Part shown: positions 1-47,903 of the stretch, piece by piece
How positions within the stretch are numbered: position 1 is the first letter of the stretch
Layout: each line of letters begins with the position of its first letter
The notes under the pieces: generated by a model
What the model saw: the letters and a program-made list of their open reading frames with translations, nothing else
Told to the model about the DNA's origin: nothing
Databases searched by the model: none
Source: Muribaculaceae bacterium
GTDB lineage: Bacteria; Bacteroidota; Bacteroidia; Bacteroidales; Muribaculaceae
Reading direction: 5' to 3'
DNA: 47,903 nucleotides
Assembly (NCBI GenBank): GCA_029060285.1
Contig: JAIDUH010000152.1
Span: forward strand, 1 to 47,903
Translations under genes and position numbers: made by a program

Positions 1-64
<64 letters not shown>

Positions 65-496
65 AGTTATATATCTTATATATATCTTCAAAGTTTTTGT
101 TTGTCCCGGCCTCCTTTATGATAAGGTCGGAATCTCGTTGACGTGAACCCCGAGTCTTTACCTCGTGTTCCCTTGTCTCTGCTGCGTCCAATCATTTGAT
201 TGGCGCTGCTTGTCTTGTGGCATCATGTCATTGTTCTCAATCTTCCTGCTCCCGGGAGGTGGCCTCGCTGTTTCCAGCCGCTCACCGTTCGTTTCCCGAT
301 TGCGGTTGCAAAATTACAACATTTTTTCGCCCTCCGCAAGTGTTTCTCAAAAAAAATTATGCTTTTCAACATATTCTCGCCATATCTAATTATCCCTCAA
401 CGTTTTCAATAAATGTTAAATTATCTTTCGTTTTGTTAATATAATAAACCATACCCACTCTAAATTTGTTGTAACGCCGAAAAAAATCCCTACAAT

Positions 497-523
497 AAAA
501 AAAGCGCCATCAGATGATGACGC
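497..523 (-). terminator. Rho-independent terminator of the ECF sigma gene
   Basis: Minus strand GGCGTCATCATCTGATGGCGC hairpin followed by a T7 run. Confidence 0.75.
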
Positions 524-536
524 CGATATTCACTTT

Positions 537-1070
537 TTATCGATAATCTTTGAGAATTTCTCTAAGCCGCTTGCGCGTAAAAAATATTCGAGATTTGACT
601 GTTCCGAGCGGCATATTCAGTTTATCGGATATTTCCTCATACTTGTATCCTGCCACATGCATCGAAAAAGGCTTACGGAAATCTGGGGCAAACCCACTGA
701 GAATTTGAGCAATCTCCTGCATCGCATAACTGGTCTCAGGCGTGCCGATACCGGAATCTTGAGAAAGATTTAGATGGTAGCAATCCTCAGAAGAGTCAAT
801 TACAGTATTCTCCCGATTATTTTTCCTGTAATTATTAATAAATATATTGCGCATTATCGTCAGCATCCATCCTTTGAAATTGGCATCAGCAACAAATTTG
901 TCTTCGTTGTTGAGAGCTTTAAGAGTGGTATCCTGCACGAGGTCTTCGGCTTCCTCCTTATTGAGGGTAAGCTTGAGAGCGAATGAGAGAAGATTGCTCT
1001 GCATCCCTAAAATTGAATCTTGGAAAGAAGTAGTCCCGTTCATATTAGTTAGTTTAGATATAGTAGCCAA
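537..1070 (-). CDS. ECF-type RNA polymerase sigma factor (sigma-70 family)
   Basis: Sigma region 2 (EEAEDLVQDTTLKAL...NFKGWMLTIMRNIFINNYRK) and region 4 (YKYEEISDKLNMPLGTVKSRIFFTRKRLREIL). Confidence 0.93.
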   Translation of the reverse strand: MATISKLTNMNGTTSFQDSILGMQSNLLSFALKLTLNKEEAEDLVQDTTLKALNNEDKFVADANFKGWMLTIMRNIFINNYRKNNRENTVIDSSEDCYHLNLSQDSGIGTPETSYAMQEIAQILSGFAPDFRKPFSMHVAGYKYEEISDKLNMPLGTVKSRIFFTRKRLREILKDYR

Positions 1071-1118
1071 TAATGGCCCCTGTAGAAGATAGATAATTTA
1101 TTATAGCTTTTCCAAAGG

Positions 1119-1150
1119 CAAAGTTAGGACTTTTTTTTCAAACCGACAAA
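1119..1150 (-). promoter_or_regulatory. Bacteroidetes-type promoter (TTTG-N20-TAACTTTG) for the ECF sigma gene
   Basis: Matches the -33 TTTG / -7 TAnnTTTG consensus with 20-nt spacing, just upstream of the ORF. Confidence 0.65.
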
Positions 1151-1221
1151 AAAAAAAGTAAGTTTTTTAAAACTTTTTTTCTTAAAATATTGTTATTCTA
1201 TGTTAAAATCCAATAAATGCA

Positions 1222-1250
1222 GAAATTGCGGCCCTTAAGGGTCGCAATTC
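1222..1250 (-). terminator. Terminator hairpin
   Basis: GAATTGCGACCC-TTAA-GGGCCGCAATTTC inverted repeat downstream of the 1279..2556 gene. Confidence 0.6.
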
Positions 1251-1278
1251 TAATATTATGGATGATGAATGAGCAGCC

Positions 1279-2556
1279 TCAAGCATTGCTGAAGACCTTA
1301 ACCTGCTCGATTCTCGTAGTCGACATCTTTGTCACTGTAAACTTCAGCTCTCCAATCTCAAACGTCTCGCCTTCCGACGGCAATGCCTCCGTATAATGCA
1401 GAATATAGCCGGCTATGGTATTATATTCCTCAGATTCCTTAAGGTCGAGACCAAGAGCCTCATTGACTGCAGCTATCTCTGCTCGACCTGATATCTCATA
1501 TTCTCCATCTGCCAATTTACGGAACAACTGCTTTTGACGATCATGCTCATCTTCAATCTCTCCGAATATTTCTTCCACCAGATCCTCAAGCGTGGCAAGT
1601 CCAGATGTGCCCCCAAACTCATCTATGACAATGCAAAGTGATCTCTTCTCAGCAATCATCTTTCGCATCATCTTATTCGCAAGCATAGTCTCGGGAGTAA
1701 AGATGACTGGCTTTATATGCTTCCGCCAGTCTGAATCAATATTGAAAAGTTCCGAGATATGTATGTACCCGACGACATCATCGATATCTTCATTGTATAC
1801 GACAATTTTCGAAAGACCGGTGCGGGAAAAAAGCGAGAGTAAATCTTCTCTCGTGGCAGTATCTTTTTCCACTGCCACTATCTCATTGCGCGGACGCATG
1901 CACTCTGCAATGGTAGTATCCTTGAAATCAACGGCATTACGGAATATCTTCACTTCATTCTCCACCTCTACTTTGGCTTGCTGCGTAGAATGCAACTGCT
2001 CCTCCAGATAGTCATCAAGTTGATCCATCGTTATCAGACGGGCATCCACTTTATTCTCCTTTATTCCCAAAAGACCCATCAGACCTTTCGTGATGAAGGA
2101 AATGAATTTTGAAATCGGATAAAGAACTATGTAGATGATATAAAGAGGCAACGCAAACATCCGCATCATAAAATTCGGGTTGATGCGAAAGGTGGCCTTG
2201 GGGATAAATTCTCCGCAAAGCAAAATCACCAGGGTGGAAAACACCGTGTTGGCAATAAGCACCATAGCTTCTGAATCGCCAAACCAACTTTCAAGCACCG
2301 GATTGATCAACACTGAAAGAGTGATGCCATATACAACCAGCACAACGTTATTCCCTACCAAAAGCGACGATATGAACATATCTTCATTATGGCTGAAGCC
2401 CTGGATGATACGGTCGACGACTCCTCCGCGAGACCCGTCTATCTGCATCCTAACCTTATTCGACTGCACATAAGCAATCTCCATGCCTGAAAAAAAGGCT
2501 GAGAAAACCACTGCTAATATTGTAAGTACAAGTGCAACTGTAAACGACATAATCAA
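1279..2556 (-). CDS. CNNM/CorC-like hemolysin family protein (DUF21 + CBS domains)
   Basis: N-terminal membrane domain (FSGMEIAY), CBS pair, C-terminal transporter-associated domain (GLATLEDLVEEIFGEIEDEHD). Confidence 0.92.
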   Translation of the reverse strand: MIMSFTVALVLTILAVVFSAFFSGMEIAYVQSNKVRMQIDGSRGGVVDRIIQGFSHNEDMFISSLLVGNNVVLVVYGITLSVLINPVLESWFGDSEAMVLIANTVFSTLVILLCGEFIPKATFRINPNFMMRMFALPLYIIYIVLYPISKFISFITKGLMGLLGIKENKVDARLITMDQLDDYLEEQLHSTQQAKVEVENEVKIFRNAVDFKDTTIAECMRPRNEIVAVEKDTATREDLLSLFSRTGLSKIVVYNEDIDDVVGYIHISELFNIDSDWRKHIKPVIFTPETMLANKMMRKMIAEKRSLCIVIDEFGGTSGLATLEDLVEEIFGEIEDEHDRQKQLFRKLADGEYEISGRAEIAAVNEALGLDLKESEEYNTIAGYILHYTEALPSEGETFEIGELKFTVTKMSTTRIEQVKVFSNA

Positions 2557-2589
2557 TAATCTTTTATTTCCCCATCCGGGGGAACGAGT

Positions 2590-3174
2590 CTATCGCCTCA
2601 TATCTTCGCTTACCGGGAAAATACCCGTCGGGCGACGTATAGAATATTTCGTCAAGCGGTCATTGCTCTCAAACCCATGACCCTCCAGCATCCTCTCCGG
2701 AGTCTCAATGTGTATGAATGAGTCACTGTAGATCTTGTTCTTGCGTTGATCCCAAAACAATTGCTGGGTAAGGAATAGTTCACCCGGCTCTTTATGCAAC
2801 TCAACATTTCCATCAAGTTTCCACAGATTTTGCAATCTAAAAAACTTTGCCGAGTCAGCCGCCACCGATGCTATGACATTAAATTTCCGGTCATACTTCT
2901 GAAGATAAATACCCTTCGGAAAATTCCAATAAGGGGTATCGACCTCATCATAGACATTCCATAGAGGCGACACTATCTTATATTGCGTGATTCCGGAATC
3001 CGATATCAGCGTAGCCACATTGACCGTAGACATCGTAGGCATTTTCTTGGGGTCTATCCTGGAAGCAATTCCCAACTTTCCATCTTCCTTGCATCCTGAC
3101 AAGACTCCAGTCAGCAAGGCGGCAAGAACCACCGCCACACCCGAAAATCTGAAAACCCGACAACCTGACAACAT
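2590..3174 (-). CDS. lptC: LPS export ABC transporter periplasmic protein LptC-like lipoprotein
   Basis: Lipobox VLSGC; LptC-like repeats (YFRLQNLWKLDGNVELHKEPGELFLTQQLFWDQRKNKIYSDSFIHIETPERMLEGHGFESN). Confidence 0.82.
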   Translation of the reverse strand: MLSGCRVFRFSGVAVVLAALLTGVLSGCKEDGKLGIASRIDPKKMPTMSTVNVATLISDSGITQYKIVSPLWNVYDEVDTPYWNFPKGIYLQKYDRKFNVIASVAADSAKFFRLQNLWKLDGNVELHKEPGELFLTQQLFWDQRKNKIYSDSFIHIETPERMLEGHGFESNDRLTKYSIRRPTGIFPVSEDMRR

Positions 3175-4433
3175 TAATTAATCTTTCTTTTAAAGAACCA
3201 TACCTCATTGAAATTCACGCCAACCATGATATTGAAATAGTTCTCTGACAGAATATTGACAGGAGATGTCTGACGATGGCGCCATTCAAGACCTAAATTA
3301 ATCATTGTCTTGCCTCCGGGAGCAGTAAATCCTGTGCCGCAAGACACCCCAAATTCCTTCATTGTGTTGCCATTTATCTTCAGATAGTCGTCAGTATAAA
3401 ATGCACCAACACGCCACGGCATCCTCTCAAAGTAGCTACCCCTTATATTATGAATATACTCTCCTCCTACTGCAAATCTCTTTCTGTCGCTGAACTTCAT
3501 GCCTTCAAAAACTACCTGTCCCGCCTCATCTTTCAGAGATGAAAACGGAGCATCAGACCATTGCTGGAGCGAGAAGTCCGCCTCTACCATAATCCTGTGT
3601 ACTTTCTCATGGGTATACGACACCCCAACTCCAAACGACTGAGGAGAATAATATTTCCCGCTCATATTGCTCTTGGCAACAGTGTCAGGACGTGTATCAG
3701 ACTTCAAATCCTGCAGCGTAAGCCAAGTGTTTCCATGGAAACTCTTCTTAGGAGAATACGTAGCCCCGACAGTAAATGAATTATACCTATTGATCGGTTG
3801 CTTATACTGGATGCCGGCCACTATATTCCAGTCTCTGATCTGCATTATCTGCTCAAACAGAGATTGTGAACCCTGCTCCGGTGTTGAATACACATCATTC
3901 TGGATAGTTCCAAAATCATACGACACATTGACCCCAATTGAGAACCCGCCGATTTTTCCTGACAAACCGGCGTATGCCTCTGTTATGCCTCCGTTGCCTT
4001 GATTCTGGCGCGCTCCAAACTTGATGTCGTCGCCAAATGAATAACCTACCTGAGTCAGAGGCACCATACCAATAGACATTCCCATAAACTTCGACAATGG
4101 AAATTCCATTGTGACATAATCCAATCCCCCTCCAAACCCATGATCACTGGCAGTCTGGTCCTTGCTCCACCGCATATTCATGTTGGCACCCATATCCCAT
4201 AGAAAGGTCAATGAGTCAATCGAGGCATACGAGGCCGGATTCATGACATTGATCTGGCGTCCTGACTGCATTGCATATCCTACGCCTCCCATCTGACGCT
4301 GCATGGACGTTGCCTTATCGCCTAATACACCATATCCATACATTGAATAAGGAGTGTTTACATCAGCTTTCGCTACACCTATGATTGAAAGCAACGCAAC
4401 AACTGCGGCTAATGATTTGAACTTAAATTTCAT
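3174..4433 (-). CDS. Outer-membrane beta-barrel protein (uncharacterised Bacteroidetes family)
   Basis: Signal peptide, alternating beta-strand pattern, terminal aromatic-rich strand; packed with lptC and coaX. Confidence 0.65.
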   Translation of the reverse strand: MKFKFKSLAAVVALLSIIGVAKADVNTPYSMYGYGVLGDKATSMQRQMGGVGYAMQSGRQINVMNPASYASIDSLTFLWDMGANMNMRWSKDQTASDHGFGGGLDYVTMEFPLSKFMGMSIGMVPLTQVGYSFGDDIKFGARQNQGNGGITEAYAGLSGKIGGFSIGVNVSYDFGTIQNDVYSTPEQGSQSLFEQIMQIRDWNIVAGIQYKQPINRYNSFTVGATYSPKKSFHGNTWLTLQDLKSDTRPDTVAKSNMSGKYYSPQSFGVGVSYTHEKVHRIMVEADFSLQQWSDAPFSSLKDEAGQVVFEGMKFSDRKRFAVGGEYIHNIRGSYFERMPWRVGAFYTDDYLKINGNTMKEFGVSCGTGFTAPGGKTMINLGLEWRHRQTSPVNILSENYFNIMVGVNFNEVWFFKRKIN

Positions 4434-5175
4434 TGTAATTATAGATATAAAGCAGACCTCTCCCCATTAAATCAGGTACATGGTCGGCTGGTATGCGTGA
4501 ATTGATGCAATCTGCAAGCAGACCGGCATCACCCCCGGTAAGCACCACACGATTGCATCCAAATTTATTTTTATATTGACGATATGTCTCCACTATCTCA
4601 TCCGAAAGGCCCAAGACCACTCCTGAGCGGATCGAAGTATCCGTACTGCAGCCTACAATCGGTAGCGGTCCTTGAGCATCAAGCAGAGGTAATGCCGAAG
4701 TATGCGCATGCAACGACTCAAAACGAAGACGCACTCCCGGCGCTATTCTTCCTCCTCGGAATGCCGGGGTCGAATCCACTATGTCGAGAGTTACTGCCGT
4801 CCCGGCATCCACCACCATCAAGGTCTCCCCCTTATAAAGCGTTGCAGCGCCTACGGCCAGCGCCACCCTATCGAGACCGAGGGTAGAAGGAGTGGCATAA
4901 TCAAGATTTATCGGCAACCGAGTTGACCTCGACAATATCAACAGTCGACCATCAAGTGCCATTCGAAGAGACTCCACCATCCTTGGATCCATATTCCCGA
5001 CAGAACAGAAAGCACCACAGTCAGGATCCCACCGCTCCACCAACGAAAACACATCTTCAAAAGCTTCCGCAGAAAAACGGCATACCTCCCTTGACTCACC
5101 CTCCTCGAAAAGTGTGAGCTTCAGCAAGGAATTTCCCTGATCTACTGCAAGAAACTTTTTATGCTTCATCGTCAA
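4423..5175 (-). CDS. coaX: Type III pantothenate kinase
   Basis: AVDQGNSLLKLTLFE, VVDAGTAVTLDIVD, GGRIAPGVRLRFESLHAHTSALP, VVLTGGDA motifs. Confidence 0.95.
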   Translation of the reverse strand: MTMKHKKFLAVDQGNSLLKLTLFEEGESREVCRFSAEAFEDVFSLVERWDPDCGAFCSVGNMDPRMVESLRMALDGRLLILSRSTRLPINLDYATPSTLGLDRVALAVGAATLYKGETLMVVDAGTAVTLDIVDSTPAFRGGRIAPGVRLRFESLHAHTSALPLLDAQGPLPIVGCSTDTSIRSGVVLGLSDEIVETYRQYKNKFGCNRVVLTGGDAGLLADCINSRIPADHVPDLMGRGLLYIYNYNEI

Positions 5176-5212
5176 TCGCTGATAATTTATGGTTGATGGT
5201 TTATCGTTAATC
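5171..5212. repeat. Heptamer tandem repeat (GTTRATC-like)
   Basis: GTCAATC GCTGATA ATTTATG GTTGATG GTTTATC GTTAATC. Confidence 0.65.
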
Positions 5213-5668
5213 GTCTTTTTCCTTCTTCATCTGATAGGCAATCATACAGCTTGCCACTATCTGTATCACAGCGCCCGCCATAGTGAATGCCACCGTCTGA
5301 CGCATTACAGCAAGCGGACCGGCTAAAAATCCGTCGTAATACTGAAGTTTATAAAACCAGAATGCGCCCCCAATTATAAAGCACATCCCCGCCCAAAACT
5401 CAAGCCTGCGCAAGCGTCGAAGCCTCAGAGAATCCCCCGGCGCATTGACATTGACCACGCGGGCACATGTATAGACAAGAGCCCCGGCTGCATAGACCCA
5501 TTTTGCCCACATCATCGAGTGTTTCAAAAGACCTGCAACAAACGGAGCCATCATGGCTGCGAGTACAAGCAGCAAACCAACGGATGCCGCTATTTCAACA
5601 TATTTTCGTCGTTCCTCAAGTTTTGTCGTTCCCCCGACATACTGAGCGGAATAATTTTTCTTTCCCAT
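5207..5668 (-). CDS. Small integral membrane protein (hypothetical)
   Basis: Four predicted hydrophobic segments; intact ORF in a minus-strand cluster. Confidence 0.7.
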   Translation of the reverse strand: MGKKNYSAQYVGGTTKLEERRKYVEIAASVGLLLVLAAMMAPFVAGLLKHSMMWAKWVYAAGALVYTCARVVNVNAPGDSLRLRRLRRLEFWAGMCFIIGGAFWFYKLQYYDGFLAGPLAVMRQTVAFTMAGAVIQIVASCMIAYQMKKEKDD

Positions 5669-5675
5669 CTACGGT

Positions 5676-5993
5676 TCATTTTGATGGAGGCACCAACAGG
5701 AAGACATCTTCTGTAGGACGCTTCATATGATACTGCTCACGTGCTATATATTCAAGTGCATCATCTCCGCGCTCTATAGCCAATCGGCGGCTACGATAAT
5801 AAGCTGCCGAATCCTTATTTTCCTTTATTTCCTTTTTCAGGCGAAGTATTTCCTTCTCAAAAACCATACTTTGGCTAAAAGAAGCATCTTCATTGAGAAG
5901 CAACAACACAATGAAAAACACTCCCATTATCAAAAGAGGGAGATTTGCACTTCTTTTATACCAATATACGAATTTCCTTGAAAAGCTGCTCAC
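5676..5993 (-). CDS. FtsB/DivIC septum formation initiator family protein
   Basis: Single TM followed by coiled coil and the conserved tail ALEYIAREQYHMKRPTEDVFLL. Confidence 0.87.
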   Translation of the reverse strand: MSSFSRKFVYWYKRSANLPLLIMGVFFIVLLLLNEDASFSQSMVFEKEILRLKKEIKENKDSAAYYRSRRLAIERGDDALEYIAREQYHMKRPTEDVFLLVPPSK

Positions 5994-6099
5994 TTCTTAT
6001 CTGTTTTTTCTATACATGTCCGACATGGACATATCGAAGTGCAAAATTAATCAAATAAATGCAAATATTCTAACGAACAATCTAAAAAAATGTGAAAAC

Positions 6100-6807
6100 T
6101 CACATTTTCCCTAAGAAGCTTTCCGCATGCAGCCTGTCGCGTGTATTATCCACATCAAACGCTACCGAAAACTCAAACGGCAAGACCTTGACAGGAGTCT
6201 CAGCTGCCAATAGCCTTTGGAAGTCGCTCAATGACTCCGGCTTAAGGTCCAGGTCCGGTATGACATCCATAATCTTTCCGGATAACCCATAAAGTCCTGC
6301 CGAGACTATCGCTCCTTCTTCAAAAGGCTCTCCGCCATACCGGTAGTCTATAACTTCTCCATCCTTATTAACTCGTGCATAAAGTGGACTCTCATCTTCT
6401 ATAAACCGAGTCAGTCCCATCAAAGCCACATCATCCGGAGTAGCTGCCACTCCCTTCACATACTCTTTAAACTCGTCAATTGGGAAAATTGCATCACACG
6501 TCATTGCGACAAACTTTCCCTCGATTCCTTCGGATGCAGCTTTAAGCGTACAGTAGGAATTGTCGGTGATGATCGGACGTGTCACGACGGGGAGGCCCCC
6601 ATCTTTAAGTTCCTCCAAATAATCGAGAAGCATCTGCATCCGTGCATTTGCTCCTACATATATATGTTCGGCCCCACACTTCATCAGCGTATTGATCAGC
6701 ACACCGATCATGGGCTCCCCAAACAAAGGCACCATTGGCTTCGGCACCTCATATCCTTCTTTCACAAAACGCGAGCCAAGCCCCCCTGCCAATATAACAT
6801 AATCCAT
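6100..6807 (-). CDS. Sugar/polyol-phosphate nucleotidyltransferase family protein
   Basis: N-terminal VILAGGLGSRF...PKPMVPLFGEPMI signature and VAMTCDAIFP. Confidence 0.88.
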   Translation of the reverse strand: MDYVILAGGLGSRFVKEGYEVPKPMVPLFGEPMIGVLINTLMKCGAEHIYVGANARMQMLLDYLEELKDGGLPVVTRPIITDNSYCTLKAASEGIEGKFVAMTCDAIFPIDEFKEYVKGVAATPDDVALMGLTRFIEDESPLYARVNKDGEVIDYRYGGEPFEEGAIVSAGLYGLSGKIMDVIPDLDLKPESLSDFQRLLAAETPVKVLPFEFSVAFDVDNTRDRLHAESFLGKM

Positions 6808-6858
6808 ATCGTATTCTTAAATAATTCAAATTTCGCAACTACAACCAACTCCCTAATA

Positions 6859-6893
6859 GTTGATCGTTAATCGTTGATCGTTAATCATTAATC
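6859..6893. repeat. Heptamer tandem repeat (5 units of GTTRATC)
   Basis: GTTGATC GTTAATC GTTGATC GTTAATC ATTAATC. Confidence 0.85.
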
Positions 6894-7558
6894 AAATCCG
6901 GCCTCAAAGCCTTAGTCCTTTCCAAAGCCTGATCCATACGCCACTGCGCGATCTTAGCCTCATGCCCGCTCAAAAGCACTTCCGGCACCTTCCATCCGTT
7001 ATATTCCGCAGGACGCGTATACACAGGCGGAGCCAACAGATTGTCTTGAAAAGAATCAGACAGTGCCGATTGCTCATCGCCTATAGCACCGGGAATCAAC
7101 CTAACCACGGCATCTACCACACATGCTGCCGGAAGTTCCCCTCCCGTAAGCACATAGTCTCCTATCGAGATTTCCTTCGTGACAAAGTGTTCCCTTATCC
7201 TATAATCAATTCCCTTGTAATGTCCGCACAGAATGATGATATTGTTGAGAAGCGACAGGCTGTTAGCCATTGGCTGGTCAAAAGTCTTTCCATCCGGAGT
7301 CATGAAAATCACCTCATCATAATCCCGCTCTGATTTAAGCTTTGAAATGCACGCATCCACAGGCTGGATCTTCATCACCATGCCCGCCTCTCCACCGAAA
7401 GGATAGTCATCGACTTTCCGGTGTTTGTCAGTGGTATAATCTCGAAGATTATGCACATATATCTCAGCCAGCCCCTTATCACGGGCTCTTTTCACAATCG
7501 AGCAATTAAGCGGAGACTCCAGCATCTCCGGCATCACTGTCAATATATCTATTCTCAT
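6881..7558 (-). CDS. trmD: tRNA (guanosine(37)-N1)-methyltransferase
   Basis: [52 protein letters not shown] motifs. Confidence 0.97.
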
Positions 7559-7672
7559 CTTCTTAATTTTGCTTGATCTATTCTATACTAAACACACAAA
7601 ACGTAAAACTTACCACACATATATATTAACGCGCATCCTCTCCTTTTTATCATAATGGAATCTTATTAAAAA

Positions 7673-7696
7673 GGGCGTCCTTTCACAAGGGCGCCC
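7673..7696 (-). terminator. Rho-independent terminator of the inositol-phosphate synthase gene
   Basis: Minus strand GGGCGCCCTT-GTGA-AAGGACGCCC then TTTTT. Confidence 0.75.
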
Positions 7697-7739
7697 CTCT
7701 TATACGCAGGATGTCTGAATCCCACTTTGGAAAAAGCTA

Positions 7740-9065
7740 TCAATCTATTTCTTCGTCTGCCTCGTAGCCACCCATCTCGCGGATTGCATTCTTCAGCATT
7801 ACATATTGCTGGAACAGATGATTCACCGGCACTTCTCCCTTAGTGTAGTCATGCATTGGGCTCTTGAGGAAGAAGCTCAGGAAGCGCTGAATTCCACTGC
7901 GGCCTGCACGGGCAGCGAGGTCGCTAAGCAACACGAGGTCGAGACAAAGCGGAGCTGCGAGAATGGAGTCGCGACAGAGGAAGTTGATCTTGATCTGCAT
8001 CGGATATCCCATCCAACCGAAGATGTCGATGTTGTCCCATCCTTCCTTGTTGTCATTGCGTGGAGGATAGTAATTGATACGTACTTTATGATAGTATTGT
8101 GTATCTTCGTCATTGCCGTGACCATACAGGTCCGGTTGATTCTCAGGAACGAGAATAGATTCAAGTGTAGAGAGCTTGGAAACCTCTTTTGTGCGGAAAT
8201 TTGCGGGTTCATCAAGCACGAGTCCGTCGCGGTTGCCAAGGATATTGGTCGAGAACCATCCTGAAAGACCAAGACAACGAGTTCCGATGATCGGAGCAAA
8301 ACCTGACTTCACAAGCGTCTGACCGGTCTTGAAATCCTTGCCGGCTATCGGCATACCTGTCTGCTCAGCAAGCTCCCACATTGCGGGGATATCAACTGTC
8401 GTGTTGGGTGCGCCCATGATGAATGGAGCCCCTTCCTTAAGGGCAGCATAAGCATAGCACATTGATGGAGCGATCTTCTCCTTGTCGTCTGCCTTCATGG
8501 CAGCCTCAAGCGACTCAACTGTAGCGTGAACTTTCTCGTCTACGGGAACATATACCTCTGTAGATGCTGCCCAAAGCACTACTACGCGGTCGAGACCCTT
8601 TTCTTTCTTGAAATTGCGGATATCCTCACGAAGCTGCTCTGCCATTTCCCAACGGGTCTTTCCCTCCATAACGTTGTCACCGTCAAGACGCTTTGCATAG
8701 TTCTTATCGAAAGCTGCCTTCATAGGCTTAATGGCCTCGAGTTCTTCCTTAACCGGATTGATATCCTTCTCCTTTAGCACTTCTGCATTGATGGCTGCCT
8801 CATAGGCATTGGCAGGATACACGTCCCATGTTGCGAATTCGATATCATTGAGGTCTGCAAGAGGCACGATATCCTTATAGTGAAGATATTTCTTGTCCTC
8901 CCCTTTGCCGACACGGATCTTGTCGTACATGCACATGCTGCCCACTGGTTTGGTAAGCCCTTTGCGTGTCATAAGGACACCGGTCATAAATGTTGTGGCT
9001 ACTGCACCGTTGCCAACCACCATTACACCCAATTTACCGTTGGGCTTTGCTGCTTTATTTGCCAT
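7740..9065 (-). CDS. Inositol-3-phosphate synthase
   Basis: VMVVGNGAVATTFMTGV NAD-binding motif; APFIMGAPNTTVDIPAMWELAEQTGMPIAGKDFKTGQTLVKS; SGWFSTNILGNRDGLVL. Confidence 0.95.
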   Translation of the reverse strand: MANKAAKPNGKLGVMVVGNGAVATTFMTGVLMTRKGLTKPVGSMCMYDKIRVGKGEDKKYLHYKDIVPLADLNDIEFATWDVYPANAYEAAINAEVLKEKDINPVKEELEAIKPMKAAFDKNYAKRLDGDNVMEGKTRWEMAEQLREDIRNFKKEKGLDRVVVLWAASTEVYVPVDEKVHATVESLEAAMKADDKEKIAPSMCYAYAALKEGAPFIMGAPNTTVDIPAMWELAEQTGMPIAGKDFKTGQTLVKSGFAPIIGTRCLGLSGWFSTNILGNRDGLVLDEPANFRTKEVSKLSTLESILVPENQPDLYGHGNDEDTQYYHKVRINYYPPRNDNKEGWDNIDIFGWMGYPMQIKINFLCRDSILAAPLCLDLVLLSDLAARAGRSGIQRFLSFFLKSPMHDYTKGEVPVNHLFQQYVMLKNAIREMGGYEADEEID

Positions 9066-9185
9066 AATCTCTGTTTTTGTTGCGGCTTACATCACGAGAA
9101 GCCACATATTAAATCTTTGTTATTGTCTAAATCTGATTTTTTCGTAGAAACGCATAACGTCTGACGCCAATCCGAAAAACGTCGG

Positions 9186-9216
9186 CAAAGTTAGGATTAA
9201 AATTCCATTCCTCAAA
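9186..9216 (-). promoter_or_regulatory. Bacteroidetes-type promoter (TTTG-N19-TAACTTTG) for inositol-3-phosphate synthase
   Basis: Consensus -33/-7 elements with 19-nt spacing upstream of the start. Confidence 0.65.
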
Positions 9217-9467
9217 GACATTTTAACCTTTTTTACGTCTCACAATTGTTATAGTTTCTCAATTTTACATTTTATTATTAAATTTTGTTAATATAATACG
9301 ACTTATTTAATAAATTATTAATTTTTGTTAATTCTGATAATTCCATTTTCGTAAGACTCATGCATCTAAACCGAGCATTGGACTCCAGCTAAGAAGAACA
9401 TAGTTATCACATATTTTTTAGCCTTATTCCATTTAGATTTGTTATAAAATAAAAAACACTATAAATT

Positions 9468-10643
9468 ATGACAGGTAATATTTTTGAAGTTGCTCCAGAC
9501 ATCACATATATTGGAGTCGACGACCACGCGATAGAGAAATTCGAGAACCAATACTTAGTCCCTAACGGAGTAAGCTACAATTCATATCTTATTAAAGGAG
9601 AAAAAATAGCAGTCGTCGACACCACCGACGACCAGACCGGCACTGAATGGCTTGCAAATCTCAATAAAGCTCTCGACGGCGCCAGACCGGACTATCTGAT
9701 CATCGAGCACCTTGAACCCGACCACTCCTCGCTAATCTCCACTTTCGTCGAGATATATCCGGAAGTAACCCTCGTAATGTCGGCAACTGCAGCCAGGATG
9801 CTTCCCCAATACTTCGATCCGATTCCCAAGGATTGCAAGATCATGACGGTGAAGGAGGGCGACACTCTCGATCTCGGCGGTCTGACCCTTAATTTCATTC
9901 TCGCTCCGATGGTGCACTGGCCTGAAGTGATGATGGCATATTGTCCGGAAAGAAAGCTAATCTTCAGCGCAGATGCTTTCGGCACGTTCGGTGCCCTTGA
10001 CACTCTCGCCAACGATTGGCCCGAAGAAGCAAGAAGATATTACTTCAACATAGTCGGTAAGTATGGACCACAAGTCCAGAACACCCTAAAAAAACTTGCC
10101 GGACTTGACATCAGGATCATCTGCCCTCTCCACGGTCCTATCATCTCTGACAATATATCATATTATATAAATCTTTACGACACGTGGAGCAGTTACCGTC
10201 CCGAAACCGACGGAGTCTTCATCGCAAGCGCATCAATCCACGGCAATACCCTTGAAGCAGCGGAATACCTTGCCGAAAAACTCCGGCAGCTCGGAGTCAG
10301 CAACGTTTTTGTGGCAGACTTGACGAAATATGACATCTCTGCCGCAGTTTCTGAAGCCTTTAAATATCCTAAGGCCGTCTTCTGCGCCTCAAGCTACGAT
10401 GCAGGTCTGTTCACTCCTATGTATACTTTCCTGCACACCCTCGCCGCAAAAGGCTACTGCAACCGCGAAGCAGCAATCGTAGAAAACGGTTCATGGGCTC
10501 CATCAGCCGGCAAAGTAATGAAGGCAATGCTATCGGAGATGAAAGGCATCACCATTCTCCCCGACACCGTGACCATCCGCGGAGCCTTCAAGGAGTCAGA
10601 CCGTCCCGCCCTCGACGCCCTCGCCCAAGCCCTCCTCGCCTAA
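9468..10643 (+). CDS. FprA family A-type flavoprotein (flavodiiron-like)
   Basis: Metallo-beta-lactamase EHLEPDHSS motif and C-terminal flavodoxin domain (GVFIASASIHGNTLEAAEYLAEKL). Confidence 0.93.
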   Translation: MTGNIFEVAPDITYIGVDDHAIEKFENQYLVPNGVSYNSYLIKGEKIAVVDTTDDQTGTEWLANLNKALDGARPDYLIIEHLEPDHSSLISTFVEIYPEVTLVMSATAARMLPQYFDPIPKDCKIMTVKEGDTLDLGGLTLNFILAPMVHWPEVMMAYCPERKLIFSADAFGTFGALDTLANDWPEEARRYYFNIVGKYGPQVQNTLKKLAGLDIRIICPLHGPIISDNISYYINLYDTWSSYRPETDGVFIASASIHGNTLEAAEYLAEKLRQLGVSNVFVADLTKYDISAAVSEAFKYPKAVFCASSYDAGLFTPMYTFLHTLAAKGYCNREAAIVENGSWAPSAGKVMKAMLSEMKGITILPDTVTIRGAFKESDRPALDALAQALLA

Positions 10644-10726
10644 TAACACCCTCGCGAAGCTCCGCTAAGGTCCTCGCTTTATCAACCCCTCGAGAATCCG
10701 TTTCCCCTCGCAGATCTGCTGCGAAA

Positions 10727-10762
10727 GACAATGGGGCGCACTGATTAGTGCGCCCCATTGTC
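10727..10762. terminator. Bidirectional terminator between convergent genes
   Basis: Perfect 16-bp stem GACAATGGGGCGCACT-GATT-AGTGCGCCCCATTGTC. Confidence 0.85.
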
Positions 10763-11684
10763 ATGGTTCTCCCCCGCCATGCCGCTTGCGCCTTATATCT
10801 CCTTTTACAAAATACTGATTATAAATCAATCCTCCCACAATAAGCACCAATCCAACATAAGTTCCTACGGCAATCGTCTCCCCAAGCACCAAAGCTATCA
10901 AGAACAGAGACAAGAAAGGAGACAAATAGCACATCTGATTGATCAATGCCGGATTATCGGTCATCCGCAACGCCATTCCAAACGTCAGGAAAGGTATCCC
11001 CATTTCAAACAATCCTATATATACACCGGATAGCAAACCTTCAAGCGAACCAATATCAACACCGACAAAAAATCCGCTGACCACAAGGACTACACTTCCT
11101 GCACAAAACTCTAAAAACAACGCAACCGTAGCGTCCACTTTCCCGCTAAGCCGATTGTTAAACATCCAATAAGCAGCCCAAAGCACTGCACTGAACAATG
11201 CCAAAAGAATACCGGCAACTGAGACTTCACCTTCCACTCCTCCGCCTCCAAGCGAGATACACACCACACCTGATACAGAAATCAACATTCCTATATATTT
11301 TCTGGTTGGAATCTTCTCATGGTTGAACACGGCAAGAAGCACCAGCAAGAATATCGGCCAAGCATAATTTAGGGGCTGGGCCATTTGCGCCGGCAGCATA
11401 TCATAAGCGCGGAAAAGCACCAGGTAATACACCACAGGGTTCAAGACACCGAGCAACGACGTCTTAATCACCACATCCTTAGGCAATTCCATCAGGATAC
11501 GCCACTTTTTCTCTATCCCCATCATCACAGAATAGACAACAAAAGATGTGACAGTAGCTACCAGCAACATACAGAACACCGAAAGATGCATCAATGCTAT
11601 CTTAAACGCCGTAGCCACCGTAGCCCAACTCAACACCGCTACCCCTGCCAACACTATCGACTTAGAATTAGTAGTCATTCCCAT
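10761..11684 (-). CDS. EamA/DMT family transporter
   Basis: About 10 TM segments; two EamA repeats (SWATVATAFKIALMHLSVF; LFSAVLWAAYWMFNNRLS). Confidence 0.92.
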   Translation of the reverse strand: MGMTTNSKSIVLAGVAVLSWATVATAFKIALMHLSVFCMLLVATVTSFVVYSVMMGIEKKWRILMELPKDVVIKTSLLGVLNPVVYYLVLFRAYDMLPAQMAQPLNYAWPIFLLVLLAVFNHEKIPTRKYIGMLISVSGVVCISLGGGGVEGEVSVAGILLALFSAVLWAAYWMFNNRLSGKVDATVALFLEFCAGSVVLVVSGFFVGVDIGSLEGLLSGVYIGLFEMGIPFLTFGMALRMTDNPALINQMCYLSPFLSLFLIALVLGETIAVGTYVGLVLIVGGLIYNQYFVKGDIRRKRHGGGEP

Positions 11685-11850
11685 TATTCCCGGTTTAAAT
11701 TAATAAGTTCCTCCTCCGCATTCCTTACTCTCCTGCGAATTCTGTGTGAAAATACGGGTGCAAAATTACTAATTTTTTTCTTACAAAACTAACCATCCAA
11801 TTTTTTTCAATGTTTATATTATATACCGCAAAACGTAAAACGCAACAACT

Positions 11851-12315
11851 ATGATCGACAAAAAAGAACTCCAAGCCTTCGTAGAAGACCAGCTAAAGGA
11901 TACAGAATACTTCCTGACCGATCTTAAAGTATCCCCATCCAACGAAATAACTGTAGAAATCGACTCTCTCACCCCGGGGGATATCGAAGAATGTGTCAAT
12001 CTGACAAGAGCCATCGAAGAAGCATTCGACCGCGACGTGGAAGATTACGAACTCGAAGTTGGCACAGCAGGACTGACCTCACCGCTCAAAGTCAAACGCC
12101 AATATGAAAAATACATAGGTCAAGACCTCGAAGTCCTCACCGCCGACGGCCGCAAGCTCCATGGCATGCTGCGCAAAGTAGACGACAATGGCATAATACT
12201 CTCCATCCAACAGAAAGTAAAGAAAGAAGGAAGCAAGAAGCCTGTAATTGAAACCACAGACCTCGACATTCCATTCTCAAACATCAAAAAAGCCGTCTAC
12301 GACCTAAAATTCTAA
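11851..12315 (+). CDS. rimP: Ribosome maturation factor RimP
   Basis: YELEVGTAGLTSPLKVKRQYEKYIGQDLEV signature. Confidence 0.93.
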   Translation: MIDKKELQAFVEDQLKDTEYFLTDLKVSPSNEITVEIDSLTPGDIEECVNLTRAIEEAFDRDVEDYELEVGTAGLTSPLKVKRQYEKYIGQDLEVLTADGRKLHGMLRKVDDNGIILSIQQKVKKEGSKKPVIETTDLDIPFSNIKKAVYDLKF

Positions 12316-12320
12316 ATTCG

Positions 12321-13652
12321 ATGCAGACTAACACCATGAGACTCTTTGCCGCAATGCTATTGGGCATCGCGGCATGCGACACGTATGCCGATTTCAAGAC
12401 ATTCCCCGATGGCACTCCTGTGCCTGAATGGTTTAATGATACATCCATTCCCAAGACAGACAGACTTGGCAAACCATATGTCATAACCGACTTCGGGGCA
12501 GTCAACGACAGCACCATAATCCAGACGGAGGCACTCCAGAAAGTAATAGACTTGGCAGCCTCCGACGGGGGTGGCGTCATCGTCATTCCGGAAGGCACCT
12601 TCCTCTCAGGGGCCCTCTTCTTCAAACCCGGCACTCACCTTCATCTTGAAAAAGGAGCACGTCTCAAAGGTTCCGATGCCATTACCAACTATCAAATCAT
12701 ACCAACACGTCTTGAAGGCCAGACCATCAACTATTTCGCCGCACTCGTCAATGCCGACCATTGCGACGGTTTCACCATCTCCGGAGAAGGCACTATCGAC
12801 GGCAACGGCCATCGCTTCTATGATGAATTCTGGCTACGCCGGAAGGTGAATCCCAAATGCACCAATCTTGAGGCACTCCGTCCCAGAATGGCTTATATTT
12901 CTAATTCGAAAGACGTGACCATCAGCGGAATACACATGGTCAACTCAGGCTTCTGGACCAACCATCTATATAATTGCGAACGTATAAAATATATCGGTGT
13001 CACTATCCTCGCCCCAACTGATGGCTACCCCAAAGGACCTTCAACCGATGCAATAGACCTCGATGTATGCAACGATGTCCTTATCTCCGGCTGCCACATG
13101 AACGTAAATGATGATGGAGTATGTCTGAAAGGCGGGAAAGGCACTTATGTCGACACTATCCCTGGCAACGGTCCGTCACAGCGCGTCATTGTCGACCGTT
13201 GCTCATTCGGCAAGACCAATGCAGGAGTCACATTCGGCAGCGAAGCCTGGGACTGCTCAAACGTAATAATGAAAGACTGCACGTTCGACGGGACCTATCA
13301 TGTCCTGCTCTTCAAAATGCGTCCCGACACTCCACAACAATACCGCAACGTCCTCGTCGACGGAGCCACCGGAACAGTACGCAATGCTGTGGAAGTCCAG
13401 ACATGGAAGCAATTCTTCGACAAAGTTGAACGTGACCCGATGCCTATGTCAATCGTCGACAACGTGACATTCCGAAATGCCCATCTCGTATGCACCCGCA
13501 ACTTCTACCGCGACCGCAAGACCGACGATTACATCCTATCCAACTTCACATTCTCCGACATTATCGCAGAATCCCCGGACATCACATTCGATCTCACTAA
13601 TATCTCCAACCCCAAAACCTCCGACGTCTCACTCCGGCAAACCCAACAATAA
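12321..13652 (+). CDS. Glycoside hydrolase family 28 (polygalacturonase-like)
   Basis: ITDFGAVNDSTIIQTEALQKVIDLAA, GTIDGNG, STDAIDLDVCNDVLISGCHMNVNDDGVCLKGG, FGSEAW; pectin-lyase-like beta helix. Confidence 0.93.
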   Translation: MQTNTMRLFAAMLLGIAACDTYADFKTFPDGTPVPEWFNDTSIPKTDRLGKPYVITDFGAVNDSTIIQTEALQKVIDLAASDGGGVIVIPEGTFLSGALFFKPGTHLHLEKGARLKGSDAITNYQIIPTRLEGQTINYFAALVNADHCDGFTISGEGTIDGNGHRFYDEFWLRRKVNPKCTNLEALRPRMAYISNSKDVTISGIHMVNSGFWTNHLYNCERIKYIGVTILAPTDGYPKGPSTDAIDLDVCNDVLISGCHMNVNDDGVCLKGGKGTYVDTIPGNGPSQRVIVDRCSFGKTNAGVTFGSEAWDCSNVIMKDCTFDGTYHVLLFKMRPDTPQQYRNVLVDGATGTVRNAVEVQTWKQFFDKVERDPMPMSIVDNVTFRNAHLVCTRNFYRDRKTDDYILSNFTFSDIIAESPDITFDLTNISNPKTSDVSLRQTQQ

Positions 13653-13663
13653 TCTCATTCTAA

Positions 13664-13692
13664 GCCCCGACTCAAAAAAATATGAGTCGGGG
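13664..13692. terminator. Bidirectional terminator
   Basis: GCCCCGACTC-AAAAAAATAT-GAGTCGGGGC between convergent GH28 and GH2. Confidence 0.75.
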
Positions 13693-13701
13693 CATTAGTC
13701 A

Positions 13702-16164
13702 TCAATCTATCCGCAAGTATCCGGATTTCAAAAGAGGTGACCGTACTTCTATCTTAACCGGTCCCTCTCCATCAATAGCCCTCATATACCCCAAAAGCTT
13801 ACCGCGATAAACTCTCTGCCGGTTGTCGCGGTAATTTCCCATATCATAATTATCACCCGACTCAAGCGCTATCAGCTCTGCCGGACCGGATATCCTTACC
13901 GTCACTTCATTATCTGCCAACTTGACCGGCACCCCATTTTCATCGACAATCTCAATAAACAGATGCACTAAATCACCGGCTTTATCAAGTTTATCCCTAT
14001 CTGCCGACAACTTTATAGCATACGGTCTTCCGGATGTCGCTATCTCATACGACGACTCCACATGCCCATCATCACCGATACCTTCTGCCACAAGCTTCCC
14101 GGGAGCAAACGGAATATCCCAATGAATAATTCCTGTATTGTCGTCCATATCAGTCGTCTCCCCGACTACCTTACCGTCAAGCAGCAACCGTGCCTTGGGC
14201 GAATTGGTATAGCAAACCACACGTATCTCATCCCCGGGCTCATAATTCCATGAATCCCATGCATCAATCGATAGCCAATTCCCCCTCCAAGGCTTCGGAT
14301 AAGTGCCTATGTATGTCACCGGACTTTCACTCCAAAGCGAAGCCCTGAACATTCCCCTGGGTTTGGGATTTCCGGCAAAATCAAGGAGTCCTGTATATAG
14401 TCCACGCGACGGCCACGCCCCCGACTCTCCGAGATAATCTATACCGGTCCATATAAACTGGCCGAAGATGAAATCCTTATCCCTCACTGCCTTCCAGGCA
14501 TCATAGTCAGAACGGTTTTCACTCCCATAAATCACCCGGTCAGGATAAGCGGCATGATCTTCATCATACCGGGATTCAGTATAATTATACCCCACCACAT
14601 CCACAGCCTCAGGATAAGCTGTCTCATTCGACATCACAACCCCCGCCAAAGCTCCCGTCGTAGGCCTGGACGTATCGATCCCCTTAACGACTTTTGTAAG
14701 CCTTTTAGCTATCTCGCCGATGCGCATGGCATCCGGTGCATCTGGATTATATCCTCCATACATAGGCTGGGAAATGGCTGAGTTGTTACCGTCAAGCACA
14801 GGATGCGAGTATGGATCATTCGGATAGTCCACCTCATTGCCGATACTCCACAAGAATACTGAAGGATGATTCCTGTCTCTGCGCACCATGTCAGCCACAT
14901 CCCTGTCTATCCATTCCTCAAAGAAGTCATAACTGCCATCATAACCCGGCTCACCCTTGTTCCAACCTTTTATCCATTTTCGCTTCGGGAATTCCCACTC
15001 ATCGCTCGCCTCATCCATGATAAGCAGACCGATCCTGTCCGCAATGTCATATACCGCCTGGGCCTGAGGATTATGGCTCATGCGCAAGGCATTCACACCG
15101 AGATCCTTCAGTCTGCGGAGACGGCGTTCCCACACTTCCTCCGGCACCACCGCGCCAAGAGCCCCGGCATCATGGTGGATGCACACTCCCTTCACTTTCA
15201 TATTCTTGCCATTAAGCGCAAAACCCTTATCGGCATCAAAACTCAGCGTACGTATTCCCACAGGGATATCAGAAGAATCAATAGCCTTACCATCTTTCAG
15301 AAGCTCAGTCTTGAGAGTATAAAGATAAGGAGAGTCCAGACTCCAGAGCCTTACATCTGGCACCTCCATCGAAAGATTGCATACATCCCCTTCCGCAACT
15401 CTCTCACCATCCTTGTTGAGTCGCACGCCTCGTGAGTCCTTGATAGAAATAGTCTTCGAACTTTGGGCCACTACCTTCCCGTCAGCATTTAAAAGTGAAG
15501 TCTTCACGACAAGACCCTTTTTCGGATTCTCGATCGTCACCCCCACTTTCACCTTTGCCTTATTACCCTTGACGGCTACCGTCTCAAACCCGACACCCCA
15601 CTGAGCAATATGAGTGGCAGGAGCCTTCACGAGATAGACATCCCTATAAATGCCCGACCCGGTATAATAGCGGGAATCAGCATATCGGCTATGATCGACA
15701 CGCACCGAGATTACATTGTCCCCATCCTTGAGATACGGCGAAAGGTCGTACATAAACGATGCGTATCCGTTAGGACGATGCCCCAAATGATGTCCGTTCA
15801 CATACACGTCGCTCCTATTGTACACCCCTTCAAAATATATATATGTCTTTTCATCCTCGTCTCCCGGTATATGATCAAAATGTTTCCGATACCATCCGAT
15901 TCCACCCGGCAGATATCCCGTGCCGCTCGCCAGATCCGGCGAATATGTACCCTCTATACTCCAATCATGCGGCAAAGAAAGCTTCCGCCAAGCCGAATCC
16001 GCATACTCGGGCTCCTTGGCACCGGCCTCATCCCCGAGCTCAAACATCCATCCATCCCCAAACTTCTCCGATCGCCCGAAGCTAACCTGCCCGAAAGCAT
16101 CTTCACACAATCCCATCACTCCCATCATCCCCACCAACATTGCATATCCAATCTTCCTCATCAT
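13702..16164 (-). CDS. Glycoside hydrolase family 2 (beta-galactosidase-like)
   Basis: KLSLPHDWSIEG, VKGVCIHHDAGALGAVVPEEVWERRLRRLKDLGVNALRMSHNP, FLWSIGNEVDYP, FGQFIWTGIDYLGE. Confidence 0.95.
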   Translation of the reverse strand: MMRKIGYAMLVGMMGVMGLCEDAFGQVSFGRSEKFGDGWMFELGDEAGAKEPEYADSAWRKLSLPHDWSIEGTYSPDLASGTGYLPGGIGWYRKHFDHIPGDEDEKTYIYFEGVYNRSDVYVNGHHLGHRPNGYASFMYDLSPYLKDGDNVISVRVDHSRYADSRYYTGSGIYRDVYLVKAPATHIAQWGVGFETVAVKGNKAKVKVGVTIENPKKGLVVKTSLLNADGKVVAQSSKTISIKDSRGVRLNKDGERVAEGDVCNLSMEVPDVRLWSLDSPYLYTLKTELLKDGKAIDSSDIPVGIRTLSFDADKGFALNGKNMKVKGVCIHHDAGALGAVVPEEVWERRLRRLKDLGVNALRMSHNPQAQAVYDIADRIGLLIMDEASDEWEFPKRKWIKGWNKGEPGYDGSYDFFEEWIDRDVADMVRRDRNHPSVFLWSIGNEVDYPNDPYSHPVLDGNNSAISQPMYGGYNPDAPDAMRIGEIAKRLTKVVKGIDTSRPTTGALAGVVMSNETAYPEAVDVVGYNYTESRYDEDHAAYPDRVIYGSENRSDYDAWKAVRDKDFIFGQFIWTGIDYLGESGAWPSRGLYTGLLDFAGNPKPRGMFRASLWSESPVTYIGTYPKPWRGNWLSIDAWDSWNYEPGDEIRVVCYTNSPKARLLLDGKVVGETTDMDDNTGIIHWDIPFAPGKLVAEGIGDDGHVESSYEIATSGRPYAIKLSADRDKLDKAGDLVHLFIEIVDENGVPVKLADNEVTVRISGPAELIALESGDNYDMGNYRDNRQRVYRGKLLGYMRAIDGEGPVKIEVRSPLLKSGYLRID

Positions 16165-16884
16165 CTAAAAATCATATATATGAATATCATTAAATAAATA
16201 TCAAAATCATTCTTCTCCAACTTTCATACCCCAATTTCCCTCCATCCCCATCAATACTAAGCTGTCTCCACCCACAGCTTGACGGCTCCCCGCCATAATT
16301 ACCCCACTACACCGCAAATTTAACCAATAATCCCGATATACGAAAAATTTATCAAAAAAACATATCCAACAAAAATATGATATTCCATCCTTATCCCCCT
16401 TATCCTGATATGTATGTTATGAAATTATGAACTATGAATTATGAACGATTAATCCGACACTCGGAAGCAACGTACGCAGAGGGGGGTATACCTGAGATGA
16501 TTTTATCAATATACCGATATAATCCATCAAGGGGCATTGCTTCTTTTGCCCTTGAGGCCCACATAGACTTACGCTGAATAGTTACATAAGGTGCAAATTT
16601 TATTAAAGTTTATTAAATTTTGTTAATACAAGTCCATTTTAACCATTATTTCCATAAAACAAGCCAGTTTCTCCGATTTTTTTAGTAACTTTGCACTGAA
16701 TTCCAGAGGGGACGCTTGCGTTCTCTCTGTTTCTTTTGGAATATTGACAGTATTTCCCTGCATATCCCTCTCGGAAAACAGCTTTGATTTAGAATTCAGG
16801 CTCATTCCGACACCCGAGGAAGCCTACGGACTTCTTCAGGCATTTTTATTATATTTTTTAGAATAATTAAATATACTCAACATA

Positions 16885-18135
16885 ATGGCTAAAAAAGTAG
16901 AACCGGTCAGCAATATGGTTGACCAATTTGCAGAGTTCAAGGAACACAAGAACATCGACAAGACCACCCTCATAAGCGTCCTTGAGGAGTCTTTCCGCAA
17001 TGTAATTGCCAAACAGTTCGGTTCTGACGAGAACTTCGACGTTATCATGAATCCCGACAAGGGAGACTGTGAAATTTACCAAAATCTTGAAGTGGTGGCT
17101 GACAATGAAGTCACTAACGCCAACACACAAATCGGTATCACAGCCGCCCGCGAGATCGACCCCGAATGCGAAATTGGCGAAGACGTCACCAAACGCATCT
17201 ATTTTGAGAAGTTTGGCCGTAGGGCCATCCTTAACCTCCGCCAGACCCTCCAGTCTAAAATCCTTGATCTTCAAAAAGATGCCATCTATTCAAGATTTAA
17301 GGAGCTCGAGGGCGAGGTAGTAGCCGGCGAAGTCCATCAGATCTGGAAAAAAGAGATGCTTCTTATCGACGAGGAACAAAACGAACTGATAATGCCAAAA
17401 GAAGAGCAGATCCCCGGCGACTTCTTCCATAAAGGCGATATCGTAAGAGCAGTCGTAAAACGCGTCGACAATCCCAACAACAACCCGAAGGTGATCGTAA
17501 GCCGAACCGACGACCGCTTCCTGCGCCGTCTTTTCGAGCAGGAAGTGCCGGAAGTGCATGATGGACTCATCACTATAAAGGCAGTGGCCCGTGTCCCCGG
17601 CAAACGCGCCAAAATCGCAGTTGAAAGCTACGATGACCGCATCGATCCCGTAGGTGCTTGCGTCGGCATAAAAGGAAGCCGAATCCATGGAATTGTCCGC
17701 GAGCTACGAAATGAGAACATCGACGTGCTCAACTACACTGCCAATCCATCTCTCTTTATCCAACGAGCCCTCTCTCCAGCGAAGATAAGCTCAATCCGCA
17801 TCAACGAAGAGGAAAAGAAAGCTGAAGTTTTCCTCCACCCCGAGGAAGTGTCTCTGGCTATCGGCAAAGAAGGTCTGAACATCCGCCTTGCGACTATGAT
17901 AACCGGCTATTCCATCGACGTCTACCGAGACATCCAGGAAGGGGAAGAAGACATATACCTTGATGAATTCCGCGATGAAATCGACGGTTGGGTAATCGAG
18001 GCTCTCAAAGACCTCGGTCTCGGAACTGCAAAGGCTGTCCTCAACGCATCGCCTGAAACGATTGCCCAGGCCGACCTCGAAGACGAGACCATCGACCACG
18101 TGATGGAAGTGCTACGCGCTGAATTTGAAGACTGA
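16885..18135 (+). CDS. nusA: Transcription termination/antitermination factor NusA
   Basis: S1 and KH domains (VGACVGIKGSRIHGIVRELRNENIDVLNYT; AEVFLHPEEVSLAIGKEGLNIRLA). Confidence 0.96.
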   Translation: MAKKVEPVSNMVDQFAEFKEHKNIDKTTLISVLEESFRNVIAKQFGSDENFDVIMNPDKGDCEIYQNLEVVADNEVTNANTQIGITAAREIDPECEIGEDVTKRIYFEKFGRRAILNLRQTLQSKILDLQKDAIYSRFKELEGEVVAGEVHQIWKKEMLLIDEEQNELIMPKEEQIPGDFFHKGDIVRAVVKRVDNPNNNPKVIVSRTDDRFLRRLFEQEVPEVHDGLITIKAVARVPGKRAKIAVESYDDRIDPVGACVGIKGSRIHGIVRELRNENIDVLNYTANPSLFIQRALSPAKISSIRINEEEKKAEVFLHPEEVSLAIGKEGLNIRLATMITGYSIDVYRDIQEGEEDIYLDEFRDEIDGWVIEALKDLGLGTAKAVLNASPETIAQADLEDETIDHVMEVLRAEFED

Positions 18136-18235
18136 TAAATCCGTACATGCCTAAGCTATTACGGCCTCTTTTATTTTAACCTTACATTCCAGCAAAATCC
18201 AATGATTGGATTTGCTTCAACTTAAAAAATAGCGA

Positions 18236-21100
18236 ATGCGAACAAAATTAGGAAAAATAGCGAAAGATCTCAATGTCGGCATCGGTACTGCCGCTGAGCT
18301 TCTGCGCAAACACAATATTGAGGTGGCAGACGATCCCAATATCAGGATTGACGAAGATGCCATCAACATCCTCACCCGGGCATTCAGTACGGATAAAAGT
18401 GCTAAAGACCAAGCTACCGACCAGGCAACTCAGCGCAAAGAGGACAAGAAAATTGCCCGCCAAGAGCGCGAAAAAGCTACAGAGCCACGCAAGCCTGTAG
18501 GTCCTAAGATCATAGGGAAAATTGACTTATCTACCGGCAAACCTGTGGATAAAACTGCCGAGAAGCCGGTCCAGAAGGTCGCTGAACAAAAGCCGCAACC
18601 CAAACCGGAACCTAAACCGCAGGCTGCCCCAACCGTAGAGCCCAAGCAGGAAAAGAAACCTGAGGCGAAACAAGAGCCAAAACCTCAACCAAAACCGGAA
18701 GAGAAGCCCAAGCAGGCTCCTAAGACTGAGCAAAAGACTCCGGTGCAGCCTGAGAAAAAACAGGAACAGAAAAAGGCAACCCAGAAACCTAAGCAGGAAC
18801 TCGAAGGCACCGAGACCAATGGAGTGTTCCGACTCAAACCTAATACAGAAGCTCCAAAAATCAAGGTACTCGGCACCATCGATCTCGATACCCTCAATCA
18901 AAACACACGCCCCAAGAAGAAAAGCCGCAGCGAACGCAACCGTGGCAACGGTGGCGGACAAGGTGGCGGAGGCAACGCCCAAAGTTCATCAAGCTCTGAC
19001 CGCAAGCGACGAAACCGAATCGGGAAAGAAAAGGTTGACATCGACAAGGCTGCTGCCCACGGCACCAACCAACGCCCTGAGAAACAAGGGGGCAAAAATG
19101 GCGGCAAGGGCAACGGACAACAGGGTGAATCCAACCGTGAAGGGCGCAACCGCAATAAAAAAGGCAACGACCGCAACAAGCAGCCCCAGCGTCAGGAGGT
19201 AAGCACCGAAGACGTTCAGAAGCAGGTGAAGGAAACCCTTGCCCGCCTTACCAACAAACAGACCAAGAAGGCTGTAAAGTGGCGCAAGGAGAAACGCGAG
19301 GAATTCCATAACCGCGAGGAAGCTGCCGCCGCAGCAGCCGCCGCTGAAAGCAAGGTGCTCAAACTGACAGAGTTCGTGACTGCCAACGACCTCGCCCAGA
19401 TGATGGACGTGCCTGTCAACAATGTCATCGCAACTTGCATGAGCCTTGGAGTAATGGTATCAATCAACCAACGCCTGGATGCCGAGACCATCAACATCGT
19501 AGCTGAAGAGTTTGGCTTCACCACTGAATACGTCAGCGCTGAAGTGACTAATGCGATCGCAACTGAAGAGGATGCAGAGGAGGATCTTGTTCCGCGTCCA
19601 CCGATCGTGACCGTGATGGGTCACGTAGACCACGGCAAGACTTCTCTCCTCGACTATATACGAAATGCCAACGTAATCGCAGGCGAAGCCGGAGGCATCA
19701 CCCAGCATATAGGCGCATATAATGTCAAGCTCAGCGACGGACGCCACATTACCTTCCTCGACACCCCGGGCCATGAGGCATTTACCGCCATGCGTGCCCG
19801 CGGCGCAAAGATCACCGACCTTGCCATCATCATTGTTGCCGCCGACGACGACGTGATGCCGCAGACTGTAGAGGCCATCAACCATGCTACGGCAGCCGGG
19901 GTCCCCATGGTCTTTGCCATCAACAAGATTGACAAACCGACTGCAAATCCTGACAACATAAAACAGCAGCTTGCCGGGATGAACTATCTTGTGGAAGAAT
20001 GGGGCGGTAAATTCCAGAGCCAAGATATATCCGCCAAGAAAGGCATCGGAGTTGACGAATTGATGGAGAAGGTGCTTCTCGAAGCTGAAATGCTTGATCT
20101 GAAAGCCAATCCCAACCGCAAGGCCATCGGATCTATCATCGAATCATCTCTCGACAAGGGACGCGGATACGTGGCAACTGTCATGGTGCAAAACGGAACT
20201 CTGCATGTAGGCGACGTAATCCTTGCAGGAACCCACCACGGCAAGATCAAGGCAATGTTCAACGAGCGCAACCAGCGTGTGAAAGAAGCCGGACCTTCCA
20301 CTCCGGTCCTTATCCTCGGCCTCAACGGGGCGCCTGCAGCAGGCGACACATTCAATGTGCTTGACACGGAACAGGAAGCACGGGAAATTGCAGCTAAGCG
20401 CGAACAACTCCAACGTGAACTTGGACTCCGCACCACCAAACGTCTCGGTCTCGAGGAACTCGGACGCCGCCGTGCACTCAACGACTTCCACGAGCTCAAC
20501 CTCGTGGTCAAAGGCGATGTTGACGGCTCCATCGAGGCTCTCTCCGACTCTCTTATCAAGCTTTCGACTCCGGAAATCCAAGTCAATGTGCTGCATAAGG
20601 GGGTAGGCGCCATTTCAGAGAGCGATGTGACTCTCGCCGCTGCTTCCGATGCCATCATCATCGGTTTCCAGGTGCGTCCTTCGGGAGCTGCCCGCAAGGA
20701 AGCGGAGAAAGAGGGGGTGGAAATTCGTCTTTACTCCGTCATCTACAAGGCTATCGAGGAAGTCAAGCAAGCCATGGAGGGTCTTCTTTCTCCCGAAATC
20801 AAGGAAGAGATCACCGGCACTGCCGAAGTGCTCCAGACCTACCACATCTCCAAGGTCGGTACGATCGCGGGAGCTATCGTGCGTGACGGCAGAATCAAGA
20901 GCCGCAGCAAAGTGCGCGTGATCCGTGACGGCATCGTCATATATACCGGTGAACTCGGTTCGCTCAAGCGCTTTAAAGATGATGTCAAGGAAGTGGTCAG
21001 CGGATATGATTGCGGTCTCTCCGTAGCAGGCTACAACGACATACGCGAAGGCGACCTCATCGAGGGCTACGAAGAAGTGGAAGTCAAGAAGAAGTTATGA
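18236..21100 (+). CDS. infB: Translation initiation factor IF-2
   Basis: [64 protein letters not shown]. Confidence 0.97.
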
Positions 21101-21558
21101 AATATTATCTGAACCTCGGAAGCAACTTGGGCAACCGATTGCTCCACCTCACACGTGCCATGAAGGCTATCGGAGAGGAGTTCGGACCATATGAGACAAG
21201 CCATAAGGTGGAGTCGGACCCTTGGGGGTTCAACTCCACCAATCGTTTTGTCAACATTGGTCTGACAGTGGAGAGTGATCTCGATCCTGAAGAAGTGTTG
21301 GCGCGCCTGCAAAAGATCGAGAAAGGGATCTCCCAGCGCGGACACAGGCGTTGGGACGGTTCATACAACGACCGCGAAATCGATATTGACATAATGGCCT
21401 CTGACGGCGAATCATATGACTCACCTTCACTCCATATTCCACATCCTCACCTTGCCAAGCGAGAATTCTTTCTCAAGCCGCTCGCCGAGCTTGCTCCCGA
21501 ATGGCGCCACCCTGGGTCAGGACTCACTGCAGAAGAAATGCTCAATCAACTATCATGA
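21097..21558 (+). CDS. folK: 2-amino-4-hydroxy-6-hydroxymethyldihydropteridine pyrophosphokinase-like (HPPK)
   Basis: [77 protein letters not shown] overlaps the infB stop (ATGA). Confidence 0.9.
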
Positions 21559-22208
21559 ATATTCTATTGAAAGACGGATGTGTCGGTCTTAAAGGCACAG
21601 ACTTTGCCCAATCCGGACAAGATGCGGAATGGGTAGAGCTCCGGGAGTCATGGCAACGTCTCGGCGACGAAAAATGGCAGAAGGCTGCCCGCGCACAAGA
21701 ACTCCATAATTTCCATAAGGCTCACAAATTCTGTGGATTTTGCGGCGGACACATGTCCACAGCCTCAGAAATATCAGTGAAATGCGACGACTGCGGCAGG
21801 GAGATATGGCCGCAACTCTCTCCGGCAATGGTAGTGCTCGTCACGCGCAGCCATGGAGAAGAAGCGCTGCTCGTGCACGCTGCCAATTTCAAGCATGCCG
21901 ATGTGCATGCATTAGTAGCAGGATTTGTAGAGACCGGAGAATCACTCGAGCAATGCGTAGCCCGCGAAGTGAAAGAAGAGACTTCTATAGAAGTTTCCAA
22001 CATAAAATACGTAGGAAGCCAAAGCTGGCCTTTTCCGGGGCAAATGATGGTAGGATTCACTGCTGAATACAAAAGCGGAAATATCAGGTTATCAGACGGA
22101 GAACTCACCTCTGCCGGATGGTTCACACGCGACAATCATCCCCCACTCCCGTCTCCGCCATCCTTGTCCCGCCACATCATAGATCTTTGGATTGAAGGAA
22201 AACTTTAA
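21555..22208 (+). CDS. nudC: NAD+ diphosphatase/NADH pyrophosphatase (NUDIX with zinc ribbon)
   Basis: CGFCGGHM...CDDCGREIWPQLSPAMVVLV zinc ribbon and GFVETGESLEQCVAREVKEETSIEV Nudix box. Confidence 0.93.
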   Translation: MNILLKDGCVGLKGTDFAQSGQDAEWVELRESWQRLGDEKWQKAARAQELHNFHKAHKFCGFCGGHMSTASEISVKCDDCGREIWPQLSPAMVVLVTRSHGEEALLVHAANFKHADVHALVAGFVETGESLEQCVAREVKEETSIEVSNIKYVGSQSWPFPGQMMVGFTAEYKSGNIRLSDGELTSAGWFTRDNHPPLPSPPSLSRHIIDLWIEGKL

Positions 22209-22220
22209 ACACATATAACG

Positions 22221-22253
22221 CAAAACGATGTAGCTCAAAGAGCTACATCGTTT
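22221..22253. terminator. Bidirectional terminator
   Basis: AAAACGATGTAGCTC-AAA-GAGCTACATCGTTTT. Confidence 0.85.
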
Positions 22254-22267
22254 TAGTGTGGTTTTTG

Positions 22268-22341
22268 TCGGGGTGAGGCGACTCGAACGCCCGACCTCTA
22301 CGTCCCGAACGTAGCGCGCTAACCAACTGTGCTACACCCCG
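22268..22341 (-). tRNA. tRNA-Pro (anticodon CGG)
   Basis: Minus strand CGGGGTGTAGCACAGTTGGTTAGCGCGCTACGTTCGGGACGTAGAGGTCGGGCGTTCGAGTCGCCTCACCCCGA: acceptor, anticodon loop TTCGGGA and T-loop TTCGAGT fold. Confidence 0.96.
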
Positions 22342-22382
22342 AGTGCAATTTCAAGGCGGCGGTTGCCGCTCAATTGCGAGTG

Positions 22383-22414
22383 CAAAATTAATCTATTTTT
22401 TTATAATATGCAAA
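22383..22414 (-). promoter_or_regulatory. Bacteroidetes-type promoter (TTTG-N20-TAATTTTG) for tRNA-Pro
   Basis: Consensus elements with 20-nt spacing upstream of the tRNA. Confidence 0.6.
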
Positions 22415-22462
22415 TTTTTCACTTAAAAAATGTCAGTAATATTCTGCAATGCCCATGTTGAG

Positions 22463-22497
22463 ACACGGCTCTTTCATTTATGATGTCTTTCCGATGG
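22463..22497 (-). mobile_element. Truncated solo arm of the MITE-like element found at 34.1-36.2 kb
   Basis: ACACGGCTCTTTCATTTATGATGTCTTTCCGATGG matches the reverse complement of the right arm of copy 35779..35914 with one mismatch over 35 nt. Confidence 0.8.
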
Positions 22498-22531
22498 ACT
22501 TATCACTCAGTGTTCGCAATGCCGGAGGATT

Positions 22532-23614
22532 CTATGATGTATACAAGGGATAGAGACGGTCTATGAACCTTGACCACGACAGTTCCTCTTCAAAGCGATG
22601 CCGCGCAGCTTGTCCGATCTGCATTCTAAGCTCACTCGACGAAGCGAGCCTGCGCATTTCTCGCGCAAGACTCTCGACATCTCCCGGAGGCACCAGGATC
22701 CCATCTTTATTATGGGTTATATATTCAGGTTGCGCTCCATTATCAGTGCATATGATAGGACGCCCTTCCTTCATGAATTCAATGTTCGACATCCCAAAAG
22801 CCTCCGGCGCAGACGACGGAAGGACCCCGAAATGCGACATCCGTATGAAGTCTTCAGTATTTTCCTTATGTCTTGGCCAGTCGATCATATGCATCACACC
22901 GGCATTCAGTGCCCGCCTCCTCAACGAGTCAACATAATCAGGATGACCCGTGCCGACTATGCGGAGACGTATTTTCATTGGCCGCAAGATGACAAGTGCA
23001 TCTATGAGTTCCTCCAAACCCTTGTCCGGCGCAAGGCGTCCCAGATACATTGCCGTGGCAGGTCCTTTTGAAGGTTCTGCCGTCACAGGCTGCAATTCGA
23101 TATTCAAGCTATTGTGGATCACTTTGGCATTTATGTCATCGGAGGCATAACGCCCTTTCCAATGCCATCCCGACATAAACTTTTGCTTTGCAATCCGGGA
23201 GACAAAAACCATATGGTCTACATTGCGGTAGACAAATCTATGAAACGGACTACGCCCTGCCCTCCTTACATAGTGACGGGTCAGTATGACCCTTATATCG
23301 TGCCTTCCCAAAAGCCGACGTGCTGTAAGAGCAGAAAATGCATCTCTTGTATTATGGCAATGTATTGCGGTAGGCTCGCTGCTTTCATTCAGCACATCAC
23401 AGACGCCCTTGACAGCGTGATATGAAAGGAAACCACCCAATGGAGCGAAACGGACCTCAATTCCTTTCCTACGAAACACATCGTCTACCGCCCGCGCATC
23501 CCTGGTAATGACCAGCACGTCATCGCCGCGATCACGGCAGTGACAGCAAATGTCGAGCGCATAGCGCTCCACACCTGACCACATTACAGAAGAAAGGACA
23601 TGGATAATCCTCAT
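22532..23614 (-). CDS. Glycosyltransferase, GT4-like (GT-B fold)
   Basis: MRIIHVLSSVMWSGVERYALDIC, AMYLGRLAPDKGLEELIDAL, LPSSAPEAFGMSNIEFMKEGRPIICTDNGAQPEYI. Confidence 0.93.
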   Translation of the reverse strand: MRIIHVLSSVMWSGVERYALDICCHCRDRGDDVLVITRDARAVDDVFRRKGIEVRFAPLGGFLSYHAVKGVCDVLNESSEPTAIHCHNTRDAFSALTARRLLGRHDIRVILTRHYVRRAGRSPFHRFVYRNVDHMVFVSRIAKQKFMSGWHWKGRYASDDINAKVIHNSLNIELQPVTAEPSKGPATAMYLGRLAPDKGLEELIDALVILRPMKIRLRIVGTGHPDYVDSLRRRALNAGVMHMIDWPRHKENTEDFIRMSHFGVLPSSAPEAFGMSNIEFMKEGRPIICTDNGAQPEYITHNKDGILVPPGDVESLAREMRRLASSSELRMQIGQAARHRFEEELSWSRFIDRLYPLYTS

Positions 23615-23646
23615 CCGCGCAACACTGACCTAATAAGAGCGGTTGA

Positions 23647-24774
23647 TTAATTGCGTGCGGCAAGCATGACGGAGAGGTCGGCGGAAGGAAGGCCGGTGTA
23701 GGAACCGATCAGCTTATCCACCAGCTTCCCATGATAAGTGACAATACCTTGCTGCACACCTTCGTTGGTGGATATCATACTGTCAAAGCTCTCCTTCAGA
23801 CGCATTTCATCGAAGAAGTTGACGAGCACATTGCTCAATGCCATTGCCACTGTACGGGGCACAGATACTGACGGATGCGACTCTTTAAAGTCAAGCACAT
23901 AAGCACTGTCTTTCATCACAGCTGAAAGATTCTTGGGGAATTCAAACTGACGCGTCGTGGTGCCTAACAATATTACATCGGCAGTCTTCACCTTATTGTA
24001 GAGCACGCGGGGGTGAATCATGATGGTCTGAATCTGAGGGCCACATATTTCTCTTGCCACTGCGAGCATGGAGACATCGTTGTTGACTACGGTGACCTGG
24101 GCTCCCATGTTCAATGCCGCCTTAGCCGCGGAATATACGTCTGTGCCATCTCCAATGATCAGCACTTCGCAAGGGTTGATTCCAGCCACACTTGCAAGCA
24201 GCACGCCTTTGCCTCCACCCAAGTATGAAAGATTCTCCTGTGCATACATTATGGCGGCGCGCCCGTCGATTTCGTCGATGATGTCAGCGAAGATAGGGGT
24301 ATCATTGTGGCTATACATGTTGTCGAGACATCCCATCGTGATGTCCATGTCAAGGAGAGCCTTGATGGAATCCTTGTCGATGACTCCGGATGCCATTGTG
24401 CAAAGCAATGAGCTTCCGGGCTTCATCAGCATGATGTCGGCAGTCCGCAAGGGAGAGAACGAAAGCACCATAGATGCGCCTAAAGCTTCCTCACGAGAAA
24501 CTATCTTCACCCCATATTCCGCATATGCATCATCACTGAAGGAGATGTCGACACCGGCACCTTCTTCCATAGCCACTTTAAGACCTGAAGATGTCAAAAG
24601 GCCACATGCCTCCGGCGTAAGCAGCATGCGGGTCTCGTCAGTGTCCTGATAGTTGGCCAGCATTGCTATGTCGATAGAGTCTCCGCTATTAAGCATATTG
24701 GCATGCATCAGCAGCGGTTCAAGCTCAATTGTTGTAGTAGTTTCGCTTTGAATTGCTTCTTTGTTCATGGTCAT
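23647..24774 (-). CDS. Alanine dehydrogenase / NAD(P) transhydrogenase alpha-like protein
   Basis: DETRMLLTPEACGLLTSSGLKVAMEEGAGVDISFSDDAYAEYGVKIV; Rossmann segment VLIIGDGTDVYSAAKAALNMGAQVTVV. Confidence 0.82.
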   Translation of the reverse strand: MTMNKEAIQSETTTTIELEPLLMHANMLNSGDSIDIAMLANYQDTDETRMLLTPEACGLLTSSGLKVAMEEGAGVDISFSDDAYAEYGVKIVSREEALGASMVLSFSPLRTADIMLMKPGSSLLCTMASGVIDKDSIKALLDMDITMGCLDNMYSHNDTPIFADIIDEIDGRAAIMYAQENLSYLGGGKGVLLASVAGINPCEVLIIGDGTDVYSAAKAALNMGAQVTVVNNDVSMLAVAREICGPQIQTIMIHPRVLYNKVKTADVILLGTTTRQFEFPKNLSAVMKDSAYVLDFKESHPSVSVPRTVAMALSNVLVNFFDEMRLKESFDSMISTNEGVQQGIVTYHGKLVDKLIGSYTGLPSADLSVMLAARN

Positions 24775-24835
24775 TCGTTTTTATAGAATCAAGATTGTGG
24801 GATACCGGTATATGACCGGCAAATCTCCGCAACGG

Positions 24836-24867
24836 CAAAATTAACAAATTATTCGAATTTCTCCAAA
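24836..24867 (-). promoter_or_regulatory. Bacteroidetes-type promoter (TTTG-N20-TAATTTTG)
   Basis: Consensus elements upstream of 23647..24774. Confidence 0.6.
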
Positions 24868-25061
24868 TTGTAGAAATGATTTTTAAGAAGTTGTTTAAAC
24901 TTATTTTTTTATTAAGGTTTCGTCAGGTTTTCGAGCGGATTTTTCTTCATGAAGAAGGAGCGATGCGGGCATCGTGACTGATGAATGAAGGAAAATACGC
25001 CGAAAAGATGGCGGAAGATTAATAAAAAGAATCATATTTTTAGTGTTTTATATTGATTTTT

Positions 25062-25598
25062 TTAATTCGTAAATAAGTTTAAACAACTTCTAATAAAGTC
25101 GTCTACAGTCTCTGCTATTTGAGATTTAGTTTCGAGCTTATTTCCTGAAATAATCAGCTTTGCCTTGTCGTAGAAAGGTTTCCTGACCGCCATATGCTCC
25201 CTCAGGGTGTCGATTACCTGTTGTTTCGACTTTCCTGCCATCAGCGGACGTTTGTTTCCCGCCTCGATTATCCTATCTGCTATCACCCCTTCGGAAGCCT
25301 GAAGGCAGACAGTCAAGCCACGGGAATTCATATAGTCCATGTTGTCGCTGAAACAAGGAGTGCCTCCACCGCATGACACGATGACGCCGTTCATTTCTCC
25401 CACTTCCCGGAGCATCGCGCTTTCTATCCTGCGAAATTCAGACTCTCCCTTAGAGGCAAAAATGTCTTTGACAGTTGCATGAAACCTTTGCTCAATATAA
25501 AAGTCAAGGTCGATGTGTTGAAGTCCGGTCTTTCGTGCGAGAGCACGGCCAAATGTTGTCTTTCCGGATGCCATATAGCCAACTATGAATAGCGTCAT
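25062..25598 (-). CDS. aroK: Shikimate kinase
   Basis: MTLFIVGYMASGKTTFGRALARKTGLQHIDLDFYIEQR, VVSCGGGTPCF, RPLM motifs. Confidence 0.95.
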   Translation of the reverse strand: MTLFIVGYMASGKTTFGRALARKTGLQHIDLDFYIEQRFHATVKDIFASKGESEFRRIESAMLREVGEMNGVIVSCGGGTPCFSDNMDYMNSRGLTVCLQASEGVIADRIIEAGNKRPLMAGKSKQQVIDTLREHMAVRKPFYDKAKLIISGNKLETKSQIAETVDDFIRSCLNLFTN

Positions 25599-25627
25599 AC
25601 CGTGAGAATTTAGAATTTAGAATTGGG

Positions 25628-26872
25628 TCATTGATCTTTGATGATGGGGAGCTCGATACGGAAAGTGGTCCCTTTGCCAATTTCTGATTCCTTGACATAG
25701 ATGCGTCCGTCATGGTATTCTTCGATTATTCTCTTGACGAGAGTCAATCCGAGTCCCCAGCCCCGTTCTTTAGTGGTGTAGCCCGGATTGAACACTTTGG
25801 CAAAGTTCTTTCGCGGAATTCCCTTTCCGGTGTCACGCACCTCTATCCAAATAAAATCTTTTCCCCTGCCCGTAGTGATATGGATTTCCCCTACTCCCGA
25901 CATGGCGTCCACGGCATTTTTCGTAAGGTTTTCCATCACCCATTCAAAGAGGCTCGTGGAGACCATCACGCCGAAATCATCCTCACCGAAATGGAAATTG
26001 AGGGAAACCTTTCCGGAAATCCTGCCCCTCATATATTCAAGGGAGGATTCTATGGTCTGATTGAGATATTCGAGTTCCAACGATGGCCGGGAACCTATTT
26101 TTGAGAATCTTTCAGCTATCTTCGAAAGTCGCTTGACATCCTTGTCAATTTCAGATGTCACCTCCTGATCTGTCCCGCATGCCTCGAGATACTGACTCCA
26201 GGCCATGAGCGAAGATATTGGAGTGCCAAGCTGATGGGCAGTCTCTTTGGACAGACCGACCCAGACCCGGTTTTGCTCTGCCTTCTTTGTGTAGACTACC
26301 GCCGTATAGATTATCAAGACGAGCACAATCATGACAGCCAGCACTACATAGGGATAAAGGCTCAGCCTGCGAAGCAGTATCGAATCTTCATAATAGATAT
26401 ACTGGTTTATGCCCGGATATACCTCCACCCTGATGAAATGGGGATCCGCCCCCACTAATTTGTCAAGGCTCTTATTTCCGACAGCCTTACCAAGTCTTTT
26501 TTCAAGAAACTTTTGATTGCGTTCGGTAAGGTCAGAAAAAACCACGTGCTCCCCGTCTGCCACATGGTCGGGGAGCTCGTAGTTTCTATATTCAAGTATG
26601 TTCTTGTCGGCATCGGTGACCATTACAGGGATCGAATTGTTCTGAGCGATGATGTTAAGGAGAAACTCAAAGTCAGCGTTCCCTTCCACCTGCGCCATTT
26701 TCTCTGTCGCCGATGCCCAAATGTTCATTCTCTCGCGCTCCTGAATCGAAAGTTGCTTCACAAGATTTGTGGAAATAATAAGAAATATTATCACGGAAAT
26801 CGCGGAGCAAATAAGAAAGATAGTCTTTCCGTATTGATCAGAAATGGCAGAGAGTTTCATTGGCTTAGACAA
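25628..26872 (-). CDS. Membrane sensor histidine kinase
   Basis: Two TM segments, ETAHQLGTPISSLMAW H-box, ENLTKNAVDAM N-box, DTGKGIP and GWGLGLTL G-boxes. Confidence 0.94.
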   Translation of the reverse strand: MSKPMKLSAISDQYGKTIFLICSAISVIIFLIISTNLVKQLSIQERERMNIWASATEKMAQVEGNADFEFLLNIIAQNNSIPVMVTDADKNILEYRNYELPDHVADGEHVVFSDLTERNQKFLEKRLGKAVGNKSLDKLVGADPHFIRVEVYPGINQYIYYEDSILLRRLSLYPYVVLAVMIVLVLIIYTAVVYTKKAEQNRVWVGLSKETAHQLGTPISSLMAWSQYLEACGTDQEVTSEIDKDVKRLSKIAERFSKIGSRPSLELEYLNQTIESSLEYMRGRISGKVSLNFHFGEDDFGVMVSTSLFEWVMENLTKNAVDAMSGVGEIHITTGRGKDFIWIEVRDTGKGIPRKNFAKVFNPGYTTKERGWGLGLTLVKRIIEEYHDGRIYVKESEIGKGTTFRIELPIIKDQ

Positions 26873-28340
26873 ACTTTATTCTTGCCTTCTTTGTGACGCG
26901 GCATGTGTTGTCGGAGAATGTTGCTTCCCCGGGTTGAAGGGTTATGATTTCAGCTGCAATGTCAGCATCTTCAGGATTCTCAATCACACACCCGCCCTCA
27001 AGCCACTGGGCTACATTGTCAAGAAGACGATCAAGTATATCAGGATCGTTTACGACCCTGAAGAGACCATGGTGGCCGTCAGGGATATCCATACGATATA
27101 CGGAAGACTCAACATTGAGCGTACGCGAAGCCTTTACAAAAAGTCCCTTTTGATTTACGTATCCAAGGAACACCACAGGAGGGAGTCCGCCGGGGCGTGC
27201 AGGAGATGACTGGGCTCTTACCGAAGCAGGAGTAGACTGCTGCTCTTTTACGGGGCGTTGCGGAGCTTGGGCCACCCGGGCAGGTTCAGGATGCGTCACG
27301 GTATCCGATTGACGTCTTTGCTCTGCCTCCATGTGCTTAGGAGCCTCAGCATTCGATTGCATCAAGGCAGCGAGTTCCCTCTTCGCTGCACTGAGTTCGC
27401 GTCTCAGGCCATCCGATTCCCTCTTGGCAGCATCCACCTCGCGTTCAAGCGCCTCAGTCTTGGCTTTAAGCTGCTTTATCTCCTCATTTTTTGAGGTAAG
27501 GGAATTTGCATATTGCTCTCGCATCTTATTCTGCTCTTCCTTAGCGGCTTTCTTTGCCTCGCGGATTTCTTTCTCTCCGGCCTTATGGTCTGACAACGAA
27601 GCTCCGGTCTCCTTCATGCTCTTCGAAGCATAGACCACAAGCCAAATGACGACACCCACAAGCACTACAAGAATACCGATATACCAACCGGTATTGCTCG
27701 ATTTCTTTGGCTGCTCATCGGCAAGCCCGGCATCAGCTTCAGCCTGCGCTACAGCCTCTTCAACAGCTGCCTGCGCCTCAGCCTCCTTTAATACAGTCTG
27801 CTCTGCAGACTCATTTGAAGCCTGAGACCCAGTTTCTGCAGCGGTAGCAGGAGCAGGGGAAGGGGCGGCCGGTTTGGACTCATTGGCTGCCTTTTGATCT
27901 TGAGCATTCGGCTCTGCGGGCTTAGGATCAGCAGGTTTAGAATCAGCAGTCGGAGCAGAAACATTCAGCTTGTTAAGATTTTTTGCAAGCACCGACAGGC
28001 ACTTTTTGCCGTCATCCTTAAGTCCCGGGGATTTAAAGAACGTGGAGCTCCAGTATTCCACGAGTTTCTTCTTGTCCCAAGAAGCATAGTCTTTTGGGAG
28101 AGCAACAGCATTAAAGCTCTTGATGTTTTCCTGTTCCTTGGCTTTAAGCGACTTGGAAAGCTCAGCCACACTGGAGGGGTTGAGTTTGTCAAGATAGTCA
28201 GAGCCATTGTTTGCATATCGAAGATAATGCTTGGCGGCAATCGCACGCGCATGCTCCATATCCTTTTCGGAAACGGCAAAAGAAGGAATAGCGGTGACCA
28301 TGGCCACCGCTATCATGAATATTTTGAGGAAGTATTTCAT
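26865..28340 (-). CDS. Signal peptide-bearing, single-TM, coiled-coil protein (hypothetical)
   Basis: N-terminal signal, Ala/Pro/Glu-rich linker, TM WYIGILVVLVGVVIWLVVYA, long coiled coil. Confidence 0.75.
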   Translation of the reverse strand: MKYFLKIFMIAVAMVTAIPSFAVSEKDMEHARAIAAKHYLRYANNGSDYLDKLNPSSVAELSKSLKAKEQENIKSFNAVALPKDYASWDKKKLVEYWSSTFFKSPGLKDDGKKCLSVLAKNLNKLNVSAPTADSKPADPKPAEPNAQDQKAANESKPAAPSPAPATAAETGSQASNESAEQTVLKEAEAQAAVEEAVAQAEADAGLADEQPKKSSNTGWYIGILVVLVGVVIWLVVYASKSMKETGASLSDHKAGEKEIREAKKAAKEEQNKMREQYANSLTSKNEEIKQLKAKTEALEREVDAAKRESDGLRRELSAAKRELAALMQSNAEAPKHMEAEQRRQSDTVTHPEPARVAQAPQRPVKEQQSTPASVRAQSSPARPGGLPPVVFLGYVNQKGLFVKASRTLNVESSVYRMDIPDGHHGLFRVVNDPDILDRLLDNVAQWLEGGCVIENPEDADIAAEIITLQPGEATFSDNTCRVTKKARIKFV

Positions 28341-28349
28341 CAGCGGTAA

Positions 28350-29069
28350 TTATTCTTCAGCTTCCTTCATATTATGGAATACGTTCTGCACGTCGTCATC
28401 ATCTTCGAAACGGTCAAGGAGCTTCTCGATGCTTTCGCGCTGTTCGGGAGTAACTTCCTTATAGTCTGTAGGGATTCTCTCAAACTCTGCGCTGACGATT
28501 TCCATTCCGGCACCCTCGAGGAATTTCTGGATGTTGTTGAACTGGTCGAAAGCTCCATATATCAGCCATTCTTCCTCCTCAGCCTCGAGTTCAGCATCAA
28601 GGTCCATGAGCTCAAGTTCAAAATCCTCAAGACTTGTTTCGGGATTTGGCTTGACATGGAATACACTCTTGTGGTCGAAAAGGAATGAGAGTGAACCCTG
28701 AGTGCCAAGTGAACCGCCATGTTTAGTGAAATAGCTACGTACATTAGCCACTGTACGCTGATTGTTGTCGGTAGCGGTCTCCACTACGATAGCAATTCCA
28801 AAAGGACCGTATCCTTCATATACGATCTCCTTGTAGTCAGATGCGTCCTTGTCGGTCGCCTTCTTGATGGCGCGTTCAATAGTGTCCTTAGGCATGTTGG
28901 CAGCCTTCGCGTTGTGCATGAGCATACGAAGACGAGGGTTCATGTCGGGATCGGGACCACCAGCCTTGACAGCGATGGTGATTTCTTTTCCTATGCGGGT
29001 AAATGTTCTTGACATGTTGCCCCAGCGTTTTAACTTGCGGGCTTTACGGAATTCAAATGCTCTTCCCAT
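28350..29069 (-). CDS. YebC/PmpR family transcriptional regulator
   Basis: GRAFEFRKARKLKRWGNMSRTFTRIGKEITIAVKAGGPDPDMNPRLRMLMHNAKAANMPKDTIERAIKKA. Confidence 0.97.
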   Translation of the reverse strand: MGRAFEFRKARKLKRWGNMSRTFTRIGKEITIAVKAGGPDPDMNPRLRMLMHNAKAANMPKDTIERAIKKATDKDASDYKEIVYEGYGPFGIAIVVETATDNNQRTVANVRSYFTKHGGSLGTQGSLSFLFDHKSVFHVKPNPETSLEDFELELMDLDAELEAEEEEWLIYGAFDQFNNIQKFLEGAGMEIVSAEFERIPTDYKEVTPEQRESIEKLLDRFEDDDDVQNVFHNMKEAEE

Positions 29070-29070
29070 A

Positions 29071-29105
29071 TTTAGTTTTCAGTTTTTAGTTGTCTGTTGT
29101 CAGAA
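29071..29105. repeat. Heptamer tandem repeat (TTTAGTT-like, 5 degenerate units)
   Basis: TTTAGTT TTCAGTT TTTAGTT GTCTGTT GTCAGAA. Confidence 0.7.
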
Positions 29106-29110
29106 TTATG

Positions 29111-29176
29111 AGTGTTTTATCATGTTTTATCATGTTGCATCATGATACATCAAGATAAATCATGACCAATCATGAT
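29111..29176. repeat. 10-bp phased CATGNNNNAT tandem repeat
   Basis: CATGTTTTAT CATGTTGCAT CATGATACAT CAAGATAAAT CATGACCAAT CATGATC. Confidence 0.8.
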
Positions 29177-29192
29177 CAAAGATTTATTAATT

Positions 29193-31688
29193 TTATCTTA
29201 GTGCGGCTCCGAGCTGCTGCTGCAAGCTCTTTATGATCTTGTCCATCACGCCGTCGATCTGCTTGTCTTTAAGCGTATTCTCAGGGTCTTGGATGGTGAA
29301 TGCGACCGCATAAGATTTCTTACCCTCCGGAAGGTTCTTCCCCTCGTATACATCGAAGAGCCGCACATTGCGGAGCAACTTGCCTCCAGCCTTGCGTGCG
29401 CAGGCCTCAACAGCGTCGAAAGAAACTGCAGCATCAAGAAGGAGAGCCAGGTCGCGTCTCACCGGCTGGGTCTTCTCAAGCGGAGAATAGGTAGTCTGGA
29501 ATTTAGCGGCAAGCTTGCAGAGATATGTCCAGTCGATGGAAGCATAGCATACTTCCTGGTCAATATCTACAAGCTTGAGGGTCTTGCGGCTCAGTATGCC
29601 GAGCACTCCGAGCGGCTTGCCGCTGCGGTGAGAAATTTCGAGTTTGGCTGAGAATGTATCATCGGAAGACTGGGTCATCTTAAGAGCAGATTCAGCCACG
29701 CCTACCTTTGTGAAGATATTGAGGACGGTAGCCTTGAGATCAAACACCGTGGTCTGCTCAGCCTGCCGGTTCCAAGAGGCAGCCTGAAGATTGCCGGTCA
29801 GCCATATGGCGAGTTCCATATGCTCTGAATACTGGGCAAGAGGTTTTTCGTCGCTCTTTTCTTTAGACGGATCAAATGAATAGACGTTGCCAAATTCGTA
29901 AAACTTGAGGTCGCTCGCCTTACGGTTGACATTATGGGCGATGCTTTCAAGCCCACCAAAAAGCAAAGTCTGGCGCATCACTCCGAGGTCGTTGCTCAGA
30001 GGATTCATGACCTTTACGGAATTTTCGAGAGAGAATTCAGCATTGCCGTCGTAATATTTCACAGCTGAGAGGGAATTGTTCATGATCTCCCTGAAACCTT
30101 GACCGGAGAGATCGTTGCTTACTACCTGCTGAAGAGTGTAAGCTTCGTCTACAGCGGTACGCTTTGAGAGATTGGCATGCATTTCCGTGCCGAATTCCAC
30201 ATTGTTGTATCCATAGATGCGGAGGATCTCCTCTACCACATCGCATGGACGGGTTACGTCTACCCTATAGGTAGGCACCTTGATTTGAAGGATATCCTTA
30301 TCCTCGCCTTCCTTCACCTCAAACTCGAGAGCACGGAGAATGCCGATGATGACATGACGCGGAATCTCCTTTCCAATAAGGTTGCAGCAATATTTGAGAG
30401 AGAAATCCATGTCAACCGGCAAGACGGGATTAGGATAAATATCCACCACATTGCCACAAATCTCGCCACCTGCAATCTCACGGATAAGCACTGCGGCAAG
30501 TTTGGCTGCATATGCGCAGATATTCGGGTCGGTGCCACGTTCGTAGCGGAAAGAAGCGTCGGTGCTAAGGCCATGGCGGCGAGCACTGCGGCGAATGGAA
30601 GTCGGATTAAAATAAGCGCTTTCGATGAAGACATCTGTTGTGGCTTCCGTGACTCCTGAATCGAGACCACCGAAAACGCCTGCGATACACATTGGTTTTT
30701 CAGCGTCACAGATCATGAGGTCTTTCTCGTCGAGAGTGTGCTCCACTTCATCAAGGGTAGTGAATTTAGTGCCGGTGGGACAAGTGCGCACCACAATCTT
30801 TTCACCTGCTACCTTTGCGAGGTCGAAGCAGTGAAGAGGTTGACCGATGCCGAGCAGCACGAAGTTGGTGATGTCTACTATCGAGTTGATAGGGCGTTGA
30901 CCGGCAGCGACAAGAAGGTTTTTCAACCATTCCGGAGATTCCCCGACTTTCACATTTCGGATAGTCACACCGCAATACCTCGGACATAGCTTGGAATCGT
31001 CAACTTGCACGTTGACAGCACCATCCTCCCTATCAACCGAGAAAGCAGACACATCGGGGACGCTAATTTCAGGAAGCTCGACATTCTTGTCTTCTCCCTT
31101 TTCGAGAATCTGAGCCCACTGATAAGCCTTTAAATCGCGTGCACAACCGTAATGGCTTGCGGCGTCAACCCTGTTAGGGGTCAATTCCACTTCAAGTCGA
31201 TAGTCGCTTTCCACATTGAAATAAGCAGAAGCCTCCGTGCCGGGCGCCACATCATCAGGAAGCACCATAATTCCGGAATGGTCGTGGCCAAGACCGATCT
31301 CATCCTCGGCGCATATCATGCCAAGTGATTCTACGCCACGAAGCTTACCTTTTTTAATTGTGAATTCCTTGTCGCCGTCATAGAGCACTGTGCCGATTGT
31401 TGCGACCACTACAGTCTGTCCGGCGGCAACATTAGGCGCACCGCACACTATCTGCAACGGAGCATCTCCACCTACGTCAACAGTAGTCACGTGCATATGG
31501 TCGGAATCTGGATGAGGCTCACAGGTGAGCACCTTTCCGATCTTGAGACCTTTCAGGCCCCCACGGATTGATTCCACCTCTTCAATTTGATCGCATTCGA
31601 GACCGGTTGAAGTGAAGACAGCCGCCAGCTCTTTAGGCGACTCATTGAAACTGATATAGCGTTTAAGCCACTTGTATGAAATGTCCAT
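29193..31688 (-). CDS. pheT: Phenylalanine--tRNA ligase beta subunit
   Basis: MDISYKWLKRYI, tRNA-binding domain (VLTCEPHPDSDHMHVTTVDVGG), PVRRDLALLLD, C-terminal FDX-ACB domain. Confidence 0.97.
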   Translation of the reverse strand: MDISYKWLKRYISFNESPKELAAVFTSTGLECDQIEEVESIRGGLKGLKIGKVLTCEPHPDSDHMHVTTVDVGGDAPLQIVCGAPNVAAGQTVVVATIGTVLYDGDKEFTIKKGKLRGVESLGMICAEDEIGLGHDHSGIMVLPDDVAPGTEASAYFNVESDYRLEVELTPNRVDAASHYGCARDLKAYQWAQILEKGEDKNVELPEISVPDVSAFSVDREDGAVNVQVDDSKLCPRYCGVTIRNVKVGESPEWLKNLLVAAGQRPINSIVDITNFVLLGIGQPLHCFDLAKVAGEKIVVRTCPTGTKFTTLDEVEHTLDEKDLMICDAEKPMCIAGVFGGLDSGVTEATTDVFIESAYFNPTSIRRSARRHGLSTDASFRYERGTDPNICAYAAKLAAVLIREIAGGEICGNVVDIYPNPVLPVDMDFSLKYCCNLIGKEIPRHVIIGILRALEFEVKEGEDKDILQIKVPTYRVDVTRPCDVVEEILRIYGYNNVEFGTEMHANLSKRTAVDEAYTLQQVVSNDLSGQGFREIMNNSLSAVKYYDGNAEFSLENSVKVMNPLSNDLGVMRQTLLFGGLESIAHNVNRKASDLKFYEFGNVYSFDPSKEKSDEKPLAQYSEHMELAIWLTGNLQAASWNRQAEQTTVFDLKATVLNIFTKVGVAESALKMTQSSDDTFSAKLEISHRSGKPLGVLGILSRKTLKLVDIDQEVCYASIDWTYLCKLAAKFQTTYSPLEKTQPVRRDLALLLDAAVSFDAVEACARKAGGKLLRNVRLFDVYEGKNLPEGKKSYAVAFTIQDPENTLKDKQIDGVMDKIIKSLQQQLGAALR

Positions 31689-31758
31689 AAAGGTATTGTT
31701 ATCGGTTGTTTAAGCACACGAAATCAGGCCTTTTAGCCCTCTTTCCCTTTTCAACTTG

Positions 31759-31790
31759 CAAAAGTACAAAATAATCGGCTAATTTGCAAA
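31759..31790 (-). promoter_or_regulatory. Bacteroidetes-type promoter (TTTG-N20-TACTTTTG) for pheT
   Basis: Consensus elements with 20-nt spacing. Confidence 0.65.
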
Positions 31791-31811
31791 TCGAATTTCA
31801 CAAAACGGACC

Positions 31812-33482
31812 TTATCTGTGTGCATCTTTGTAATAAACCTCACCGTCAACCCATCTTTTCCTGGGTCTGAAGGCATCGGAAAGCGGATCGAGAGCCGGGT
31901 CATACAGTTTATAGTCGGTGCCCGTCAGATGGAGGAGCATCTGAGGGAGTTCCGAAGTTGAGAATGGAGCCTTACGGGCATCCTGCACAGACTTCCAGAC
32001 ATCAGGATTATCTCTGAGGAAAGCTTCATTGGCATAGACCAGCAACGGCACTTCCACGAATTTAGCGTCACGTCCCCGGTAATCACGGTCATCATAAATA
32101 TTCTCGCCGTGGTCTGAGACATAGACAAGCAGTGCCGGGCGGCTATATGCCCTGACATCTGCCATAAGGGCACCAATGATGCTGTCGGTGTAATGAATGG
32201 AATTGTCATAGTCTGCCACTACCTGCGCTTTTTCCTTGTCGAGCCACTCCTGTCTTCTGACGCGCAATACATCGTCTGCCGAGAAAACGGTCTGGCCTTC
32301 CGGAAACCTGTTATAATATTGAAAATGTGAACCCATAAGGTGCAGGAACGTCAATTGTAAAGAATCCTCAGCGGCCCAGGCCTTATCCCACTCCGGAATC
32401 AACGCATTGTCATAGCGGCCAAGTGAATAATCTTCGGAATCCGTCGCCCCGACATATTTCACCACGTCTGCATCCATCGAAAGGATACTCGAGAGGTTTG
32501 ACCATTTCCCGGAGAATTCCTGATTTGAGAGCCAATAAGTCTTATAGCCAAGTTCATGAAACACCTGTAGCAACGATGGAAACTCATACCACTCCTTGCT
32601 GTCGGGCAGATCGGTCATAAATGATATTAGCCTCGGTATATTTTGGGCAGTCAAGGTAGACGACGCCACAGCGTCATCGAAACGGGAAAGTCCACGGGCG
32701 ACTGTATCCAGCGAGGGGGTTGTAGGCAAAGGGTAACCGTAAATCGAGAGATGTCCCCGAGATGCAGACTCACCGATCACCACCACTACCCTCTTCGCAG
32801 CCCTATCCGACCAGAGGGTCTCCGGATACGGCAATGGGAGTTTTTTTGCTTGCAGTTCACGTATTTTCCGATGATTGTCAGCATACGCTGCTGCGCACTT
32901 AATGCTACGGGCGAAGACACTGAAGGAAGTCCGTCCGCCGTCTCTTGTAGCACAGAAATATATAATATAAACGAGACCGGCGGCAGAAAGCGCCGTCGCT
33001 GCCAATGCAAGCCACTTGCCTCCAACCCGAGGCAGCACCACCCAGGCTGCCGCAACAACCACGATTGACGTCCACATCCAACCGGACTGAAGGAGCAGTC
33101 CGAGTCTGTCGGTCAGATCAGGCAAAAACTCCTTTACCTCATCCGGATTAGTCTCCATGATTAAGGTAAAGAGTTTACCGGTGATTCCAAAATCATATAA
33201 AAGCCAGCATCCGCCGTTAAGGAGAGAAAGAAGCACAAACGCGACTATAAGCACGACGGCCAATGCCTTAAGCCAGGCATTGCGTCGGAGAATGACATAT
33301 AGAGCAGTCAAGGCAGTAGCTTTGAGCACCGCCACGCAACAGACACCCGCAAGGTTAAAGGCAGCGTCATCATGATATGCCGCCGAAACGATCACATCGG
33401 CAAGGGATGCGACTGACACCACGATCAGCACCATCCATAGCCTGACCGTCGTCTTGGATGTCACAATCTTCAGCCATTCCAT
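31812..33482 (-). CDS. Phosphoethanolamine transferase (EptA-like, sulfatase fold)
   Basis: N-terminal TM bundle; VVVIGESASRGHLSIYGYPLPTTP, LTFLHLMGSHFQYYNRFP, YVSDHGENI. Confidence 0.93.
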   Translation of the reverse strand: MEWLKIVTSKTTVRLWMVLIVVSVASLADVIVSAAYHDDAAFNLAGVCCVAVLKATALTALYVILRRNAWLKALAVVLIVAFVLLSLLNGGCWLLYDFGITGKLFTLIMETNPDEVKEFLPDLTDRLGLLLQSGWMWTSIVVVAAAWVVLPRVGGKWLALAATALSAAGLVYIIYFCATRDGGRTSFSVFARSIKCAAAYADNHRKIRELQAKKLPLPYPETLWSDRAAKRVVVVIGESASRGHLSIYGYPLPTTPSLDTVARGLSRFDDAVASSTLTAQNIPRLISFMTDLPDSKEWYEFPSLLQVFHELGYKTYWLSNQEFSGKWSNLSSILSMDADVVKYVGATDSEDYSLGRYDNALIPEWDKAWAAEDSLQLTFLHLMGSHFQYYNRFPEGQTVFSADDVLRVRRQEWLDKEKAQVVADYDNSIHYTDSIIGALMADVRAYSRPALLVYVSDHGENIYDDRDYRGRDAKFVEVPLLVYANEAFLRDNPDVWKSVQDARKAPFSTSELPQMLLHLTGTDYKLYDPALDPLSDAFRPRKRWVDGEVYYKDAHR

Positions 33483-33673
33483 AGTAAATAGTTTTCTACT
33501 CTAAGACAACGTGATGACTGATACGTTTATTATCATCCGCAGGCACCGGAACTTGCTTTCTTTTGAAGGTTCATACATAAAAAATGGGAGTTCATACATT
33601 GGAAGGCCAATCATTCGATATTTTATTTTAATATGGCGTTTATTAGGCAGATAACCAACTAAACAGAAAATTT

Positions 33674-34097
33674 ATGAAAATACACTTGATTTTTATTTTG
33701 CTTTTTATGGCGGCTTGCATCAATAACCCTATCGAAAATGAGATTACAGAGGTCTGTGAAGAAAACACCGCTAAGGAAGCCCATATATCGCAAGAGGAAT
33801 GCACAAAACTGAAGGAATACTGCTTGCGAAAAGGGTTCAATCCTGACGTTTGCATTTTGGTTGACTTCAGCGAATATTCAGGCAATTCTTGAAGTGCATG
33901 GTCTTGATCCGACCAATTCCAATGCCCACAAAAGAGGGATCGTGATTCATCCGGGTTTGCTGACATCCAGAAAGACGGTTACTCCTTGTGAGCCATTATC
34001 ACAAGGATGCTTTACAGTAGGTCAGGATACATTCGAAGCAATCAAGTCGCTAACACAGCATTCCTCCAAACCCATCTTATTATACGCCTATAATTAA
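33674..34097 (+). pseudogene. Murein L,D-transpeptidase catalytic-domain-family-like gene with internal deletion/frameshift
   Basis: 33674..33892 has a lipoprotein signal and CTKLKEYCLRKGFNPDVCILVDFSEYSGNS; 33861..34097 in another frame has VHGLDPTNSNAHKRGIVIHPG...LSQGCFTVG. These look like the N- and C-terminal parts of one family with the middle missing. Confidence 0.65.
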
Positions 34098-34114
34098 CAC
34101 TAATCTTTCTGGGC

Positions 34115-34219
34115 ACACGGCTCTTTCATTTAGCGTCTCTCTTCCAAAAGCACATCCCCCCCCTGCGGTCTCATCGTGATGTGACCATTGGAAAGATATC
34201 ATAAATGAAAGAGCCGTGT
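34115..34219 (+). mobile_element. MITE-like palindromic element, copy A (internally deleted)
   Basis: 18-bp perfect terminal inverted repeats ACACGGCTCTTTCATTTA / TAAATGAAAGAGCCGTGT; flanks TCTGGGC / TCTAGGC. Confidence 0.82.
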
Positions 34220-34414
34220 TCTAGGCATAACAAACTTAGTTCGGGAATTGGAACTATGGATGCGTCAGGCACTGATCTCTCTTTCAGAGCCGCAGAAATG
34301 GCAGATAAGCTCAGAAGTTAAATCTAAATTGGGGAATATGAATAAAAAAAACAATCCTATAGTGTTCAAGATTGACTAAATTATATTATCTTTGCGATTG
34401 CTAAGGCACACAGT

Positions 34415-34849
34415 ATGCGTGATGCCTTAGCAGATACCGTTTATGCAAAAACCGAATCTCTACATATGATGGCAGATGGTGTGTCCTTTGCAATCGAGAC
34501 CACTTTGGCTACACGTAGCTACAAGAACCTTGTTCTAAAGGCTCAGAAAAAGGGATATAATGTAAGTTTGCTGTTCTTCTGGCTTAAATCTCCGGAAGTT
34601 GCTTGCAGACGAGTGGCTCATAGAGTAGCGGAAGGAGGACATAATATCCCGATTGAGACAATATTTCGCCGATATTGGCTTGGACTCGAAAACCTTTTCC
34701 GTATATTCATGCCGATAGTGGACAATTGGGCGTTATATGACAATAATAATGAGACGAGTTTGATAGCAGATACAAACGGAATTACAAACCATCCTGTTTA
34801 TTCACAAATAATCAACTCTATATGTCAAAGGAAGAACAATTGGAAATGA
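34415..34849 (+). pseudogene. Zeta-toxin-like P-loop kinase, N-terminal Walker A half missing
   Basis: FAIETTLATRSYKNLVLKAQKKGYNVSLLFFWLKSPEVACRRVAHRVAEGGHNIPIETIFRRYWLGLENLF matches the C-terminal half of zeta-toxin-like kinases; no GxxGxGKT upstream. Confidence 0.75.
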
Positions 34850-35004
34850 GGGAAATCCTCAATAAGGCCCTCCAGGATTCTTATCATAAGATGATCGACC
34901 TTAAAAAGAAATTGGGTCAGACGGTCATCATTGCCGATAAGAATGGAATGCCCATCGAAGTTTCTGCTGAAGAAGCTGAGAGAATTGCTCATGCGCGGTC
35001 ATAA
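34822..35004 (+). CDS. Small protein partnered with the zeta-toxin-like gene (hypothetical)
   Basis: 60-aa ORF overlapping the 3' end of the toxin-like gene. Confidence 0.55.
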   Translation: MSKEEQLEMREILNKALQDSYHKMIDLKKKLGQTVIIADKNGMPIEVSAEEAERIAHARS

Positions 35005-35354
35005 TATCTGCAATAGCTGAATCTTTTTTCAACCTTGGCATATCTGTAGAAGCCTCACGCAAAGTACGCAAAGGTTTTTACAACGATTAACGAACAATTT
35101 TTGTTTTGCGTCGCAGTTGAAGCAAGTACGCTGAGATTACGGGCTGCTGCGCATCGCCCGGAACTCGCAGAGAAATAGCGCAGTTCATGCGCTAAAGAAT
35201 TACGAATCAACATTAAATAATAAGCAACACTTAAATTTCTGATTTTTTTACTGTTTACTTTCGTAATGCTTTTGGTATATACTTTCACAAGGCTAATCTA
35301 ACTCTCAATTTTGCGGGTTAGACGAAGTCTTATAGTTAAACTAAAAAAGTTATT

Positions 35355-35726
35355 ATGAAAAAGATTCTCATTATGGCGGCTGTGCTTCTCTGTGCCGGGA
35401 CCGCTTTCGCTGTCGAGCCAATGGCAAACGATGGCTCTGTACTGCTTGCTCAGTACAATAGTAACGAACAGGTAGTAAGAGCTTACTATCCCTACAACGG
35501 ACAGTTGGCTTCAATAAAGATCAAGATCAGAGGAAGCCATGTAGTAGCCTACTCCACAGGCAAAGACTATATTGGCAATGAAGAGTGGCGCATGGTTCAG
35601 ACTCCTGCCGGCATCACGCATACGGATTCCACGTTTGACGGACAATTAGCACGTGAGTTCAACAACAAGGCAACGCTTAATATCAGCGACGGCTACCACC
35701 AATCTCGTATTACCGTTTATTTCTAA
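35355..35726 (+). CDS. Small secreted protein (hypothetical)
   Basis: Signal peptide MKKILIMAAVLLCAGTAFA; intact 123-aa ORF. Confidence 0.7.
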   Translation: MKKILIMAAVLLCAGTAFAVEPMANDGSVLLAQYNSNEQVVRAYYPYNGQLASIKIKIRGSHVVAYSTGKDYIGNEEWRMVQTPAGITHTDSTFDGQLAREFNNKATLNISDGYHQSRITVYF

Positions 35727-35778
35727 AATATAATTTCTGTGAATATCTGTCAGTTCTGCGCTGGAATTAGTTCTGGGC

Positions 35779-35914
35779 ACACGGCTCTTTCATTTAGCGT
35801 CTCTCTTCCAAAAGCACATGATTGTGGTGCGAACGCAGTGAGCACATTCCTCCCCCCCTGCGGTCTCATCGTGATGTGACCATCGGAAAGATATCATAAA
35901 TGAAAGAGCCGTGT
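35779..35914 (+). mobile_element. MITE-like palindromic element, copy B
   Basis: Same 18-bp TIRs; flanks TCTGGGC (35772-35778) / TCTTGGC (35915-35921). Confidence 0.85.
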
Positions 35915-36060
35915 TCTTGGCATAAAAACTCAGTTCGGGAATTGGAACAATGGAGTCTTAGGCGCTGATCTCTCTTTCAGAGTCGCAGAACTTTCAGATG
36001 ATCTCAGATTTATTATTTCTGAGAATATCCGGCAGTTCTGTGCTGGAATTAGATCTGGGC

Positions 36061-36200
36061 ACACGGCTCTTTCATTTAGCGTCTCTCTTCCAAAAGAACA
36101 TGATTGTGGTGCGAACGCAGTGAGCACATTCCTCCCCACCCCCATGCGGTCTCATCGTGATGTGACCATCTGAAAGATATCATAAATGAAAGAGCCGTGT
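36061..36200 (+). mobile_element. MITE-like palindromic element, copy C
   Basis: Same TIRs; perfect 7-bp flanking duplication TCTGGGC (36054-36060 and 36201-36207). Confidence 0.88.
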
Positions 36201-36677
36201 TCTGGGCATAACAAACTTAGTTCGGGAATAGGAACTATCGAGGCATCAGGCTCAGATCTCTCTTTCAGAGTCGCAGAACTTTCAGATTAGCTCAGATTTA
36301 TTATTTCTGTGAATATCTGTTAGTTCTAGCGCTGGAATTAGATCTGGGCATAACAAGTTCTTTTCGGATTTTGGGAATTTTGGAAGCTTAGGCACTGATC
36401 TCTCTTTCAGAGGCGCAGAACTTTCATATTAGCTCAGAACTTTATTTTGAGAGTTTGGATTTGAATCGGTACAACTCCAACACTGAAAATTGACATCTTT
36501 TCTGTTTACTTTTAAATTGCTTCCGGTATTAAATTTCGGAGGAGTGATGAAAGAATTTAGAAAATAGGAAAATTATGGACTCCGGATAAAAATTTAATCA
36601 CTAAGTGAGCAAGTTTGACGAAAAATTATTATCTTTGCGATTGCTAAGGCACATACTCGCGTGTAGCCGAAGCGGAC

Positions 36678-36915
36678 ATAATGATGATGAGCGTCAAACT
36701 CTCGGCAATCTGACATTGAGAATCTGGACAATTTTCAAGTATACGCAGAAAGCAAGTGATGACGCTCACGCCCGACGTATATATCTCAGTTTTTGTAGAC
36801 TGCCATATATGCCAAAAGCGTGAGCTTTTTCTTGTTACTCGTATACAGGCAGTCCAGAGCCCTCAGTGTGGTGACAAAGCATAGAGCTCGCGCTTATTTG
36901 ATTCATCATCGTAAT
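36678..36915. repeat. Large divergent foldback (imperfect inverted repeat)
   Basis: Nested complementary blocks in order: ATAATGATGATGA/TCATCATCGTAAT, ACATTGAGA.ATCTGGAC/GTCCAGAGCCCTCAGTGT, GTATACG/CGTATAC, GCTCACGC/GCGTGAGC. Confidence 0.7.
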
Positions 36916-36947
36916 AATATCAACCGACAATTTAAATTTAAAACTAA

Positions 36948-37547
36948 ATGGCAAGAGTAGTAATTGATCCTAAAGTTACCCAAGATGAATATTACAACAA
37001 AAATATTTCGCGATTCGAGGGATTAGATGGCAATAAACCATTTAAGCCAGATATTAAACATAAATTATACTCATATTGGTTCCCTTCTAACGAAAGATTT
37101 TTTTTACATCCTTTTAAATTCGGAAAATATAGTTTCGAAAATGGGTATGTTTTTGATTCCTTGCGTTTTGTCAACTATTCCTCTAATGAAATGCTCTTAG
37201 TTCCCATTGACTATTTAGTGCGAAATGGTATTAAAAAATCTCGACATTGTTCCACAGATCAAATGGAAGATAGAATTTTTACCAGTCAGATTCATACTCA
37301 TTTAAATTCTGTATATAAAAATGCAGTTCCTTATATTTCAATTAAAGAAATTTTAAATGAAGCAGTCAAAATAATTGGCAATAAGCATATTTACTTTGAA
37401 TACCACGCTGGCCATTATTTGAATGACAGTTCCAAAACCTATGATGAATGCCAAAGATGTAGACAAACATTTGAAGATTCCTTTAATAATGTTTATAATA
37501 AATGCCGAAAAGACATTTGTGAATGTATGTTTGCACATATCAAATAA
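36948..37547 (+). CDS. Hypothetical protein (199 aa, Cys-rich C-terminus)
   Basis: Intact ORF; C-terminal YDECQRCRQTF...CRKDICECMF. Confidence 0.7.
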   Translation: MARVVIDPKVTQDEYYNKNISRFEGLDGNKPFKPDIKHKLYSYWFPSNERFFLHPFKFGKYSFENGYVFDSLRFVNYSSNEMLLVPIDYLVRNGIKKSRHCSTDQMEDRIFTSQIHTHLNSVYKNAVPYISIKEILNEAVKIIGNKHIYFEYHAGHYLNDSSKTYDECQRCRQTFEDSFNNVYNKCRKDICECMFAHIK

Positions 37548-37644
37548 TTGGGAGCATAGTTTTTATGTAAGATAATGAAATATAAATTGTCTAAGTTTAA
37601 TTTTTATGCCATTATCTCTGTAAATCATTACTTTCGAAACTTAA

Positions 37645-38730
37645 ATGGATAATAAAACAAGAATAATCACCGACGAAGGAATTAACGTGGAGGCGCAGAC
37701 TCCGATCATCGTGTCTGCAAGTCGTTCTACGGATATTCCTGCATTCTATGCGGACTGGTTTTTTGAACGATTGAAACGAGGATATTCCGTTTGGACAAAT
37801 CCTTTCAATGGAGCTCCTCTGTATGTTTCATATCAGAATACGCAGTTCATTGTATTTTGGTCGAAAAACCCACGACCTCTTCTTGATAAACTTGATTATC
37901 TAAAAGAAAAGAACATCGGTTGCTATATCCAGTATACCCTCAATGACTATGAGAAAGAGGGATTGGAAAAAGGTGTTCCACCTTTGACTCAACGTATAGA
38001 AACCTTTAAACTTCTTGTTGAGAAGTTAGGAAAGGGGCGCGTCATTTGGAGATTTGATCCAATGATACTAACTGACAAGATTAGTATAGAAGATCTATTA
38101 AATACGGTTAGTAAAATTGGCGACGAGCTCAAAGATTATACAGAGAAACTCGTCTTCAGTTTCGCTGACATAGAGTCATACCGTAAAGTAAAGGCCAACC
38201 TTGACAAAAACGGTATCAACTATCGTGAATGGGATGAGCAGAGCATGAATGAATTCGCTTCCAGACTATCAACTATTAATAGGGAACGCGAATGGAATTT
38301 CCAACTTGCCACTTGCGGAGAAAAGATAGACATCGAGCAGTATGGTATTGAACATAACCGTTGCGTTGATGATGACTTGATGATTCGATTCGGCTATAAG
38401 AATAAAATCTTAATGGATTTTCTTAAGGTAGATGTTAAACAGATAGAGCAAAGGCCAATGTCTCTGTTTGACGATTTTGAGGAAGCACCACAGATCCCGG
38501 AAAATGCAATCATGCTCAATGCGTCGACATACGCGGTTAAGAAAAGAAACAACAAGGACAAAGGTCAACGCCAATATTGCGGGTGCATAGTCAGCAAGGA
38601 CATCGGCCAGTACAACACATGTCCTCACCTCTGCGAGTACTGCTATGCCAATACAAGCAAAGAGGCGGCGGTTGCCAATTGGAATAGACATAAATTGAAC
38701 CCTAACGGAGAAAAAATTATTGGGATATGA
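37645..38730 (+). CDS. DUF1848-like protein with C-terminal Cys cluster
   Basis: IIVSASRSTDIPAFYADWFFERLKRGYSVWTNPFN, FIVFWSKNPRPLL, CGCIVSKDIGQYNTCPHLCEYCYANTSKEAAVANW. Confidence 0.88.
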   Translation: MDNKTRIITDEGINVEAQTPIIVSASRSTDIPAFYADWFFERLKRGYSVWTNPFNGAPLYVSYQNTQFIVFWSKNPRPLLDKLDYLKEKNIGCYIQYTLNDYEKEGLEKGVPPLTQRIETFKLLVEKLGKGRVIWRFDPMILTDKISIEDLLNTVSKIGDELKDYTEKLVFSFADIESYRKVKANLDKNGINYREWDEQSMNEFASRLSTINREREWNFQLATCGEKIDIEQYGIEHNRCVDDDLMIRFGYKNKILMDFLKVDVKQIEQRPMSLFDDFEEAPQIPENAIMLNASTYAVKKRNNKDKGQRQYCGCIVSKDIGQYNTCPHLCEYCYANTSKEAAVANWNRHKLNPNGEKIIGI

Positions 38731-39587
38731 TCGTCAATACAAGGTACATAACACCCATTAGAGATTGGGTAACTGAGCGTCAAGGCAAGGAACAAGCAGA
38801 TTATTATGTAGCGCCCCTGTTTGATTTTCCTAAATTCGGAATAGAACTTGAAGACTTGTTTTTGTTATTTAACAAAAGCACCCAGAAATTACAATTATGG
38901 GGTATGCCTAAAAACATAGGAAATCCCGACCATTCTTCTCGAGACATCCAATATACCGAAATCATTAAGGGATTGAAATATAAGTCTGCTTTCCGTATCC
39001 TACCGTATGAATTCGATGATATATCCATCTTGATTGATGATAGTTTAAATCTTACATCATTTATCATTGAGAATGAATCAAGAGCAGCATTATGGATTTC
39101 ATGTCCAACCATTCAAAAATATGAAAAATGGTTTGATGATGTCCAAGACGTAGAATATGGGAAATATCTTGTTTCGGAGCATGGCGAATCTTTCTTATTG
39201 GATAGATTCGGTCAAATTTACAGTTCACTGGGAACACTGCGTTTTCAGCGAATGATTGATGAAGATGCTTTTATAGTGGAATCCAGCGAGGGACTGAGTA
39301 TCAGAAATGGTAAAGGAGATATATTGATTTCAAAAATTGTGCCCCGCTTTGAAAGACTAACAGATAGGACTCACTATTTATCTTGTAAAGACGGCCAATA
39401 TTCCATACATGACTGCAATGGAAAAATGATCTCAGGACCCTATGATAAGATCCTGAATCATAACGACCGATACATTACTGCCAAGCGAGATAATCAGTTC
39501 TTTCTTCTTGACCTCACAGGGAAAAACCTTTTGGAGTCTTTAGAGTTTAGAACTATAACTCGTGCCTTCTGGAGAGGATTACCTTAA
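38727..39587 (+). CDS. Hypothetical protein, WG-repeat-like C-terminus
   Basis: ATG overlaps the DUF1848 stop (ATGA); LLDRFGQIYSSLGTLRF, IRNGKGDILI, HDCNGKMISGPYDKIL, LDLTGKNLLE repeats. Confidence 0.65.
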   Translation: MIVNTRYITPIRDWVTERQGKEQADYYVAPLFDFPKFGIELEDLFLLFNKSTQKLQLWGMPKNIGNPDHSSRDIQYTEIIKGLKYKSAFRILPYEFDDISILIDDSLNLTSFIIENESRAALWISCPTIQKYEKWFDDVQDVEYGKYLVSEHGESFLLDRFGQIYSSLGTLRFQRMIDEDAFIVESSEGLSIRNGKGDILISKIVPRFERLTDRTHYLSCKDGQYSIHDCNGKMISGPYDKILNHNDRYITAKRDNQFFLLDLTGKNLLESLEFRTITRAFWRGLP

Positions 39588-39594
39588 GCCACTC

Positions 39595-39648
39595 CTCGGT
39601 GAATATTGCTACGCCAATACCTTCAAAAAAGCGGACGTAGCCAAGTAG
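39595..39648 (+). pseudogene. Degenerate fragment of the DUF1848 gene 3' end
   Basis: Encodes PLLGEYCYANTFKKADVAK*, alignable with PHLCEYCYANTSKEAAVAN of 37645..38730. Confidence 0.7.
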
Positions 39649-39698
39649 CATACCGTTAAAGACACAAGTGAACACGAACTGCGAAAAAACATCGAATA

Positions 39699-42359
39699 AT
39701 GACATATCAAGAAAGGATTTCATCTATACAGAATCTTTCCATGGATGAGATTATCACGAACTGTAAAGCTCATATTCCTGAAAACCACAGGAGGCATCCT
39801 TACTATCATCCTGAGCTTAATCACGGCCTTGACTTACTTAATAGTGAGGAAGCCTTGGATTGCTATATGGGAGCATACGGTGAGATGCACAAAGTTAAAT
39901 GCAGGGCGGCCATTCAAAATATTCCATTTCCGCCATCTGGAGCAAATCCAATTTCGTTAGCATTGGAAATATACGATTGGGGATGCGGTCAAGGAATCGG
40001 ATCCATCTGTCTTATTGACTTCCTTAAGCAACGGGATTTAACTAAATGGCTAAAAAAGGTGACTCTTATAGAGCCATCGAATCCAGCATTAAACCGAGCC
40101 TTGCTTAACGTAAGCAACGCTACAAATAACAGGGTCAGAATTAACAAAATCAACTCCTATCTTCCTTCTAAATCATCAAATCCTGAGATCAGCATCCATT
40201 TTGAGCATCACTATGTGTTCCATATCTTCTCTAATATTCTTGATGTGGAACAAATTGAATTGTCGAAATTAGCAAGAATGCTTGCTATTCCTGGCCACAC
40301 ACACTATATACTTTGTATGGGCCCGATGAACGCCAATTCTTTTAGAATTGACAGATTTGCTGAAATGTTCAACCCATACGAGTATTTCTCAAATATTTCC
40401 AACCCCAACTACAGTCAAACCACCGACACAAATCACAGGTTTGGGTGTAAAACGAAATCCTTCATTTATCAGGGACATTCTTTGGATTTCAGCCACTATG
40501 ATCCAAACGAAATTGCAGGCAGACCCATTTACAATGATTATGATGTTAACCTTCAGATAGAAAACGGTCTTATGTCATATGGCAAGGCTTGGGTTTACTA
40601 TAGATTACAAAACATACTTGCGCCCAATGACCTAATATATCTTGACCCTGACATAAATGGAGCTAAACCAGATTTCATATTAGTGAGACCTAATATCGGA
40701 GTTATGATTATATCTATATTTGAAGAAAATCTGTCGAATTGTAAATATGATTCTGATAAGAAGGATCTCATCGTCAATAACGTAAATGGTAATCAAGATC
40801 CTAAAGAACTTCAGTCTCCTTTGGACGCACTGTCTTATTACCAGAGCTTGATTATTGAGAACGTTAAGGAACTTACAGATGCCATTATTGACAACAATAG
40901 AAACCTCGGTCTCATTAAAAAAGTGCTTATTTGCACTAATGGATCTACTAATCAAGCGAAAGAACTTTTCGCAAATCCTAATTATTCCGTTATCTTGGGA
41001 AATGAATTCATATCAGATGAAAACATCTCAAAGTCATTGTTTAATATCTCAAATTTTTATTATCATTCTCCAATCTTCGACGATACTGTTCTAAATCGAC
41101 TTAAACGAGACTTATCGCCGAAATGGCATTCATATAGGGAAGGATTTAATGTAACACTGACAAGAGAACAAGCAGAATTAGCAATAAGCATAGAAGGTGC
41201 CCAACGTAAAATAAGTGGAGTTGTCGGCTCGGGAAAGACTCAGGTACTTGCCACTAGAGCTGTTAACGCGCAAGTCCGTACCGGAGGCGATGTTCTAATA
41301 CTAACATTCAATATAACATTGGCTAACTATCTGAGAATGCGTCTCTCGCACATAAGGGCAGACTTTCCATGGGATAAGATTCACATTGATTATTATCATC
41401 GTTTTTTTAGGAAGTATGCATCCGTCAATAATAGACATGTTCATTTTGGATCATACAATAATGAAGATTTCTTTGAAGATGCTTCCTCCAAATATCAGAA
41501 ATTTGATGCAATATTCATTGATGAGGTTCAAGATTTTGAAACACCTTGGTTAAAAGTGCTCATGAAGCATTTTCTTAAGGATAATGGTGAGTTTGTCGTA
41601 TTCGGAGATCCGAAACAAAACATATATAATAGGCCAATCGATAACAATGGAGATATAAAGTTAGGAGTAATTCGCTCAGAATGGAATCATTCGTTGGACA
41701 GAAGTATGAGATTAAAGAATCCTGCACTTTCAGAATTAGCAGTAAAATTTCAAGAGACATTCTACGGCAGTACTGATATGACAGGCCATCCGTATAATGC
41801 GGCTCATCAAAATGAATTCCAATTCAATATTATGAAATACGAGCAGATCGACGCAATAGACACATCTGAAGATATTGCTGAAAGAGTATATAATATCTGC
41901 AAAACATTCATTGATGAGAACGATCTCAATGTGTCCGAAGTAGCAATCATAGGCCCCCAGAGCGAGATTCTCCGCAAGATAGAATATCTCTACCGCATGC
42001 AAACAAGAGAGCGAACAACAGTGACATTCGTTCGAAAAGAGGGTATTGATCGGATTTCCCGTCAAACTTCACAGGCATCATATGGATACAAGCAAGACCT
42101 TGACAGATTGGAGAAAGTCAATAAGAATCGTTTTACGATGCAGACTCGGCATCTCAAACTTTCAACTATTCAAAGTTTCAAGGGATGGGAAGCTAAAACC
42201 ATCATTTGTATCATTCAAGAAGATAGTGATAATGATGATAACTTAAGGATGTCACCCCAACTTGTTTATACAGGCATAACAAGAGCACAAGAGAACTTGT
42301 TTGTTATAAATATTGGCAATAATGCTTACGATGAATTCTTCAAAATAAATCTGCAATAA
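39699..42359 (+). CDS. Fusion of SAM-methyltransferase-like, NERD-like and SF1 (UvrD-type) helicase domains
   Basis: IYDWGCGQGIGSICLIDFL + VTLIEPSNPAL (MTase-like); KPDFILVRPNIGVMIISIFE (NERD-like); GVVGSGKTQVLATRA, FIDEVQDF, VFGDPKQNIY, VYTGITRAQENLFVI (SF1 motifs). Confidence 0.82.
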   Translation: MTYQERISSIQNLSMDEIITNCKAHIPENHRRHPYYHPELNHGLDLLNSEEALDCYMGAYGEMHKVKCRAAIQNIPFPPSGANPISLALEIYDWGCGQGIGSICLIDFLKQRDLTKWLKKVTLIEPSNPALNRALLNVSNATNNRVRINKINSYLPSKSSNPEISIHFEHHYVFHIFSNILDVEQIELSKLARMLAIPGHTHYILCMGPMNANSFRIDRFAEMFNPYEYFSNISNPNYSQTTDTNHRFGCKTKSFIYQGHSLDFSHYDPNEIAGRPIYNDYDVNLQIENGLMSYGKAWVYYRLQNILAPNDLIYLDPDINGAKPDFILVRPNIGVMIISIFEENLSNCKYDSDKKDLIVNNVNGNQDPKELQSPLDALSYYQSLIIENVKELTDAIIDNNRNLGLIKKVLICTNGSTNQAKELFANPNYSVILGNEFISDENISKSLFNISNFYYHSPIFDDTVLNRLKRDLSPKWHSYREGFNVTLTREQAELAISIEGAQRKISGVVGSGKTQVLATRAVNAQVRTGGDVLILTFNITLANYLRMRLSHIRADFPWDKIHIDYYHRFFRKYASVNNRHVHFGSYNNEDFFEDASSKYQKFDAIFIDEVQDFETPWLKVLMKHFLKDNGEFVVFGDPKQNIYNRPIDNNGDIKLGVIRSEWNHSLDRSMRLKNPALSELAVKFQETFYGSTDMTGHPYNAAHQNEFQFNIMKYEQIDAIDTSEDIAERVYNICKTFIDENDLNVSEVAIIGPQSEILRKIEYLYRMQTRERTTVTFVRKEGIDRISRQTSQASYGYKQDLDRLEKVNKNRFTMQTRHLKLSTIQSFKGWEAKTIICIIQEDSDNDDNLRMSPQLVYTGITRAQENLFVINIGNNAYDEFFKINLQ

Positions 42360-42360
42360 T

Positions 42361-42672
42361 ATGGAAAAACCAACATATACAAAGAAACAGCAATACGCAA
42401 TAATCTATATTTTGATACAGATTATGGAAGCGGATGGAATAATTGACCCTGGTGAGGTTAAATTTCTCAATAGCATTCTGACTGATTTCAACATATCGGA
42501 ATCAGAGTTAGAAATAATAGGTTCTTTTGAAATACATCAGAGCTGTGCATTTCTAAGCGATATGACTGATGCCAACAAAGATTATGCCCGATCACTTTTT
42601 ATTGGTATGGCAGAATCAGACGGATATTCCGATCCACGTGAGTTAAAGATAATCGAATCTATTAAGTTCTGA
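42361..42672 (+). CDS. TerB-like domain protein
   Basis: YILIQIMEADGIIDPGEVKFLNSILTDFNIS ... MAESDGYSDPRELKIIESI two-half acidic helical pattern; 1 bp after the helicase stop. Confidence 0.72.
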   Translation: MEKPTYTKKQQYAIIYILIQIMEADGIIDPGEVKFLNSILTDFNISESELEIIGSFEIHQSCAFLSDMTDANKDYARSLFIGMAESDGYSDPRELKIIESIKF

Positions 42673-42755
42673 TAGCAATATAAACTTCGAAAAAACTTCA
42701 ATAAATTAAGTAATTACGACTAAAATTTGAACCACATTTACATTATAGTTACCTT

Positions 42756-44330
42756 ATGCATTCTATACATTTTACAAATTTTAGACGATTTGTTGACTTT
42801 CCTGAGTTGAAATTTGGAAAGACAACACTTCTTGTCGGCTGCAACAATGCAGGAAAGTCTACTTTACAGAAAGCAATCTCTTTTCTTATTGCAAATTTAA
42901 AAGAGATGGAACCAAGATGGGGATGGAATAGTTTGCCAGATTTTATAATACCAGAATCTATGGGTACATATTCGCGCGTTAACTGTAAATCGACGAAAAG
43001 TCCCATGACATTTGAAATGTCTTTTGGAATATGTTCGGATAATCAAACACCCCGATTTAAAATCTTTTTTGAGTTAGAGGAGGCTGCCGATAATGCTAAG
43101 AAAGTTGGTATAAAATTCCTTTCTTTAACTGATATGGAAGTGCGTTATAGAATCGGTATTAAATTCCGAGAGATTTCAGTGGAGTGGATTGACTATTCCA
43201 ATCAGAATTACACAGAGATTGCAGATAATTCTCTTTCTAGTATCTTTATTCAAGATCCAAAGAATTTGGGACTTGATCAAATGATTGCATTCTGGAAAGA
43301 AAATTTGATTAATAGTGAAAAAATAGAATCACCTGCTGATTTTGAATATATGCGTTCTGATTGGGGAGAGGGGTTAGATCAATTAATACATTTAAGAAAT
43401 ACAAGACTTAATGAAGCACAAATAGGCAGTAATAATATGTTTAATAAAAAAGTGTTATTACAATTGATGCCTCTTTCTGGTTTTGATTATTCTGAATATA
43501 TTCATTGTACTTCATATCTTCTTAGTGATGCTCTAGAACAACTCTCTCGATATAATACATCAGATATTTCAGGATCTCATGGGGATGAACTGTCAGATAG
43601 CATAAAGTCAAGAATTCATGAAAGCCAGTTAGATCTCAGTAAGATATTAAATGGAATGAATATTGAAATTCTTCCTGCCCATTCTTTAGAAAAAACTGTG
43701 TTATATCAATATAATCATCCGCTTTATCCTCTCCTAAATAAAGTTTGCGAGATTAATGCAGAACCATATATCGTAAGAACTGGAGAGTTGAGGCGTTCGG
43801 AAATTGATAAAAGAATTCTTAGTTTCTTTAAGATATTCAATCTTGCCGAGGATTTTCGGATTCGATCTATTGAAGGAATAGCAATTACATGTGAGCTGAA
43901 AGATAAGGATGGTAACTGGATTCATCTTTGTGAAATGGGTAGCGGAACATTGCGTTTAATGGAATTATTTCTGTTCATAGCCTGTTCAAAATCATACTTA
44001 CTTTTCATCGAAGAGCCGGAACAGAATCTACACCCAAAATATCAGAGTTTACTTGCTGATCTCTTTTCAATAGTAGACAAACAGATTGTCGTAGAGACAC
44101 ATTCTGAGTATCTTGTTAGAAGGACTCAGGTACTTGTCTCGCAGATGAATTTATCTGAAGATGATATGAATACAAAAAATCCTTTCAAAGTATATTATTT
44201 CCCGGAAGAAGGTATTCCATACGATATGTCATATCTACCCTCCGGACAATTTGAGGAGGCATTCGGCGAGGGTTTCTTTGATGAAGCAGGAAAATGGACA
44301 AGAGAATTAATCCGAAATAGAAGAAAATAA
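42756..44330 (+). CDS. AAA family ATPase, OLD-like/DUF3696 type
   Basis: Walker A LLVGCNNAGKSTLQKA; EMGSGTLRLMELFLFIACSKSYLLFIEEPEQNLHPKYQ; VVETHSEYLVRR; FGEGFFDEAGKWTREL. Confidence 0.88.
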   Translation: MHSIHFTNFRRFVDFPELKFGKTTLLVGCNNAGKSTLQKAISFLIANLKEMEPRWGWNSLPDFIIPESMGTYSRVNCKSTKSPMTFEMSFGICSDNQTPRFKIFFELEEAADNAKKVGIKFLSLTDMEVRYRIGIKFREISVEWIDYSNQNYTEIADNSLSSIFIQDPKNLGLDQMIAFWKENLINSEKIESPADFEYMRSDWGEGLDQLIHLRNTRLNEAQIGSNNMFNKKVLLQLMPLSGFDYSEYIHCTSYLLSDALEQLSRYNTSDISGSHGDELSDSIKSRIHESQLDLSKILNGMNIEILPAHSLEKTVLYQYNHPLYPLLNKVCEINAEPYIVRTGELRRSEIDKRILSFFKIFNLAEDFRIRSIEGIAITCELKDKDGNWIHLCEMGSGTLRLMELFLFIACSKSYLLFIEEPEQNLHPKYQSLLADLFSIVDKQIVVETHSEYLVRRTQVLVSQMNLSEDDMNTKNPFKVYYFPEEGIPYDMSYLPSGQFEEAFGEGFFDEAGKWTRELIRNRRK

Positions 44331-44331
44331 A

Positions 44332-45396
44332 ATGACAACTCTTTATACTACAGAAGAAATACTCTCGTCTATTTATCTCGACAGTGAAAATAAAGGTCAG
44401 GTATGGTGTGACTTAATTCGTAAACTTAAGCCGGCACTAAGAATAATTACAAAAAATGACTCTGATTATGCTGAGAACGAAGAAAGTCTAATTTTCTCAT
44501 TTGCAAAGGATTTTGACATTCTTCCAGATCCAGAGTATGTAGACGAATCCGATGGAAGTGCGATTCTAAAACACATAATAGATATGCATAAATCAGTGTT
44601 ATCGGATAATAATTCAATAATACTTTTGGACATACCAACTGAAGAAGCCCAAAATATCTCTGATACCTATGGAATTATCTGTCATCCTTTTGCTATAGTC
44701 CCTATTGTAAATCCACTTTTTCAAGAAGGGATTGAAAAAAACGTCGATAAGGATGAGCAGCCCATTGGATGGAAAGAGCTATTTTGTGCTGATTGTGAGA
44801 TTCCATCAAACTCCTTAATATTTGTAGACAGATATCTTTTTTCTAAAGAAGGATGGATAACAAGTCAAGATGGAATTGACAATGTGTATGATATTCTAAA
44901 TAATGTTTTACCTAAGTCTTTGGGAGTTGATTATCATGTCTTAATCGTTTTTGACGCAACAACTCTCAAATCAACCGATGGTGATACCTTTCAAAGAATT
45001 TCAACGCGCATCAATACTTTAAAGAAAAGACTCTCCCGACCCTATAATATAATTATAGAGACCCTATCCCTTGATCGCAACACTCAGTATTATAATGAAA
45101 CTCATAATCGACGCATATTGTCAAATTATTTTTTACTACGAGTAGACAGATCTTTAAAAGCATTCAGAGAGAACCAGAGTTTGTACTCTCAATCACTCTG
45201 GCTTGATTGGTGTGCATCAAAAGGAATAGTTCGTCAAACAAAATCAGATCTTCCAGCCAAAGAATTACGTAAGTATCTAAATGATATCAAAAAGGCTGTA
45301 AGACAATTAAAGGCAGTGAAGGGTGACATCTTATTTTCACAAAATGGTAATTCTCATATACCGTTAGAAAATATAAGCAATCGATTAATAAAATAG
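44332..45396 (+). CDS. Unrecognised partner of the ATPase (candidate effector)
   Basis: Intact 354-aa ORF starting 1 bp after the ATPase stop; no family recognised. Confidence 0.75.
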   Translation: MTTLYTTEEILSSIYLDSENKGQVWCDLIRKLKPALRIITKNDSDYAENEESLIFSFAKDFDILPDPEYVDESDGSAILKHIIDMHKSVLSDNNSIILLDIPTEEAQNISDTYGIICHPFAIVPIVNPLFQEGIEKNVDKDEQPIGWKELFCADCEIPSNSLIFVDRYLFSKEGWITSQDGIDNVYDILNNVLPKSLGVDYHVLIVFDATTLKSTDGDTFQRISTRINTLKKRLSRPYNIIIETLSLDRNTQYYNETHNRRILSNYFLLRVDRSLKAFRENQSLYSQSLWLDWCASKGIVRQTKSDLPAKELRKYLNDIKKAVRQLKAVKGDILFSQNGNSHIPLENISNRLIK

Positions 45397-45505
45397 ATAA
45401 TCATACATTGAAATATAGTGTTAAAGAGAGATCTTACATCATTCGACACAGCGCTATTTAAATTTGATTTTCAACAAATATAAACACAAACAATCAACTC
45501 AAAAT

Positions 45506-46006
45506 ATGAATCAAATTTCAGAAGAATTCAAGAGAGCAATAGCAGGCAGAAGCCGCTCTATCAGCTTCAGTTGTAATCCAGCACAGATAAAACGATGGCT
45601 TGAAGAAGACAGTATAATTGAGCTGTCACTCAAACAGAAAACTTATAGAAACGCTGAATTTTACATAAATGGGAAGAAGAATCATTGTATATGGTTCTCA
45701 CAGTTGGCAGACCCACTTCTGAAGGTTAATTATCTTGAGTTGACATTAGGCAAAATAATCAAAAAAGATGGATCTGTCATGTGTATTCGTGACATTACAA
45801 ACACACAATTCATAGAGTTCGTCAAGAACAAACAATTCAAAGTAATCGTTAACGAGGAGGGGGCATGCGTTAAGATGGCATCTGGAGTAAATATGACCTA
45901 TGGGGAATGGAAAGAAAGGATCAAAATATTGTATAATGAAGGGAAATATAATGAAGCCGCACAACTTCTTGAACCAGCCAATCTATATTCCTTACAGGAA
46001 TTGTAG
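45506..46006 (+). CDS. Hypothetical protein
   Basis: Intact ORF; start MNQISEEFKRA preferred over the longer ORF start at 45464. Confidence 0.65.
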   Translation: MNQISEEFKRAIAGRSRSISFSCNPAQIKRWLEEDSIIELSLKQKTYRNAEFYINGKKNHCIWFSQLADPLLKVNYLELTLGKIIKKDGSVMCIRDITNTQFIEFVKNKQFKVIVNEEGACVKMASGVNMTYGEWKERIKILYNEGKYNEAAQLLEPANLYSLQEL

Positions 46007-46120
46007 GCTAACAGTACCGATTATTCCGCCTAAGCCCACCCACTCCGACCATTACCACCCAACTTTTCATGGGGCTTGATAGTACTTATAAAGATTATAG
46101 AGAATTTATCAAAAAACTTA

Positions 46121-46151
46121 TTTGAGGATAGAGAGTTTTTTATTACTTTTG
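46121..46151 (+). promoter_or_regulatory. Bacteroidetes-type promoter (TTTG-N19-TACTTTTG) of the Septu-like pair
   Basis: TTTG 46121-46124 and TACTTTTG 46144-46151, about 20 bp before the likely ATG at 46173. Confidence 0.75.
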
Positions 46152-46172
46152 CGTATCAAAACATTACGGCAG

Positions 46173-47402
46173 ATGAAGATCAAAAGTATATCAATAGATT
46201 ATTTCAGAGGTTTGCAGAATGTCGATATTCTGCAATGTGACGATCATGTAAACCTCTTCCTTGGCATAAATGGAGCGGGCAAATCAAGTGTCCTCGATGC
46301 CATCTCGCTCGTATTCTCTTGGTACACTGCAAGAATCCAATCTGCTAAAGGCAGGGGGCGTGACATTCCTAAGGATGACATAGCGATACACTCTCCAAAT
46401 GGATGTACGATTGATCTTGGTATGGATGACGACAATCACTGGAAGCTTTATCGAAGTCTGAAATATAAAAAGACTGATAGGAGCGACCTCTATGCAATGA
46501 ATCAGAGAGTTGCTCAACTACGCAATGCTCTTGATTCGGATTCAAACCAGTCTTTGCCAATTATCGTTCATTACGGAGTAAACCGGGTTATCCCGAACAC
46601 TTATCCACGGCTTCCTCGTGGTAAAAACGAATTCACACAATTGGATGCCTACCGGAATGCGTTGTCAGGCGGTCAATCCTTTTCGGATTTCTTCAATTGG
46701 TTCAGACTTGCTGAAGACTATGAGAATGAACAGTATAAAAGCAATCCCAACTTCAAAGATCATGGTCTTGAGTCTGTAAGACGATGCATGGCGGTCATGC
46801 TGCCTGAATACACCGATTTGAGAGTTAGACGCCGCCCACTTGCCCTGACAATGAAGAAAGGGAATGAGACACTGAAACTAAATCAGTTGTCGGATGGTGA
46901 GAAATGCTATATCTCGCTTGTCTGCGATATAGCCCGACGTCTGGCCATTGCAAATCCTTCCTCTGATCCACTGAGAGGAGACGGCATTGTGCTGATTGAC
47001 GAAATCGATCTTCATCTTCATCCACAATGGCAGCAGAGTATTGTCTCCAGACTTGTGAAAACATTTCCTAACTGCCAGTTCTTCATCACCAGCCACTCCC
47101 CTATAGTAGCTTCCGATGTAAATGGTAAAGTATTCGGTATAAAAGAAGGTGAAATTGTGCCTCAATATACCTACGGCAAACTGTCTTCAAACATACTTAC
47201 CTCTTCATTTGAAGTCTCATCACTGCGCAATCCATTCGTGCAGTCTCTTTTCGATGCCGGGTATGAAGCCCTTGATCGTAATGATATCAACTTATATACC
47301 AAGAATCTCATTCAACTCAGTGATATTCTTGGACCGGACGATATCGACATCACTGGCCTGAGAATTGAAAAACTCCGTAGGGAAAAGTTTGCTCGGGAAT
47401 GA
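46173..47402 (+). CDS. AAA ATPase, Septu PtuA/RloA-like
   Basis: MKIKSISIDYFRGLQNV, LGINGAGKSSVLDAI, LNQLSDGEKCYISLVCDIARRLAIANP, GIVLIDEIDLHLHPQWQ, FFITSHSPIV. The 46122 start lies inside the promoter. Confidence 0.88.
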   Translation: MKIKSISIDYFRGLQNVDILQCDDHVNLFLGINGAGKSSVLDAISLVFSWYTARIQSAKGRGRDIPKDDIAIHSPNGCTIDLGMDDDNHWKLYRSLKYKKTDRSDLYAMNQRVAQLRNALDSDSNQSLPIIVHYGVNRVIPNTYPRLPRGKNEFTQLDAYRNALSGGQSFSDFFNWFRLAEDYENEQYKSNPNFKDHGLESVRRCMAVMLPEYTDLRVRRRPLALTMKKGNETLKLNQLSDGEKCYISLVCDIARRLAIANPSSDPLRGDGIVLIDEIDLHLHPQWQQSIVSRLVKTFPNCQFFITSHSPIVASDVNGKVFGIKEGEIVPQYTYGKLSSNILTSSFEVSSLRNPFVQSLFDAGYEALDRNDINLYTKNLIQLSDILGPDDIDITGLRIEKLRREKFARE

Positions 47403-47707
47403 AAACCATCAATAAGACAGAGGCAAACGATTGTCTACGAACTGCCGCTAATAACGCATGGAGTTGGGATGATTTTCATAAGAATGATCAGCCTGGTTAT
47501 AATGCATGCCGTGAACAAGGGTTAGCGGAGCAACTGAATGAATGTGCCTATACAGGTTTGTGGCTCGGGGAAGGCACAAAGCAATCTGTACACATCGATC
47601 ACTTAAGAAAGAAAGCTTTATATCCGGAACTCACTTTTGATTGGAATAATCTATTCGTCGCAGCAAAAAATCTCGAATGCGGAGCAGATTATTGGATATT
47701 CCGGTGA
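47399..47707 (+). CDS. HNH endonuclease, PtuB-like, probably 3'-truncated
   Basis: CAYTGLWLGEGTKQSVHIDHLRKKALYPELTFDWNNLFVAAKNLECGADY HNH core; ATGA overlap with the ATPase; stop 6 codons after the conserved CGADY. Confidence 0.8.
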   Translation: MKTINKTEANDCLRTAANNAWSWDDFHKNDQPGYNACREQGLAEQLNECAYTGLWLGEGTKQSVHIDHLRKKALYPELTFDWNNLFVAAKNLECGADYWIFR

Positions 47708-47863
47708 AGACCACCCAGTCATTCCGGCCATAACCACACCAATGAAAGCCAACTTCCAAGATTGTGCCGAGGCGGAAGCCGAAGGTCTTCAAATATCCCA
47801 GTTTGTCACGGTGTCCGAGCCTCCGGCTCAGCATCTTCCCCATTTTATCCCCACTACACAGGG

Positions 47864-47903
47864 CTCTTATACACATATGCCGCTGCCGACGAAGAGCCTT
47901 GTG
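47864..47903. other. Probable Nextera (Tn5) sequencing-adapter contamination
   Basis: CTCTTATACACATATGCCGCTGCCGACGA vs adapter CTCTTATACACATCTGACGCTGCCGACGA (27/29), then 8 nt of possible index (AGAGCCTT) and GTG. Confidence 0.9.

Follow-up and report, generated by a model that had tools for sequence, protein, structure and literature searches.

Related elements in other bacteria

Short mobile elements of the MITE type have been described in Porphyromonas gingivalis, where the ends of MITE239, MITE464/PgRS, and BrickBuilt match those of the IS5-family insertion sequences ISPg1, ISPg3, ISPg4, and ISPg9 (PMC4596501), and in Anabaena sp. 90, where a single genome holds many copies of 77-541 bp whose ends match no insertion sequence found there (PMC3542288). 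Anabaena sp. 90 also carries ISAsp2, an insertion sequence of the ISAs1 family that is 1627 bp in length (PMC3542288).

The MITE described here was found in a window of 47,903 nucleotides (the whole stretch of DNA analyzed; contig JAIDUH010000152.1 of assembly GCA_029060285.1) from a Muribaculaceae bacterium. Similar to the P. gingivalis MITEs, it is short, non-coding, present in the Bacteroidales, and bounded by ends that match an insertion sequence (a resident one in P. gingivalis). In contrast, the P. gingivalis elements have IS5-family ends, while those of the window MITE are of the ISAs1 type, and the sequences are unrelated. The window MITE shares with the Anabaena MITEs the occurrence of many short copies in one genome, but unlike them its ends match full-length insertion sequences in related genomes. 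Neither the end sequence nor an ISAs1-related MITE from the Bacteroidales is described in the open literature (a name may exist in ISfinder). An earlier note on this DNA recognized no named family; consistent with this, no prior name was found in the open literature, but the element can be assigned to the ISAs1 type via the transposase discussed below.

Copies of the MITE and their ends

Three sequences in the window are copies of a non-coding MITE, and a truncated end of the same family lies at a separate position:

34116-34218, forward strand: MITE copy A, 103 bp, with mismatch-free 17-bp inverted repeats at 34116-34132 and 34202-34218
35780-35913, forward strand: MITE copy B, 134 bp, with 17-bp inverted repeats at 35780-35796 and 35897-35913
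36062-36199, forward strand: MITE copy C, 138 bp, with 17-bp inverted repeats at 36062-36078 and 36183-36199
22464-22500, forward strand: isolated, truncated right end belonging to this family, CACGGCTCTTTCATTTATGATGTCTTTCCGATGG (seventh 18-mer match, starting at 22463)

The family ranges in size from 103 to 139 bp, is non-coding, and has perfect 17-bp ends. All six of the 18-mers ACACGGCTCTTTCATTTA that had been reported as the inverted ends of the three copies were found without mismatch at their places, while 0.04 matches to the window 18-mer are expected in shuffled sequence with up to 3 mismatches. The reported absence of coding capacity in copies A, B, and C was likewise borne out. The inverted repeat itself is shorter than the 18 bp originally proposed. 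Since the base preceding CACGG differs among other copies, the repeat is the 17-bp sequence CACGGCTCTTTCATTTA, which is perfect in copies A, B, and C, and the eighteenth base is part of a target duplication of 9 bp. Copy A is without an inner 28-bp stretch that is present in copies B and C, and copy C is 97% identical to copies on two other contigs of the same genome (C173 and C56).

Target-site duplications and empty sites

The target sites in the window are as follows:

34107-34115, forward strand: left target duplication of copy A, TTCTGGGCA (8/9 match to the right copy)
34219-34227, forward strand: right target duplication of copy A, TTCTAGGCA (one mismatch in nine to the left copy)
35771-35779, forward strand: left target duplication of copy B, TTCTGGGCA
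35914-35922, forward strand: right target duplication of copy B, TTCTTGGCA (one mismatch in nine to the left copy)
36053-36061, forward strand: left target duplication of copy C, ATCTGGGCA (8/9 match; inner 8 bases, TCTGGGCA, perfect)
36200-36208, forward strand: right target duplication of copy C, TTCTGGGCA (one mismatch in nine to the left copy)
36342-36350, forward strand: empty target ATCTGGGCA within the following unit of the host repeat (same junction in the relative G144, locus L270)

To determine the length of the duplication, stretches of 4 to 14 bases (L) on either side of the element were compared for 53 distinct insertions in which both flanks are available; these come from this genome, from its genus, and from named contigs of the Bacteroidales. 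A clear signal appears at L = 9 alone, with almost no duplications at other lengths. At 9 bp, the duplication is perfect in 20 of the 53 insertions and has no more than one mismatch in 31, while permuted-flank controls give a mean of 0.67 and a maximum of 5 under the latter threshold. Duplications of this length at other insertions include GTTTTGAGT, CTTATAAAT, TTATTGATG, TCTAAACCC, AAGTTTATC, and TCAGTGCCA, and no strong consensus emerges across the 31 duplicated target sites. The direct repeats previously noted around copies A, B, and C are therefore present, but they span 9 bp and not the 7 bp read from TCTGGGC at copy C; the single mismatches noted in A and B stand, and at 9 bp copy C also has one.

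Empty sites were sought by comparing the joined flanks of twelve insertions with twelve relatives. Two exact, ungapped, element-free junctions were found, each containing a single 9-bp target. One is in G144 (target CTATATAAT, junction ...AAAATTATGACTATATAATAAATTGTC) and the other is in a second relative, G143 (target AAGTTTATC, junction ...TTCTTCTAAGTTTATCAATAAATTT). At the locus orthologous to copy A in G144 (L270), the element is absent and the host repeat contains ATCTGGGCA just once; the same zeta-toxin-like gene follows downstream, with 95% DNA identity. The short gene downstream of copy A in the window (34415-34849) has a weak match to Zeta toxin (PF06414, 26 bits, cut-off 22.3).

The element-free repeat unit in the window reads GGAATTAG-ATCTGGGCA-TAACAAG (36334-36357), as had been described for an unoccupied or precisely excised site near 36331-36356. 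The description of the unit holds, but an origin by precise excision is rejected because this unoccupied junction of the repeat recurs in a relative. What lies at 36342 is a repeat unit that was never filled, and not an excision scar.

Dispersal in the genome and genus

A genome-wide search allowing up to 2 mismatches gives 42 matches to the MITE end, against 0 in the reversed control. Approximately twenty MITE copies are scattered over unrelated sites of this genome and have 9-bp duplications of their own. Since these ends are widespread across the Bacteroidales, they offer a useful handle for the annotation of short non-coding elements there. If the element were a fixed part of a larger repeat, lacking mobility of its own, the same long flanks would be expected everywhere, or variable flanks and duplications would be missing. 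The three window copies do have long flanks in common, but the approximately twenty other sites have unrelated flanks and 9-bp duplications of their own, host repeat units without the element exist in this genome and in relatives, and orthologous sites are empty. This reading is rejected on these grounds and retains hardly any probability.

One arrangement on contig C112 (L036, 413-627) contains a MITE at 498-627 with a perfect CTCCCCCTA duplication directly after a partial MITE at 413-497, a pattern that suggests insertion into, or beside, an older MITE copy.

Probable full-length partners of the ISAs1 family

Five elements of 1535-1607 bp from the genus and from named contigs are bounded by identical 17-bp ends and contain a transposase gene; in four of the five, its reading frame is open over 374-429 amino acids. 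The transposases match NCBIfam NF033564 (ISAs1 family) with 226-236 bits (cut-off 70; E values about 8e-67 to 4e-70), as well as the Pfam families DDE_Tnp_1 and DDE_Tnp_1_assoc. The residues D148, D209, and E337 are invariant in these proteins and are candidate DDE residues. A 1595-bp element in L149 is flanked by a perfect 9-bp duplication, TGACTCTAT, and its transposase gene appears shortened.

Like the ISAs1 family, the system has full-length partners of 1535-1607 bp, ends that begin CA-C-GG, and a 9-bp duplication. In contrast to the family, the window copies are without a transposase and have only the 17 end bases in common with the full-length elements, as the next bases differ. The ends CACGGCTCTTTCATTTA also differ from the CAGGG type of another ISAs1 element in the same genus (L278).

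A candidate for the autonomous insertion sequence with the same ends that the earlier note proposed to look for was thus found elsewhere in the genus and in named contigs, but only as a fragment in this genome. The fragment, amino acids 5-91 of the transposase (53% identity), lies inside a 465-bp element on contig C123 that has the same ends and is evidently a deleted derivative of the full-length type. The assembly (81% complete, 224 contigs) yielded no intact ISAs1 transposase, and an intact partner copy may be absent merely from the assembly. The ISAs1 genes of G143 were considered as a partner and rejected, as their ends are different or the genes are broken. Since the full-length elements contain an ISAs1-family transposase enclosed by the same ends, the MITE is placed as a non-autonomous element of the ISAs1 type, and the shared end sequence suggests that it very probably moves with an ISAs1-family transposase.

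The element is intergenic and forms a long hairpin when folded (z -4.8 to -8.4), as might a transcribed hairpin RNA, a terminator, or a REP-type extragenic palindrome that is kept for its structure. Any element with inverted ends folds in this way, however, and no Rfam family scored above its gathering score. Target duplications, empty sites, and ends in common with ISAs1 elements would be unexpected for such a structure, which fails as the sole explanation on the duplications and empty sites and is considered very improbable. A secondary function of this type may exist beside the MITE nature of the element.

One insertion or three in the host repeat array

The window copies are embedded in a tandem repeat:

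35914-36470, forward strand: tandem units of the host repeat (element excluded, about 142-148 bp per unit) in and around which the insertions lie
34219-34319, forward strand: host repeat unit right of copy A, a mosaic in which the near part is of the occupied-unit type and the far part resembles its own ortholog

The repeat (34219-34319, 35710-36061, and 36200-36470) is intergenic and occurs at the genus level, with related units in eight other genomes.

Copies A, B, and C are located at the same point of this diverged repeat. Their bodies differ at 1/102, 3/134, and 4/103 positions (1-4%), while their right flanks differ at 17/100, 17/147, and 16/102 positions (12-17%; Fisher p = 3e-5, 2e-3, and 5e-3). 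The near flank of copy A has 4/44 differences from occupied unit C and 13/44 from the G144 ortholog, whereas its far flank has 29/46 differences from C and 5/46 from the ortholog. The lower divergence of the bodies relative to the flanks, together with the mosaic flank of copy A, suggests a single insertion spread by recombination or conversion, and the three copies are probably one insertion and not three transpositions. Specifically, the insertion and approximately 40 flanking bases may have been copied between units by recombination or gene conversion, a step that we rate slightly above even odds given that the evidence comes from a small number of positions in a single draft genome. To the left of copy A, resemblance to the host repeat extends over only about 9 bases, a point against a recombination breakpoint on that side. 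A single insertion followed by plain tandem duplication is disfavored, since it predicts equal divergence of body and flank and unequal divergence is seen.

Alternatively, three independent transpositions could have reached the same point of three pre-existing units through a target preference residing in the transposase or the repeat. In keeping with this, divergence among the bodies is far below that among the host flanks, and copy C is as near to copies elsewhere in the genome as it is to copy B; the tree of the MITE bodies is too weakly supported to establish A, B, and C as sisters. From independent insertions, however, one would expect duplications without mismatch and no private flank common to the copies. 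Instead, every duplication in the window is already mismatched while the bodies are nearly unchanged, and the presence of the element goes together with the state of the adjacent 40 or so bases. Furthermore, duplications elsewhere have no sequence in common that could fix the insertion point exactly. Three transpositions are consequently considered unlikely, and a single insertion with subsequent spread is preferred.

It is an even bet that the local copy number of a MITE can rise in this manner without transposition, via gene conversion between array units that leaves mosaic flanks and imperfect duplications. If so, copies spread by conversion would be misread as separate insertions, and exact inverted ends with apparent duplications inside a repeat array can lead to overcounting of transposition events.

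Proposed mechanism

The observations suggest a mechanism in which full-length elements (about 1.53-1.61 kb) would first produce an ISAs1-family DDE transposase. This enzyme would recognize the 17-bp ends of the MITE, act in trans, and insert the MITE at little-conserved sites to generate the 9-bp target duplication. In the window, one insertion would have occurred at TTCTGGGCA in an intergenic tandem repeat unit, and the inserted MITE would then have been carried to other units, giving A, B, and C, by homologous recombination or gene conversion, with the unit at 36342 remaining unoccupied throughout. We assign the whole account, an ISAs1-mobilized MITE with spread in the array, a probability of about 0.92, with the spread step keeping its own lower rating given above. 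It is well supported that the MITE family is real but of an ordinary kind, and the surprise is modest. Its value is that an uncultured Bacteroidales genus gains a defined MITE family together with a probable ISAs1 source, a 9-bp duplication, and orthologous empty sites.

A dispersed motif

This genome contains 36 occurrences of a dispersed motif of approximately 40 bp whose sequence is roughly CCCCAAAGCACAAGATTGTGGTGCGAACGCAGTGAGCACATCCC. Its flanks are unrelated, and at least 11 further genomes from the genus have it as well (L282-L298). The motif is found mostly outside inverted-repeat elements and is sometimes in tandem. It also lies inside MITE copies B (35807-35850) and C (36089-36132), and a second MITE type (L015) has the same motif in its interior.
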